Assembly (NCBI RefSeq): GCF_031582965.1
Contig: NZ_CP134049.1
Coordinates: forward strand, 2,232,001 to 2,296,000
Direction of reading: 5' to 3'
DNA length: 64,000 bases
Source of the DNA: Bacillus sp. NEB1478
Lineage (GTDB): Bacteria; Bacillota; Bacilli; Bacillales; Fictibacillaceae
Part shown: piece by piece, positions 1 through 64,000 of the stretch
Numbering within the stretch: position 1 is the first letter of the stretch
How the letters are laid out: each line of letters begins with the position of its first letter
Notes under the pieces: model-generated
Told to the model about the DNA's origin: nothing
The model's database searches: none
The model's input: only the letters and a program-made list of their open reading frames with translations
Position numbers and translations under genes: made by a program

Positions 1-46
1 TATGCTTCCTTACCATTCCAACATCTGTTTGAAAGGCAATTTGCAT
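1..46 (-). CDS. prpC: PP2C-type Ser/Thr phosphatase, N-terminal fragment (cut by window edge)
   Basis: Only the first 15 codons are present, reading MQIAFQTDVGMVRKH. This matches the start of Stp1/PrpC phosphatases, where a TD.G..R.HNED segment opens the PP2C fold. The ATG at 44-46 has a GAGGTG ribosome binding site 8 bases upstream, which overlaps the rlmN stop codon. A GTG two codons earlier is too close to that site. PrpC and the kinase PrkC follow rlmN in B. subtilis, so the position supports the call. The rest lies outside the window. Confidence 0.75.
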   Translation of the reverse strand, partial: MQIAFQTDVGMVRKH

Positions 47-53
47 TTTCACG

Positions 54-1139
54 TCACCTCGTCTCTTCTTTACGTTCCTTCGCACGCAGCTGACCGCATG
101 CAGCGTCGATATCATGACCTTGTTCTCTTCTGATGGTGGCATTTATGCCTCTTGAGTTTAACGTCTCTAAGAACTTAAATATTTGTGCTTTCGGTGTTCG
201 CACATAATCTCTTTCCGGTACATAGTTCACAGGAATCAAGTTTACGTGGCACTTAATATCAGAAATAAGATCAGCTAGTTCATTTGCACTTTCAACTGAG
301 TCGTTTACTTTTCCAAATAAACCATACTCAAATGTAACTCGTCTGCCCGTTTTCTTAATATAATAACGAATAGAATCCATTAATTCGTTAAGTGGATACA
401 TTCGGTTTACAGGCATTAAACGGCTTCTCGTTTCTGTATTCGCTGCATGAAGGGATATTGCAAAATTAATTTGCATGCCTTCATCTGCAAATTTGTAAAT
501 ATAAGGGACTACACCACTCGTTGAGATCGTAATATGACGAGCTCCAATATTCAGACCTAAATCATGATTAACGATTTTCAAGAATGACATAAGACCATCA
601 TAGTTATCAAATGGCTCTCCAATTCCCATTACTACAATCGAACTGACTCTTTCATCAGTTTCATCCAATGCACGCTGTACTTGAAGTACTTGAGCAACAA
701 TTTCGCCAGCTAAAAGGTTCCGTTTTAATCCGCCTAAAGTCGAGGCGCAGAACGTACAACCTAAACGGCATCCTACTTGAGTTGTTACGCAAATACTGTT
801 TCCGTATTCATGTCTCATTAGAACTGTTTCAATTGAATAGCCGTCTTGAAGTTCAAATAGGAACTTTATTGTTCCATCTGAAGATTCTTGACGCACCACT
901 TCTTTAAGAGGCTTGATGTAATAATCTTTTTCTAGTTTTTCACGCAGTCCTAAAGGCAAGTTCGTCATTTCTTCAAAAGAAGACACACGTTTTTTATAAA
1001 GCCATTCAAAAATTTGCTTGCCTCTGAACTTCGGTTCTCTAATATCCGTCAGCCATGATTCTAGTTCATGCAGTTCTAGCGAATAAATGGAAGGTTTGAT
1101 GTCTGGCTTTGTTTGTTTATCTGTTAATGGTTTAAGCAT
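54..1139 (-). CDS. rlmN: 23S rRNA (A2503-C2)/tRNA (A37-C2) methyltransferase RlmN
   Basis: A radical-SAM enzyme that methylates C2 of adenosine 2503 in 23S rRNA and A37 in some tRNAs. The 4Fe-4S cluster motif CxxxCxxC is visible as CRLGCTFC near residue 125, followed by the GEPFDNYD segment typical of RlmN. The C-terminal cysteine that takes part in methyl transfer is in DAACGQL. I chose the ATG at 1139 because AGGTGG lies 8 bases upstream; an in-frame GTG at 1151 overlaps that site. It overlaps the end of rsmB by a few bases and is translated in the def-fmt-rsmB-rlmN-prpC series. The product is 361 residues, normal for the family. Confidence 0.95.
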
Positions 1140-2514
1140 GTTTCTCACCACCTGTTATCTTTTTTCTGTAAGCCGCGATATAAAATCCGTCACTATTAAA
1201 ATAATGAGGCATAATTTGCAGATCAGATCTTTCTTCTATTATAAATGGTTTCACAGTTTCTGGCATCTTTTCTGAAAAATGCGGATCCCATTCAAATTCT
1301 GGATGCTGTGACAAGAACCATTCTGCTACTTCAGCATTTTCTTCTTTATCAACAGTACAAGTGCTGTAGACGAGAATCCCATCTGGTTTCACCATCTGTG
1401 AAGCAGCATGAAGTATATCTTTTTGTATACTTGTAAGTCTTTCTACATCTTGCTCTGTCTTCGCCCATTTTAAGTCAGGCTTTTTTCGGATCACACCAAA
1501 ACCGCTGCACGGAGCATCCACAAGAACTCTGTCAAATGATTCAATTTCAAATTCTTCTTTTACTTTTCTAGCGTCTAATGTTCTGGCATCTATATTGTTT
1601 AATCCTAATCTGTCTGCCTGTTTCTTGATTAACTCAACTTTGTGCTGATGCAGATCAAGGGAAACGACTCTTCCTTCACCCTTCATCATTTCAGCTAAAT
1701 GAGTGGATTTTCCTCCTGGAGCTGCACACGCATCAAGTACCTTTTCTCCAGGTTCAGGACTTACAGCTCTAGCGACCAGCATTGAACTCTCATCTTGAAT
1801 TGTAACCAAACCTTGATTATAGGCATTCGACTTAGGAAGGTAACCGTCCTTGATAACGATCCCCTCTGGAGACAATTCTCCTTTTTCAGCAGTTATTCCT
1901 TCTTCTCTCAACATATCGAAAACAGTATCTTGATTTATTAGCATCGTATTGATTCTCGCTGTTACAGGCGCTGGAATCAGATTAATCTCTGCCATTTTTT
2001 CAGCATTTTCTGCCCCAAACTGGTTGCTCCAACGTTCATAAAGCCAAGATGGCATACTATATTTCAATGCGTCTTTTTCAGCACTATTGCCGATTTTTTC
2101 ATCCATTGCAGCAGTGCCTTCTCTTTGCAGTTTGCGAAGAATGCCGTTAACCATTCCTGCCAATCCTTTGTGTCCTTTGTATTTAGCGATCTCAACCGCT
2201 TCATGAATGATGGCATGATCAGGAACACGATCCATGTACAGCATTTGAAAAATGGATAAGCGCAGTAAACTAAGTACCCAGCGATCTTTTTTCTTAATCG
2301 GTTTGTTTAAGAGCTGTTCCAAATAAAAATCGATCGTGTTCTTACGCTGTATTGTTCCATACACTATACTCGTTAAAAGACTTTTGTCTTTATCATTTAC
2401 GTCAGCTTTTAGAAGTGCCTGATTTAACTGCAGGTTGCTGTACGCTTGATTCTGTTCTACTTTTACCAATACATCTAGAGCGATTGCCCTTAAGTTGCCA
2501 CTCAAATTATTCAC
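1132..2514 (-). CDS. rsmB: 16S rRNA (C967-C5) methyltransferase RsmB
   Basis: Methylates cytosine 967 of 16S rRNA with S-adenosylmethionine. The N-terminal 140 residues are the NusB-like RNA-binding domain. The rest is the Rossmann methyltransferase with the [13 protein letters not shown] loop and the two catalytic cysteines in DAPCSG and STCTV. Length 460 is slightly above the B. subtilis protein. The first codon is a GTG at 2514 that overlaps the fmt stop codon; a TTG three codons later has a better-placed AGGTGA, so the exact start is unsure. The gene is translationally coupled to fmt and rlmN. Confidence 0.94.
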
Positions 2515-3436
2515 CTAATTTCAAACCTAGTTCTACATTTGTTCCTTTTAAAAAATCAATTGCAGACATTCTTCTCTTACCTGATAACTGCAGATCGGTA
2601 ATTACAATACTTGTATCATCACCAGTTGCGATTTGGAGTCCTTTATCAGCAAATGCAAGTATTGTCCCTGGTTCAGCATGCTTTGACGCTGCTTCTTTTT
2701 CACCCCACCAAACTTTCAGTGGCTGACCATTATAAGTTGTATACGCCACTGGCCAGGGGTGAAGTCCCCGAATGTGGTTATATATTTCACCGCCTGATAA
2801 AGTCCAATCGATTTTTTCTTGTTCCCGTGTGATATTCCAAGCGAACGTTACTTCATCAGGATTTTGCGGAATGGATACAATCTTATCATTAAGCAGTAAA
2901 GGTATAGTTTCGGATAATAGCTTCGCACCTGCTGCACTTAATTTATCATGTAATGATCCTACATGATCTTTTTCGTTTATTGGAACTTCAACTTGAGTAA
3001 GTATATCACCAGCATCTAATTTTTCAACCATATACATGATGGTGATACCCGTTTTTTCATTACCGTCGATTATACTTTTGTGAATTGGTGCTCCGCCTCT
3101 GTATTTCGGAAGCAGAGAAGCATGCACATTAATACATCCATATTTCGGGGCTTCTAATATTGCGGAAGGCAATATTTGTCCATAGGCAGCAGTAACGATT
3201 AAATCTGGCTGTAGATCTATGATCTCTTTATATTCTTCACGCAGTTTTATTGGTTGATACACTTTAATATCATGCTTTAACGCTTCTTCTTTAACAGGGG
3301 TTTGCTTTATTTCTTTTTTTCTTCCAACAGGCTTGTCCGGCTGAGTAACAACTCCTGCGACTTCATAACCGTCTTCAACCAATTGACGAAGTACAGGAAC
3401 AGAAAAGTCTGGAGTACCCATAAATACGATTTTCAT
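2507..3436 (-). CDS. fmt: Methionyl-tRNA formyltransferase
   Basis: Transfers a formyl group from 10-formyltetrahydrofolate to Met-tRNA(fMet) for translation initiation. The N-terminal formyltransferase fold carries the catalytic Asn and His in [18 protein letters not shown], near residue 107. The C-terminal OB-like tRNA-binding domain starts near residue 205 with the HPWPVAYT segment. The 309-residue length is normal. It lies 6 bases after def, the deformylase that later removes the formyl group, a conserved pairing. Confidence 0.96.
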
Positions 3437-3442
3437 TGTATC

Positions 3443-3916
3443 CTACCCTTCCATTTCTTCTTTTTCGTAATAAGCAATCACTTTAGAAGTAAACAGAACT
3501 CCATGAAGATGGTCTATTTCATGTAAAAGTGCCCGAGCCAGAAAACCTTCTGCTTTAAGTGTAAACTCTTTACCTTCTCTGTTTTGTGCTTTAACAGAAA
3601 CATTTAAAGGCCGTTCAACATCTCCAAATAATCCTGGGAAACTTAAACATCCTTCGGGTCCAGTCTGAGTTCCAGTAGCCGATAAGACTTCTGGATTAAT
3701 CAATACGATCTGATCTGAATCATCTCCAACATCAACTACAGCAATCTGTTTTGGAATGCCGATTTGAGGAGCAGCTAATCCTACTCCATCAGCATCATAC
3801 ATCGTATCAAACATATCTTTGATCAAGGTTTTTAATTTTTTATCGAACGTTGTAACTTTTTCACATTTGGTTTCTAAAACAGGATTGGGATATTCTACTA
3901 TTTTACGAATCGTCAT
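3443..3916 (-). CDS. def: Peptide deformylase
   Basis: Metalloenzyme that removes the N-formyl group from nascent proteins. All three family motifs are present: GVGLAAPQ (about residue 44), EGCLS (about 88) and the metal-binding HEIDH (about 132). The cysteine of motif 2 and both histidines are intact. At 157 residues it is of the length seen for the B. subtilis Def (YkrB-distinct) type. It lies between priA and fmt, as in B. subtilis. Confidence 0.96.
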   Translation of the reverse strand: MTIRKIVEYPNPVLETKCEKVTTFDKKLKTLIKDMFDTMYDADGVGLAAPQIGIPKQIAVVDVGDDSDQIVLINPEVLSATGTQTGPEGCLSFPGLFGDVERPLNVSVKAQNREGKEFTLKAEGFLARALLHEIDHLHGVLFTSKVIAYYEKEEMEG

Positions 3917-3934
3917 ATTTTCTCCTTATAACAG

Positions 3935-6343
3935 CTACATTAATGTTTGTGCATTTAATTCTGCCGTAATCTGCAGGTCTTTAATGCTTTTATCCTTTTG
4001 AAAATGAGATATAATTTCTTCAAACCACAAGCCTAGCTCTGGTTCATTTTTGTATTTTATCATGACCTGATACCGATATCTATCTTTGATGCGTGCTATT
4101 GGTGAAGTCACAGGGCCAAGCAAAATGCTTTGATTTGACAGTCTGGCAGATAGAAAGCTTGCTGCTTTTTCGCTCGCAGCCACAACTTGCATAAGATCAG
4201 GATGACTGAAAGTTAATAAACCTAAATAGAAAAAGGGTGGATATTGATGGAGTTTTCTCGTTTTCATTTCATAATCGTAAAAAGAAAGGTAATCATGTCT
4301 GGATGCGAGCTGGACACTGTAATGCTCCGTATCATAGCCTTGGATAATTACCTTACCTTCGAGTTCATGCCTTCCTGCTCGGCCGCTGACTTGTGTTAAT
4401 AATTGAAATGTTTTTTCAGAAGCTCTGAAATCAGGAAGATGCAGCATCGTATCAGCTGCTAAGATCCCCACAAGCGTCACTTTTGGAAAATCCAAACCTT
4501 TAGCGATCATTTGTGTTCCTAACAATATATCCGCCTCTTCATTTTCGAATGCAGTTAAGAGGCGTTCATGGCTGCCCTTTTTTGATGTTGTATCAACATC
4601 CATCCTTATTACGCGTGCTTCAGGCAAAACTTTTGCGAGTTCTTCTTCCACTTTTTGTGTACCCGTACCAAAAAAGCGAATATGTTCACTTGTACATGAT
4701 GGACAAGCTGAAGGAATGGTTTCTTGATAACCGCAATAATGACACTTTAATGCTCCATTCCTTTTATGATAAGTAAGAGAGATATCACAATGAGGACATT
4801 CAGCTACATAACCGCAATCACGGCACAAAATAAAAGAAGCATAACCTCTCCGATTTAAAAATAAAACCGTTTGTTCTTGCTTACTTAATCCTTCTTTCAT
4901 CATTTCCATTAAATTGTCCGAAAACATGGACCTATTGCCGTTTTTCAATTCTTCTCGCATGTCTACAATCTTTACTTCAGGCATTGGATTTGAATGCACG
5001 CGTGATCTTAGTTCTGAAAGAATGTATAGCCCCTTTTTAGCACGAGCATATGTTTCTAAAGAGGGTGTCGCACTGCCGAGTACAATCGGACATGAATGGT
5101 ACTTTCCTCTCCAAATGGAAACGTCCCTCGCATGATATCGAGGATGATCTTCTTGTTTATAACTGGATTCATGTTCTTCATCTATTATTACGATTCCCAG
5201 ATTTGTAAAAGGCGCAAAGGCTGCAGAACGTGCTCCTACGACGACTGAAACTTCTTTCCTTAGTATTTTACGCCATTCGTCGTATTTTTCACCAACAGAC
5301 AAACCGCTGTGCAAGACAGCAACTCTGCTTCCAAATCGTGCTTTAAATCGATTTACCATCATTGGTGTAAGGGAAATCTCTGGAACAAGACAAATAGCTT
5401 CCTTTCCTTTATCTAACACCGCTTGAATAGATTGTAGATAGACCTCCGTCTTTCCGCTTCCTGTAACCCCATGGACGAGAATGGTGTCATGCCGATCATT
5501 TTCAATGGAGTTTAAAATCGGCAGTATCGCGCTCTGCTGATTTTCCGTTAACGGTAATGGATCTGTTTGCTTAATATTCCTTCCATTATAAGGGTCTCTA
5601 TAGACTTCTTTTTCCTCAATTTTGACGAATCCTTTTTTAGCTAGTGCTAGGACAGAAGGAAGAGATGCCCCTGTTTCCATTAGTATTTCCTGCATTGAGT
5701 AATACCCAGGCGGACGATGAAGCAATTCTGAAATGACTGCCTTTTGTTTTTCAGCTTTTCTTTCGTTTTCCTCCAGAAATTCTGCAGCTGCTACTTTATT
5801 TAAGATGGTTACGAATTTTATTTTCTTCTTGTTTGCCTTGTCTTTCACTTTATAAATGACATCTAAAGTTCCAGCTTTAACTAATAAAAGCAATTCATTT
5901 AATCGCTCAGGAAAATCTTTCATCACTTCGTTAAAGCTCAATTCATCCTGCTGCGTAAAAGTAACTGCCAGATGTTCGGGAAGCTTTTCCGGTGTCAAAA
6001 TCACAAAGAATTTTTCATATGTTGCTTTCATCGCTGCAGGAAGCATCGCTTGATACGTGGTGATATAAAAACTCAGCGTTTGCTTAGCCAGCCATTGCCC
6101 AAGCTCTATGAGTTCAGTTGTCAGAACAGGCAATGGATCTAAAATTTCAGAGATGTTTTTTAACCCCTTAACGGTTGAAGAAGGTTTTATTTCTAAAATG
6201 AAGCCCTGGAGCTTCCTAGGTCCAAAAGGTACGATGACCCTCATCCCCGGTTCTGCCCACTCTGCGCACTTTTCAGGTACTTTGTAATCGAAAGTTTTGT
6301 TCACACTGCCTGATGGAACATCTACTACGACTGCCGCGATCAT
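3935..6343 (-). CDS. priA: Primosomal replication restart helicase PriA
   Basis: 3'-to-5' DNA helicase that reloads the replisome at stalled forks. The order seen is an N-terminal 3'BD domain (first 110 residues), a winged-helix region, Walker A GVTGSGKTEVY near residue 290, a DEEH Walker B box, and a cysteine-rich zinc region (CRDCGYVAECPHC then CHYCGY and CPSC) inserted in helicase lobe 2. Length is 802 residues, close to B. subtilis PriA. The ATG overlaps the coaBC stop codon by 4 bases, so the two are coupled. Confidence 0.97.
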   Translation of the reverse strand: MIAAVVVDVPSGSVNKTFDYKVPEKCAEWAEPGMRVIVPFGPRKLQGFILEIKPSSTVKGLKNISEILDPLPVLTTELIELGQWLAKQTLSFYITTYQAMLPAAMKATYEKFFVILTPEKLPEHLAVTFTQQDELSFNEVMKDFPERLNELLLLVKAGTLDVIYKVKDKANKKKIKFVTILNKVAAAEFLEENERKAEKQKAVISELLHRPPGYYSMQEILMETGASLPSVLALAKKGFVKIEEKEVYRDPYNGRNIKQTDPLPLTENQQSAILPILNSIENDRHDTILVHGVTGSGKTEVYLQSIQAVLDKGKEAICLVPEISLTPMMVNRFKARFGSRVAVLHSGLSVGEKYDEWRKILRKEVSVVVGARSAAFAPFTNLGIVIIDEEHESSYKQEDHPRYHARDVSIWRGKYHSCPIVLGSATPSLETYARAKKGLYILSELRSRVHSNPMPEVKIVDMREELKNGNRSMFSDNLMEMMKEGLSKQEQTVLFLNRRGYASFILCRDCGYVAECPHCDISLTYHKRNGALKCHYCGYQETIPSACPSCTSEHIRFFGTGTQKVEEELAKVLPEARVIRMDVDTTSKKGSHERLLTAFENEEADILLGTQMIAKGLDFPKVTLVGILAADTMLHLPDFRASEKTFQLLTQVSGRAGRHELEGKVIIQGYDTEHYSVQLASRHDYLSFYDYEMKTRKLHQYPPFFYLGLLTFSHPDLMQVVAASEKAASFLSARLSNQSILLGPVTSPIARIKDRYRYQVMIKYKNEPELGLWFEEIISHFQKDKSIKDLQITAELNAQTLM

Positions 6344-7548
6344 CGTTTCATCATATCCAGCACTTGTTCTAAAATTTCTTTGGCAACTTTCTCCTTAGAT
6401 AGGATTGGAAGAGAACGTTTTGATCCATCTTTTTTTAGCATCATAATTTCGTTCGTATCACTTCCGAAACCAGAACCTTCTTTTGATACATTGTTGCCTA
6501 TCACCATGTCTAAATTTTTCCTAACTAACTTATCGTGGGCATAACTCTCAAGATTTTCTGTTTCAGCTGCAAATCCTACAAGAATTTGATGTTCCTTCTT
6601 TTCGCCAAGTGCTCTCAAAATATCATCAGTCTTTTTTAATTCAACCGTCCATGTATCATTTTTTTTCTTGAATTTGTTTTCAAATACAGATACTGGCGTA
6701 TAATCAGCAACAGCCGCACATTTAATAACGATATCTTGAGTGTTGTAATGAGAAAGCACTTTTTCGTACATCTCTCTAGCCGAGGTAACATTTTCAACTT
6801 TAATCCCATTAGGCGGCTGCAAGGAAGTTGGTCCTGTAACAAGCGTTACTTCTGCCCCCCATTCTCTAGCTGCTGCAGCAATCGCATATCCCATTTTTCC
6901 AGAAGAATGGTTCGTAAAATAACGGACTGGATCAAGTTCTTCTCTTGTAGGTCCTGCCGTTACTAACAATTTCTTTCCTGAAAGAGGCAGAGGCTTTTCA
7001 CTATTCGTTTCATTAAAATAAGAATGAACCGCTTCGATCAATTCCTCAGGTTCTGCAAGCCTTCCTTTTCCGATCCATCCACAGGCAAGCAAGCCTTCAT
7101 TCGGTTCGATAAAACGCCAGTTGAAACTTGCAAGAGTCTCCATATTTTTTTGTACTGCTGGGTGATTAAACATATTTACATTCATTGCAGGTGCAATTAT
7201 TACATCAGCTTTCGTTGCAAGTAATGTAGTAGTCAGCATATCATCAGCGATTCCGTTCGCCAGTTTTCCAATTACATTCGCTGTAGCAGGTGCAATTAAT
7301 ACTAGATCTGCCCAATCTCCTATTTCAATGTGGCTAACAGCTGAAGGATCTTTTTCATCAAATGTGTCGGTATACACCTCTTGTCTCGTTAATGTTTGAA
7401 ATGTTAATGGTGTAATAAATTTTTGAGCAGATTCTGTCAGAATGACTTTTACTTCATATCCGCCTTGATATAATCTGCTGGCAACAGTCGCTGCTTTATA
7501 CGCAGCAATTCCGCCAGATACGGCAAGTAATATTTTCTTTTTTTCCAT
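6340..7548 (-). CDS. coaBC: Bifunctional phosphopantothenoylcysteine decarboxylase / phosphopantothenate-cysteine ligase
   Basis: Carries out two successive steps of coenzyme A synthesis. Residues 1-180 form the FMN-dependent CoaC decarboxylase, which opens MEKKKILLAVSGGIAAYKAA and has PAMNVNM. Residues 190-402 form the CoaB ligase with the NHSSGKMG motif. The open frame runs upstream to 7746, but those codons lie in a mobile repeat and are not homologous to CoaBC. The ATG at 7548 is preceded by GGAGGAAGGGG and gives the usual length of 402. In B. subtilis it follows rpoZ directly; here a terminator and a 160-bp element separate them, so it probably needs its own promoter. Confidence 0.95.
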   Translation of the reverse strand: MEKKKILLAVSGGIAAYKAATVASRLYQGGYEVKVILTESAQKFITPLTFQTLTRQEVYTDTFDEKDPSAVSHIEIGDWADLVLIAPATANVIGKLANGIADDMLTTTLLATKADVIIAPAMNVNMFNHPAVQKNMETLASFNWRFIEPNEGLLACGWIGKGRLAEPEELIEAVHSYFNETNSEKPLPLSGKKLLVTAGPTREELDPVRYFTNHSSGKMGYAIAAAAREWGAEVTLVTGPTSLQPPNGIKVENVTSAREMYEKVLSHYNTQDIVIKCAAVADYTPVSVFENKFKKKNDTWTVELKKTDDILRALGEKKEHQILVGFAAETENLESYAHDKLVRKNLDMVIGNNVSKEGSGFGSDTNEIMMLKKDGSKRSLPILSKEKVAKEILEQVLDMMKR

Positions 7549-7642
7549 AAACAAACCCCTTCCTCCGCTCATTCCTATACAATTCACATCTATTTTACAG
7601 CATTTAATTCTATTAAAAAACTTAATTGGCTTATTAATAAAT

Positions 7643-7802
7643 GGCTGTCTTCGCAATCTTTGTTGTTTTTGAAAGTAGTTGATCTCCGTTTCAGGATGCT
7701 CACTTTCGATTTTCATTTTCGAGGAGCCTCTCACCTTACTCTCCAATCATGCGAGGCAGTTATAATAATCCCTCAGAAGAAACAATCTTTTAGAAAAGAG
7801 TC
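7643..7802. mobile_element. MITE-like palindromic element, copy A, with 8-bp target duplication
   Basis: A 160-bp protein-less element between rpoZ and coaBC. The left end begins GGCTGTCTTCGCAATCTTTG and the right end, read inward, begins GACTCTTTTCTAAAAGATTG, so the ends are imperfect inverted repeats of about 28 bp. It is flanked by perfect 8-bp direct repeats TAATAAAT at 7635-7642 and 7803-7810, which mark an insertion. Copy A lacks the GC-rich middle found in copies D and E and looks internally deleted. It shares GATTTTCATTTTCGAGGAG with copy C. Confidence 0.85.
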
Positions 7803-7914
7803 TAATAAATAAAGAAAATTCGGATTCGGCTGTCACCTTGTCTTAACGTGCCGACTTGTCCCTGTACCTATTATTACTTACTCACAAATTATCTTAAATT
7901 AAAGCGCAAAAAAA

Positions 7915-7938
7915 TAACAACCTTTTTTCAAGGTTGTA
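7915..7938 (-). terminator. Rho-independent terminator after rpoZ
   Basis: On the minus strand ACAACCTT pairs with AAGGTTGT across a short A/G-rich loop and is followed by a T-rich run. It lies 20 bases downstream of rpoZ and should end the remA-gmk-rpoZ transcript before coaBC. Confidence 0.8.
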
Positions 7939-7956
7939 TATTTTCTACTGCTATTA

Positions 7957-8163
7957 TTAGTCTTTTTGAATTTCGCCGACCGGAGTTAAAATACCAGATT
8001 GAATTTCTTCTAATGCTTTCCCTACAAATTTGTAAGAAACTGGCTTTGCGATTTGCTGGTTTTCATACTTTTGGATTTCTCTTGCACGTTTTGAACTTAA
8101 AGTTACAAGAGAATATTTTGAATCAATGATTTCCATAAGAGAGTCAATGGATGGATATAGCAT
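7957..8163 (-). CDS. rpoZ: DNA-directed RNA polymerase omega subunit
   Basis: Small RNA polymerase subunit that helps assemble beta prime. The [20 protein letters not shown] opening and the KRAREIQ helix are characteristic. Length is 68 residues, as in other Bacilli. Its ATG shares one base with the gmk stop codon (TAATG), so it is translationally coupled. A strong terminator follows. Confidence 0.94.
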
Positions 8164-8780
8164 TATTCGTCAGCTCCTAAAATTCTTTGATATTTGGGTC
8201 GCACTCGGTCTACGCGACAGTGTTCTGTAGTTATTATGGCTTTAATTCTATTACAAGCAGACTCGATCTCATCGTTCACTACTGAATAGTGATAATGCTG
8301 CATGAGATCAATCTCTTCTTTTGCAACACTCATTCGATTGTTAACGATATCTTCTGTTTCTGTCCCTCGTCCAACAATACGATTTCTTAGCTCGGCAAGA
8401 CTTGGAGGTGTTAAAAAGATAAAGACACCATCCGGAAAAATATTTTTCACTTGAAGTGCACCTTGAACTTCAATTTCTAAAATGACATCCTTACCTTCAT
8501 CGAGTGTTTGGTTCACATATTCAATCGGTGTCCCATAATAGTTGCCCACGTATTCTGCCCACTCTAGCAGTTCTTTATTTTCAATCATGCGTAAAAACTC
8601 TTCTTTTGTTTTAAAGAAGTATTCTACCCCATGTTGTTCGCCTTCACGCGGCTGTCTAGTAGTGGCTGAAACTGAGTATTGAATGTCCAGCTTTTGTGCT
8701 CTTAATGCTTTACAAACAGTACCCTTTCCTACACCAGACGGTCCGGAAAGCACAAACAGAATGCCTCTTTCTTTTTCCAT
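8163..8780 (-). CDS. gmk: Guanylate kinase
   Basis: Phosphorylates GMP to GDP with ATP. The P-loop GPSGVGKGT lies near residue 12, the GMP-binding STTRQPR-type segment appears as [11 protein letters not shown] near residue 35, and YYGT follows near 78. I use the ATG at 8780, which has GGAGG 5 bases upstream; the frame extends four codons to a GTG that overlaps that site. The resulting 205 residues match the family. It lies between remA and rpoZ as in B. subtilis. Confidence 0.96.
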
Positions 8781-8795
8781 AAAAACCTCCACAAC

Positions 8796-9056
8796 CTAAC
8801 TTTCTTCTGCTGAGCCCTCGTCAATCGACATCAGTCTATGAGCTACAGTTTCTGGCTGCACAGCCGACAAAATGACATGATCACTGTCGGTAACAACAAC
8901 CGCTCTTGTTCTCCTGCCGTATGTAGCATCAATCAGCATATTTTTTTCTCTGGCGACCGTAATTAACCTTTTGATCGGTGCAGATTCTGGACTGACTACC
9001 GCAATGATACGGTGAGCCGCAACAATATTTCCGTACCCAATATTAATTAATTTCAT
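8796..9056 (-). CDS. remA: Extracellular matrix regulator RemA (DUF370)
   Basis: A small DNA-binding protein that in B. subtilis activates biofilm matrix and osmoprotection genes. The 86-residue sequence opens [20 protein letters not shown] and contains the [27 protein letters not shown] core typical of RemA. It heads the remA-gmk-rpoZ series. In B. subtilis yloC lies just upstream; here 408 bases without a gene lie upstream. Confidence 0.93.
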
Positions 9057-9464
9057 CTCTAAACGCCCCTAACCTGCTACTATTCTAGTCAAATGGAATA
9101 ACGGGTCATACGCTAATTGTACGATATTGTGAAAAACTGTACACATGTTCTTACATTTTAGCACAGAAAACATAGAATCTAAACATATTTTGCTTAACTT
9201 TTGGAAAACCATGAAATACAGTTAGCAAACAATCCTTTTTATTACAAAGGATTTCGCGAATATGACGAATGCATGACTAATCTAAAGTAAGAACGCAATA
9301 CACGCATGCCTTTGCTGTAATTCTTCAATATAATTCAACCAAATTTTATCTTAAGTTTGTTATGATTAATCTTACCAAAGTTGCCTATTACAAAAATAAC
9401 TTCATTTAATAACAAGAAAAGCTGGCATAAAAGTATACAACTTTTGAGCCAGCTTCTTTTTATA
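9057..9464. other. Gene-free gap where yloC would be expected
   Basis: These 408 bases contain no convincing coding frame on either strand. They hold the remA 5' region and, at the left-hand gene's 3' end, the terminator at 9419-9459. In B. subtilis the YicC-family gene yloC occupies this position. I see no remnant of it and no confident sigma-A promoter. Confidence 0.6.
9419..9459 (-). terminator. Rho-independent terminator after the Ca2+ ATPase gene
   Basis: AAGCTGGC and AAAAGT pair with ACTTTT and GCCAGCTT around ATACA, a stem of about 14 bp. T-rich sequence flanks it on both sides, so it could also stop plus-strand transcription. Note that the ATPase gene is read leftward from 12128 and ends at 9465. 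Confidence 0.8.
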
Positions 9465-12128
9465 TCAAATTTTATCCCGTTTAAACAATTGAAATCCTGC
9501 AAGAGCAAAAGATGGGATGGATGCCATTCCTAGAACAAGCAGCCATTGTCTTAAGCTTAGAGCAACCGTGTGAAATATTTCTTGCAATGGCTGTACATAC
9601 ATAACGACCAGCAAAAGAAGTACTGATGAGATAACGGCGAGCACAAGATAGCCATTTTGCAGCGGATTGCGGTGGAACACTGAATGTTCACTTCGGCAGT
9701 CAAAGACATGAATCAGCTGCGCCATGACTAGTGTTGCAAAGGCTACTGACTGTGCAACGATCAGCTGGTCCGGATTCTCTTTTAGCGTAACCCAAAAAGC
9801 TAGAATGGTAGCTGCACCAATTAGAAATCCTCGAGAAATGATTTTCCATCCTAGTCCTCTGGAGAAAACACCCTCTTTTGCTTGCCTTGGTCTTCTTCTC
9901 ATCACATCTTCTTCAGCTTGGTCAACGCCCAGTGCCATTGCAGGCAACCCATCTGTCACAAGGTTTACCCAAAGGATTTGAATCGGAACGAGCGGAAGGG
10001 GCAAAGCCATAATCATTGCAAAAAGCATGACGAGAATTTCTCCCACATTTGACGCAAGTAAATAGCGTATGAATTTACGGATATTTTCGTAAATATTTCT
10101 TCCCTCTTCAATAGCAGAGCGAATCGTTGCGAAATTATCATCACCAAGTACAAGAGATGAGGCTTCTTTCGCCACATCTGTTCCTGTTATACCCATAGCT
10201 ATACCAATATTAGCTGATTTAATAGCAGGTGCATCATTTACACCGTCTCCAGTCATTGCAACAACATGTCCCCGTCGCTGCAGAGATTTAACAATTTTGA
10301 GTTTATGTTCAGGAGACACTCTGGCATATACATATACATTCTCAGAGATTTTATCGAGTTCATCATCGTTAAGCTGAGCTAATTCTGCGCCTTCCATTAC
10401 TCTTCCGCCTTCAGGGAGCATGTTTAATTTTTTGGCAATACTCGCAGCAGTCACTACATGATCTCCGGTAATCATGATGGTTTTGATACCAGCGGTGTGA
10501 CAATCTCTTATACTTTGCTCTACTTCTGGACGAGGCGGATCCATCATTCCTTGAAGTCCAATAAATGTGAGACTTCTTTCAGCGAATGTTGCTTGAGCAT
10601 AATACTCGTCTTCTTTTAAAGGTCTAACAGCAACTGCGATTGTCCGGAGCGCCTGACTTCCTAAAGCATAAATCGCTTCTTTAATTCGTTCTTTATGAGA
10701 TTGTTTAATCAGCTGTTTTTTATCTTCCCACACGATATAATCACTTTTCTCCAATAATACATCTGGTGCTCCTTTTACTACGAGCATCTTATTTCCATCC
10801 GAATCGTTGACAATGACACTCATCATCTTTCTCGATGAATCGAAAGGAAATTCATGTTCAACAGAAAATTGCTCACTTAGTGACTCTTTCGTTATTCCTG
10901 CTTTATAAGCACTTATTAACAAAGCTGTTTCTGTCGGATCCCCGATTTCTATAAGTGATCCCTTTTTCCCTTCTTCTATTGTAGAGTTATTGCATAGTGC
11001 ACCAAAAGCCAGTACTTCTGTTAGTACGTGCTCACGAGATGCATCTCCTCCTGACGTACTTTCAAACCCATTTTCCCCTACACTCCATTGATTTCCTTGT
11101 GCCCAAATTCGAGTAACAGTCATTTTATTTTGTGTCAGAGTTCCTGTTTTATCTGAACAAATAACAGTTGCACAACCAAGCGTTTCTACCGAAGGCAGCT
11201 TTCTGACGATCGCTCTCTTCCGGATCATTTTTTGAACCCCGAGCGCAAGAGCAATCGTTACTATCGCAGGAAGTCCTTCTGGTATCGCAGCAACAGCTAA
11301 TGACACACCAGCTAGAATCATGCTATAAAGATCGTGTCCTTGCATAACTCCAGCAATGACGACCATTACTGTTAATAATAGTGAAAGGGCAATCAAAATT
11401 TTTCCTAGCTGCTCTAATTTCATTTGGAGAGGAGTTGCCATGTTCTCTGCCGTTTGTATCAAATGAGCAATCTTCCCCATCTCTGTTCCCATTCCTGTTG
11501 CGATTACAATTCCTTCTCCAGCGCCTCTTGTAACCATCGTACCCATAAACGCCATATTGTCCTGATCACCAAGCGGCAGTTCATCGCCGCTGATTTCCCG
11601 GTTATGTTTTTGAGAAGGTACTGATTCACCGGTTAAAGCGGATTCTTCAATTTGAAGACCAGTAGTTTTTAGGAGACGGATATCTGCTCCCACTCTGTCA
11701 CCGCTCAAAATTTTGATTACATCACCAATTACTACATCTTTTGCCGGAATTGAGACCCATCGCCCTTCTCTTAAAACTTGCGCAGTTGGAGCTGACAGTT
11801 CCTTTAACGAGGCAAGTGATTTTTCTGCTTTTCGTTCTTGGATAAATCCGAGTATCCCATTCATCACAACAATAAGAATAATCGCGATCGCATCCAAGTA
11901 TTCTCCTAAAAACCCTGATAACAAAGTTGCTGCTAAAAGCACGAGTACCATAAAATCTTTAAACTGGGCTAAGAACATCAAAATAGCTGAAGGCTTTTCC
12001 CCTTCTTCTAGCTGGTTAGGACCATTAAGCTTTAAACGTTTTTCCTGTTCATTCTTCGTTAGTCCTTCGTTCAGCCTGCTGTTGAGAATTGACTCAATTT
12101 CATGTTGCGGCAGCTGGTACCAATTCAT
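9465..12128 (-). CDS. yloB: Calcium-translocating P-type ATPase, SERCA/PMR1 type
   Basis: Membrane pump that exports Ca2+ using ATP. The N-terminal cation-ATPase domain precedes paired membrane helices. The Ca2+-binding helix shows AIPEGLPAIV, the phosphorylation site is CSDKTGTLTQNK near residue 335, and the hinge is TGDGVNDAPA near residue 605. The C-terminal six-helix domain is present. The ATG at 12128 follows GAGGTGG and gives 887 residues, close to B. subtilis YloB, a Ca2+ pump expressed in sporulation. It is divergent from rqcH with 97 bases between the starts. Confidence 0.93.
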   Translation of the reverse strand: MNWYQLPQHEIESILNSRLNEGLTKNEQEKRLKLNGPNQLEEGEKPSAILMFLAQFKDFMVLVLLAATLLSGFLGEYLDAIAIILIVVMNGILGFIQERKAEKSLASLKELSAPTAQVLREGRWVSIPAKDVVIGDVIKILSGDRVGADIRLLKTTGLQIEESALTGESVPSQKHNREISGDELPLGDQDNMAFMGTMVTRGAGEGIVIATGMGTEMGKIAHLIQTAENMATPLQMKLEQLGKILIALSLLLTVMVVIAGVMQGHDLYSMILAGVSLAVAAIPEGLPAIVTIALALGVQKMIRKRAIVRKLPSVETLGCATVICSDKTGTLTQNKMTVTRIWAQGNQWSVGENGFESTSGGDASREHVLTEVLAFGALCNNSTIEEGKKGSLIEIGDPTETALLISAYKAGITKESLSEQFSVEHEFPFDSSRKMMSVIVNDSDGNKMLVVKGAPDVLLEKSDYIVWEDKKQLIKQSHKERIKEAIYALGSQALRTIAVAVRPLKEDEYYAQATFAERSLTFIGLQGMMDPPRPEVEQSIRDCHTAGIKTIMITGDHVVTAASIAKKLNMLPEGGRVMEGAELAQLNDDELDKISENVYVYARVSPEHKLKIVKSLQRRGHVVAMTGDGVNDAPAIKSANIGIAMGITGTDVAKEASSLVLGDDNFATIRSAIEEGRNIYENIRKFIRYLLASNVGEILVMLFAMIMALPLPLVPIQILWVNLVTDGLPAMALGVDQAEEDVMRRRPRQAKEGVFSRGLGWKIISRGFLIGAATILAFWVTLKENPDQLIVAQSVAFATLVMAQLIHVFDCRSEHSVFHRNPLQNGYLVLAVISSVLLLLVVMYVQPLQEIFHTVALSLRQWLLVLGMASIPSFALAGFQLFKRDKI

Positions 12129-12187
12129 AGCTTCCACCTCTATTAAGATTAGTTAAAGCCATTTATATGCAGGCATGTCCGTAAAAA

Positions 12188-12196
12188 TGCTATACT
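12188..12196 (+). promoter_or_regulatory. Extended -10 promoter of rqcH
   Basis: TGCTATACT is a TGnTATACT extended -10 element, 29 bases before the rqcH ATG, which has AGAGGTG as ribosome binding site. The -35 region (about 12168) is a poor match, as is common for extended -10 promoters. Confidence 0.55.
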
Positions 12197-12225
12197 ATGT
12201 ATGAGAAATAAGAGGTGAACCAATC

Positions 12226-13935
12226 ATGAGTTTTGATGGAATAATGACACGCGCAATAGCTAAACAATTACAAGAAACATTGACATCTGGACGAATTTCA
12301 AAAGTTTATCAGCCGCACAAAACGGATCTCGTTTTTACAATTCGCGCGAATGGAAGAAATCACAAATTATTATTATCGGCAAACCCATCATTCGCCCGTA
12401 TTCATTTAACAGAACATCAATACGAGAACCCAGACACACCTCCTATGTTTTGTATGCTATTAAGAAAACATTTGGAAAGTGCATTCATAGAATCTATTGA
12501 GCAGCTCGATATGGAGAGAATGATCAAAATCACTGTAAAAAACAGAGATGAGATCGGTGATGAGACAACAAAAGTTCTTTATGTGGAAATTATGGGGAGA
12601 CACAGCAACATCATTTTAACCGATGAAAAAACAGGAAAAATTATAGACAGTATTAAGCATATACCTAGTTTTCAAAACCGTCATCGTACGATATTGCCTG
12701 GTTTCTCTTACGTACTTCCTCCTGCACAAGAAAAAGTAAATCCTTTTTCGATACACTCCAAAGAAGAATTTATCTCCAAGATAAATTGGAACGAAGGAAA
12801 ACTAGATAAGCAGATCGTTTCCACGTTCAGCGGCCTTTCTCCTCTTATCGCTAAAGAAATCGTATGCAGGGCGGGACTTTCAGTAAAAGAAAAAGTAGCA
12901 GAATCTTTCCTTTCAATTATCACGCAGCTTAACGATGATCGATATGAACCTCAGATGATTACGAATGATACAAAAGAATATTTTTCTATCATTGAACTAA
13001 ATCATGTAACAGGAGAGGTAAAAAGGTTTGATGACGTAAGCCGCTTGCTTGACCGTTATTATTATGGCAAGGCGGACCGTGACCGTATAAAACAGCAAGC
13101 AAACGATTTGGAAAAGTATTTGTCTAATGAGTACGATAAAATCGCAAAGAAAATCGGCAAACTAAATAAAGAGCTGGAGCAAACCGTAAACGCAGAAGAA
13201 TTTCAAAAAAAAGGTGAACTCTTAACAGCTTATATGTATTTAGCAAAAAAAGGCGATAAGGAAATAGAGGTTGAAGACTATTTCACAGAGGAACAGCCAA
13301 TTATAAAAATAGAACTCGATCCTCTTAAAAATCCTGCTGATAATGCACAATCGTATTTTAAAAAATATGCCAAACTTAAAAAATCCGTTTCTATCATTAA
13401 AGATCAAATCGATAAATCAGGAGAAGAACTTCTTTATTTTGAACGTCTGATTGTTCAAATGGATTCGGCATCTATGAAAGACGTAGAGGAAATTCGCGAA
13501 GAACTTAGCGAAGGCGGATATTTGAAGCATAGACAATCAAAACAAAAGAAAAAACAAAAATCCATTCCAAAGCCTGAACAGTTTGTCTCTACAGATGGAA
13601 CAGAAATACTTGTCGGCAAGAATAACAAGCAAAATGATTATTTAACTTTCAAGTTATCCAGAGCAAATGAGACATGGCTTCATACGAAAGATATACCTGG
13701 TTCACATGTTGTGATCAAATCGGATTCTCCGAGTGAAACAGCCTTAACGGAAGCAGCTGTTTTAGCTGGATTTTATAGTAAAGCGAAAAACTCCAGTTCA
13801 GTTCCTGTAGACTTCACTTTGATTAAACATGTTAAAAAGCCAAATGGTTCTAAACCCGGATTTGTTATATATGATAATCAGCAAACGCTTTATGTCACTC
13901 CAGATGAAGATGTCGTTTGGAAACTGAAGAAATAA
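12226..13935 (+). CDS. rqcH: Rqc2 homolog RqcH (NFACT family, ribosome quality control)
   Basis: Binds stalled 50S subunits with peptidyl-tRNA and directs alanine tailing of the incomplete chain. The opening MSFDGIMTRAIAKQLQ is the NFACT-N start. A long coiled coil covers about residues 280-430 (many Lys/Glu heptads). The C-terminal NFACT-R region holds ETWLHTKDIPGSHVVI near residue 485. Length 569 matches B. subtilis YloA. It is the only plus-strand gene in the window and ends 19 bases from the convergent methyltransferase gene. Older annotations call the family fibronectin-binding protein FbpA. Confidence 0.95.
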   Translation: MSFDGIMTRAIAKQLQETLTSGRISKVYQPHKTDLVFTIRANGRNHKLLLSANPSFARIHLTEHQYENPDTPPMFCMLLRKHLESAFIESIEQLDMERMIKITVKNRDEIGDETTKVLYVEIMGRHSNIILTDEKTGKIIDSIKHIPSFQNRHRTILPGFSYVLPPAQEKVNPFSIHSKEEFISKINWNEGKLDKQIVSTFSGLSPLIAKEIVCRAGLSVKEKVAESFLSIITQLNDDRYEPQMITNDTKEYFSIIELNHVTGEVKRFDDVSRLLDRYYYGKADRDRIKQQANDLEKYLSNEYDKIAKKIGKLNKELEQTVNAEEFQKKGELLTAYMYLAKKGDKEIEVEDYFTEEQPIIKIELDPLKNPADNAQSYFKKYAKLKKSVSIIKDQIDKSGEELLYFERLIVQMDSASMKDVEEIREELSEGGYLKHRQSKQKKKQKSIPKPEQFVSTDGTEILVGKNNKQNDYLTFKLSRANETWLHTKDIPGSHVVIKSDSPSETALTEAAVLAGFYSKAKNSSSVPVDFTLIKHVKKPNGSKPGFVIYDNQQTLYVTPDEDVVWKLKK

Positions 13936-13937
13936 AC

Positions 13938-13979
13938 AAAAGCAGAACAGTCCATTAAGATGGGATGTTCTGCTTTTTC
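13938..13979. terminator. Bidirectional terminator between rqcH and the methyltransferase gene
   Basis: AAAGCAGAACA pairs with TGTTCTGCTTT, followed by TTTTCTTT on the plus strand. The stem overlaps the stop codon of the minus-strand methyltransferase gene. It would stop rqcH and probably the 3' end of the extended pyr transcript. Confidence 0.75.
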
Positions 13980-14641
13980 TTTGCAATTGTAATAATAGCG
14001 AGTCCCCCAAGTACTTCTTTGTGACTTATTTCAGTAAAATGCAGTTTCTCAAGGAGCTCAGTCATTTCATCCGTAGTATATCTGTGTCTTTTCGTACTGA
14101 CATTCGACCATTTCAACAGAGCTGTTCTCTCAAAGCCAGAAATTCCATTTTCTTTTCCATATTGTGCTGCTGTTTCCTGACTCATTTTTTCTGTAGGATT
14201 GAGCATTGCGATCTGCCCTCCTTGTTTCAACACGCGGTGTATTTCTTTAATTCCTTGTTCAGGATGAGGCAATAAGAACATTACACATGTCGATATTCCA
14301 AGATCAAAGGAGTGAGCATTAAAAGGCAGTTTCTCTGCGTCAGCTATTAAAAACTCACTTTTGCCGCTTAATTCATGATAAAAAAATTGCTGGATACTTG
14401 CTTTTACCATCTCTGATGAAAGATCGACACCGACTAATTTATTAGCCTCTTCCGCTCCTCGCAGCAAAAGTCTCCCTGTTCCACAGCCTACATCTAAAAC
14501 ATCTTTCCCATTCCACGATCCCGTTGTTTCTTTTAATGATTCATGAATTTTTTTGAGCCATGAAGTTCTCGCCATACTGTCAAAGAAAGAAACAAGCTCA
14601 TCAAATTCCTCGCCGTTCATTTTACGCAAGGTAACCCTCAT
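13955..14641 (-). CDS. Class I SAM-dependent methyltransferase of unknown substrate
   Basis: A Rossmann-fold methyltransferase with the SAM-binding motif VLDVGCGTGRLL near residue 50, VGVDLSSEMV after it, and a Methyltransf_11-type middle (FDLGISTCVMFLLPHPE). The substrate cannot be told from the sequence. The start is uncertain: the ATG at 14641 directly abuts AAAAGGAG, and a TTG at 14677 would overlap pyrE by 28 bases. It follows pyrE closely with no terminator, so it is probably the last gene of the pyr transcript. In B. subtilis the cysH sulfate-assimilation operon is found here instead. Confidence 0.8.
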   Translation of the reverse strand: MRVTLRKMNGEEFDELVSFFDSMARTSWLKKIHESLKETTGSWNGKDVLDVGCGTGRLLLRGAEEANKLVGVDLSSEMVKASIQQFFYHELSGKSEFLIADAEKLPFNAHSFDLGISTCVMFLLPHPEQGIKEIHRVLKQGGQIAMLNPTEKMSQETAAQYGKENGISGFERTALLKWSNVSTKRHRYTTDEMTELLEKLHFTEISHKEVLGGLAIITIAKKKQNIPS

Positions 14642-15256
14642 CTCCTTTTCTATTTGGAAATGGTTGCGGTCTCCCAATTTTCAGGGTCTTTCTGCCAGTC
14701 ATTTAATAAAGAAAGTCCTCTGTCACTTATCGTGCCGCTCTTTTCAGCTTCCTTTATTAATGTACTAAACTTTGTAGCAGTTTGAAAGGATAGCCCCTCA
14801 TTTTCAAAAGCTTCTTCCGCTTTCTTAAGACCATAGCTAAATATTCCCACGACTCCAGCAACTTCAATACCAGACTCACGAAGTGCCTGACAAGCTTGAA
14901 TAGAACTTTTCCCTGTAGAAATTAAATCTTCTATCACAACCGCTTTTTTACTATTTTCACTTAAGCCTTCGATTTGCTTTCCTTTACCGTGGCTTTTCGC
15001 ACTCGATCTTACATAGCACATCGGCAGCTGCATCTTCTCAGCTACAAAAGCAGCATGCGGAATCCCTGCTGTAGCAGTACCTGCGATTACATCGATATTA
15101 GGATAATGTGTCTTGATCAAGGATACCAGTACATCTGCTACTTGATTACGGAATTCAGGATACGCTAGAATAAGCCGGTTATCACAATAGATTGGAGATT
15201 TCATACCGGATGACCAAGTAAAAGGTTCTTCAGGTGATAATGACACAGCCTTAATA

Positions 15257-17665
<2,409 letters not shown>

Positions 17666-17669
<4 letters not shown>

Positions 17670-20600
17670 ACAAACACCTTTTCACGTTTTGTAAATGATG
17701 ACAGTGCGTGTGCTGAAAAAGAGATGGATTCTAGTACTTCTAAAAGGGCAACTGCTGTATCTAAGTTCGTTAAGCAGACAACGCCGCCTTCTGCACATTC
17801 TCTTCTGATTCTGAAACCATCTCTAGCAGGCTGTTTTCCTTTAGTTAGCGTGTTTACTACAAACTGAACTTCGCCTTTTCTAATAACTTCTAATAAATTT
17901 CTGCCTGGACTGCCGATCTTCCCGACAACTTCTACTGGAATATTTTCCTTTTCAATCATATGTGCAGTTCCTTCAGTCGCCATGATCGAATAACCGATCT
18001 CAGAAAATCTTTTTACCATTTTAAGAGCTTCAGTTTTATCTTTATCAGCTACTGTAAAGAGTACGGTTCCGTATGCTGGAATCTTCATACCTGATGCAAT
18101 AAGTCCTTTGTAAAGCGCTTTTTGAAGATTCTTATCACGACCCATTACTTCACCTGTTGACTTCATCTCAGGCCCGAGGTAAGTATCTACTCTTCTAAGT
18201 TTTGCAAAAGAGAACACTGGTACTTTCACAGATACTTCATCTGCTTCCTCTTGATAGCCTGTTTCATATCCAAGTGAAGTTAAGGTTTCTCCTAAAATAA
18301 TTTTAGTCGCAACATTCGCCATAGGTACTCCAGTAATTTTGCTTAAAAACGGCACTGTTCTGCTCGAACGCGGGTTCACTTCTAATACATATACTTCATC
18401 TTTGTGCCAGACAAACTGGATGTTCAGCAATCCGATAATCTTCAAACCTTTTGCGATCGAAATCGTACGATCAATGATTTTTTCTTTAATTGCTGCTGGC
18501 AAGGTTTGCGGAGGATATACAGCGATTGAATCACCTGAATGAACACCAGCCCGTTCAATATGTTCCATCATACCTGGTATAAAAACATCAGTTCCGTCAG
18601 AAATCGCATCTACTTCAATTTCTTTTCCTATAAGATAACGATCGACCAGTACCGGATGATCCGGGTTTACTTTAACCGCATTTTCCATATATTGCAGAAG
18701 TTCACTTTCCTGATAAACAATCTCCATTGCTCTTCCGCCAAGAACATAAGAAGGGCGAACAAGTACCGGATAGCCGATCGTTGATGCGATAGCAACTGCA
18801 TCTGTTACTGAGAATGCCGTCTTTCCAGCAGGCTGTGGAATCTCCAGCTTTTTCATTACTTGCTCAAACCGCTCCCTGTCTTCTGCAAGGTCCATACTGT
18901 CAATTGATGTTCCTAAAATCTTAATTCCTCTTCTTTCAAGCTCTTCTGAAAGATTGATTGCTGTTTGTCCTCCGAATTGAACGATTACTCCTTCTGGTTT
19001 TTCGTGGTCGATGACATGCATTACATCTTCAATTGTAAGTGGTTCAAAGTATAATTTGTCAGACATACTGAAGTCAGTCGATACAGTTTCAGGATTGTTA
19101 TTGATAATGATCGCTTCATATCCTGCTTCCTGTATCGCCCATACTGTATGAACCGTTGCATAATCGAACTCAATTCCTTGCCCGATTCTGATTGGTCCTG
19201 ATCCTAGAACGACAACGCTCTTTTTATCCGTAATAACCGACTCGTCTTCTTCTGCATATGTTCCGTAATAATATGGTGTTTCCGATTCAAATTCAGCTGC
19301 ACATGTATCCACCATCTTAAAAACAGGTTTTATTCCTTCTTCTGTTCTAAGCTTATAAAGTTCAAATTCATCTATACCCCAGGCTTCAGCGATCCATCTG
19401 TCACTAAATCCTTTTTCTTTCGCTTTTCGTAAAAGACTGGTATCGTTTTTACGTTCTTTCATTCTTTTCTCTAGTAATATAATGCCTTGCAATTTTTCTA
19501 AAAAGAAGTAGTCGATTTTCGTCCATTCATGTATTTCTTCAACAGTGATTCCGATTCTAAGACCTTCCGCGATATAAAACAAACGCTCATCATCCGCTTC
19601 AAGAATTTTTTCCTCTATTTCATTTTTTGAAAAATCTTTCCCTTTTAGCTCAATATGAAAAGCTGAAATTTCAAGTGACCGGACGGCTTTTAAAAGAGAC
19701 TCTTCAAAGTTGCGTCCGATTGCCATTACTTCTCCCGTTGCTTTCATTTGAGTTCCTAGCTTACGGTTCGCTCCTTCAAACTTATCAAATGGCCATCTCG
19801 GAATTTTTGAAACAATGTAATCCAGTGCTGGCTCAAAACAGGCAAACGTTGTCCCTGTGACAGGGTTCTTCACCTCATCAAGTGTGTAGCCTACTGCAAT
19901 TTTGGCAGCTAGTTTAGCGATTGGATAACCTGTTGCTTTTGATGCCAAAGCTGATGAACGGCTCACTCGCGGATTGACTTCAATAATGTAATATTGAGAG
20001 CTGTTTGGATCGAGTGCGAGCTGAACGTTACAGCCCCCTTCTATTTCAAGTGCTCTAATTATTTTCAATGAAGCGTTGCGGAGCATCTGATAGTCACGGT
20101 CTGACAATGTCTGGCTCGGTGCGACTACGATGGAATCACCAGTATGAATCCCTACTGGGTCAAAGTTTTCCATATTACATACAACGATCGCTGTATCATT
20201 TTTATCTCTCATCACTTCATATTCAATCTCTTTGAAACCAGCAATGCTTTTTTCAATTAACACTTGTCCTACTGGGCTTGCATGCAGCCCTGCCGGTGTA
20301 ATTTCCAAAAATTCTTCTTCGTTGCTGACTATACCTCCGCCTGTTCCGCCTAATGTGAACGCTGGTCGAATTATGACTGGATAACCGTTCTCTTTTACAA
20401 AAACTTTTGCTTCATCCATGTTTCTAACGATTGCACTCTCAGGAACAGGTTCATTGAGTTTGTTCATCAAGTCTCTGAACAAATCGCGATCTTCCGCTTG
20501 CTGGATTGAATGAAGCTTCGTTCCTAATAATTCAACGTTATATTCTTTTAAAATACCTGAATCTGAAAGTTCAACTGCTAAGTTTAAACCTGTTTGGCCG

Positions 20601-20872
20601 CCCAGTGTTGCGAGAAGTCCGTCTGGACGTTCTTGACGGATGATTCTGCTTACAAACTCAAGTGTTAATGGTTCAATGTACACTTTATCTGCCATATTCG
20701 GATCCGTCATGATTGTTGCTGGGTTCGAGTTTACAAGTACAACTTCATATCCCTCTTCTTTTAAAGCTTGACACGCTTGAGTTCCTGCATAATCAAATTC
20801 AGCTGCTTGTCCAATTACAATAGGTCCAGAACCGATTACTAAAATCTTTCGAATATCATGTCGTTTAGGCAT
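17666..20872 (-). CDS. carB: Carbamoyl-phosphate synthase large subunit (pyrimidine-specific)
   Basis: Makes carbamoyl phosphate from bicarbonate, ATP and ammonia delivered by CarA. The two homologous ATP-grasp halves are visible, each starting with a GSGPIRIGQ or GSGPIVIGQ loop (residues 13 and about 557). The C-terminal 130 residues form the MGS-like regulatory domain. Length 1068 matches B. subtilis PyrAB. It overlaps carA by 8 bases. Also called pyrAB in Bacilli. Confidence 0.97.
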
Positions 20873-21962
20873 AATTCATCAAACCTTCTTTCTTTGTTGT
20901 TTTAATCATCATCATGAATTCATCAAATATCGGATTCGAGTCATGTGGCCCTGGTGAAGCTTCAGGATGATATTGAATAGAGAAAGCTGGTTTAACTTTA
21001 TGTTTCAATCCTTCTACTGTTCCATCATTTACAGCTTGGTGTGTAAATTCAAGTTCTGTATTCAATAAAGAATTCTCTGTTACGGCATACCCATGATTCT
21101 GAGAAGTCAGAGCGATTTTCCCCGTAGTTAAATCCTTGACTGGATGGTTCGATCCTCGATGTCCAAACTTTAATTTTTCTGTATTTCCGCCGCATGCAAG
21201 CGCAAGAAGCTGGTGTCCCAAACAGATTCCGAGCATTGGTATGTTATGATTCAACAATTCTTTAATCATGGATATTCCGCACTGAACATCTTTTGGATCT
21301 CCAGGACCGTTGCTCAGCAAAATTCCATCTGGCTGTAATCGTATAATATCTGAACTTGATGTGTTGTACGGCACAACAATGACATCACAGTTTCTAGCTG
21401 ATAATTCTCGGAGCATCCCGCTTTTCACTCCAAAATCCACAACAACTACACGGTAGCCGCTGTTTGGTAAATGGTATGGAGTTTTTGTTGAAACTTTTTT
21501 TACTTGATCTGTATTAAGTGGTAATTCAGTCAATTCATTTATTATTTGAGTGACATTCTCAAGAGAATTTGATAATTTGCCTTTCAGCGTACCGTGCTTA
21601 CGGATTTTTCTTGTAAGCTTGCGCGTATCAATTCCATATAATCCAGGTATATCCTTAGCTGTTAGCCAGCTGCTTAGTGATTGCATTCCTTCATGGTGAC
21701 TCGGAAAATCTGCTTGTTCATTTACGATAATGCCGCTTGTTGCAGGACGGATTGACTCATAATCAGAGCGGTTGATGCCGTAATTTCCGATTAGAGGATA
21801 AGTGAAAACGATAATCTGATCACAATAAGAGGGATCTGTCATTACCTCTTGATAACCTGTCATGCTTGTTGTAAAAACTACTTCTCCGTTTGACTCGCGA
21901 TTTGAACCAAATGCTAAACCTTCAAAGATTGTGCCATCCTCTAAAATTAAGAAACGTTTCAT
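20865..21962 (-). CDS. carA: Carbamoyl-phosphate synthase small subunit (glutamine amidotransferase)
   Basis: Hydrolyses glutamine and feeds ammonia to CarB. The N-terminal CPSase domain is followed by a class I amidotransferase domain with the catalytic Cys in [15 protein letters not shown] (about residue 245) and the His-Glu pair in [10 protein letters not shown] (about 330). Length 365. Its ATG overlaps the pyrC stop by 4 bases. Also called pyrAA. Confidence 0.97.
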
Positions 21963-23251
21963 ACGAAGCTCTCCTCCTTTTGATAAACAAGCTTACCGTT
22001 AAATATCGTTGCTGCTGGCCATCCTTTACAAATCCAGCCATTAAAAGGGGTATTTTTTCCTTTAGAAACAAACTTTTCTGCATTAATTACTTCTTCATGT
22101 TCCAAATCTATGATAGTGATATCAGCTGGTGCACCTTCTATTAAGTAACCATAAGGCAGATTGAATGTATCAGCAGGTTTTTTTGTCATCATATCTACCA
22201 GTTCTTGTAACGTTAATACCTTTTGGTTTATTACTAGTTCTGTGTAAAGAAGTGGAAATGCCGTTTCAAGACCCACAATTCCAAATGGAGCAAGATCAAC
22301 ACTTTGTTTTTTTTCTTCCTCACTATGCGGTGCATGATCGGTAGCGATAAAATCCAATGTCCCTTCCTTTAAACCTTGGATCAAAGCTTCCCGGTCTGCA
22401 GAACTTCTTAAAGGTGGATTCATTTTATAATGAGTATCGTTGCTTTTTATATCTTGATCACAAAGGATCAAGTGATGAGGCGTTACTTCTGCACTCACTT
22501 TTATACCTGCTCGCTTTGCATCTTTAATCACTCTGACTGATTCTTTTGTACTCACATGACAAACATGGTACCTTGCGTCAGCCGCTTCAGCGAGCAAAAT
22601 ATCCCTTGCAATATGGACCGATTCACTCACTGATGGAATCCCAGGCAAACCTTCTTTTTCGGTAAAATTCCCTTCGTGAAATGCAGCCCCTTTCGTTAAG
22701 AGGGTATTGTCTTCACAATGTGCTACTATAACAGCGCCTTGTTTGCTGGCTTCTTTCATTGCACTCAGCATCATGCCAGCTGATTGTACTCCAACACCAT
22801 CATCGGTAAATGCAAAAGCTCCTTTGTTCAATAAAGCGTTAAAATCAGTCATTTCTTTTCCAATCTGTCTAATCGTGATCGATGCGTAGGGTAAAACCCT
22901 GCAGTTTGCGGTTTCATTTATCTTTTTTTGTACAAGCCCCATCGTTTCGATCGAGTCCGGAACTGGCCGAGTGTTCGGCATAGCTGCAAGCGTTGTATAT
23001 CCGCCTTTGAGAGCGGCTTTTGTTCCCGAGTCAATCGTTTCTTTATGCTCGCCGCCTGGCTCTCTTAAATGTACGTGCAGGTCGACAAATCCAGGAGTAA
23101 TAAGCTTCCCGCTGACATCAAGTACTTCATGCTGTTCAACGGCTAAGTGGGTACCTATTTCTTTAATCTTATTTTCTACAATCAGAATATCTTGTTTAAT
23201 TAATTGGTTGTTCCCATCTAAAACACTACCATTTTTTAGTAAATAACCCAT
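21959..23251 (-). CDS. pyrC: Dihydroorotase
   Basis: Zinc amidohydrolase that closes carbamoyl aspartate to dihydroorotate. Metal ligands are seen in HVHLREPG (about residue 58), and [10 protein letters not shown] lies near residue 305. The ATG at 23251 has AGGAGG 9 bases upstream; a TTG two codons earlier is too close to it. Length 430 is that of type I dihydroorotases of Bacilli. It starts inside the 3' end of pyrB. Confidence 0.96.
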
Positions 23252-24146
23252 TTGCAACCGCCTCCTGATTTGTGTTTAATGCCCATTTAAGAACAGCCAT
23301 TCGAATATACACACCATTTTGTACTTGCTTAAAAATTCTTGAGCGCGGACATTCTACAAGCTCGTCCGCCAATTCAACACCTCTGTTAACAGGTGCAGGA
23401 TGCATTATGATACTATGAGGCTTCATTTTTTTCTCACGTTCTAACGTTAATCCAAACTTCTGATGATATTCCTCTTTTGGCAATAGCATACTTTTACTAT
23501 GTCTTTCGTGCTGGATACGAAGCATCATCATGACGTCAGCAGTCTTTACTGCTTCATCCATCGGGATAAAGTCATTTCTCCACTCATCGACAAACCATTC
23601 TTCTGGTCCCGAAAATAGCACTCTCGCCCCCATTTTTCTGAGGACTTCCGCATTTGATCGAGCGACTCGGCTATGGAGAATATCTCCCACGATCACTATA
23701 GTCAGCCCTTGCAGAACAATGAATTCTTGCTGAATCGTTAATAGATCAAGGAGTGATTGAGTCGGATGATTGCCGCACCCATCACCCGCATTGATAATAG
23801 GTACATTTAATTTTTCAGCTAACCCATCAAAATAACGATCTTGTGGATGTCTTATAACAAAAGCTGATACCCCGATTTCTTCGAGTGTCCTCAAAGTGTC
23901 ATACAGTGATTCACCCTTTTGAAGACTCGAGCTGCTTCCTTCTACATTCATTGGCTTAAGCCCAAGTCTGTGTTCTGCTGCTTCAAAACTAAACCTTGTT
24001 CTTGTACTTGGTTCAAAAAATAAGTTTGCAACCATATGATCTTGTATACGGTGTTCTTTTTTCCCATTGATATAATCTGTTGCTTTGTTAAGAATGTACT
24101 GAATATCATTTAACGTCAGCTCGCTCATTGAAAGTAGATGATTCAT
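23226..24146 (-). CDS. pyrB: Aspartate carbamoyltransferase catalytic subunit
   Basis: Condenses carbamoyl phosphate with aspartate. The carbamoyl-phosphate motif [13 protein letters not shown] lies near residue 44 and HPTQSLLDL near residue 130. There is no regulatory pyrI subunit, as usual in Bacilli. The ATG at 24146 has AAGGAG upstream; the open frame extends into the attenuator hairpin and should not be used. Length is 306. The gene is first after the third attenuator. Confidence 0.97.
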
Positions 24147-24175
24147 CCTCAACTCTCCTTTTTTGTATAAAAATA

Positions 24176-24275
24176 GCACCCTAAAAATTTTTAGGGTGCC
24201 CTTAACAGAAGAAAGCTTTCTTCTTCTCTTTCGATCACCCTTTTAAGTCTCTCGTACTTAATTAAAAGGCGGTTT
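24176..24275 (-). promoter_or_regulatory. Third PyrR-type attenuator, pyrP-pyrB intergenic (variant binding loop)
   Basis: A terminator hairpin, GCACCC plus TAAAAA with its complement at 24176-24199, is followed on the minus strand by TATTTTTAT just before pyrB. Upstream lies CCTTTTAATTAAGTACGAG and then AGACTTAAAAGGG, a stem-loop resembling the PyrR-binding hairpin. The loop differs from AGUCCnGnGAGGCU and appears one base shorter, so PyrR affinity may be changed. Confidence 0.7.
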
Positions 24276-25599
24276 ATGCAGCTGTACCGTTGTCATTAGT
24301 CTCGGCCTTAAACATGTTATTCATCAAATCTTCATCTTTTTCTTTGCCAGGCAATATGAGGTTTAAGAAAATCCCGATTATTGTAGCTAGCGCCATTCCC
24401 GCTATTTCAAAATTTGCATTAAACTTAAGTGCAGCTCCGCCAATTCCCGTAACTAGGATGACAGATGAAATAATTAAGTTTCTCTTATTTCCAAAGTCGA
24501 TCTTATTATCGACTAGCATTCTCAAGCCTGATGAAGCGATGATTCCGAACAGAAGGATAGAGACACCGCCCATTACAGCTGTCGGTATTGTGCTGATCAG
24601 AGCAGTAACTTTTCCAGAGAATCCGAACAGGATAGCTGTCACTGCAGCTCCTCCGATTACGAACACGGAATAAACGCGTGTAATTGCAAGTACACCAATA
24701 TTTTCACCATATGTTGTCACTGGAGGACCACCGATCAATGATCCGATCATAACACCTAATCCGTCACCTAATATAGAACGATGAAGACCAGGCTTTTCGA
24801 TAAAGTTTCTTCCAACTACTTTTGATAAAACAAGCTGATGCCCAATATGTTCTGAGATGGTTACTACTGCAACAGGCATCATGATGGCTGCTATACTCCA
24901 CGAAAAGTGAGGGGTATAGTTTACAAATGGTACTAAAAAGTCTGGTGCTTGAACCCAGTTTGCTTCAGCTACTTTCGAAAAATCCACAATTCCTCTGAAG
25001 TAAGCAAATGTAAATCCGGAAATTATTCCGATTAAGATTGGGATGATTCCAAGTATTCCTCTAAAAAATATCGAGCATATAATTGTTACAGCAAGTGTGA
25101 ATAGCGCAACCGTGAAATGAGTTAAACTGTACTCTTTCGTTACTGGATTATTCATTGCCATTCCCACAGCGACATTTGCAAGTCCCAAACCGATTACGAT
25201 AATTACTGGACCTACTACTACTGGTGGAAGAAGTCGCATTAGCCATTTAAGACCGAATGATTTAATTAAGAGCGCAACTACTCCGTATACAAGACCTGCC
25301 AGAAAACTTCCGATCATAGCAGCTTCAAGGCCGCCTAATGCCTTTACAGTAATAATGGGTGTAATAAAAGCAAAACTAGATCCAAGATAGGCAGGAATCT
25401 GTCCTTTCGTTACAAGTAAGTAAGCAAGTGTAGCAAGACCGCTTGAAACAAGTGCAACACCAGGATGAAGTCCAACTAAGAATGGTACCAGTACAGTTGC
25501 ACCAAACATGGCAAACAAGTGCTGAAGTGATAAAGTGAACCATTGAGCTGTTTTCGGTTTTTCATGTACATCTAAAATTGCTTTATTGTTATTTTCCAT
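24274..25599 (-). CDS. pyrP: Uracil permease
   Basis: Nucleobase:cation symporter (NCS2 family) that imports uracil. About 12-14 hydrophobic segments run through the 441 residues, with the family segments GSSFAFITP near residue 75 and GDGLGVMIGSLIGGPPVTTYGEN split around residue 280. It is preceded by GGAGGTAAC and lies between the second and third PyrR attenuators, as in B. subtilis. Confidence 0.96.
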   Translation of the reverse strand: MENNNKAILDVHEKPKTAQWFTLSLQHLFAMFGATVLVPFLVGLHPGVALVSSGLATLAYLLVTKGQIPAYLGSSFAFITPIITVKALGGLEAAMIGSFLAGLVYGVVALLIKSFGLKWLMRLLPPVVVGPVIIVIGLGLANVAVGMAMNNPVTKEYSLTHFTVALFTLAVTIICSIFFRGILGIIPILIGIISGFTFAYFRGIVDFSKVAEANWVQAPDFLVPFVNYTPHFSWSIAAIMMPVAVVTISEHIGHQLVLSKVVGRNFIEKPGLHRSILGDGLGVMIGSLIGGPPVTTYGENIGVLAITRVYSVFVIGGAAVTAILFGFSGKVTALISTIPTAVMGGVSILLFGIIASSGLRMLVDNKIDFGNKRNLIISSVILVTGIGGAALKFNANFEIAGMALATIIGIFLNLILPGKEKDEDLMNNMFKAETNDNGTAA

Positions 25600-25647
25600 T
25601 ATTGTTACCTCCCGATTTGAAATGTAAGCTGGACGAAAAATTCATCC

Positions 25648-25765
25648 AATAAAAAAACCTCTCTTGCTTTTTTGGCAAAAGAGGCTGTAGGAGGTACACA
25701 TGTACAGAAATCCCTTGTACATATGATTGAACCTCCCTTGTCAGCCTCTCTGGACTGTATTAAAG
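25648..25765 (-). promoter_or_regulatory. Second PyrR attenuator, pyrR-pyrP intergenic
   Basis: On the minus strand the PyrR-binding loop AGTCCAGAGAGGCT is exact (25743-25756). Downstream the terminator AGCCTCTTTTGCC with GGCAAAAAAGCAAGAGAGG-type stem and a T7 run lies at 25651-25686, just before pyrP. PyrR bound with UMP frees the terminator. Confidence 0.92.
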
Positions 25766-25772
25766 GGACAAA

Positions 25773-26453
<681 letters not shown>

Positions 26454-26459
26454 ACATTG

Positions 26460-26488
26460 ATTATGGCAGAGGTGCTTGTCTTTGTCAA
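26460..26488 (-). promoter_or_regulatory. Sigma-A promoter of the pyr operon
   Basis: TTGACA (26483-26488) and CATAAT (26460-26465) are separated by 17 bases on the minus strand. The -35 box overlaps the rluD stop codon. Transcription would start near 26453 and enter the first PyrR leader. Confidence 0.8.
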
Positions 26489-27399
26489 CTTCTTTTCTCT
26501 AATAAATCCAGAAGTTCTACCATATCTTGTGGAATCTCTCTTTCAAATTCCATATATTCGCCCTTACGCGGATGATCAAAGCCTAACGTTTGTGCATGCA
26601 GGGCTTGTCCTTCAATAGGAAGCGTTTTAGAAGGTCCGTATTTTGGATCACCAGCTAGAGGGAAACCGATATATTTCATATGAACACGAATTTGGTGCGT
26701 TCTGCCTGTCTCGAGCTGACATTCAACAAATGTAAAATCTTTAAAGCGTTTAATCACATTGAAATGTGTAACGGCATTTCTGCTGTTATCATCCGTTACT
26801 GTCATTTTTTGACGGTCACTTTTATCACGGCCAATTGGAGCATCGATTGTTCCATGGTCGTGCGGCATTACTCCGTGAACAATCGCTTTATATTTTCTTG
26901 TTGTTGTTTTATCTTTTAACTGATCCACAAGAGATTCATGGGCAATGTCATTTTTAGCGACCATCAGCAGTCCTGAAGTGTCTTTATCGATACGATGCAC
27001 AATGCCCGGACGCAATACACCATTAATACCAGATAAATCTTTGCAATGAGCCATAAGACCATTAACAAGTGTACCACTGTGATGTCCAGGTGCAGGATGT
27101 ACGACCATACCTCTAGGCTTGTTTACAACAAGGACATCGCTGTCTTCATATACAATATCCAGTTCCATTTCTTCTGGCACAACATCCAATTCTTGAGGTT
27201 CAGGAATGTCAATTTCAACAAAATCTCCGTTTTGACATTTATAATTAGACTTGATCGGTTTACTATTTACAATTACTTGTTTTTCTTTAATCCAGTTTTG
27301 AATTTGTGATCGTGACCATTCATCCTGGACGTCTGATAAAACTTTATCAATACGGTTCCCTTCCTGTTCAGTAGTTACCGTATATTCAAATTTGTTCAT
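26485..27399 (-). CDS. rluD: RluD-type pseudouridine synthase (YlyB)
   Basis: Converts uridine to pseudouridine in 23S rRNA. An N-terminal S4 RNA-binding domain (residues 12-75) precedes the RluA catalytic domain, with the catalytic Asp in [17 protein letters not shown] near residue 140. Length is 304. It overlaps lspA by 14 bases. The family match is firm; the exact uridine modified is inferred from B. subtilis YlyB annotations. Confidence 0.92.
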
Positions 27400-27856
27400 T
27401 TTTTGTCTCCTTCTTGCTGCTCTCCATGAAGCTTTGAATAAAAATTAAACCAACACCAATTACCAAAGCGCTGTCTGCAACATTAAAAATCGGAAAATCA
27501 TAATTTCCGATATATACATTTAGAAAATCAACAACTTCTCCTCTTATTAATCTGTCGGAAAAGTTTCCAATAGCCCCTCCCAAAACAAGGGCTAATGCAA
27601 ATTTCAATAATTTATCTGAAGCATGTTTTTGCAAATAATATACGACTGCTCCAACCACTGCAAGTGTGATGATTATAAAAAAGTATCTCTGATCTTGTAA
27701 AATACCAAACGCTGCGCCTCTGTTTCTGTGCGAGGTTATGTAAAATACTTCATCAATGATGGGTATAGATTCCCCGAGGTTCATATTTTTAACGATCGTC
27801 CATTTTGTCAGCTGGTCTAAAGCAAAGACTAACAATGCAAAAAGATAATAAAACAA
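27386..27856 (-). CDS. lspA: Prolipoprotein signal peptidase II
   Basis: Membrane aspartyl protease that cleaves lipoprotein signal peptides. Four hydrophobic helices are visible in 156 residues. The two catalytic aspartates lie in NFSDRL (about residue 100) and [11 protein letters not shown] (about 128). It uses a TTG start at 27856, with GGAGGAG 5 bases upstream. Confidence 0.95.
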
Positions 27857-27892
27857 TAGAACTCCTCCGATTCAGAAATGTTGTCTTTATGA

Positions 27893-27922
27893 ATTGTAGC
27901 ACAGCAATCAGAAATTCTACAA
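27893..27922 (-). promoter_or_regulatory. Sigma-A promoter of lspA-rluD
   Basis: TTGTAG (27917-27922) and TACAAT (27893-27898) lie 18 bases apart on the minus strand, and a TG precedes the -10 by one base (TGCTACAAT). The placement is 37 bases before the lspA start and after the ileS terminator. Confidence 0.65.
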
Positions 27923-27956
27923 TTTTAATTTGTCCAAACCCGTGGCAAATCAGTGA

Positions 27957-27984
27957 AAAAAATCCCGCCGTAGCGGGATTTTTT
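27957..27984. terminator. Rho-independent terminator after ileS
   Basis: AATCCCGC and GCGGGATT pair around CGTA, with A and T runs on both flanks. It directly follows the ileS stop codon. Confidence 0.85.
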
Positions 27985-30746
27985 TATGCATAATTCTTTT
28001 CAATAATATCAGCACAGCTTGCACAAAGTGTTGGGTGGCTTTCGTTCTCTCCAACATCTTCTGACACTACCCAGCAGCGCTCACATGTTTCACCTTCTGC
28101 CGGTTTTACAACGACAGCAACGTGTTCAAAATAGTGTGCATCTTCTGGGGCTTCTGATTTTTCCCCTGCGATTGTTGCTTTAGATACGATGAATAGTTTG
28201 TTTAAATCTTCAACACTTTCCAACCAAATCTTAAGTGCTTCTGAAGGATACAATGTAATTGTAGCAGTTAAAGATTTACCGATCGTTTTTTGACTTCTTG
28301 CATCTTCCAGGGCCTTTAAAATTTCATCACGGACATCCATGAAAGTATCCCAATCTTTTTCAAGTTGTTCAGTACACGTATAATTTTTAGTTTCAGGCAT
28401 TACTGTTAATTGAACACTAGCTTCCTCAACACCTGGAATGTACTCCCACACTTCGTCAGCAGTATGTGCTAATACTGGTGCAGAAAGTTTCGTCAGAGCC
28501 ATTAATGCCTCATAAAGTACAGTTTGGATGCTTCTTCGCTTATGATCGTCTTCCGCTTGAATATACAAAGTATCTTTTGCCATATCTAAATAGAAAGAAC
28601 TCAATTCAATCGTACAGAAATTATGAATTGTATTGTATACCGTAATGAATTGATATTCTTCATATGCCTTTTTAACTTTAGATACGACGTTATCCAATTT
28701 CACCATCATGTATTTTTCGAGTTCCGGCATCTCATCAAACTTTACTGAATGCTGTTTCGGATCAAATCCATGCAGATTTCCTAATAAGAATCGTAGTGTA
28801 TTTCTAATTTTACGATAAACTTCAGCAACTTGTTTTAAAATGTCATCAGATACACGTACGTCTGATTGATAGTCAACGGATGAAACCCAAAGTCGAATAA
28901 TATCAGCACCTAGTTGCTTCATTACTTTAATTGGATCTAAAGTGTTCCCGATCGACTTACTCATTTTTCGGCCTTCACCGTCAAGAACGAATCCGTGACT
29001 CAAGATCGCTTTATAAGGCGATTTTCCTGTAATCGCTACAGATGTAGAAAGGGAAGAGTTAAACCATCCGCGGTATTGGTCAGACCCTTCTAAATAAAGG
29101 TCAGCAGGGCGAACTAGATCTTCTCTTTCTTCTAATACACCCCAATGTGATGTTCCAGAATCGAACCAAACGTCCATGATGTCAGTTTCTTTTGTGAAAC
29201 GTCCATTTGGACTGTGTGAAGAAGTAAAACCATCTGGAAGCAGATCTTTTGCTTCTCTTTCAAACCAGACGTTTGATCCATGTTCTCTAAACAATTCTAC
29301 TACATGACTAATTGTTTCTTCTGTAAGAATCGCTTCTCCATCCTCGCCATAGAAAACCGGAATCGGAACACCCCATGCACGCTGACGGGAGATACACCAG
29401 TCTTCACGATCCTTTATCATGTTATGAAGACGTGTTTCACCCCAGTTTGGAATCCAGTTTACTTCTTCGATCGCACGCAGCATATCTTCACGAATTCCTT
29501 TGATTGAAGCAAACCATTGTGCAGTAGCACGGAAAATAACAGGTTTCTTCGTTCTCCAGTCATGCGGATATGAGTGTTTTATAAATGATAGTTTTAATAA
29601 AGCGCCTTTTTCTTTTAGCTGTTCTGTAATCGGCTTATTTGCCTCATCATAAAACATTCCTTCAAATCCTGGAGCATCCTTTGTCATCATTCCACGATCA
29701 TCAACCGGGCATAAAACATCAAGTCCATAACGTTTACCTACTAAAAAGTCATCTTCCCCGTGGCCAGGAGCAGTGTGAACACATCCTGTACCTGCATCAG
29801 TCGTTACGTGGTCACCAAGCATAACAAGTGAGTCACGGTCATATAACGGATGTTTAGCCACTGCACGTTCAATTTCAGCACCTTTGAAACGTTTTACAAC
29901 CTCTGCTTGCTCCCATTCAAAGTCTTTCTTTAAAGACTCTAATAATGCTTCAGCTACAACATATTTTCCAGTTTCAGTTTGGACGGAAACATAGTCCAGT
30001 TCAGGGTGTACAGAAATTCCTAAGTTAGCAGGAATCGTCCATGGTGTGGTCGTCCAGATGACAAGTTTTTCATCAGTATCCAGAACACCTTTGCCATCCT
30101 TCACTTCGAATGCTACAAAAATAGATGCCGAACGCTTATCTTGATATTCAATCTCAGCTTCTGCTAATGCAGACTCTGATGATGGAGACCAATATACAGG
30201 TTTCAACCCTTTATAAATTAGGTCTCGTTTTGCCATCTCGCCGAATACTTCGATTTGTCTTGCTTCGTATCCTTTTTCAAGTGTGATATAAGGATTATCC
30301 CAGTCACCGCGGACACCTAATCGTTTAAATTGTTCACGCTGGTGATCAACTTGCTTTAGTGCATATTCTTCACAAAGCTTACGGAATTCCGCAACGGATA
30401 ATTCTTTACGTTTTACTTTTCCGCTCTTTGTCAAAGCAGTTTCAATCGGTAATCCATGTGTGTCCCAACCTGGTACATATGGGGAGTAATGACCTGTCAT
30501 CGATTTAAAACGAACGATGATATCTTTCAAGATTTTATTTTCAGCATGCCCGATATGAATATCTCCATTTGCATATGGAGGACCATCATGCAGAATAAAA
30601 GGTGGAAGATCCTTCGTGTTCTCCATTACTTTTTGATAAATATTCATTTCATTCCATTTTTCTTGTACAACAGGTTCACGCTGAGGCAAGTTGCCGCGCA
30701 TTGGAAACTCTGTTTTGGGCATTAAAAGAGTGTCTTTATAATTCAT
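27984..30746 (-). CDS. ileS: Isoleucyl-tRNA synthetase
   Basis: Class I synthetase charging tRNA(Ile). The HIGH motif appears as [12 protein letters not shown] near residue 60, and KMSKS near residue 595. The editing domain is between them, and the C-terminal zinc finger has CERCW and CASC. The ATG at 30746 has AGGAGG 8 bases upstream; the nine residues before it are not conserved. Length 920 is that of the bacterial-type enzyme. A T-box leader controls it. Confidence 0.97.
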
Positions 30747-30818
30747 TAACAAATCCTCCTTGTATTCAATCATGCAGACTCAACTGCTCCTTTGGCTTTT
30801 TTCAAGGTTGCTGAAACG

Positions 30819-31078
30819 AAAAAACCTTCCCGTCCACTACTTATGAAAGTAGGGACGAGAAGGTTTTCCCGCGGTACCACCCTAATAGGTTTTTAACATA
30901 AAAACCCGCTTAGCCATCCGTAGCGTGGATGATGCGCCTAAACTTACTATCTTTTTCAGTTCAGGAACTCAAGGGTGATCTTCGAATACTGCTCTATACC
31001 AGGCTTGCACCAGCCCCTGGCTCGCTACAATAGAGTGAAAGTATTTTACTGTCCCTGTCTACGTCATTTATTAATCTT
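30819..31078 (-). ncRNA. T-box riboswitch, isoleucine-responsive, upstream of ileS
   Basis: The minus strand carries the conserved T-box AGGGTGGTACCGCG at 30870-30883. The terminator (AAAACCTTCTCGTCC with its partner, ending GGTTTTTTCG) is at 30819-30867. The 5' stem I region includes GTAGCGAGCCAGGGG. The specifier is probably ATC at 30977-30979 in GAAGATCACCC, an isoleucine codon that agrees with the downstream gene. Uncharged tRNA(Ile) would stabilise the antiterminator. Confidence 0.95.
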
Positions 31079-31083
31079 ACAAA

Positions 31084-31113
31084 AGTATATGCGATTTTTT
31101 AAACGAATGTCAA
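31084..31113 (-). promoter_or_regulatory. Sigma-A promoter of the ileS T-box transcript
   Basis: TTGACA (31108-31113) and TATACT (31084-31089) are separated by 18 bases on the minus strand. The -35 box overlaps the divIVA stop codon. Confidence 0.8.
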
Positions 31114-31619
31114 GCTTCCGTCTTTACTTCCTGGAGCTCATAACCTTCTAGATTCTCGGGAGCATTTAAAGAATCCCAATCATCGTTTTTTAGCATCTCA
31201 AGCTGAGCTTCTATCAACATTCTGAAGCGAGTACGATAAACTGAAGATTGTTTTTTAAGTTCATCAATCTCCATTGAGATTTTTCTAGATTTTGATAAAG
31301 ACTCATTGATAATACGGTCAGCATTCTTCTCCGCTTCTTTAATAATCAATCGAGCTTCTTTATTTGCCGTACGCTTAACTTCTTCACCAGTTTCTTGTGC
31401 AATGAGAATTGACTTATTTAGCGTCTCCTCGATGTTCTTAAAGTACGAAATTTTTTCTTCCAGCTTTTCAACATTTTCTTCCAGCGATTTCTTCTCCCGA
31501 ATAACTGCTTCGTAATCTTTAATTACCTGATCTAAAAAGTCATTCACTTCATCTTCGCTATATCCTCTGAAACCTCTAGTGAATTCTTTGTTATGAATAT
31601 CTAACGGTGTTAAGGGCAC
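31110..31619 (-). CDS. divIVA: Cell division initiation / polarity protein DivIVA
   Basis: Recognises negatively curved membrane at poles and septa and recruits division and sporulation proteins. The start is best placed at GTG 31619, which gives MPLTPLDIHNKEF as in other DivIVA proteins and has GGAGGTGG just upstream. An ATG at 31634 lies ahead of that site. The N-terminal membrane-binding domain (FTRGFRGYSEDEVNDFL) precedes a coiled coil from about residue 30 to 140. Length is 169. Confidence 0.95.
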   Translation of the reverse strand: MPLTPLDIHNKEFTRGFRGYSEDEVNDFLDQVIKDYEAVIREKKSLEENVEKLEEKISYFKNIEETLNKSILIAQETGEEVKRTANKEARLIIKEAEKNADRIINESLSKSRKISMEIDELKKQSSVYRTRFRMLIEAQLEMLKNDDWDSLNAPENLEGYELQEVKTEA

Positions 31620-31747
31620 TAAAGCCACCTCCATAGATGCATTGTTTTTTACCTAAATTCGACAATTTTTCGGGTATTCCTTCTACACAAAAAAATTATT
31701 TAGGCTGTTATAAACTCTGTTGCTAATAAACGGTTGAATTCCGCGTC

Positions 31748-32524
31748 TTATTTTAAAAGTCCGTACCGTATTCGCCATTTTTCTCTTTTAGTTGTTCCTT
31801 CAATCGCGATCAATTTACTTCTGCCAAATCCCCGAAGCGAAAAATCATCACCTTCCCTTACTTCAACAGAAGTCTGGTCAGTGATTTTATGATTCAGCTT
31901 CACTCTGCCTTGAACGATAAGAGGCGAAACTTTTGAACGAGAAAGATTGTAAATTTCTGCGATTATGACATCTAGACGCAAAGAAGATACCGTACCGTTT
32001 CTTTCTTCATATTCAGCTTCGATTACCGCTAATGCACCTTCATCGATATGCTTAAGCTTTACACCTGTTTTGCCGATTTTCGTTAAGTTCATTTCAATAA
32101 AACCGGAGACCTCTTCTGCACATACAAATTGCACTTGATCATCTTTTACAAGAATATCACCGTATTTACTTCTTTTCACTCCAATATTCATTAAAGCACC
32201 TAACACATCTCGGTGTTCAATCGTTGAAAATTTAGATGGATATGTAATGTCAAAATAAACGAGCTGATAGTCACTTGAATTTGCTTCATAATAATCCGGA
32301 TAAATGAGCGCTCTTTTTCGTTCAGAATAAGAAGAGCCTCCCCACATAGAGAGGCGGATCTCCGCATCATTTCCAACGATGCTTCTCACAATCTCTTGCT
32401 CTCGCGGATCAAGAAAATCAGTAAGTTTAGGACTGTATCTTTCAATAACGTCCTCTTTCCATCCGACTACGCGATCAACAAACTCGTGTTCTTCTGGTCT
32501 GTAATGCTGGTAAATGCTCATCAT
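31748..32524 (-). CDS. ylmH: S4-domain RNA-binding protein YlmH (RqcP2-like)
   Basis: In B. subtilis YlmH/RqcP2 is an S4 protein linked to ribosome-associated quality control. The C-terminal S4 domain begins near residue 185 (RLDVIIAEIYNLSRSKV). The N-terminal part, with a WGGSSYSERKRALI segment near residue 85, is family specific. Length is 258. The first or second ATG may be used. It is the last gene before divIVA in a conserved block. Confidence 0.9.
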   Translation of the reverse strand: MMSIYQHYRPEEHEFVDRVVGWKEDVIERYSPKLTDFLDPREQEIVRSIVGNDAEIRLSMWGGSSYSERKRALIYPDYYEANSSDYQLVYFDITYPSKFSTIEHRDVLGALMNIGVKRSKYGDILVKDDQVQFVCAEEVSGFIEMNLTKIGKTGVKLKHIDEGALAVIEAEYEERNGTVSSLRLDVIIAEIYNLSRSKVSPLIVQGRVKLNHKITDQTSVEVREGDDFSLRGFGRSKLIAIEGTTKREKWRIRYGLLK

Positions 32525-32535
32525 TCATTACCAGG

Positions 32536-32811
32536 CTAAAATGTATTGTTAAGCATGTCTGCTACAACATAAATCCCATATTTTGCAAAATGCAAAGAGA
32601 TTAAAGCTACAATTGGCGACAGATCAATCATTCCAAGAGGCGGGATGATTTTTCTGAAAGGTGACAAGTATGGCTCCACCAATCTTGCCAGAACTTGGCC
32701 GAAGGAGGATTCTCTTGCGTTAGGAAACCAAGAAAGTAATATGTAACCAATTATCATGTAATAATAAACATCTAGTAATTTAACAAGTATTCCAGCTATT
32801 GTTTCTATCAA
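32536..32811 (-). CDS. ylmG: YggT family membrane protein YlmG
   Basis: A 91-residue protein with two hydrophobic helices (about 5-25 and 65-85), joined by the family segment SSFGQVLARLVEPYLSPFRK shortened here. YggT proteins are found next to sepF in many Gram-positives and are linked to cell shape and division; the molecular function is unknown. Confidence 0.9.
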   Translation of the reverse strand: MIETIAGILVKLLDVYYYMIIGYILLSWFPNARESSFGQVLARLVEPYLSPFRKIIPPLGMIDLSPIVALISLHFAKYGIYVVADMLNNTF

Positions 32812-32830
32812 ACAATTTCACCTGCCTGTA

Positions 32831-33253
32831 TTAATCTTCGTCCATCATTTCTGAAATCGTTCCAGAAACATCGACGTTTTCTGGTGTACAAAGGAATGTA
32901 TTTGGACCAAGTTTCTGAATGTCCCCGCCGATTGCATAAACAGTACCTGATAAAAAGTCTACAATCCGCTTTGCTTGGTCATGGGGAATGCGCTGCAGAT
33001 TCATAACAACTGCTCTGCGGTTCTTGAGCTGATCTGCTATGTCTTGTGCCTCAGCATAAACACGCGGTTCAACAAGTACTACCTTTACTTGCTGCTGAAT
33101 GCTTTGCAGACTGACAACATTAGCTTTACCTTTTTTCGTATGAGATGGTGTGATCTCTTCTTCTTCTTCATATGACTCTTCTTCATACTCATTTTCATAT
33201 TCATAATCATCTTCTAAGTCAAAAAAGCGTCTGAATTTCGTTTTAATGCCCAT
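32831..33253 (-). CDS. sepF: Cell division protein SepF
   Basis: Binds the FtsZ C-terminal tail and forms rings that anchor the Z ring to the membrane. The start [18 protein letters not shown] provides the amphipathic membrane helix and an acidic linker with many glutamates. The SepF core ([20 protein letters not shown] to the end) starts near residue 57. Length is 140. FtsZ of the same window has the matching C-terminal peptide. Confidence 0.95.
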
Positions 33254-33266
33254 TAAAATCCACCTC

Positions 33267-33947
33267 CTAAAATTCTTTACCTACTAAGCTCGTACCGATA
33301 CGGAGAAAGGTAGCCCCTTCTTCAACTGCTATAACATAATCATTCGACATTCCCATTGATAGCTCAGTACACGGTGCGTGGGAAAAATCTTGATCTTGAA
33401 TGTCGATTTGTAATTGTTTTAACGTTGAAAAAACATTTCGGATCAATGACTCATCTTCTGTAAATGGAGCCATAGTCATGAGCCCTGCGATTTTAATTTT
33501 GTCGTACTCTTTTAGTTTATCGACAAAAGGCATCACATCTTTTACTGATAATCCATGTTTTGAGTCTTCTTCTGCAACATTTACTTGAATAAAACAAGAA
33601 ATAGTTCGTTCAGCTCTTTTTTGAATTTCTTTTGCAAGGCTTAAACGGTCAAGAGAATGTATATAATCCACATAATTAATTACATCTTTCACTTTTCTTG
33701 TCTGCAAGCTACCGATAAAATGCCAAATGACAGGCAATCCTGAAAGATGCTCTCTTTTTTCAAGGAGTCCTTCTACTCTATTTTCTCCCAGGTGTTCAAT
33801 CCCCGCCTGGACTGCTTCCTTTGCAGTTTCATTACTAACATATTTCGTTACGGCTATTAATTTAACGCCCTTTGGCTCTCTGTTTTTTTCACGACAAACA
33901 CGATTTATATTTTCTTCAATTTGTTCTTTATTTTCTTGAATAGTCAA
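33267..33947 (-). CDS. ylmE: PLP homeostasis protein YlmE (YggS/PLPBP family)
   Basis: PLP-binding protein that controls free vitamin B6. The PLP lysine lies in LIAVTKYVS near residue 35, and [11 protein letters not shown] and [11 protein letters not shown] follow. Length is 226. It is 13 bases upstream of sepF in its usual neighbourhood. Confidence 0.92.
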
Positions 33948-33980
33948 TCTTTGATTTTGCTCCTTTCAAAAACAACCGTC

Positions 33981-34805
33981 TCAAACAAGATGTTTTCTGC
34001 CGATAAAACTCATCATTCGACCTGTCTTACCATTTTCCTTCCTATAAGAAAAAAAGATGTCGTTTTTACAACTTGTACAATCATGAGATTTTGTAATATT
34101 TTCAGGAGATAATCCAGCATTAATCAAAAAAATCTCATTTAAGTTTTGTAAATTCAGCTGATATTTTCCTGATTGGTTTTTAGAAAAAACATTATTATCC
34201 TCACGTCCACCCATTGCAGCTCTTACTTCTGTGATTACTTTTTCGTCTACTTCATAGCAACAGTCGCCAATCGCAGGACCAATAGCGGCTTTTATATCTT
34301 GTATGTCTACCCTTTCCTTTTCACACCACAGTTTAACCATTTTTGGACCGATCTTTCCGACAGTCCCTCGCCAGCCTGCGTGAGCCAAGCCAATAAGATT
34401 ATTTTCGGGTGAATAAAAGTAGAGAGGAACACAATCAGCATATAAAGAAGTTAATAATACATTTTCTACTTCTGTATAAATACCATCTGTATTCTCTATT
34501 GCTGATTCAAAATCCAAAGATCCTTTTCCTATATCTTGCGGTGTTACTTTCATGATGTTTGTTCCATGTACCTGCTGTGTTCCTACCCAATTTTGTATAG
34601 GAAACCCAATGTCCTCTGCAAATGCCAGTCTGTTTTTTTGGACTTTTTCTGGATTATCTTCTACATGAAATCCCATATTTAAAGTTTGAAATGAATCCGT
34701 ACTAAATCCGCCAGTCCGAGTCGTAAAACCTGCCAAAATATTCGGATTTTCGTTTTGCCATGATTGCAAAGACATTTGCTTTCCAGTTTGCTTAAATAAA
34801 TTCAT
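33981..34805 (-). CDS. pgeF: Peptidoglycan editing factor / polyphenol oxidase family (YlmD, PgeF)
   Basis: Metal-binding enzyme of the DUF152/LACC1 family that hydrolyses or removes mis-incorporated serine from UDP-MurNAc precursors in E. coli, and has purine nucleoside phosphorylase-type activity in relatives. Metal ligands are visible in GLAHAGWRGTVG near residue 140 and ADCVPLYFY near residue 120. Length 274. GGAGG precedes the ATG at 34805. The activity in this organism is inferred. Confidence 0.9.
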   Translation of the reverse strand: MNLFKQTGKQMSLQSWQNENPNILAGFTTRTGGFSTDSFQTLNMGFHVEDNPEKVQKNRLAFAEDIGFPIQNWVGTQQVHGTNIMKVTPQDIGKGSLDFESAIENTDGIYTEVENVLLTSLYADCVPLYFYSPENNLIGLAHAGWRGTVGKIGPKMVKLWCEKERVDIQDIKAAIGPAIGDCCYEVDEKVITEVRAAMGGREDNNVFSKNQSGKYQLNLQNLNEIFLINAGLSPENITKSHDCTSCKNDIFFSYRKENGKTGRMMSFIGRKHLV

Positions 34806-34875
34806 TTTATGTTGTCCTCCTGGAAAGTTTTATGTTTATTTTACCACATTATTAGATAAGAAAGAAAAAGAACCG

Positions 34876-35160
34876 CTATTTCAATTGATCATACGGTTCT
34901 TTCGTGTATTCATGTAATTCGCTTGCATCCATATGTCTAACTAAAATGACATCAGCTCCAATTTTAACAATATTGCGCCATGGAATGACGATATCATTTT
35001 CCCTTGCAAAGAAACCAAGCATTTTTCCGGCCCCAGGAATAATGATAGCGTCAATTTTTCCCGTATTTAAATTTATTTCAAGATCTGCAATGTGACCAAG
35101 TTTTTTTCCATTTGCTACATTTACAACATCTTTTACTTGAAAATCAGATATTTTATTCAT
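34876..35160 (-). CDS. ylmC: PRC-barrel protein of the YlmC/YmxH family
   Basis: A sporulation-associated small protein of unknown function with a PRC barrel (residues 1-77). I take the ATG at 35160, which gives MNKISDFQVKDVVNV and 94 residues; the frame runs further but without homology. In Bacilli the gene follows sigG. The ylmA gene for an ABC ATPase, found beside it in B. subtilis, is absent. Confidence 0.88.
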   Translation of the reverse strand: MNKISDFQVKDVVNVANGKKLGHIADLEINLNTGKIDAIIIPGAGKMLGFFARENDIVIPWRNIVKIGADVILVRHMDASELHEYTKEPYDQLK

Positions 35161-35225
35161 ATGGACACCCCGCCTTTCTGTTTCCATTATATGAAGAACC
35201 AAGCTGTTTCATGTTTTTTTATCAA

Positions 35226-35254
35226 CAAAAAAACCCGCAAAAATACGGGTTTAG
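35226..35254 (-). terminator. Rho-independent terminator after sigG
   Basis: AAACCCG and CGGGTTT pair around TATTTTTG on the minus strand, followed by a T7 run. The stem overlaps the sigG stop codon. Confidence 0.82.
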
Positions 35255-36033
35255 CTGCTTTGAATATTTTTATTCATCTGTGAGATCGCTGCTTTTTCAA
35301 GCCTGGACACTTGTGCTTGGGATATACCGATTTCATCAGCGACTTCCATCTGTGTTTTGCCTTGAAAGAAACGCATTGTCAATATCATTTTTTCTCTATC
35401 GTTTAGACGTCTCATACCTTCTTTTAATGCTATTTCTTCAATCCATTGCATATCTTTCGCTTTATCATCACTGATCTGATCCATGACGAAAATGGGATCG
35501 CCGCCATCATTATAAATCGGTTCGAACAGTGATACAGGGTCTTGAATCGCATCAAGCGCAAATACAACTTCTTCTTTTGGAACGTCTAGTGCTTCCGCAA
35601 TTTGCTGTGCAGTGGGTTCCCGAGAAAGTTTGTTCATGAGCTGGTCACGAACTTGCAGAGCTTTATATGCAATGTCTCTTAAGCTCCTTGAAACTCGAAT
35701 CGGATTATTATCACGCAAATATCGCCTTATTTCTCCGATTATCATGGGTACAGCATAAGTAGAAAATTTAACATTTTGACCAAGATCGAAATTATCGATG
35801 GACTTCATAAGCCCGATACAGCCCACTTGGAATAGATCATCAACGTGCTCACCGCGATTATTGAATCGCTGTATGACACTCAGAACCAGCCTAAGGTTTC
35901 CATTTACCAGTGTTTCACGCGCATCCGGGTCACCTTTGTGCATCTTGTCAAACAGAATGCGCATCTCTGGATTTTTTAAAACAGGAAGCTTTGATGTATC
36001 AACTCCGCAAATCTCAACTTTATTTCTTGTCAA
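35251..36033 (-). CDS. sigG: Late forespore sigma factor SigG
   Basis: Directs late forespore transcription after engulfment. Region 2 (RLVLSVIQRF to IGEIRRYLRDNN) and region 4 helix-turn-helix (GKTQMEVADEIGISQAQVSRLE) are complete. Opening TRNKVEICGVDTSKLPVL is diagnostic of SigG. It uses a TTG start with GGAGGG 7 bases upstream. Length is 260. A forespore-type promoter lies in front. Confidence 0.97.
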   Translation of the reverse strand: MTRNKVEICGVDTSKLPVLKNPEMRILFDKMHKGDPDARETLVNGNLRLVLSVIQRFNNRGEHVDDLFQVGCIGLMKSIDNFDLGQNVKFSTYAVPMIIGEIRRYLRDNNPIRVSRSLRDIAYKALQVRDQLMNKLSREPTAQQIAEALDVPKEEVVFALDAIQDPVSLFEPIYNDGGDPIFVMDQISDDKAKDMQWIEEIALKEGMRRLNDREKMILTMRFFQGKTQMEVADEIGISQAQVSRLEKAAISQMNKNIQSS

Positions 36034-36068
36034 GTCTTTTCCCTCCTGCCGGGAGCTAATTTCAAATT

Positions 36069-36098
36069 AAGTATCACCGAACGGAGGGAAATTTATGC
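36069..36098 (-). promoter_or_regulatory. Candidate sigma-F/sigma-G promoter of sigG
   Basis: GCATA (36094-36098) and GGTGATACTT (36069-36078) are 15 bases apart on the minus strand. This fits the forespore consensus GYATA-N15-GGnnAnAHTR except for the last base. It lies 36 bases before the sigG start. Confidence 0.65.
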
Positions 36099-36155
36099 AA
36101 TTGTGATTTTCATAAAAAATGTAAAAACACATTAAAGTTTAATTAGGATAATACT

Positions 36156-36875
36156 CTAAACCATTTTATTAAATTCTTTTTGAAGCCGTTTTATTATCCT
36201 TTTTTCAAGCCTCGAAATATACGATTGGGAGATCCCCAGCATATCCGCAACATCTTTTTGAGTCTTTTCTTCACCGCCGGATAATCCAAATCGCAGCTCC
36301 ATGATTTGCTTTTCCCGATCATTTAACGTAAATAATGCTTTCAACAGTAGTTTTCTATCTACGTTAGCTTCGATCCTTCTTGTAATGATATCTTCTTCTG
36401 TACCTAAAACATCGGAAAGAAGCAGTTCATTTCCATCCCAATCGACATTTAGAGGTTCATCAAATGACACTTCTGAACGGGTCTTGTTGTTGCGTCTTAA
36501 ATACATTAAAATTTCGTTTTCTATACAACGGGAGGCATAAGTCGCAAGCTTTATCTTTTTCTCAGGATTAAATGTATTCACAGCCTTGATTAAACCGATT
36601 GTCCCAATACTTATTAAGTCTTCAATGTTAATGCCTGTATTTTCAAACTTTCTGGCGATATAAACAACTAATCGAAGGTTTCGTTCAATCAACAGCGATT
36701 TTGCTGCCTTATCACCAGAAGGAAGCTTTTCAAGCAAAAGTGCCTCTTCTTCTTTGCTTAAGGGGGGCGGAAGTGCCTCGTTTCCCCCGATGTAATATAT
36801 TTCATCAGACTTTAAACCAAGTTTAAACAATAACTTATACCAGAACATCGTAATTTTAAGACGCCACTTGAACAT
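36156..36875 (-). CDS. sigE: Early mother-cell sigma factor SigE (pro-SigE precursor)
   Basis: Synthesised as pro-SigE and activated by SpoIIGA after septation. The N-terminal amphipathic pro-sequence ([20 protein letters not shown]) is followed by [11 protein letters not shown] and then sigma regions 2 and 4 ([16 protein letters not shown] at the end). The ATG at 36875 has GAGGGGAG upstream; the open frame before it is not conserved. Length 239 is the same as B. subtilis. Only 30 bases separate it from spoIIGA. Confidence 0.97.
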
Positions 36876-36905
36876 AAATACTCCCCTCTCACAGTAAAAT
36901 CTCAT

Positions 36906-37817
36906 TTACGAAGCTTGTACATGCTGAAGATACATTTTTGGATGGATGATTGCATCGAACTGCCCTTCACTTGATAATGCTGTCCAGCTTAATCCCACTA
37001 AGCTTTGGGGTGTTTTTACCGAGTTTCCATCTTTAACAATTTCAATAGAATCAGGCTTAATACACGCCAGAAATTGCTGATTGCCGACTGAACGGTATGG
37101 TACAATTCTTAACCTGTTAATCCAAGGGTGATCTCCATAATCACTTCCGAGGGATAAAACATCCTTTGATGCTGATTGAATCACGTCTGGAAAGGTATAT
37201 CCATGGATATTCATATCAAGTATCATTACAGGCATCTTAGAGATTGGATCGTATAATTTATTGCCAGTATCAATAAGTCCATTTGCTTGAATTTCAATTT
37301 CATCAATCCTAATCCAAACTGTAACAAGACTATCTGCATCCATTTTTTGAACGGTTATGTCATCGATTCTTTTTTTTGAAAAATACCACAATGCCGGAAC
37401 ACCTATAATTACAAACAACCAGCTCACTGGATCACCCATTCCAGTTCCTTTCGTAGTCAAAACACCATTCATAATCTCAGCATCGGTTTGCATAAAATAA
37501 TGGAGTGCAAAAATTCCGCCGCCCGTCACAAAGGAAACAAAATAAAACATAGCCAAGTTTTTTAACGTATAACGAAATCGTTTAAATCCAAAAGCTATTA
37601 GCATAATCACAATGGAAAATAAGAACTTAATAACAGGCTGAGAAAAGACCATAAACTCTGGATAGACAATTAATAATACATAGCTAGACGCGGCAAGAGT
37701 TGCAAGGAGGATTCTTTTTTTCGATGCATTGCGCTTTAAAACATATGCTGTTAAGGAAATTAATACATAATCAATGCAGAAATTAAGAAACCAAATGACG
37801 TCCAAATAAACTGTCAT
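36906..37817 (-). CDS. spoIIGA: Sporulation sigma-E processing peptidase SpoIIGA
   Basis: Membrane-embedded aspartyl protease that cleaves the SigE pro-sequence on signal from SpoIIR. Five hydrophobic segments fill the first 160 residues. The cytoplasmic domain holds the catalytic aspartate in LIDTGNKLYDPISKMPV near residue 183. Length is 303. It forms the spoIIG operon with sigE. Confidence 0.95.
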   Translation of the reverse strand: MTVYLDVIWFLNFCIDYVLISLTAYVLKRNASKKRILLATLAASSYVLLIVYPEFMVFSQPVIKFLFSIVIMLIAFGFKRFRYTLKNLAMFYFVSFVTGGGIFALHYFMQTDAEIMNGVLTTKGTGMGDPVSWLFVIIGVPALWYFSKKRIDDITVQKMDADSLVTVWIRIDEIEIQANGLIDTGNKLYDPISKMPVMILDMNIHGYTFPDVIQSASKDVLSLGSDYGDHPWINRLRIVPYRSVGNQQFLACIKPDSIEIVKDGNSVKTPQSLVGLSWTALSSEGQFDAIIHPKMYLQHVQAS

Positions 37818-37891
37818 TGGTTTTCTCCTTTCTTAATTTTGAAGTTAGTATAACGTATAGGTTGTTTGAAAGTCTGTCAGTTTTTGAGTGC

Positions 37892-37923
37892 AGTATAGTT
37901 CTTATTTTCACTTTTTTTGTCAA
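37892..37923 (-). promoter_or_regulatory. spoIIG promoter with long spacer and Spo0A-like box
   Basis: TTGACA (37918-37923) and TATACT (37892-37897) lie 20 bases apart on the minus strand. The B. subtilis spoIIG promoter also has perfect sigma-A boxes with an over-long spacer and depends on Spo0A. The plus strand TTTGTCAAAA over the -35 differs by one base from the 0A box TTTGTCGAAA. Confidence 0.6.
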
Positions 37924-37970
37924 AAATTCTTATATGTATAAAATAAGCATAGAAATTAGCGGCTGCATTC

Positions 37971-38229
37971 GTAAACTATCATGGTTGAGGGTGGTTGATT
38001 TTTGCTCACACGTGCTCGCTTTACGCGGGGCAAGGTGAAAGACATATAAAAAGCTGCTTCTGTGTCTGCAAGAAAATCCTGTAAAAGCGAGCTTCCTTAT
38101 CGAATGCCTTGCGAGAAGAATACTCAGGTGCTGGCTCGCTGATCCTAGCCGTATTCTCGCAATACACTCCAATCAACATATCAATGATGAGAATGGACAA
38201 TACGAGCTAAAAGCTTTAAGAAAAGAGCC
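37971..38229. mobile_element. MITE-like palindromic element, copy B (degenerate)
   Basis: Starts GGCTGCATTCGTAAAC and ends AAGAAAAGAGCC, matching the termini of the family. The inner GGTTGATTTTTGCTC and CCAATCAACAT arms are recognisable, but the centre has diverged. No target duplication is evident, so it is an old copy. It lies upstream of the spoIIG promoter. Confidence 0.65.
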
Positions 38230-38252
38230 TTTTAATCAACTGCCAAAGAAAA

Positions 38253-38300
38253 AAAAAACGACTCAAAGAGAAATTATTCTCTTTGAGTCGTTTTTTATAA
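38253..38300. terminator. Strong bidirectional hairpin terminator
   Basis: AAACGACTCAAAGAGAA and TTCTCTTTGAGTCGTTT pair in a 17-bp stem with A and T runs outside. It lies between element B and the repeat array; no gene ends beside it on either strand. Confidence 0.75.
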
Positions 38301-38342
38301 TTTAAAAGTCTATTTATTCACTTTTGTACATTTTTTTTAAAA

Positions 38343-38378
38343 GTATAGGACAAAAGCGTTAGCTAGGTGTCCCTATAC
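38343..38378. repeat. Inverted repeat with 10-bp arms
   Basis: GTATAGGACA and TGTCCCTATAC can pair with one bulged base around a 15-base loop. It has no T run and is not a typical terminator. Function unknown. Confidence 0.5.
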
Positions 38379-38425
38379 AAAAATTTTGTTATTTCTAACC
38401 TTTTGAAACTTTGATTTTTATTTAA

Positions 38426-38517
38426 TTCCACAGTAATGCCCAGTTTATCCACGTTATTTTCAATAATTCCACGTTAAAGTCTAATATATCCACGTTATTT
38501 CAGATATTTCCACGAAA
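38426..38517. repeat. Helically phased array of five TCCAC(G) direct repeats
   Basis: TCCACAGTA (38427), TCCACGTTA (38448), TCCACGTTA (38468), TCCACGTTA (38489) and TCCACGAAA (38509) recur at 21, 20, 21 and 20 bases. The preceding bases are A/T rich, and unit 2 reads TTATCCACG, one base from the DnaA box TTATCCACA. The 20.5-base period is not a multiple of three, so this is not a coding repeat. Nothing else in the region explains it. Confidence 0.75.
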
Positions 38518-38543
38518 CTCAAAAATTTACGTTTTCTAACACA

Positions 38544-38590
38544 AAAAAAAGACCCAAAAGATGAGTAGATCTTCTTTTGGGTCTTTCTCT
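38544..38590 (-). terminator. Rho-independent terminator after ftsZ
   Basis: AAAGACCCAAAAGA pairs with TCTTTTGGGTCTTT (38548-38586) and is followed on the minus strand by a T8 run. It directly follows the ftsZ stop codon. Confidence 0.85.
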
Positions 38591-38597
38591 TTTCCAT

Positions 38598-39773
38598 TTA
38601 TCTTCTTCTGTTTCTGCTGCGGTTACGCAAGAACGTTGGGATATCCAGCGTTTCAGAATCAGCGTTTGAATACGATGAGTTTCTAGACTCTGATTGATTT
38701 TCCTCACGTGATTGAGGTTGTGACTGTGATTGAGTTGGATTAGAGTTAGTTTGGTGTAAATTTTGAGAGGACTGCATTTTTGGACGCTGCTCTCTTTGTT
38801 GGTTGTTTACCAATTTTTCATTCTCATCAAATCCAGTTGCAATTACAGTAACTAAAATTTCATCTTTAAGCTCTTCATTGATTACTGACCCAAAGATCAT
38901 GTTTACTTCAGGATCAGATGCAGAAGAAACAATGTCAGCAGCTTCATTCACTTCATAAAGGCTTAGGTTAGCTCCACCTGTAATGTTCATCAATACACCT
39001 TTTGCCCCATCGATTGAAGTTTCAAGAAGTGGAGATGAAATCGCTTTTTTAGCTGCTTCAGCTGCACGATTTTCACCTGTTCCAACACCGATACCCATAA
39101 GTGCAGAACCGCGCTCTGTCATAATTGTTTTAACATCAGCAAAGTCAAGGTTGATTAATCCTGGTACAGCGATTAAATCAGAAATACCTTGTACACCTTG
39201 TCGTAAAACATTATCCGCTTCACGGAATGCTTCTAGCATCGGAGTATTTTTATCAACGATTTCTAATAGACGGTCATTTGGGATAACGATCAATGTATCT
39301 ACTTTTTCTTTTAGAACAGAAATTCCGCCAACTGCCTGCGTAGAACGTTTGCGGCCTTCGAATGTGAATGGACGAGTCACTACTCCAACAGTAAGTGCTC
39401 CTAAATCTTTTGCGATTTCAGCTACTACTGGTGCAGCACCGGTACCAGTACCTCCACCCATTCCAGCAGTTACGAATACCATATCAGCACCAGCAAGTGC
39501 TTCTTCGATTTGTTCACGGCTTTCTTCAGCCGCTTTTTTACCGATATCCGGATTAGCACCAGCGCCTAACCCTCTTGTCAACTTTGTTCCGATTTGCATC
39601 TTCACAGGAGCTTTTGAAAGGTTTAGAGCTTGAGCATCCGTATTTACACAGATGAACTCCACTCCTTGTACTCCATGTTCAATCATTCGGTTAACAGCAT
39701 TGCTTCCGCCGCCGCCAACACCAATTACTTTAATCGTTGCTAACTGATCCATATTCATATCAAACTCTAACAT
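38598..39773 (-). CDS. ftsZ: Cell division GTPase FtsZ
   Basis: Tubulin homolog forming the Z ring. The N-terminal [13 protein letters not shown] loop, the tubulin signature [13 protein letters not shown] near residue 108 and [11 protein letters not shown] are all present. A Gln/Ser-rich linker from about residue 318 leads to the C-terminal peptide [16 protein letters not shown] that binds FtsA and SepF. Length is 391. It lies 32 bases after ftsA. Confidence 0.98.
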
Positions 39774-39805
39774 GAGCGTTCCTCCTAATGACTAGTTCCG
39801 AACTG

Positions 39806-41086
39806 TTATTCAAAAAATAAACCGAACCAGTCTTTGACTTTTGATTTCATACCACCAGGTTGTTTTTCCTGTGCTGGTTTTTGGCTTGTTTGTTTTTTCT
39901 TCGGTGCTGACTGGACAGCGTCGTCTGATAATGCAGATGCAACTTCTTTGCCTTGCACCTTAATATTTTTATGTGTGAAATGAATAAGCCCTACTCCTGC
40001 AGTAAACTTCGGCTCTCTTACACCGATGTAATCAGGTAAAGATACCCTTACGTTTTGCTGGAAGATATCCTGAGCCAATTCAAGCACTCCAGGAATTGCT
40101 GCTACACCACCTGTGATAACAAAACCGCCAGGCAATTCTGAATAGCCGCGCTGATGCAATTCATCATCAATCATTTCGAATATTTCAGCCATACGTGCTT
40201 CGATGATTAAAGACAGTTCATATTGGGAAATTTCTTGTTCCTGTGATGAACCAATCTGTGAAACGTTAAAGGTTTCATCTTTTGAAGCATAGTCAACAAA
40301 TGAATGACCATGTTTCAATTTAATCTTTTCAGCATCTTCAGCAGAAGTTCTTAATCCAATTGAAATGTCTTTTGTAATAAAATCTCCGCCGATAGGAAGA
40401 ACGGATGTAAGCTGCATCGTCCCTTGATCGAATACGGACAATGTAGTAGAACCGCCACCAATATCTATGAGCGCTACACCCAGATCCATTTCATCACGTG
40501 AAAGTGCGATGGAAGCCGTTGCTAAGGGTTCAAGGCAAATATCAGCTACGGTCAACCCGGCTCTTTCTACACATCGAAGTAAGTTATGTAAGATGGTTTT
40601 GGAACCAGTAATTACAGTCCCTTCCATTTCTAATCTAACACCTAACATGCCTCTTGGGTCAATAATTTCATCGGTTCCATCCACAATGAACTGGCGTGGA
40701 ATCACATCAATGATTTCTCGTTCTGGCGGCACAGACATAACTTGTGCTGCTTCTATTACTCTAGCAATATCATCGTCTCCGATTTCACGATCTTCTCTGG
40801 ATACTGCTACTACACCGTGACATGGCTGCAGTTGAATATGGTTTCCTTTGACGCCTACAATTACCGCATTAATAGGGATACCTAACATTCTCTCTGCCTG
40901 TTCAACGGCTTTTCTAATCGAACGAACAGTTTCATCGATATCTACAATGGAACCTTTACGGATTCCAGCTGATTTTGCATGGCCAACACCAATTACATTA
41001 AAGGTTTCACTGGTCATTTCTCCAATGATAACTTTAATATTGGATGTACCGATGTCTAAACTTACATATATTTCATTGCTGTTCAT
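39806..41086 (-). CDS. ftsA: Cell division protein FtsA
   Basis: Actin-like ATPase that tethers FtsZ to the membrane. SLDIGTSNIKVIIGE forms the phosphate-1 loop, LIDIGGGSTTLSVF phosphate-2, and the C-terminal KSKVKDWFGLFFE is the membrane-targeting amphipathic helix. The ATG at 41086 has AGGAGGTG upstream; 19 codons before it lack homology. Length is 426. Confidence 0.97.
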   Translation of the reverse strand: MNSNEIYVSLDIGTSNIKVIIGEMTSETFNVIGVGHAKSAGIRKGSIVDIDETVRSIRKAVEQAERMLGIPINAVIVGVKGNHIQLQPCHGVVAVSREDREIGDDDIARVIEAAQVMSVPPEREIIDVIPRQFIVDGTDEIIDPRGMLGVRLEMEGTVITGSKTILHNLLRCVERAGLTVADICLEPLATASIALSRDEMDLGVALIDIGGGSTTLSVFDQGTMQLTSVLPIGGDFITKDISIGLRTSAEDAEKIKLKHGHSFVDYASKDETFNVSQIGSSQEQEISQYELSLIIEARMAEIFEMIDDELHQRGYSELPGGFVITGGVAAIPGVLELAQDIFQQNVRVSLPDYIGVREPKFTAGVGLIHFTHKNIKVQGKEVASALSDDAVQSAPKKKQTSQKPAQEKQPGGMKSKVKDWFGLFFE

Positions 41087-41175
41087 TCTGTGGCACCTCC
41101 TAACCTTTCTTCCCATTAAATCTTCATCAATAAAGATAATCAAATTCCCTTTATTTTCGCTTAATTATGGAATAA

Positions 41176-41202
41176 ATTCCACAAATAACGGGTTTTCCCT
41201 CT
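41176..41202 (-). promoter_or_regulatory. Tentative sigma-H promoter in front of ftsA
   Basis: AGAGGGAAA (41194-41202) and GTGGAAT (41176-41182) are 11 bases apart on the minus strand. Each has one mismatch to the sigma-H consensus RnAGGAWWW and HnnGAAT. B. subtilis ftsAZ has a sigma-H promoter at this place, which is why it is recorded. Confidence 0.35.
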
Positions 41203-41229
41203 TTTTTTTTAAAGGTTTTTTCAAATTTT

Positions 41230-41583
41230 TTAGGCCTTTTTACGTGAATCTGTCCATTTAGAGATTAGCAACCTACGAATTACAGCTATATTATTAAACA
41301 ATCTTACCCCAAAGGCAAAAATTGCGGCTAAATATAAGTCTATACCGAGATGAACCCCTAAATAAGCTAATCCGGCTGCTAGTAGAATGTTGAAGAAAAA
41401 ACCTGTAATAAATACTTTATCTTCAAAGCTGCCTTGTAAACTTGCACGGATACCGCCAAATAACGTATCAAGTGCAGCTAATACAGCAATTGATAAATAA
41501 TTTGCGTATTCTGGAGGAACCCGGATATCTGACATGAAACCTAATAAAAGACCAAGCAAAAGTCCAAGTACCGGTAACCACAT
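41230..41583 (-). CDS. sbp: Small basic protein Sbp (DUF1290)
   Basis: A 117-residue membrane protein with three or four hydrophobic segments. MWLPVLGLLLGLLLGF and AVLAALDTLFGGIRASLQG are family hallmarks. The function is unknown; the gene commonly lies upstream of ftsA in Firmicutes. Confidence 0.9.
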   Translation of the reverse strand: MWLPVLGLLLGLLLGFMSDIRVPPEYANYLSIAVLAALDTLFGGIRASLQGSFEDKVFITGFFFNILLAAGLAYLGVHLGIDLYLAAIFAFGVRLFNNIAVIRRLLISKWTDSRKKA

Positions 41584-41584
41584 C

Positions 41585-42301
41585 TTATGTTCCCTCCTTT
41601 ACCGGTTTCATAAACTTTACCCTCACAGGTTTCTCATAAGCTGGCAGGATCACCTTCGATTTTGGAGTCGATTCAACGTTAAAATTTTCACGTACGAATT
41701 CTTCAACCGCAGGTGAAGCGATAATTTTTTGTTGTAATTTTTCGCTGTTTTTTGCCAGAACTTTGATTTCGATCGGAAAAGAAGAAATCGGTTCATTATT
41801 TATGTAAATGTCTCCATTTACTTCCCGGACTGGTGTTTTTGATATGACACGCTGATCACCAATGCTTATCTCTTTTGCATCATATCTGTTCAGTTCATTT
41901 ACTAGTCTTCTAAGCATATCAGGTTCAATCTTTGCAACAGGGCGATCTACTCCAATTAGCTCGTCATTAAAAGGTTCGATTGTAATCACGATTCCTTGTC
42001 CGCTAACCGTCGTTAATCCTGCTTGTTTTTTTAAATCTGCCAAAGCTTCTTCCATTGCGGCAATTTTTTCTTCCTTGCCATTCCCTTTATAATTCTCCAA
42101 AAGGTCATTGTAACGCTCTAGTTCCTCATTGAGTTCCTGCTGCCGCTGTTTCTCTTTTTCCAGATCAGCTCTAAGCTCATAAAGATCCCGAGTATCCCGA
42201 ATAATAGGGTTATTCGTCGTTTCAAACTGAATAGCCAGCATTCCGCCAAGTATGAGGGCAATAGTTGCGAACATCCATTGTCTTTCTTTCAACTTTCTCA
42301 T
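41585..42301 (-). CDS. ylxX: DUF881 family protein YlxX
   Basis: An N-terminal membrane anchor (residues 8-25) is followed by a coiled coil (about 40-95, many Glu/Lys) and an extracellular DUF881 domain. Length is 238. Its stop lies 1 base from sbp and its start overlaps ylxW by 4 bases. The two neighbouring DUF881 genes look like an ancient tandem duplication. Function unknown. Confidence 0.88.
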   Translation of the reverse strand: MRKLKERQWMFATIALILGGMLAIQFETTNNPIIRDTRDLYELRADLEKEKQRQQELNEELERYNDLLENYKGNGKEEKIAAMEEALADLKKQAGLTTVSGQGIVITIEPFNDELIGVDRPVAKIEPDMLRRLVNELNRYDAKEISIGDQRVISKTPVREVNGDIYINNEPISSFPIEIKVLAKNSEKLQQKIIASPAVEEFVRENFNVESTPKSKVILPAYEKPVRVKFMKPVKEGT

Positions 42302-42993
42302 CCCTCTTCTGTAATAAATGGCTCCATTGTTATCGCGCTTTCTTGTTCAACGCGAACTTCTACGCCATCATTTACAATTTTATTAACTATATAGAGGTTA
42401 AGAGACTTTTCAAGAGCATTAGAATCTCCAATCGCTGTTATGATAAAAGGTGCCGGATATTGATTTCCATCCACGCTTACGACAGGTCCGACACAAGAAA
42501 TATATGTATCATGTGAGATTCTTTGCCCATTGATAGCGATGGCCTCTGCCCCCGAAATATGCAATTCATCAATTACACTTCTAATATGTTCTTCATGAAC
42601 AATATAATCGTTGGGGTTTTCACCCTCCGGTACGTAAGAGGAGTCTGATAAAGTTACCTTTACCCCCTCCCCTTTCACTTTCACATTACCAACTACCATT
42701 CTGAGCTTTTTCAAATCTTTCACTAAATTGTAGGAGGCTTTTTCTTGATCCGCAAGTTTAGATTCCTTCACTTCTACGTTTCTTTGGAGCTTTTGGAGAT
42801 CTGAAGACAGGCTTCTATTGTTTTTTTGCAGTGTTAAGATTTGACTCCTTAGTGAATCTTCCTTTTTCCATTCGTTACTTTGTGTAACTTCGTTTTCCCG
42901 GATTTGAGCTCTCTGGTAAGAAAAAGATAATATGAACCCGGTAACTAAAAGAATAAGAGACAAAAAGAGGTGTTTCCCATTAATTTTCCTCAT
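42298..42993 (-). CDS. ylxW: DUF881 family protein YlxW
   Basis: Has one N-terminal membrane helix (LFLSLILLVTGFILSF), a coiled coil at about residues 50-90 and a DUF881 domain with GEGVKVTLSDSS and AIAINGQRIS. Length is 231. It overlaps divIB by 14 bases. The function is unknown; the family is placed with division genes. Confidence 0.88.
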   Translation of the reverse strand: MRKINGKHLFLSLILLVTGFILSFSYQRAQIRENEVTQSNEWKKEDSLRSQILTLQKNNRSLSSDLQKLQRNVEVKESKLADQEKASYNLVKDLKKLRMVVGNVKVKGEGVKVTLSDSSYVPEGENPNDYIVHEEHIRSVIDELHISGAEAIAINGQRISHDTYISCVGPVVSVDGNQYPAPFIITAIGDSNALEKSLNLYIVNKIVNDGVEVRVEQESAITMEPFITEEG

Positions 42994-43759
42994 TTGTTTC
43001 CTCCGTCACTTCTCGGTTGTAAGGTTCAAATCTTGTGCTTATCCCTAAATAAAACGTTCCTTTTTCTTCTTGTTTAATTTTGCTGATTAATACCGGATAA
43101 TTAGATAGTCTCTCCGAAAACTTTGCGATTGACGTAATTACTTTATTTCCATCCGTCATAAACAGAGTTAGCTTATCAAGACTTCCGGAATCAGGTGTAA
43201 GTTTAATTTCTGAAATTCTATGAATGATTCCTTCAGGAAGTTTTTGCAGCTCCTGTCCCATTGATTCCAATTTTTCGGGATCGTTCCAGCTGACGATTAC
43301 AGGAGCATTTACTGGTCTTTCATCTTCCTTTAATGGATCTAGCATTCTTCCATTTTGAAGCATCGGATAATATGTATTTTCTTTTTTAAAGTACCCTACC
43401 CGCTGATATTCTTTAACATTGATTACAATATGGTTATAGAATTTTTTCTCAACCGAAACTGAACGAATTTCAGCTACAGGTTCAAGCCGCTTTTTAATTT
43501 GTTTTTCTGAGACATTTAAAAATTTTGTTGAAGCGGATAGTAAACTTTTATCAAGAATTTCTTTATCTGTCACAAAATAGTTTCCAGAAACTGAAATCTG
43601 TTTAACGTGGCTTAGATCAGATTGAAAATATACTACAACCATCAGCAACAGAAAGAAAAAGGACAAGTAAAAAACAAGACGGCGATTTGCTTTTTGTTTG
43701 CGGTGTTCTTTAAGCTTCGGAATGCGGTCCTCAATCTTGACGACTTTTACCTTGTCCAT
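42980..43759 (-). CDS. divIB: Cell division protein DivIB (FtsQ homolog)
   Basis: Bitopic division protein that binds FtsL and DivIC. A basic cytoplasmic N-terminus with KEHRKQKANRR precedes one membrane helix (about residues 28-46), the POTRA domain (HVKQISVSGNYFVTDKEIL) and the FtsQ beta domain. Length is 259. It is separated from murB by 240 bases with a terminator-like hairpin. Confidence 0.94.
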   Translation of the reverse strand: MDKVKVVKIEDRIPKLKEHRKQKANRRLVFYLSFFFLLLMVVVYFQSDLSHVKQISVSGNYFVTDKEILDKSLLSASTKFLNVSEKQIKKRLEPVAEIRSVSVEKKFYNHIVINVKEYQRVGYFKKENTYYPMLQNGRMLDPLKEDERPVNAPVIVSWNDPEKLESMGQELQKLPEGIIHRISEIKLTPDSGSLDKLTLFMTDGNKVITSIAKFSERLSNYPVLISKIKQEEKGTFYLGISTRFEPYNREVTEETNEEN

Positions 43760-43824
43760 CCTCTTCCTCCGTTTTAGTAGTTAATTCGCACAAGAAAAAT
43801 CAATATTACTTATCTATCAAATAA

Positions 43825-43858
43825 AAGAACTTGGCCATAAGACGCCAAGCACTTTTTG
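43825..43858 (-). terminator. Probable terminator after murB
   Basis: GCTTGGC pairs with GCCAAG on the minus strand around GTCTTATG and is followed by TTCTTTTATTT. It lies between murB and divIB, so divIB may have a promoter of its own. Confidence 0.55.
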
Positions 43859-43999
43859 TAGGCTTAAAATATACACCTATAAAATCGGCAAAAAAATGAA
43901 AATCTTTTCCATTCCTAAACGTCGTTGATATCTTTTTTCTTGTTTCTTGTATTATAGCACGGATAAGTCCCAGTATAGCACTAAATATCCAAAATTTTG

Positions 44000-44911
44000 T
44001 TATTCATTTCGGCCTATAATTTCTACTTCAGTCTGAAGTTCGATTCCTTGTTTTTCTTTAATCGTTTTTTGAATGTAGCTAATTAAATCTAATACATCTT
44101 TCGCTTTGGCTTCTCCAGTGTTTACAATGAAGTTAGCATGCATATCCGATATTTGCGCTCCGCCTATTTGAGTCCCTTTTAAGCCAGATGTTTCAATCAA
44201 GTTTCCTGCATATTCAGGAAGCGGGTTTCTAAATACACTTCCACAGCATGGATAGTTCCATGGCTGAGTGTTTCTTCTATAATCCTTATTTTTCTTTAGT
44301 TCAGTCAAGATTGTTTCCTTATCGCCTTTTTCGAGTACTAGAACAGCTTCTACACAGATTCCGCCATTTTTTTGAAGTACCGATGTACGATATGAAAATT
44401 CCAGCTCTTCATTTGTAAGCCATTTTAGCTCACCATCAGGAAAAAGAATTAAGGCTTTATCAACAATTTTGGACATGTCTGATCCATGTGCTCCAGCGTT
44501 CATAAACACTGCTCCCCCTATTGAACCAGGGATACCTGCAGAGAATTCGAGACCCGTATAGGCTTCACGGGACAATACAGTCGCAAGAGGGATAATGGAA
44601 TAGCCTCCACCTACAGTAATTCTACTTCCGTCCTTCTCTAAATGGTTAAGACCTTCACCAACTTTTATAACTACTCCTTCAATGCCACCATCAGACACTA
44701 AAAGATTTGAACCTCTTCCAATTGCACGAATCGGAACATGAGCCTCTTTCATATAAACAACTGCTTTTTTTAAGCTTTCAATATCCTTCGGTTCAAAAAA
44801 CAAATCAGCTGGTCCGCCAATTTTAAATGTTGTGTGATTTTTTAAAGGTTCGTTTAACAGTACTTTTCCTAGATTTTCAGTTTTAAATTTTTCTGCTAAT
44901 TGTTCTATCAT
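44000..44911 (-). CDS. murB: UDP-N-acetylenolpyruvoylglucosamine reductase
   Basis: FAD enzyme that reduces the enolpyruvyl group to give UDP-MurNAc. The FAD-binding segments [12 protein letters not shown] (about residue 82), [18 protein letters not shown] (about 130) and the catalytic serine in CCGSVFRNP (about 224) are present. Length 303 is that of type II MurB. murG, which precedes murB in B. subtilis, is not here. Confidence 0.96.
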
Positions 44912-45053
44912 TATAAAAACCCCCTATAGCCTCTCGCATACCTATCTTTATATGCTATGCATTATTCTTTTCCATGTTTAATATGTTCATAAACATCAAC
45001 AAAGAAGTATTCGTACAACCTATTCAATTTATTTCTATCTTATAAAAATAAAC

Positions 45054-45356
45054 AGCTGTTTTTACATACTTTGTTGCTCTTCTTTTGAAAGAGGTTAATT
45101 TCTGCTGCATGGGCTCGCTTTCCGCAGGGTGTGCGGTGAGCCCCCTCCGTACTGCGTACATTGAGAGGCCTCACCTGTCTCACTCATCCTGCAGGACAAG
45201 GAAGGCTTCGGCAGCTTCACATCGCACGAAGAAAATGTGATTTTCATTTTCGAGGAGTCTCGCCACTTCCGCTCCAATTAACTTTTTCCATGAAGCATTT
45301 CTCAAAAATCACTCAATAGCAACAACCTTTTAGAAAAGAGAGTTTAGAAAAGAGCT
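45054..45356. mobile_element. MITE-like palindromic element, copy C
   Basis: Starts AGCTGTTTTTACATACTTTG and ends TTTAGAAAAGAGCT. Inside are GAGGTTAATTTCTGC, GGGCTCGCTTTCCGC, GGTGAGCC and their complements. The right end has a 14-base tandem duplication (TTTAGAAAAGAG twice). The flanking 8-mers AAATAAAC and AAATAATA share six bases, perhaps a decayed duplication. It occupies the position of murG, between spoVE and murB. Confidence 0.7.
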
Positions 45357-45365
45357 AAATAATAA

Positions 45366-45395
45366 AGAATACCCTGCCAAAACAGACAGGGTAAC
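45366..45395 (-). terminator. Rho-independent terminator after spoVE
   Basis: TACCCTG and CAGGGTA pair around TCTGTTTTGG, followed by TTCTTTATT on the minus strand. It lies 50 bases after spoVE and would end the murE-to-spoVE transcript. Confidence 0.72.
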
Positions 45396-45445
45396 ATTGC
45401 TGTATATATGTTTAGGATAAGAGAATTCGTTGTGAAACTCAAGTA

Positions 45446-46546
45446 TTAATACCTTGAATAACGGCTTATATTCAACAAAACACCTATAGATGCAAGCATA
45501 AGTGTCAAGGATGAACCGCCATAACTTAAGAATGGTAATGTAATTCCTGTTACGGGCATTAATCCTGTTACTACACCAATGTTAATCATGACCTGAATCG
45601 CCACCATACCAATAATTCCTATCGCTAAAAAGCTGCCGAATAAATCAGGTGCTCCTAAAGCAATCCGAATCCCTCTCCATAACAATAAACTAAATAAGAT
45701 TAGAACGAACACAGCACCTATAAATCCCAATTCTTCTGATAGAATGGCAAAAATAAAATCTGTTTGCGGTTCGGGTAAATAACCGAACTTTTGCCTGCTC
45801 TGGCCGAGTCCAAGTCCTAATAATCCGCCAGGGCCAAGCGCAAGTAGTGATTGGATAATTTGAAATCCGCTATTTAACGGATCGCTCCATGGATCTAGAA
45901 ACGATGTGATCCGCTTTATGCGGTAAGGTGCCGATATGATCAACCCTACAAAGCCTGCTATTCCCACAAGCCCAAGTCCAACGAAGTGAGAAATACGGGC
46001 ACCTGCTACAAAAATCATGACAATACTTGTGCCTACCATAACAGTACCTGTACCCAAGTCCGGCTGCAGCATAATCATTCCGAAAGCGATCATAACTAAT
46101 CCAAGTGTCGGAATTAATCCTTTTTTGAAGGATGTTATTTTCTTTTGATGCATAGATAAATATTTTGCTAAAAAGGTAATCATAGCAAGCTTCATAAATT
46201 CAGATGGCTGTATGGAAAATGCGCCGACTCCAATCCAGCTTCTTGCACCGCCGCGGACCATTCCTACTCCTGGAATTAATACTGCTACTAACAAAAAGAA
46301 ACAAATGATTAATATAACTTTTGACCATACCTTCCAAGTCATGTAATTAATATTCATGAGAAAGAACATCGCAGCAATTCCAACACCGGCAAATAACAGC
46401 TGTCTCTTGGCAAAGAAGAGAGAATCATGAAATCTATACAGCGCCATATCTGCACTCGCACTGTATACCATAATAATGCCAATCGATAACAACATAAGCG
46501 TTACAATGATTAAAATCATATCAGGGGTAGATTTCGTTGCAGGCAA
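45446..46546 (-). CDS. spoVE: SpoVE/FtsW-type lipid II polymerase (SEDS family)
   Basis: SEDS glycosyltransferase that builds spore cortex peptidoglycan with SpoVD. Ten hydrophobic segments are visible. Typical features are YSASAD near residue 26, ARSWIG near residue 95, SEELGFIG near residue 270 and GLMPVTGITLPFLSYGGSS near residue 315, here quoted in part. I choose the TTG at 46546 with GAGGTG 6-7 bases upstream, giving 366 residues, the length of B. subtilis SpoVE. FtsW is a close relative, but spoVD nearby and position support SpoVE. Confidence 0.92.
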   Translation of the reverse strand: MPATKSTPDMILIIVTLMLLSIGIIMVYSASADMALYRFHDSLFFAKRQLLFAGVGIAAMFFLMNINYMTWKVWSKVILIICFFLLVAVLIPGVGMVRGGARSWIGVGAFSIQPSEFMKLAMITFLAKYLSMHQKKITSFKKGLIPTLGLVMIAFGMIMLQPDLGTGTVMVGTSIVMIFVAGARISHFVGLGLVGIAGFVGLIISAPYRIKRITSFLDPWSDPLNSGFQIIQSLLALGPGGLLGLGLGQSRQKFGYLPEPQTDFIFAILSEELGFIGAVFVLILFSLLLWRGIRIALGAPDLFGSFLAIGIIGMVAIQVMINIGVVTGLMPVTGITLPFLSYGGSSLTLMLASIGVLLNISRYSRY

Positions 46547-46582
46547 AGGGAAACACCTCAACTCTAATTATTTGTACAAACC

Positions 46583-47935
46583 TTATTTAAGTTTATGCAC
46601 AGAGTTGATAAACATGTCCCCTCTTTGTTCAAAAGTCTTATATTGATCCCAGCTTGCACATGCAGGAGAGAGCAATATTACGTCATCTGATACAGAAAGA
46701 CTGAACGCTGCGGGAACGGCATCTTCAACATTATCAGCACGTTTAATCGTTTCTATTCCTGCTTGTCTTCCAGCTTCAGTCAGTTTTTCTGATGTTTGTC
46801 CAAATGTCACCAAAACTTTTACATTCTTTAATGAAGGTATTAACTCATCAAAGGAATTTCCCCGATCAAGACCGCCAGCCAGTAAAATCACTGGTGAATC
46901 AAATGCGGATAAGGCAGCATTCGTTGCCAGTATATTAGTAGCCTTTGAATCATTATAAAATCGGCGGCCGTGAACTTCTCCAACATATTGAAGGCGATGC
47001 GTCACACCTGCAAACGTTTTTAAAACCTCTTGAATTTGTTTAATATCTGCTCCCGCAAGCAATGAAGCTGCAACTGCTGCCATAATATTTGATAGATTAT
47101 GTTTACCTGGTAATACTATTTCTTTTAATTCAATGATTCTACGATTTTGAAAATATAATGCATCGTCCTGAATATAAGCTCCATTTTTCAGTTGTTTTTG
47201 AACTGAGAAAGGGACATGCTGGGCTTTTGAATGTTTAATTAGCTCAGTTACTTGGAGATCATCAGCATTATAAATGACATAATCATTTTCATCCTGGTTC
47301 ACTGTTACTTTTGCTTTCGCTTTTCCATACTCATCTAAAGATCCATGATAATCTAAATGTGCCTCGAACAAATTCAAAAAAACCGAAATACGAGGCTGGA
47401 ATTTTTCTGTACCCATTAATTGAAAACTTGATAGTTCTGCTACAAAAATATCTTCATTTGTTGCTTTAGAAGCTACTTCAGAAAATACAGTTCCGATGTT
47501 TCCAGCTACAATAGGAGTCTTATTGCTGTTTCTCAGCATTTCTCCGACAAGTGTTGTCGTTGTCGTTTTTCCGTTTGATCCAGTTATAGCAATTATTTCA
47601 GCTTCAGAGATAAGCCCTGCAATTTCAACTTCCGTATAAACAGGGATATTGCGATGAAGTGCTTCTTCAATTAATGGATTCTGATAAGGAATACCAGGAT
47701 TCTTAACAATAAAGTCAATTGGCTGATCCAACAATGATATTGGATGCCCACCACATACAACAGAGATTCCTAGTTTTTCTAAGGATTCAGCCTCTAAATT
47801 ACCTTCTTTTGGCTGTTTGTCGTTTACTACGACTTTAGCTTCAAAAGAATTAAGCAGTTTTGCTGCTGCAAAACCGCTTTTAGCTAATCCAACTATTAAT
47901 ATATGTTTCCCCTTAAACATTTTTGTGTTTTTCAT
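46583..47935 (-). CDS. murD: UDP-N-acetylmuramoylalanine-D-glutamate ligase
   Basis: Adds D-glutamate to UDP-MurNAc-L-Ala. The N-terminal Rossmann domain (VGLAKSGFAAAKLL) is followed by the ATP loop [12 protein letters not shown] near residue 118 and the C-terminal domain with RDN-like VTHRLQYV. Length 450 matches the family. It starts directly at the mraY stop codon. Confidence 0.96.
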   Translation of the reverse strand: MKNTKMFKGKHILIVGLAKSGFAAAKLLNSFEAKVVVNDKQPKEGNLEAESLEKLGISVVCGGHPISLLDQPIDFIVKNPGIPYQNPLIEEALHRNIPVYTEVEIAGLISEAEIIAITGSNGKTTTTTLVGEMLRNSNKTPIVAGNIGTVFSEVASKATNEDIFVAELSSFQLMGTEKFQPRISVFLNLFEAHLDYHGSLDEYGKAKAKVTVNQDENDYVIYNADDLQVTELIKHSKAQHVPFSVQKQLKNGAYIQDDALYFQNRRIIELKEIVLPGKHNLSNIMAAVAASLLAGADIKQIQEVLKTFAGVTHRLQYVGEVHGRRFYNDSKATNILATNAALSAFDSPVILLAGGLDRGNSFDELIPSLKNVKVLVTFGQTSEKLTEAGRQAGIETIKRADNVEDAVPAAFSLSVSDDVILLSPACASWDQYKTFEQRGDMFINSVHKLK

Positions 47936-48910
47936 TTAAACCCACACCTCTAAATAAATTCCTAATGCAGCAAAAACAAGTCCTACCAGCCAGAACGTTA
48001 CAACAATTCGCCATTCACTCCAGCCTGATAATTCATAATGATGATGAAGCGGACTCATTTTGAATACTCGTTTTCCAGTTAATTTAAATGAAGCTACTTG
48101 AATCATTACAGAAAGTGTCTCAATAACAAACACTCCACCAATGATAACAAGAAGAATTTCCATTTTTGTTAAAATAGCAATAGCACTAATAGCACCACCA
48201 AGAGCTAATGAACCTGTATCCCCCATAAAAACTTTTGCGGGATGTGCATTAAATACTAAAAATCCAAGGACTGCACCCACTACTGCAACACTGAAAATTG
48301 CGGCTTCAAATTGAAGCAGTGTTGATGCAAGAACAGCAAATGCACCAAATGCAATTGCTGCAGTACCTGCCAGTAATCCATCGAGTCCGTCTGTCAAGTT
48401 AACTGCATTAGATGCCCCAATTAGCATGAATACGACAAGCACAGGATAAAACCACCCAAGGTCAAATGACCATTCAGTACCTGGGACAGAAATCTTCGTA
48501 GAAAAATCAATCGTTTTTAATCCAATGTAAAAAATTGCAGCAATAACCAGCTGCCCTATGAGTTTTTGCTTAGAAGTTAAACCTAGATTTCTTTTTTTCA
48601 CTACTTTAATAAAATCATCTAAAAATCCTAAAAGTCCAAAACCTAGTGTTACTAGCAGCAAAAGATGTGTTTTTGTTGTAATCGTAAAAAATTTCGCTGT
48701 CATTGCATATGTTGCAACTGCAAGCGCCAATAAAATAACAATTCCACCCATTGTAGGGGTTCCTTGTTTCTTTTGATGTGACTTTGGTCCTTCATCACGT
48801 ATGCTTTGCCCGAATTTCAGCCTTCTCAAAAAAGGAATAAAGAAGGGGGAACTCAGCACCGCAATTAAAAAAGATGCAATTAATGTAAAAAGTAAGACTT
48901 GCTCAATCAT
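47936..48910 (-). CDS. mraY: Phospho-N-acetylmuramoyl-pentapeptide transferase
   Basis: Membrane enzyme that makes lipid I from UDP-MurNAc-pentapeptide and undecaprenyl phosphate. About ten helices are visible. The catalytic aspartates lie in GFLDDFIKV (about residue 95) and [12 protein letters not shown] (about 170), and the HHH motif is in [12 protein letters not shown] (about 292). Length is 324. It overlaps murF by 4 bases. Confidence 0.97.
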
Positions 48911-50289
48911 TTTTTCGACTCCTGTTCATCTTCTGTGAAAGTAGAAATAAGTGTTTCTAATGCCATACCCCTCGAAGCTTTAAATAATATTGCGGTATTC
49001 TCGGATAATAATTGTTGAATCGGCTTCACTGCCTCTTCTTTTGTTAAGTAATGAGTTATTTCAACACCCTTTACTTTTCTTTTTTTTAATTCATCTGCAA
49101 TCCAAGCACCTTTTTGTCCTAATGCGATAATGTAGTTGATGCTTTCATCAATGTGCTCAGCAATATTCCTGTGCATTTCTTCCTCATTTGAGCCCAGTTC
49201 ATACATATCGCCGAGAACAGCTGCCTTAGTATTAAAATCATTAAGTTCTGCTAAAGTTGCAAGTGCTGCTATCATGCTAGTAGGGCTGGCGTTATATGCA
49301 TCATTAATAAGCAATGTGCCATTTTTCCCTTTTTTCATCTCAAGACGCATCGCCGTAACTTTTAATCTTTCAAGTCCCTCTTTGATTTTATTTTCTTCTA
49401 TATTCAAATAATGCCCGACTGCGATTGCATATGCCGCATTTTTAATATTATGCTTTCCAAGCATTGGTATCCGATACACAGTAGTACCTTCTTCTAAAGA
49501 AAACGAAACACCTTCTTGATCGGTTTGCATATCTACTAATTTTAATGTTGTGGAATCACCAAATCCAACTTTAAGTACATTTTCTCCTTTTACATGAGAA
49601 AGAAGCGGCTCATCTCCATCAATGATAAGAAGTCCGCCCGGTTTAAGTCCATCTGCAATTTCCAGCTTTGCCTTTGCGATCCCCTCACGGCTGCCGAGTT
49701 GTTCGAGATGACTTTCACCAATATTAGTAACAATAGCCGCATCCGGTTCTGCAAGTTTGCTCAATAATGAAATTTCATTGAAATTACTCATTCCCATCTC
49801 AAGTATGAGAACTTCTGTACCTTCTTCCATTCCAAGAATAGTAAGCGGCAGTCCGATATGATTGTTGTAGTTTCCTTGTGTCTTGAACGTCTTAAATGTC
49901 GTAGAAGATACACTTTCAATCATATCTTTCGTCGTCGTTTTCCCGTTGCTTCCTGTAACAGCTACAACAATCGGATTTATTTTCTTTAAGTAATATTTAG
50001 AGATTCTCTGTAAAAATCCAATAGTGTCTGAAGTAAACAAAACAGGGAAATCTGCTGGCAAGCCTGCGGGAAGATCTATACCTTCCTGCCAAACGGTTGC
50101 TGTACAGCCCTGGTTTATCGCATCAAATAAAAATTCGTGACCGTCAAACCGCTCTCCAGCGATTGGAAGGTAGAGTGCATTTTTAGTTTTCAAACGAGTA
50201 TCCTTTGAAATCCCTTCAATCACTGTGTTCTCCACATTACCAGCAGTCTTATTTGCAAAAGGGACTAGTTCTTTTATATCCAGTTTCAT
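48907..50289 (-). CDS. murF: UDP-N-acetylmuramoyl-tripeptide-D-alanyl-D-alanine ligase
   Basis: Adds D-Ala-D-Ala to the tripeptide precursor. The ATP loop [12 protein letters not shown] lies near residue 115, with [12 protein letters not shown] near 170 and [11 protein letters not shown] near 325. Length is 460. It overlaps murE and mraY by 4 bases each. In B. subtilis murF lies elsewhere next to ddl; the placement here follows the order common in other bacteria. Confidence 0.96.
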
Positions 50290-51752
50290 TTTTTCACCGC
50301 CTTAATTGCTTCCCTCGCTACAACTCTGTCATCAAAATCAAGTACATCTTTACCGATGATTTGATAAGTTTCATGACCTTTTCCTGCAATCAGTATAACA
50401 TCATTGGCTTTTGCTCGTTCAACTGCATACTCGATTGCTTCTTTACGGTCTGGAATTGTTACATAATTATTTTTATCCGTTCCATCTTCCATTTCTTTTA
50501 ATATTTGAATCGGGTCTTCCGTTCGAGGGTTATCACTCGTAAAAATTGCTTTATCTGCTAAATCCGCAGCGATACCTGCCATTAGCGGGCGCTTTGTTTT
50601 ATCACGGTCTCCTCCGCAGCCAACGATTGCTGTAATCGAACCTTTTGCAAATTCTTTAATTGTCCGTAACACATTTTCTAAACTGTCAGGAGTATGTGCA
50701 TAATCTACAATCACTGTATAATCCTGTCCTGCAATAACAGGTTCAAATCTTCCGGAAACCCCTGTCACATCTTCTAGCGATTTAATAATCTGATCTAATT
50801 CGATCCCAGAAAGCAGACACGTAGAAATAGAAGCTAAAACATTGTATACAGAAAATTTACCCATTAGCTTTAATTTAACTTCTCTTTTACCTTTTGGAGT
50901 TTGCAGTGTAAAAGTAGTGCCTTGCGATCCGATGGTAATGTTAGTAGCTCTAACATCACTCTCATTGTCGATGCCATAAGTAATGACTTCTGCTGACGTT
51001 ATTCTTTTAAACATTTCAGATGCCGGATCATCATTATTCAAAACTGCAAATTTCTTTGAAGACTTATGATAAGTATTTCCCATTTGAGAAAATAAGAGAC
51101 TTTTTGCAAACTGATATTCTTCCATGTTCTTATGATAATCTAAATGATCCTGAGTAAGATTCGTAAAAACGGCAATATCATAATCGCAGCCCCACACTCT
51201 CCCTTGTACGAGGGCATGTGATGAAACTTCCATTACTGCTGTATCTACATTTTCTTCTATCATCTTATAAAATGCATTTTGAAGGTATAAAGAATCAGGT
51301 GTTGTATTTGCTACTTTATATCTTTGATCCTTTATTTTCATTTCAATTGTGCCGATCATACCAGTGGCCTTGCCAGATTCACTAAAGACTTTTTCAATCA
51401 AGTGTGATGTTGTTGTTTTGCCATTTGTACCTGTTATCCCAACGAGGTGCAGTTTTTGAGAAGGATGACCGAAAAAGGCATCGGCTAATATAGCCATCGC
51501 TTTTTTTGAGTCTCTCACTTTAATTACTGGAACATTCACATTTAAATCCTTTTCTGACAAAATTGCAGATGCCCCATTCCTTGCAGCTGTTTCGGCGAAA
51601 TCGTGGCCATCAAAGACAAGACCTTCAATACAAATAAATAGACAGCCTTTCCCGGCTTTCCTGGAGTCCATTTCAATGGAGGTAATTTCAGGATTGGCTT
51701 CTATATCCATTTCATAATTCACTAAATATGTAAGCAATTCTTGTAATTCCAT
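50286..51752 (-). CDS. murE: UDP-MurNAc-tripeptide synthetase (meso-diaminopimelate adding)
   Basis: Adds meso-diaminopimelate to UDP-MurNAc-Ala-Glu. The ATP loop is GTNGKTTTSHLI near residue 112. The DNPRTEDP motif near residue 405 is the one that selects meso-diaminopimelate rather than lysine, so the cell wall should be of the A1-gamma type. Length is 488. Element D lies between it and spoVD, so murE probably has its own promoter. Confidence 0.96.
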   Translation of the reverse strand: MELQELLTYLVNYEMDIEANPEITSIEMDSRKAGKGCLFICIEGLVFDGHDFAETAARNGASAILSEKDLNVNVPVIKVRDSKKAMAILADAFFGHPSQKLHLVGITGTNGKTTTSHLIEKVFSESGKATGMIGTIEMKIKDQRYKVANTTPDSLYLQNAFYKMIEENVDTAVMEVSSHALVQGRVWGCDYDIAVFTNLTQDHLDYHKNMEEYQFAKSLLFSQMGNTYHKSSKKFAVLNNDDPASEMFKRITSAEVITYGIDNESDVRATNITIGSQGTTFTLQTPKGKREVKLKLMGKFSVYNVLASISTCLLSGIELDQIIKSLEDVTGVSGRFEPVIAGQDYTVIVDYAHTPDSLENVLRTIKEFAKGSITAIVGCGGDRDKTKRPLMAGIAADLADKAIFTSDNPRTEDPIQILKEMEDGTDKNNYVTIPDRKEAIEYAVERAKANDVILIAGKGHETYQIIGKDVLDFDDRVVAREAIKAVKK

Positions 51753-51798
51753 TTAATCCTGACCTCTCCTCTAGTCAACGTTAATTATTTATTAATTA

Positions 51799-52021
51799 GG
51801 CTTTTATCGCAAACTTTAATGCTTTTGAAAGAGGTTAATTTCCGCTTCAGTGGCTCGCTTTCCGTGGGGCGTGCGGTGAGCCCACTCTGCGCGTTGCGCC
51901 ATAAGGGGTCTCACCTGTCACACTAATCCCACTGGAGTCTTGCCACCTACGCTCCAATTAACTTTGCAGTGAAGAACTTAACGAAAATCGCTCAAAAGCA
52001 ACAGTCTTTTTAAAAAGAGTC
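51799..52021. mobile_element. MITE-like palindromic element, copy D
   Basis: Starts GGCTTTTATCGCAAACTTTA and ends AAAAAGAGTC. Long complementary arms include GAGGTTAATTTCCGCTTCAG with CTACGCTCCAATTAAC, and a GC-rich middle CGTGCGGTGAGCCC with GTCTCACCTGTCAC. It is about 223 bp, close in size and content to copy E. No clear target duplication. It separates spoVD from murE. Confidence 0.72.
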
Positions 52022-52097
52022 TACAGTTATTAAATAAACACTATTAGAAACTCTTGTTGAATACACAGTTCAACTGCTTCATAAGCAGAGCCATTAA

Positions 52098-52134
52098 GAA
52101 AAATAAGCCAAGGCAAGATTACGCGCTTGGCTAT
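52098..52134 (-). terminator. Rho-independent terminator after spoVD
   Basis: AGCCAAG pairs with CTTGGCT (52106-52132) on the minus strand, followed by TATTTTTCTTA. It ends the mraZ-to-spoVD transcript. Confidence 0.72.
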
Positions 52135-52150
52135 GTGTACATCCTTTATT

Positions 52151-54085
52151 TTAATCTTCTACATCTTTTTTGTCACCCAAAAATAAACGAATTGTCTTGC
52201 CTGCCTGAAGCTTCACTCCGGGTTGAGGTGCCTGCTGCACGATATAACTTCCTTGCCCTGATGCATCAATTTTTAAATTATAAAGCAGATTTGTTAAATC
52301 TTTTGTTTTTTTGCCTATTAAGTTCGGAACTACTATTTCAGGTGCATCCAGCCAAGTCTTTTCTTTTTCGATCTGGCCTTTTTGTTTTTTTATGTCCATA
52401 GCAGAGAGACTGTCTTCAATAATATTCCCCACTATCGGAGCAGCTACGACACCACCGAACTGCAAAGTTTCTTTTGGATTATCAATCGCTACATAAACAA
52501 CAATTTCAGGTTTGTTAGCCGGGGCCATACCGATGAAGGACACGATATGATTATTCTTAAGGTACACTCCGCCTTCCGCTTTTTGCGCGGTACCTGTTTT
52601 CCCGCCGACACGATAACCGTCTACAAATGCATTTTTACCAGTTCCTTGAGCAACAACACTTTCTAATGCGTGTCTAACCTCTGCTGAGGTTTTCTCAGAA
52701 ATTACTTTTCTCTTTAACTTTGGAGTTTGTTTACTCACCACTTTGCCCGTTACAGGGTCTACTAATTCTTTAGCTATATATGGTTCGTATAAATACCCCC
52801 CGTTTACGGCCGCAGACACTGCAGCAACTTGCTGTATAGGCGTAACAGAAACCCCTTGGCCAAATGCTGTAGTAGCGAGTTCCAGCGGACCGACGCGATC
52901 CGGCGAAAACAGAATTCCTCTTCCTTCTCCCGCTAAATCTACTCCTGTTTTTTCGCCGAAGCCAAATTCTCTTATATAATTAAATAATTTATCTTTGCCA
53001 AGACGCTGTCCTAAAATAACAAAGCCTGGGTTACATGAATTTTGCACACCTTCTAAAAAAGTCTGATGGCCATGACCTCCTGCTTTCCAGCATTTCAGTT
53101 TTCGCCCTGCCACTTCAATCGATCCCGGGTCATTGAAAGTATCATGTTCTAAGTTGACCTTTCCTTCTTCTAATGCTGCTGCGAGTGTAATAATCTTAAA
53201 CGTAGAACCCGGCTCGTATTGAGCCCATACAGGCAGATTGCGATTATAGACTTCTGGAGCTACCCTTTTATATTCTTCAGGGTCAAAATCTGGCCTCGAA
53301 CTCATTCCTAAAATTTCACCAGTGTTGGGATTCATGGCAATTGCGATCGCTCCATCTGGATTATATGTGGCTTGAGCAATGTCCAATTCCCGTTCGATTA
53401 TGGTCTGAACTCTTGAGTCAACTGTAAGTCTTAGATCGTAACCGTCTTTAGGCTTCTCATATTTATCTGACAAAGAAGGCATTCTTCTTCCGCGGGCATC
53501 CGAGAAAAAGGATACGTGTCCTTCTTTACCGTTTAATTGTTTATCATAATACAATTCCAATCCTGTTAGGCCTTGGTTATCGATGCCAGCAAATCCCAAA
53601 ACGTGAGAAAGATAGGAGCCATAAGGATAATGTCTTTTACTGTCTTCCGCTACGAAAACACCCGGGAGATTTAAAGATTCAACTTCTTTTGCTTTTAAAT
53701 TGCTGATTTTCCTGCCGCCATTATCAATCCTAACGATTGATGCTTTTTTTGTAATCCGCTTAAAAACCTCTGTTTTAGAAATATTTAATACGGAGGCCAA
53801 CTCTTCAGCAGTCTTGTCCGTTTCTTTCACTTGCCTTGGAACTACAAAAACAGTCGGTGCACTGACATTTGTAGCAAGTGCTACATCATTTCTGTCGACG
53901 ATTTTGCCTCGTTTCGGCTCAAAAGGTATATTTCGGCTCCACGAATCCAGAGCTTTGTCAGTAAGCATATCCCCTAGAACAAATTGAACATACCCTAATC
54001 GGACAGATATAACAAAAAAGAAAGCTAGTCCAAAAATAAGAACAAAAATTAAGCGCCTGCGTACTGTTACATTTGAAACTCTCAC
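52151..54085 (-). CDS. spoVD: Stage V sporulation protein D (class B PBP, spore cortex transpeptidase)
   Basis: Mother-cell transpeptidase for spore cortex, partner of SpoVE. One membrane helix (about residues 11-30), a PBP dimerisation domain, and the transpeptidase with S294-T-F-K297, S350-C-N352 and K496-T-G498. One PASTA domain follows from about residue 575. Length is 644. It starts with GTG at 54085, with GGGGAGG upstream. A sigma-E-like promoter is present. Confidence 0.95.
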   Translation of the reverse strand: MRVSNVTVRRRLIFVLIFGLAFFFVISVRLGYVQFVLGDMLTDKALDSWSRNIPFEPKRGKIVDRNDVALATNVSAPTVFVVPRQVKETDKTAEELASVLNISKTEVFKRITKKASIVRIDNGGRKISNLKAKEVESLNLPGVFVAEDSKRHYPYGSYLSHVLGFAGIDNQGLTGLELYYDKQLNGKEGHVSFFSDARGRRMPSLSDKYEKPKDGYDLRLTVDSRVQTIIERELDIAQATYNPDGAIAIAMNPNTGEILGMSSRPDFDPEEYKRVAPEVYNRNLPVWAQYEPGSTFKIITLAAALEEGKVNLEHDTFNDPGSIEVAGRKLKCWKAGGHGHQTFLEGVQNSCNPGFVILGQRLGKDKLFNYIREFGFGEKTGVDLAGEGRGILFSPDRVGPLELATTAFGQGVSVTPIQQVAAVSAAVNGGYLYEPYIAKELVDPVTGKVVSKQTPKLKRKVISEKTSAEVRHALESVVAQGTGKNAFVDGYRVGGKTGTAQKAEGGVYLKNNHIVSFIGMAPANKPEIVVYVAIDNPKETLQFGGVVAAPIVGNIIEDSLSAMDIKKQKGQIEKEKTWLDAPEIVVPNLIGKKTKDLTNLLYNLKIDASGQGSYIVQQAPQPGVKLQAGKTIRLFLGDKKDVED

Positions 54086-54099
54086 ACATATACCTCCCC

Positions 54100-54141
54100 T
54101 GTATGATTCGTTTCAAATATATGCTTGTACACAAGCGCATA
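54100..54141 (-). promoter_or_regulatory. Candidate sigma-E promoter of spoVD, with adjoining inverted repeat
   Basis: GCATATA (54118-54124) and CATACA (54100-54105) lie 12 bases apart on the minus strand, against the sigma-E consensus KMATATT and CATACAHT with 13-15 bases. Just upstream GCTTGT and ACAAGC form an inverted repeat. B. subtilis spoVD is transcribed by sigma-E from this place. Confidence 0.45.
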
Positions 54142-54158
54142 GAACTTAAAGCTGTTTT

Positions 54159-56369
54159 CTATTCGGTAACAATGGTTTCTTCATCTTCTGTATTTTGCTC
54201 ACCGCCGCTAGAGCTATCCCTTTTTGGTTTCGGCACTGTCTCTTTTGGTTCTTCAAGCTGCACAACTAAGAAATCTCCCTTTTTAATCAGAGATCCTGGT
54301 TTTACGCTTTGCTTAACTGCAAATCCGCTGCCTGTAATCGTCTCTTTAAGTCCCATCAATTTACTTAAGCGTAATACATCCATATAGGACCAGTTTTTCA
54401 AATCAGGCATCTTCACTTCTCCGCTCGTGCGAAGAATAACTTTTTCACCTTTAATGACAAATGCACCATCATAAGGTTCCTGTTGAGTAACTTCATCTCC
54501 TGAACCAATTACCGTTACATTCATCCCGAAATGTTCTAACTGTGATTTAGCATCATTTACAGATTGTCCAGTAAAATCAGGCAAGTCTTTTCCAAATGAC
54601 TTGGATGATGAAGATTTTTGCTTAGATTCCTTAGCTTCTGGCTGGATATTTAAGTATTGAAGGCTGCTTTTCATTACACTCGTAAAAATATTTGCAGTCG
54701 GTGTAGAACCCATCTCAGGGTATTCCACTTTTGGACGGTCGATTGCCACATACATCAGCAATTTAGGATCATCCTTTGGAGCCATTCCCATAAAGGAGAA
54801 AATATTTTTCCCCCAGCCAGATAAATATTTACCATCTTTACCAGGTACTTGTGCTGTACCTGTTTTACCGGCGACATCATAGCCTTCGATCATATACGGT
54901 TTACCTGTTCCGTCTGTAACAACCGTCCCTAAAATTTCTCTTACCTTTTTGGCGGTAGATTCTGAAATTGGTTTGCCCGCAACTTTTGGCTGATGTGTGA
55001 GTACGGTTTTCTTCGTTTTCGGATCGATGATTTTATCGATGACATACGGCTGCATCATTTTCCCGCCATTAGCGATTGCTGTAGCCGCCTGAATTTGCTG
55101 AATTGGTGTAACGGTCGTCCCTTGACCGAATGCCGTTGTAACTTTCTCAATTTCATAGTTATAAAGTATGGAACCGCTCTTTTCATTCGGCAAGTCAATG
55201 TTCGTTTTCTGATCTAACCCAAACTTGGAAAGATAGCTTCTGAATTTTTCATACCCCAGTTTTTCACGAACCAATTTTGAAAAAGCAACGTTCGATGAAT
55301 TACGGACTCCTTCGTCATACGTAATTGTCCCCCACCCTGTTCGGTTGTGGTCATAGATAGGCCTCGATATGTTCGGAAGTTTATATGAACCCGATTGAAA
55401 CTTTTCATTGCCGTTGTAAACGCCTTCTTCTATTGCAGATGCCAACGTAAATATTTTCATTGTTGAACCTGGCTCATAAGCATCAGAAATAGCGAAGTTC
55501 GTATAGTTGGTAATATCTTTTTCATTTGGATTAAACGACGGATAGTTGCTCATCGCTAAAATTCTGCCTGTCTTCGGATCAGCAACAACACCGATCAGTT
55601 TTTCTGGTTTGTACTTTTTTGCAGCCTCTCCCATTGCTTCGTCCAAGTAGAGTTGGATTTTCTCATCTAGTGTCAAAAAAACGTCTTTTCCATGCTTAGG
55701 TGGCTCTATTGTTTCTTTTTTTTCATTGATTGCACGGCTATATGCATCTCCAACAAAAGTAACCTTACCATCTTTTTCTTTTAAGTATTTATCCAACGAC
55801 TTTTCAAGACCCATTAGTCCTTTTTGCGCGCCATCATCCCCTCTCCCTGTGTAGCCGAGCACATGGGAAGCAAATGTTTGATTTGGATAATAACGTCTAG
55901 ATTCTCTAATAAAATCGATACCTTCAATTTTCATTTGATCAATTTTTTGTTTTGTACGATAAGAAACTTTTCTTCCTGCGGGGATTTCTACTTGGAATCT
56001 TCCCTTTTTACTAAGCAAGTCTTCTAGTTTTCCTTCATCTGTATCTAGAACTCCTGCTAATTTTTCTGCAGCCTTTTCAGGATCTTTTACGTGATTAGGA
56101 TACTTTTTATCTAGTATCGCGATTACGCTGTAAGATGGAATATCAGCAGCGATCTCCTCACCATTGCGATCAAATATTGTCCCTCTTTTCGCATCGAGTT
56201 CATCACTTTTCAGCCATTTTCTTTTTCCATATTCGATCAAATTTACTCCCTCTGCTGACTGGGAATAGGCAACAACAAAGAACTTACCCGCTAATATAAA
56301 AAAGAGCAAGGTAAACACAGCCATAAGGATACCTGCTCCAACGTTTTTTCTTTTCAGCTTAAATCTCAT
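54159..56369 (-). CDS. pbpB: Penicillin-binding protein 2B, septal transpeptidase (FtsI class)
   Basis: Essential division transpeptidase. An N-terminal membrane helix (about residues 12-35) precedes the dimerisation domain and a transpeptidase domain with S302-T-M-K305, S358-S-N360 and K502-T-G504. Two PASTA domains end the protein (about 595-715), then an acidic tail. Length is 736. It lies 8 bases after ftsL. It resembles SpoVD next door, consistent with an old duplication. Confidence 0.96.
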   Translation of the reverse strand: MRFKLKRKNVGAGILMAVFTLLFFILAGKFFVVAYSQSAEGVNLIEYGKRKWLKSDELDAKRGTIFDRNGEEIAADIPSYSVIAILDKKYPNHVKDPEKAAEKLAGVLDTDEGKLEDLLSKKGRFQVEIPAGRKVSYRTKQKIDQMKIEGIDFIRESRRYYPNQTFASHVLGYTGRGDDGAQKGLMGLEKSLDKYLKEKDGKVTFVGDAYSRAINEKKETIEPPKHGKDVFLTLDEKIQLYLDEAMGEAAKKYKPEKLIGVVADPKTGRILAMSNYPSFNPNEKDITNYTNFAISDAYEPGSTMKIFTLASAIEEGVYNGNEKFQSGSYKLPNISRPIYDHNRTGWGTITYDEGVRNSSNVAFSKLVREKLGYEKFRSYLSKFGLDQKTNIDLPNEKSGSILYNYEIEKVTTAFGQGTTVTPIQQIQAATAIANGGKMMQPYVIDKIIDPKTKKTVLTHQPKVAGKPISESTAKKVREILGTVVTDGTGKPYMIEGYDVAGKTGTAQVPGKDGKYLSGWGKNIFSFMGMAPKDDPKLLMYVAIDRPKVEYPEMGSTPTANIFTSVMKSSLQYLNIQPEAKESKQKSSSSKSFGKDLPDFTGQSVNDAKSQLEHFGMNVTVIGSGDEVTQQEPYDGAFVIKGEKVILRTSGEVKMPDLKNWSYMDVLRLSKLMGLKETITGSGFAVKQSVKPGSLIKKGDFLVVQLEEPKETVPKPKRDSSSGGEQNTEDEETIVTE

Positions 56370-56377
56370 AATAGCAC

Positions 56378-56737
56378 CTACTCTTGATTCTCAACCACTT
56401 TAACGTTCTTGCTATCTAGGACAAAGCCTTGTTTTTTAGCAAGCTTCATAATGCGTTCTGGATTGCTTAATTCTGTAACTTGAAGGTGATAATCTTCTAC
56501 AATCTTTGATTCAGCAGAAATATCTTTGCGCATCGTTTCGATTTTTGCAGTCGCTTGATAAACGGAAGCATAAAGGGAGATCAACCAAACAAGACCTGCG
56601 ATTAATACCACACCCATAAGACCCCATATCATGACTTCACCTTTTGTGAAAAGTTTGCGGGATGGTGCTTCTATCGGTCTTGGATTATTTTGCGCTTGAA
56701 TTTGCTGCTTTTGTACTTGATATGCTAAATTACTCAA
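56378..56737 (-). CDS. ftsL: Cell division protein FtsL
   Basis: Small bitopic division protein that works with DivIC and DivIB. A basic and Gln-rich N-terminus is followed by one membrane helix (about residues 34-54, IWGLMGVVLIAGLVWLI) and a periplasm-facing leucine-zipper coiled coil to about residue 100. Length is 119. The gene position after rsmH and before pbpB supports the call since sequence conservation is low. Confidence 0.92.
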   Translation of the reverse strand: MSNLAYQVQKQQIQAQNNPRPIEAPSRKLFTKGEVMIWGLMGVVLIAGLVWLISLYASVYQATAKIETMRKDISAESKIVEDYHLQVTELSNPERIMKLAKKQGFVLDSKNVKVVENQE

Positions 56738-56752
56738 ATTAATTTCTCCTCT

Positions 56753-57685
56753 CTATTTCTGTTTTTCGGCAACTCTTAGTTTTGCTGATCTTGAACGTCT
56801 GTTATCTTCTAGCTCGTCCTCATCAGGCACGATAGGCTTTCTTGTAACCAGTTTTAAAGTAGGTTTGTATTCTTCAGGTATCACAGGAAGTCCTGGCGGC
56901 AATTCAGGGCCTTGACTCGCTTTTTTAAGTATATTTTTACACGCACGATCTTCTAAAGAATGAAAGGTTATAACCGCAATTCTGCCGAAGATATTCAAAA
57001 GCTCAATTGAGTCATTCAAAGCATCCTCGAAAGCGTTTAGTTCATCGTTAACTGCAATACGAATGGCTTGAAATGTCCTTTTTGCTGGATGTCCACCTGT
57101 TCTTCTTGCTGGTGCAGGTATAGCATCTTTAATTATTTCGACAAGTTCACCAGTTGTTTGAATAATTTTTTTCTCCCTAGCCGCTTCAATTTTTCTAGCG
57201 ATTTGTTTGGCGAATTTTTCTTCACCATAACGAGAAATAATTTTCATCAACTCGTTAAAAGACCACTCATTCACTATTTCACGTGCAGTTAATTCACTCG
57301 AACGGTCCATACGCATGTCAAGTTCTGCGTCGTGCTGATAACTGAATCCTCTGTCTGCTTCATCTAGCTGAGGAGATGAAACCCCTAGATCAAATAGAAT
57401 TCCATCAACTTTTTCTACCCCAAGATTGTTCAGTTCTTCTTTTATGTAGCGGAAATTACTGCGGATGATTGTGTACTTTCCTTCATAATTCTTTAAAACT
57501 TCCCGTGCATTTTCAATGGCTTTGTCATCTTGATCAAAAGCATACAAATGACCTGTTTCAAGTTTTGATAATATGAGGCTGCTATGACCTGCCCCACCCA
57601 ACGTACAATCAACATAAATACCATCTGGCTTAATGTTTAATGCATCTACTGATTCTTGTTTTAAAACGGTTATATGGTCAAACAT
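56753..57685 (-). CDS. rsmH: 16S rRNA (C1402-N4) methyltransferase RsmH
   Basis: Methylates N4 of C1402 in 16S rRNA. The SAM motif [14 protein letters not shown] lies near residue 27, and [20 protein letters not shown] near residue 98 as shown in part. Length is 310. It is the second gene of the mra cluster after mraZ. Confidence 0.97.
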
Positions 57686-57718
57686 GGAAAATTCCTTTCT
57701 GCTGTAAACTATAGGGTT

Positions 57719-58150
57719 TTATAAATCGAAGTCCATCAGACTTTCTGCAATTTCTCCGAAAGAATCTTCTGATTTGGAGAAGTATTCTTCCCAAATCGAT
57801 TTACTCCAAATTTCAATTCTATTCGAGACACCTATTACTACGCAATCTTTTTCTAGCTTGGCGTAGTCTCTTAGTGTGGATGCAATATTCACTCTTCCCT
57901 GTTTATCGAGCTGGCATTCAGCAGCCCCTGAAAAGAAAAACCGGGTAAAAGCACGGGCATCCTTCTTTGTAAATGGCAAGGTCTTGAGTTTATCTTCAAT
58001 TACTTTCCATTCATTTAAAGGATAGCCGAATACACATTGATCCAATCCTCGTGTCAAAATGAATTCTGAGCCTAGCTCATCACGAAATTTAGAAGGGATG
58101 ATCATACGTCCTTTTTCATCGATGCTATGCTGATATTCGCCCATGAACAT
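57719..58150 (-). CDS. mraZ: Transcriptional regulator MraZ
   Basis: AbrB-like DNA-binding protein that represses the mra/dcw promoter. Two SpoVT-AbrB halves are seen: [20 protein letters not shown] and [17 protein letters not shown]. The ATG at 58150 gives 143 residues, the length of the B. subtilis protein; a GTG three codons upstream lies in the RBS region. Phased repeats in its own upstream region look like its binding sites. Confidence 0.95.
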
Positions 58151-58159
58151 ATGATTCAC

Positions 58160-58205
58160 CCACTTTCTCCCCTAAATCTACCACAACGCTCCACTTTTCA
58201 CCACT
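58160..58205 (-). promoter_or_regulatory. Probable MraZ operator: (A/T)GTGG repeats at 10-bp intervals
   Basis: Read on the minus strand, AGTGG at 58201-58205, AGTGG at 58191-58195 and TGTGG at 58181-58185 recur every 10 bases; a further AGTGG is at 58160-58164. MraZ proteins are known to bind several short direct repeats 10 bp apart in their own promoter. The array lies between the bshC terminator and the mraZ start. Confidence 0.65.
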
Positions 58206-58224
58206 ACAACTATTATTCGTGTAC

Positions 58225-58262
58225 AAAAAAAAAAATCCTGCTGTCACACAGGATTTTTTTAA
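58225..58262. terminator. Rho-independent terminator after bshC
   Basis: AAATCCTG and CAGGATTT pair around CTGTCACA, with A and T runs on either side. It separates bshC from the mraZ transcript. Confidence 0.85.
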
Positions 58263-58279
58263 AAATATTTCTATTAAAT

Positions 58280-59902
58280 TTATAAATATATAATTTTATG
58301 TTTTTCATTGAATATAAACGGGTACTGTACAAGTTGACGGATGAGATCCGGTCCGAATTCATTCATGTATTGATAGATGTTCCACACACGTTCTTGAAGG
58401 CTCCCAACTGGCTTTAGCTCCAGCATAAGTTCATCAAATTGCGCCAGCGGTTCCTTTACTTTTTTGCGAACACGCTGCTCCATTTTTTTCTCGATATATT
58501 CAATCTCTGCATAAATTCTATCCAGATTTTTTTCTGTGACTGGCAATAAATTCTCATCAATTTTACTGGCTAATTTTATAAGCTGAGAATATGAATCTGC
58601 TATTTCAGCTTTGACGGTTTGAATGGTTTCATTCGTTTCAACTGGCCGGTTTTTATTAAACCAATCTCTTTTATACTCATCTGTTCCATTTTCAAGAACT
58701 TGTGATACAACGAGACCTTTTTCTTCTAATAGATGCGTCGTTTTTTCAGGAACTAACGTTACAGACAGTCTAGGAGTAAGGATCGGCATCTTCCGGTCAA
58801 AGAGATGAAAAACCTTACCCAATGTTGCCCAGTAGGCAATTTCTCCAGGGCCAGCAATAAACGAGAGGGTAGGAAGCAAAAACTCCTGCATAAGCGGACG
58901 TGTAACAACGTTGTTGCTGAAACGCTCAGGATGAGCTGCTGCTTCTTTTAATAGCTGATCCTCTGTGATTGTAAAATCCTTTTCCTTCGATGTAAAGCTG
59001 CTTCCCTCTCTATATAACAAGATTCGTTCTTCCTCTTTTGAATAAAACAAATGAGCATTATTTGATTGAATTTCAATTGGATCATCAAATCCAAATTTAT
59101 TAAGCTCTTTCGATTGAGATCTGAATGCCTCATCAATATCTGAATTATTCTTGATTATCTTTTCCAAATAAGGAGTTTGAAGCTTCTTATAATCCGGATC
59201 ACCTGAATCTAAAAAGATTAGCCCTTCATCCGAAAACCATTTCGTAAGCAGTTTTGCAAAAAAAGTGACGATGGAATCTGATTCATCGAGAATTCTTTCA
59301 GTCTCTATTTTAAAGTCTTGTGTGTATGCCGTTTCTCCGAATGATCGAAAAACTTCTGCTATCCATGGTTTTACATTTTCCGTATTCCACTTCCAAAGAG
59401 AAGCCGACGATTTAATAGCTGATGCTTCTTTAAATGAGGTTTTCTTTGCTGTATTATTTTTCGGTAGCATAATATGGTTAATTTCATCCATATCATGGTC
59501 CTCACCTGCGATCCAGAAAACAGGAACTACCGGCATTCCTAATTCTTTTTCTGCTTGTTTTGCTAACTGAATGATACTGATGCATTTATATATTACAAGC
59601 AGAGGTCCTGTTAAAAGTCCTGCCTGCTGACCTCCTACTACAGTAACAGTCTCTGGATTATTTAATTTTTGAATAGCATCCATCGTTTTACGTGAAGATC
59701 CGATCTTTTCATTGTAAGTAAACAAATACTCTGTCAGTTCTTTTCTCGGAAATGGATGATGCTTCAGTTCTTCATGTCTTTTCATCCATTCCTGCTTATT
59801 GTAAGGTTTTTGATAATCAAAAAAACGAGCAACGTCCAAATCTGCTTGTAAATAACCTTCAAGAAATGGTGACGTTTGAAGCTTCATTTCCTCCAGTCTC
59901 AT
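58280..59902 (-). CDS. bshC: Bacillithiol biosynthesis cysteine-adding enzyme BshC
   Basis: Final step of bacillithiol synthesis: adds cysteine to GlcN-malate. The nucleotide-binding fold shows TVVGGQQAGLLTGPLLVIYK near residue 90 as its characteristic segment and FWIAGEDHDMDEINH near residue 128. A C-terminal coiled coil spans about 455-500. Length is 540. The gene lies upstream of mraZ as in B. subtilis (yllA). Confidence 0.96.
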   Translation of the reverse strand: MRLEEMKLQTSPFLEGYLQADLDVARFFDYQKPYNKQEWMKRHEELKHHPFPRKELTEYLFTYNEKIGSSRKTMDAIQKLNNPETVTVVGGQQAGLLTGPLLVIYKCISIIQLAKQAEKELGMPVVPVFWIAGEDHDMDEINHIMLPKNNTAKKTSFKEASAIKSSASLWKWNTENVKPWIAEVFRSFGETAYTQDFKIETERILDESDSIVTFFAKLLTKWFSDEGLIFLDSGDPDYKKLQTPYLEKIIKNNSDIDEAFRSQSKELNKFGFDDPIEIQSNNAHLFYSKEEERILLYREGSSFTSKEKDFTITEDQLLKEAAAHPERFSNNVVTRPLMQEFLLPTLSFIAGPGEIAYWATLGKVFHLFDRKMPILTPRLSVTLVPEKTTHLLEEKGLVVSQVLENGTDEYKRDWFNKNRPVETNETIQTVKAEIADSYSQLIKLASKIDENLLPVTEKNLDRIYAEIEYIEKKMEQRVRKKVKEPLAQFDELMLELKPVGSLQERVWNIYQYMNEFGPDLIRQLVQYPFIFNEKHKIIYL

Positions 59903-59981
59903 TTATGTACTTCCTTTCTGCGTTCAATTACATCCTTATCGAGTATAGCAAATTAACTTAACTTACAATAAAAGATTTGCT

Positions 59982-60561
59982 CTAAACTTCCAAAATTCGT
60001 TTTAGTACGCCATATGTAATTAACGAAAAATACCCAACAGAAAGGATGAGAAACTGCAAACGCCAATTCAACCTTACTATAGAAAGCTCCACATCATTTC
60101 TCCAAATGAGCATCGTTATAAAAAACAGCCGCTTAAAAACAAAATAATAAGGATCCAATAATAGGTATGACCCCAAATTTCCACAAACAATCTGTTTATC
60201 GAAATAAGTAAGAAAAAAGTTGTTACATCCGTCCCTGCTTCAAAAGCCATTTTTCGTTTTTTTATTTTGGCTGATTTCGTATTCATTGTTGCTTTTGAAA
60301 GTAGTTGATTTCCGTTGCAGGTTGCTCGCTTTCCGCGGGGCAGGCGGTGAGCCACATTCGGACGTTTCACTCTTAAGTGTCTCACCTGCCGGCCTGTCCC
60401 GCAGGAGTCTGGCTACCTTCCACTTCAATCAACTTCCAAAGAAGATGATAAAAATGAGTTATGAAAGCAACAATCTTTTAGAAAAGAGCCTTTATTTTAA
60501 AGATAATTTGATAAACTGCAAAAAACACAATATATGGAATTGTTACGAATGTAGCTATCAC
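59982..60561 (-). pseudogene. DUF3397 membrane protein gene, interrupted by a mobile element and a frameshift
   Basis: Three pieces of one gene lie here. The 5' piece (from a possible GTG at 60559-60561) reads VIATFVTIPYIVFFAVYQII. After element E the frame reads KRKMAFEAGTDVTTFFLLIS and then stops at FLSGCFL. The 3' piece reads FFITMLIWRNDVELS and ends GYFSLITYGVLKRIL. Removing the 222-bp element plus one 8-bp duplication joins the first two in frame (FKIKKRKMAF). Adding one T to the T6 run at 60120-60125 joins the third. The rebuilt protein is 116 residues, like DUF3397 proteins that sit between panE and bshC in other Bacilli. Confidence 0.85.
60269..60490. mobile_element. MITE-like palindromic element, copy E, with 8-bp target duplication, inside DUF3397
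   Basis: A 222-bp element beginning GGCTGATTTCGTATTCATTG and ending TCTTTTAGAAAAGAGCC. The ends are inverted repeats matching at about 20 of 28 positions. Perfect 8-bp direct repeats TTTATTTT flank it (60261-60268 and 60491-60498). The interior is nearly palindromic, with GCGGGGCAGGCGGTGAG facing CTCACCTGCC and CTGTCCCGC. Excision with one repeat restores the host reading frame, which proves insertion. Confidence 0.93.
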
Positions 60562-60586
60562 TCCGCGTAAAAAGGTTGAGAACCTT

Positions 60587-61483
60587 TTATCCTCTCCATT
60601 CCAATCCTTTCACAGCATAATAGGCAAAACGAGAAAACGGTACTGGTTTATTCATACTATTTGCTTGCTTTATAATTTCTCCCGTAATGCTATCAATTTC
60701 AGTTTGTTTCCCACTCTCGATGCTTTTTAGCATGGAAGATCGATTCAAGGAAGTATTTCTGCAAATCGTTAACAATTCCTTCCATAAATCATCTTTCATT
60801 CCGTTCATATTTAAAACATGAATCGTTTCTTCAAATAGATGTTTCATCATCTTATATGCATACCCATTATCTAATAATTGACCATTTGGAATACGAAGCA
60901 TTGCTGTAACAGGGTTGATTGAAGCATTTATAATTAGCTTTATCAACAACATCTTTTCCCAGTTAGATTCCAATGTGACTGGAAATAATTCTACCTTTGA
61001 AAAAATGGATTGCCAATCTAGAGCAAAATTGCCTCTGAATGCTGAAACTTTAACCTTCCCCATCCCAACATGATGGACAGAGGTATAACCCTCTTTCATT
61101 GCACCATGTTCAACAACACCAACGCTTATATTTTCTTGCGGCAAGTTCTTTATCCAGTCAATATGACCCATTCCATTTTGCAGAAACAAGAGCGAAATAT
61201 TATTAAACGTCCTTTGATGTAAAAAGCGCAGGTCTTTAATGGCGTTTTGCGTTACCGTTACAACACAATAGTCTTCAAATCCTGCGTATTCCTCTACTTG
61301 CTTCACTTCTATATGTATGGTTTCCGTATTTCCGAAATTATCAATATATGTTAAACCTGATTGATTTATTGCTTTTGCCTGTTCCAGTGTACGCGTATAA
61401 AGAACCGGTTCATGTTGATTTAATTTAAGAAAATATGAAATTAATAATCCGATGGCTCCTCCGCCAATCACACTTACTCTCAT
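60587..61483 (-). CDS. panE: 2-dehydropantoate 2-reductase family protein
   Basis: NADPH-dependent ketopantoate reductase of pantothenate synthesis, or a close relative. The N-terminal dinucleotide-binding loop is VSVIGGGAIGLLISYFL, the catalytic lysine region is LLIKLIINASINPVTAML near residue 185, and the C-terminal helical domain is complete. The ATG at 61483 has GGAGGT 5 bases upstream. Length is 298. Bacilli often have two such genes, so the substrate is not certain. It overlaps nothing and leads into the broken DUF3397 gene. Confidence 0.88.
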   Translation of the reverse strand: MRVSVIGGGAIGLLISYFLKLNQHEPVLYTRTLEQAKAINQSGLTYIDNFGNTETIHIEVKQVEEYAGFEDYCVVTVTQNAIKDLRFLHQRTFNNISLLFLQNGMGHIDWIKNLPQENISVGVVEHGAMKEGYTSVHHVGMGKVKVSAFRGNFALDWQSIFSKVELFPVTLESNWEKMLLIKLIINASINPVTAMLRIPNGQLLDNGYAYKMMKHLFEETIHVLNMNGMKDDLWKELLTICRNTSLNRSSMLKSIESGKQTEIDSITGEIIKQANSMNKPVPFSRFAYYAVKGLEWRG

Positions 61484-61533
61484 ATGTACCTCCAAATCAA
61501 ATGATTATTAGCGCAATTTTACCATATAAAGAA

Positions 61534-61884
61534 AACTGTTATCGCAATTTTTGTTGCTCTTAGAAGTGAATTGATTTCCGTTACGGATGCTCGCAATCCT
61601 CGTGGTGTGCGGTGAGCCTCTACGTCGCTTTGCACCAGCAGAGTCTCTCCTGTCTAGTCTACGTCGGTTAACCCCTCGAGGTCATAAGCTAAATGGTCTT
61701 GAAGGTAAAGAGCGCACTCTTAACCCATTCATTTTATGCTTGCCGGGACTGAGCAAGCCGCCTCCGCTTTATGATAATCCCACTTATTCTAGCCGTAGTC
61801 TCACACCTTGCACTCTAATCAACTGGCCAATGAAGATTATAACCAATATTCGATAAAAGCAACAATCTTTTAGAAAATAGACTA
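61534..61884. mobile_element. MITE-like palindromic element, copy F, with an internal foreign segment
   Basis: The left end resembles the family (CTGTTATCGCAATTTTTGTTG, shown in part) and the right end reads AAAAGCAACAATCTTTTAG. About 130 bases in the middle (roughly 61660-61790), including a CCCTCGAGGTCATAAGC stretch, are not present in copies A-E. This could be a second repeat inserted in the first, or a longer family variant. No clear target duplication. Confidence 0.6.
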
Positions 61885-61897
61885 GCGAAAAACCTAT

Positions 61898-61957
61898 AAA
61901 AAAGAGGCATGACCTCAAAAGTTATTCTACTTTTGTGTCAGCCCCTCTGCTTTTTTT
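61898..61957 (-). terminator. Rho-independent terminator after the carboxyltransferase gene
   Basis: On the minus strand GAGGGGCTGAC and CAAAAGT face ACTTTTG and GTCATGCCTC, a long stem with T-rich sequence after it. It overlaps the end of the carboxyltransferase gene. Confidence 0.75.
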
Positions 61958-63494
61958 ATACCGGATATACAGGATGTTTCCGTTCGCTGAATATCATTTC
62001 TTTATTTTTATAAAATTTATATCTGTTAATCAGTTCACTTCTTAAAGAAGAAGGTGAAACGATATCATCAATAATCATTTCAGATGCTAGTTTGTAAATA
62101 TCGATGTGTTCTTTGTATTCTAGTTGTTTTTGCTGAACATATTGAATTCGTTCTTTCACATCTTCTATCTCATTAATTTTATTAGAATAAACAGCATTTA
62201 CCGCAGCTTCCGGTCCCATTACAGCAATTTGGGCTGTAGGCAGCGCAAGACAGCAATCCGGCTCAAACGCAGGTCCTGCCATCGCATATAGCCCTGCACC
62301 ATAAGCTTTACGTACGATAACTGAAATCTTCGGTACGGTAACATCACTCATCGCAGCGATTAACTTTGCACCATGTCTGATGATTCCTGCCCGTTCAACT
62401 TTAGTGCCGATCATAAATCCTGGTACATCTGATAAGAAGAGAAGTGGGATTGAGAAAGCATCGCATAAAGTAATAAAGCGAGCTGCTTTGTCTGCAGAAT
62501 CAACGAATAGAACTCCGCCTTTAACTTTAGGCTGATTCGCGATAATTCCTACTGGCTTTCCATCCATACGTCCAAATCCTGTAATAATTTCTTGCGCGAA
62601 TAGTTTTTTCATTTCAAAAAAGCTATCTTCGTCGATCAATCGGTCGATAAACTCATACATATCAAAAGGCACGTTTTGATTTTCCGGTACAATTTCCTCA
62701 AGTTCTCTTCCGGCTTTTGGAGAAACGCTTTCTATCACCGGCACAGCTTCCTTGTAATTACCTGGAAAATAAGATAAGTAACGGCGTGCTTCTGAAATCG
62801 CTTCTGTTTCATCTGACGCCAGTAAATCACCGCATCCACTTACAGAACAATGCATTCTTGCTCCGCCCATCTCTTCCAAGGTTACCTTCTCACCGATGAC
62901 TTTTTCAGCCATACGCGGACTTCCTAAGTACATTGATGCATTTTGATCGACCATGATAACGATGTCACAGAATGCTGGTATATAAGCTCCACCAGCTGCA
63001 GAAGGTCCAAATAGTACACAAACTTGCGGAACCATTCCTGACATTTTGACTTGGTTATAAAATATTTTCCCTGCACCTCGGCGGTTTGGAAACATATCGA
63101 TTTGGTCTGTAATTCTTGCACCTGCAGAATCAACAAGGTACATCATCGGAACTTTCAGCTTCATAGCCGTTTCTTGAATACGGATAATTTTTTCTACCGT
63201 TCTTGCACCCCAAGAACCGGCTTTTACCGTTGAATCATTCGCCATAACACAAACCGTTTTACCGCCAACTTTTCCGATAGCCGTGACAACACCATCAGCA
63301 GGAAGGTCTCCAGCTTGATTGTTAGCAAACTTTGCATCTTCAACGCTATATTCTCCATCATCAAACAATTGTTTCAGACGGTCCCGAACAAACATCTTAT
63401 TTTGAGCACTGTTTTTTTCGTGATATTTTTGTGCACCGCCTGCTTCTATTTGGTCAATTTTTTCTTTTAATTGATCTTCTAGTTTAGCAACCAT
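61956..63494 (-). CDS. Acyl-CoA carboxylase carboxyltransferase subunit (propionyl-CoA/methylmalonyl-CoA type)
   Basis: Transfers the carboxyl group from biotin to an acyl-CoA, most like propionyl-CoA or methylmalonyl-CoA carboxyltransferases (MmdA/PccB). Crotonase-type oxyanion glycine pairs are seen in FGPSAAGGAYIPAFCD (about residue 165) and YGAGLYAMAGPAFEPD (about 400), with VDSAGARITDQ near 120. Length is 512. The acyl substrate is inferred. GGAGGT precedes the ATG. It is downstream of a biotin carrier and biotin carboxylase, forming a stand-alone carboxylase operon. Confidence 0.9.
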   Translation of the reverse strand: MVAKLEDQLKEKIDQIEAGGAQKYHEKNSAQNKMFVRDRLKQLFDDGEYSVEDAKFANNQAGDLPADGVVTAIGKVGGKTVCVMANDSTVKAGSWGARTVEKIIRIQETAMKLKVPMMYLVDSAGARITDQIDMFPNRRGAGKIFYNQVKMSGMVPQVCVLFGPSAAGGAYIPAFCDIVIMVDQNASMYLGSPRMAEKVIGEKVTLEEMGGARMHCSVSGCGDLLASDETEAISEARRYLSYFPGNYKEAVPVIESVSPKAGRELEEIVPENQNVPFDMYEFIDRLIDEDSFFEMKKLFAQEIITGFGRMDGKPVGIIANQPKVKGGVLFVDSADKAARFITLCDAFSIPLLFLSDVPGFMIGTKVERAGIIRHGAKLIAAMSDVTVPKISVIVRKAYGAGLYAMAGPAFEPDCCLALPTAQIAVMGPEAAVNAVYSNKINEIEDVKERIQYVQQKQLEYKEHIDIYKLASEMIIDDIVSPSSLRSELINRYKFYKNKEMIFSERKHPVYPV

Positions 63495-63515
63495 TTTATA
63501 CCTCCTTCAAGAGAG

Positions 63516-63544
63516 TGAGCGCTCGCTCAGAATGTATGCATACG
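63516..63544. promoter_or_regulatory. Palindromes upstream of the carboxyltransferase gene
   Basis: TGAGCG-CT-CGCTCA (63516-63529) is a 6-bp inverted repeat, immediately followed by the 10-bp palindrome GTATGCATAC (63535-63544). They fill the 51-base gap between the carrier and carboxyltransferase genes. The first looks like a TetR-family operator; it could also be an RNA hairpin. Confidence 0.45.
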
Positions 63545-63545
63545 C

Positions 63546-63758
63546 TTATTTCAAAGTAACTAATACGTCACCCTCATTAACAAAATCGCCTGATGCAAAT
63601 TTGATGCTCTCAACAGTTCCAGCTTCTGCCGCATCCACTGGGATCTCCATTTTCATAGATTCCAGAATCACAACAGTTTGTCCTGCTGTAACTTCATCAC
63701 CTTCACTAACTAATACTTGCCATACTGTCCCTGCCATAGATGCTGTAATTTCTTTCAT
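63546..63758 (-). CDS. Biotin/lipoyl carrier protein
   Basis: A 70-residue stand-alone biotin carrier. The biotinylated lysine is in ILESMKMEI near residue 33. [19 protein letters not shown] follows in part, with the second-half beta-strands of the fold. Such small carriers pair with separate biotin carboxylase and carboxyltransferase genes, as here. Confidence 0.92.
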
Positions 63759-63776
63759 TTCTCTCTCTCCTCATAT

Positions 63777-64000
63777 TTACGGTTTAGATACAGACTTTTT
63801 TAATAAAAAATCAGTAGTATAATTACCTTTTTTAAAATCTTCTTCTATTAATAATTTTTGAAAAAGAGCGGTGTTCGTTTTAAGACCGGTGATTTCTATT
63901 TCATTAAAAAATTGTACTGCTTTATTGATACAGCCTTCCCTTGTGAAATCGCTTACAATAATTTTCGCAATCATAGGATCATAAAACGGTGTCACTTGAT
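63777..64000 (-). CDS. Biotin carboxylase, C-terminal fragment (cut by window edge)
   Basis: The last 73 or so codons of an ATP-grasp biotin carboxylase. The segment VTPFYDPMIAKIIV matches the family's biotin carboxylase C-terminal domain, followed by the helical end LKTNTALFQKLLIEEDF. The rest lies beyond position 64000. It lies 18 bases upstream of the carrier gene. Confidence 0.85.
   Translation of the reverse strand, partial: QVTPFYDPMIAKIIVSDFTREGCINKAVQFFNEIEITGLKTNTALFQKLLIEEDFKKGNYTTDFLLKKSVSKP

What the first reader, a model, noticed from the sequence alone, without database searches (positions are those of the whole stretch)
60261..60498. Protein-less transposable element with perfect 8-bp target duplication; excision restores a gene
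A 222-bp palindromic element starts GGCT, ends AGCC, and is flanked by TTTATTTT on both sides. Taking it out with one duplication rejoins DUF3397 codons exactly in frame (FKIKKRKMAF). This defines the element's ends to the base and shows that it moved. GG-starting inverted ends with 8-bp AT-rich duplications are hallmarks of the ISL3 transposase family, so it may be a non-autonomous ISL3-derived MITE (inference).
Basis: partly seen in the sequence, partly recalled or inferred. Interest (0 to 1): 0.85.

Follow-up and report, generated by a model that had tools for sequence, protein, structure and literature searches.

The report
Protein-less jumping element at terminators
A short DNA element without genes jumped into a gene of a soil bacterium; its ends match those of the IS1595 transposon family (not ISL3, as first guessed), its relatives tend to land in the tails of transcription terminators, and its folded core turns up inside other kinds of mobile-element ends in related bacteria.

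Summary
In detail: a 222-bp element (60269-60490) with imperfect inverted ends lies between two exact TTTATTTT copies inside a DUF3397 gene that is uninterrupted there in 15 of 15 congeners searched (Fictibacillus). Two claims change. (1) The ends are not ISL3 ends: no ISL3 transposase was found in the own genome or 17 congeners, while IS1595-family insertion sequences of related genera carry matching ends and make 8-bp duplications. It is a MITE with IS1595-type ends; the own genome holds only a transposase relic. (2) Removal restores the frame only locally, because the gene has a second frame break. Beyond the finding: of 91 members with both ends, 32 have exact 8-bp duplications (0.8% expected) and 53 abut a terminator-like hairpin plus T-tract (11% of control sites); 7 of 17 related ISs do too. 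The roughly 130-bp hairpin core recurs inside two other kinds of ends and without them; a 16-base core word is in 127 of 397 genomes of the order. A new variant of a known kind, with an unexplained, widespread core.

The parts
60261..60268 (.). left copy of the 8-bp target duplication TTTATTTT
   Evidence: read directly; identical to 60491-60498
60269..60490 (+). 222-bp MITE with IS1595-type ends
   Evidence: boundaries from the target duplication and other copies
60269..60292 (+). left terminal inverted repeat; the best IS1595-type IS ends differ at 3 of 24
60467..60490 (-). right terminal inverted repeat; the best IS1595-type IS end (L241) differs at 1 of 24
60304..60433 (+). hairpin core GTTGATT...AATCAAC, found in other families inside other ends or without IS1595-like ends
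60491..60498 (.). right copy of the 8-bp target duplication TTTATTTT
59982..60268 (-). larger (downstream) part of the interrupted DUF3397 gene, with a further frame break
   Evidence: PF11877 match at 60134-60268; alignment with 15 congeners
60491..60590 (-). upstream part of the interrupted DUF3397 gene (start approximate)
   Evidence: alignment with congeners
7643..7802 (+). another family member, 160 bp, TAATAAAT on both sides
37961..38229 (+). another, more diverged member; an A-tract and hairpin follow it
45054..45342 (+). another member, no matching duplication
51799..52021 (+). another member, no matching duplication
61534..61882 (+). another member, with an inner module; no matching duplication

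Best explanation
The element is a MITE: a transposon without genes whose ends are recognised in trans by an IS1595-family transposase. It was inserted into the AT-rich octamer TTTATTTT inside DUF3397 and repair doubled the octamer (insertion shown by the duplication and by the empty site in congeners; the transposase step is inferred from shared ends and from the size and AT-richness of the duplication). The family has many copies in Fictibacillus and tends to lie in T-tracts directly behind terminator-like hairpins, where the 8-bp duplication leaves the hairpin with a T-tract (site bias shown; harmlessness inferred). The DUF3397 copy is one of the minority that is not at such a site, and the gene it hit is otherwise decayed (order of events unknown). 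No intact IS1595-type transposase was found in the sequenced chromosome; identical copies at different sites show that movement was recent, so the transposase was lost or lies outside the assembly (inferred).
For: Ends: consensus of MITE ends (88 of the 91 members; the 3 in the window file were not read in that script) and of 36 ends of 18 IS1595-type ISs agree at 25 of 28 bases on each side. IS ends of L230 and L232, GGCTGTTTTCGTAAACTTTGTTGC, equal the left end of members such as L012 and L072 at 24 of 24; L241, GGCTGTTTTCTAAAAGATTGTTGC, equals the right end of L068 at 24 of 24. IS transposase: NF033547 'IS1595 family transposase' E 2.6e-60 and PF12762; D153, D232, N270 invariant in 19 of 19 aligned proteins, from 21 loci tried. 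12 of 17 ISs with two readable flanks have perfect 8-bp duplications; two Niallia plasmid copies annotated as IS1595 have perfect ones, a Priestia flexa copy one mismatch. A decayed IS1595-type IS with such ends and a perfect duplication lies in congener G007. MITE duplications: 32 of 91 exact. In the 60 alignments listed, all for one 406-bp member, similarity to the ISs lies in the ends only. Recent movement: two own copies 220 of 220 identical with different duplications. Terminators: 53 of 91 against 150 of 1365 controls at dG<=-7; at dG<=-9, 50 of 87 against 18 of 417 tract-matched sites 300-430 bp away.
Against: No intact IS1595-type transposase in the own genome, only a relic at 3055687-3055914 whose subgroup is not determined. 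Only three transposase profiles and one transposase protein were searched, so other families are not excluded. The own left end differs from the nearest IS end at 3 of 24. 5 of 17 ISs lack a perfect duplication. Terminator controls may include coding sites; at dG<=-7 tract-matched sites 30-80 bp away still score 131 of 374 and those at 300-430 bp 89 of 417, against 52 of 87, and selection after insertion could give part of the bias. The distance from hairpin to element did not differ clearly from controls. This copy is not at a terminator.
Confidence: 0.87

Rival explanations
1. ISL3-derived MITE: moved by an ISL3 transposase.
For: GGCTCTTT start and 8-bp AT-rich duplications; some candidate ends near ISL3 transposases also begin GGCTCTTT.
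Against: PF01610 absent in own genome and 17 congeners; overlap with repeat-bearing genomes is one of 41. Three candidate ISL3-locus ends differ at 9-15 of 24.
Confidence: 0.03
2. The terminator bias is only a by-product: insertions in genes are purged and AT-rich intergenic octamers lie near terminators.
For: Duplications are 92% A+T against 65% in flanks; sites 30-80 bp away also score above distant ones.
Against: Tract-matched sites in the same flanks score lower: at dG<=-9, 104 of 374 at 30-80 bp and 18 of 417 at 300-430 bp against 50 of 87; related ISs show it too, 7 of 17, without a control of their own.
Confidence: 0.25
3. The core is a host RNA (attenuator, regulator) that happens to be carried by MITEs.
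For: Covarying stems in 26 cores: 12 of 24 pairs change on both sides, 94.2% of cells paired against 88.7% shuffled, 0 of 500 shuffles as high.
Against: No Rfam match to the element at E<=1; tens of dispersed copies in many genomes; correction between arms of a palindrome can imitate covariation. Transcription was not testable.
Confidence: 0.12

Closest known systems
IS1595 family insertion sequences (with the IS1016 group; ISApl4 as a described member)
   Same: 8-bp, in ISApl4 A/T-rich, duplications; GG ends; DDE_Tnp_IS1595 domain and zinc domain in the IS with the same ends (PMC8101967 and PMC12561309, passages seen)
   Different: the element carries no transposase and shares only its ends with the ISs compared
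Bacterial MITEs such as RUP and the BOX repeats of pneumococcus (review PMC10969869, passages seen)
   Same: short, no genes, inverted ends, high copy, palindromic
   Different: the text of that review holds no mention of Bacillus or IS1595; T-tracts of terminators as preferred sites were not in the passages seen
bcr1 of the Bacillus cereus group and Bhal-1 of B. halodurans (PMC2267715, passages seen)
   Same: dispersed stem-loop repeats of Bacillaceae
   Different: other sizes; sequences were not compared here
Group IIC introns, which insert behind intrinsic terminators (recalled, not looked up)
   Same: target choice
   Different: RNA-based retroelement, unrelated mechanism

Membership tests
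MITE (non-autonomous DNA transposon) | terminal inverted repeats | tested here: met
MITE (non-autonomous DNA transposon) | target duplication of fixed size | tested here: met
   32 of 91 exact at 8 bp, 0 of 91 longer
MITE (non-autonomous DNA transposon) | no transposase gene inside; many dispersed copies | tested here: met
   222 bp; the overlapping ORF matches only DUF3397; copies
MITE (non-autonomous DNA transposon) | ends shared with an autonomous IS | tested here: met
MITE (non-autonomous DNA transposon) | moved in trans by that transposase | not testable with these tools
   needs an assay
IS1595 family (as source of the ends) | partner transposase with DDE_Tnp_IS1595 domain and N-terminal zinc domain | tested here: met
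   NF033547, NF050000, PF12762 over cut-off; PF12760 below its cut-off
IS1595 family (as source of the ends) | 8-bp duplications and GG ends of the partner | tested here: met
   12 of 17 exact
IS1595 family (as source of the ends) | intact partner in the own genome | tested here: not met
   relic only
ISL3 family | ISL3 transposase in host or congeners | tested here: not met
   0 of 18 genus genomes
ISL3 family | end sequence shared beyond GGCTCTTT | tested here: not met
   9-15 of 24 mismatches for three candidate ends
IS256 family | Transposase_mut in host or congeners | tested here: not met
   1 of 18 genus genomes, G009

The most novel reading that the evidence does not exclude
The roughly 130-bp hairpin core is an independent passenger carried by unrelated transposon ends: IS1595 clade A ends (GGCTGTTTTCG), IS1595 clade B ends (GGCTCTGTTAAAG), GGGGCTGTCC ends, and copies without any of these. 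A structured DNA cargo with exchangeable inner modules would thus move between transposon shells across an order of bacteria, perhaps because it makes insertion tolerable or transposition efficient, while the shells favour terminator tails.
Probability: 0.3. Interest if true: 0.8.

Novelty: new variant of a known kind. Interest (0 to 1): 0.55.

Why it matters
It names the likely mobiliser of an abundant repeat family, corrects a family guess that the first bases of the ends suggested, and gives a bacterial DNA transposon group whose natural insertions cluster in terminator T-tracts, a testable way for a parasite to stay harmless. The shared core in different transposon ends asks whether a piece of structured DNA can be a cargo in its own right.

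Tried and rejected
ISL3 (PF01610) and IS256 (PF00872) as mobilisers: in 0 and 1 of 18 genus genomes. Candidate 3.3-kb and 3.9-kb elements bounded by two right-type ends in G005 proved to be pairs of MITEs around host genes. The 406-bp member as query gave no match in plasmid and phage records, and the right end none in viral contigs; the core word gave one viral hit in an unrelated context. The first element finder used a wrong spacing and found 38 elements; it was corrected, which is the one used. In one search the orientation of short fetched loci was unreliable; not used for counts. In one search loci of minus-strand matches were not yet turned; one search repeats the alignment with them turned. 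Element set: 107 loci (best-scoring hits, right-end hits and six more) plus the window, so well-preserved copies are favoured; 94 found, 91 after removing repeats; four more likely orthologous or duplicate sites were dropped (87). Shell counts (126 complete cores: 98 clade A, 2 clade B, 9 GGGGCTGTCC, 17 other) depend on which loci were fetched; four further clade B shells in G027 were seen by eye. Rfam: one sub-threshold match, not in the element. Solved structures: three zinc-finger matches only. Papers: ten searches, seen as listings; none listed a report of this repeat, of IS1595-type MITEs in Bacillaceae, or of terminator targeting by IS1595. Passages only were seen of five papers. The library holds open-licence papers only.

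Full report
Host and place. The window lies in a 3.93-Mb single-contig genome. Its BshC protein is 69% identical to that of Fictibacillus nanhaiensis KCTC 13712, whose contig length equals that of contig 1 of congener G006, so the genus is taken as Fictibacillus. The element sits between a ketopantoate-reductase-like gene and bshC/mraZ, inside a gene of the DUF3397 family.

The observation. TTTATTTT stands on both sides of 60269-60490. The two ends form the only inverted-repeat pair reported in the 601-bp neighbourhood, and the element folds better than every shuffle. In 15 of 15 congeners searched DUF3397 has no insertion at that place and the joined flanks align with it across the site; in G012 the frame differs near the gene's end. 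Identity is 66-69%, so the comparison is between species. The own copy also lacks a codon near the site, has a further in-frame deletion and a second frame break downstream. Intact copies exist in relatives. Which damage came first cannot be told.

The family. The element has 66 matching pieces in the own genome (a lower bound for search depth, 40 of 150 candidates scored, but several pieces can belong to one copy) and matches in 30 of 41 genomes, the own one and 17 of 17 congeners included. The right end alone has 64 hits with up to 3 mismatches in the own genome and none for the reversed pattern; with up to 2 mismatches 28 of 34 genomes of the family have it. In 91 distinct members with both ends, direct repeats peak at 8 bp: 32 exact, 48 with at most one mismatch; mismatched flanks give 0.8% and 3.7%; none is perfect over 9 bp or more. 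The 48 duplications are 92% A+T. Two own copies are identical over 220 bases with different duplications and a third is 99.5% identical: movement was recent.

Who moves it. ISL3 was tested first: PF01610 is in 0 of 18 genus genomes. IS256 (PF00872) is in 1 of 18. IS1595 (PF12762) gave 6 of 41 genomes; two of the six loci, in order-level relatives G029 and G026, had ends like those of the MITE. With the G029 transposase as query, 17 of 34 family genomes and 171 of 397 order genomes match, many by fragments. Of 21 loci inspected with transposases close to it, 18 had a pair of matching ends; 12 of the 17 with both flanks readable have a perfect 8-bp duplication, 5 do not. Ends of L230 and L232 equal the left end of members such as L012 and L072 at 24 of 24 bases, and L241 equals the right end of L068 at 24 of 24. 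Consensus MITE ends agree with the IS consensus at 25 of 28 bases on each side. More distant IS1595 transposases, including those in congeners G012 and G015 and family member G022, have other ends, GGCTCTGTTAAAG or GGCTATGTTAAAG. A decayed IS with the right kind of ends and a perfect duplication is in congener G007. The own genome holds only a relic of about 76 residues. Named copies: two Niallia sp. Man26 plasmids and a Priestia flexa plasmid. In the 60 alignments listed, all for one 406-bp member, similarity to the ISs is confined to the ends. The transposases have invariant D, D and N (19 of 19, both subgroups); that some IS1595 groups use N as third residue is recalled.

Where it lands. 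Many copies sit directly behind a terminator-like hairpin with a T-tract (seen). Scored by one rule for sites and controls, 53 of 91 insertions against 150 of 1365 AT-rich octamers in the same flanks have such a hairpin at dG -7 or better; at -11 it is 41 of 91 against 35 of 1365. With four more sites dropped and controls matched for T/A tracts, at -9 it is 50 of 87, against 104 of 374 at 30-80 bp, 56 of 391 at 80-150 bp, 45 of 440 at 150-300 bp and 18 of 417 at 300-430 bp; at -7 it is 52 of 87, against 131 of 374, 81 of 391, 90 of 440 and 89 of 417. Members with at most one mismatch in the duplication give 29 of 44, the others 23 of 43. Of 17 related ISs 7 qualify. The decline with distance shows that terminators are nearby in general, yet the value at the site is 1.7 to 2 times that at 30-80 bp. 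The spacing between hairpin and element was not clearly different from controls. The 8-bp duplication leaves the hairpin with a T-tract, so termination may survive (inference). The DUF3397 copy has no such hairpin. A large survey reports IS1595 members over-represented between genes (PMC9208149, passage seen).

The core. Inside the ends lies a core of about 130 bp, GTTGATT...AATCAAC, with nested stems. In the own genome it comes with optional inner modules; of 40 both-ended own elements found, 16 have the plain core, 19 a core with one or two of three modules, and 5 no recognisable core. In G027 the core is inside GGCTCTGTTAAAG-like ends, in G023 it occurs both inside the usual ends and (8 copies fetched) inside GGGGCTGTCC ends, and in G034 and G028 without IS1595-like ends in the loci seen. 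The word CTCGCTTTCCGCGGGG occurs in 127 of 397 genomes and 43 of 135 genera of the order, with no hit of the control word in the table, and core-like sequence is on plasmids of Bacillus badius, Priestia, Peribacillus and others. Some hits of that word, such as L299-L301, lie in other contexts. In 26 diverse cores 12 of 24 pairs change on both sides and 94.2% of cells pair, above all 500 shuffles and all slid versions; the number of further pair types is not above the shuffles (110 of 500 as high). This supports a kept structure but not which molecule carries it, because correction between arms of a palindrome has the same effect. What the core is for remains unexplained.

Verdict. A real, recently mobile MITE family with IS1595-type ends, an excess of insertions at terminator-like sites, and a widespread structured core found in several kinds of transposon ends. 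The listings of ten paper searches hold no description of it, but only an open-licence library was searched.

Noticed in passing
window 7643-7802, 37961-38229, 45054-45342, 51799-52021, 61534-61882: Five more members of the same repeat family in this 64-kb window, one with an exact duplication TAATAAAT.
   Followed up: partly
L289-L296 (G023): The same core inside ends GGGGCTGTCC...GGACAGCCCC; with flanking T-tracts these ends look like a two-way terminator or another transposon's ends. Family not tested.
   Followed up: partly
L137-L156, L080-L090 (own genome): Three exchangeable inner modules (roughly 60, 125 and 120 bp, by eye) within the core; one of them is also seen in G028 of another family (L270, L276).
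   Followed up: partly
L006, L007, L009: An element at what looks like the same site in three congeners with the same duplication, probably inherited from a common ancestor.
   Followed up: no
L193, L196, L330, L331: The IS1595-type elements carry passenger ORFs beside the transposase (a DinB-family gene in one Niallia copy).
   Followed up: no
L150, element ending at 4501: An end pair of under 60 bp without core, apparently an internal-deletion form.
   Followed up: no
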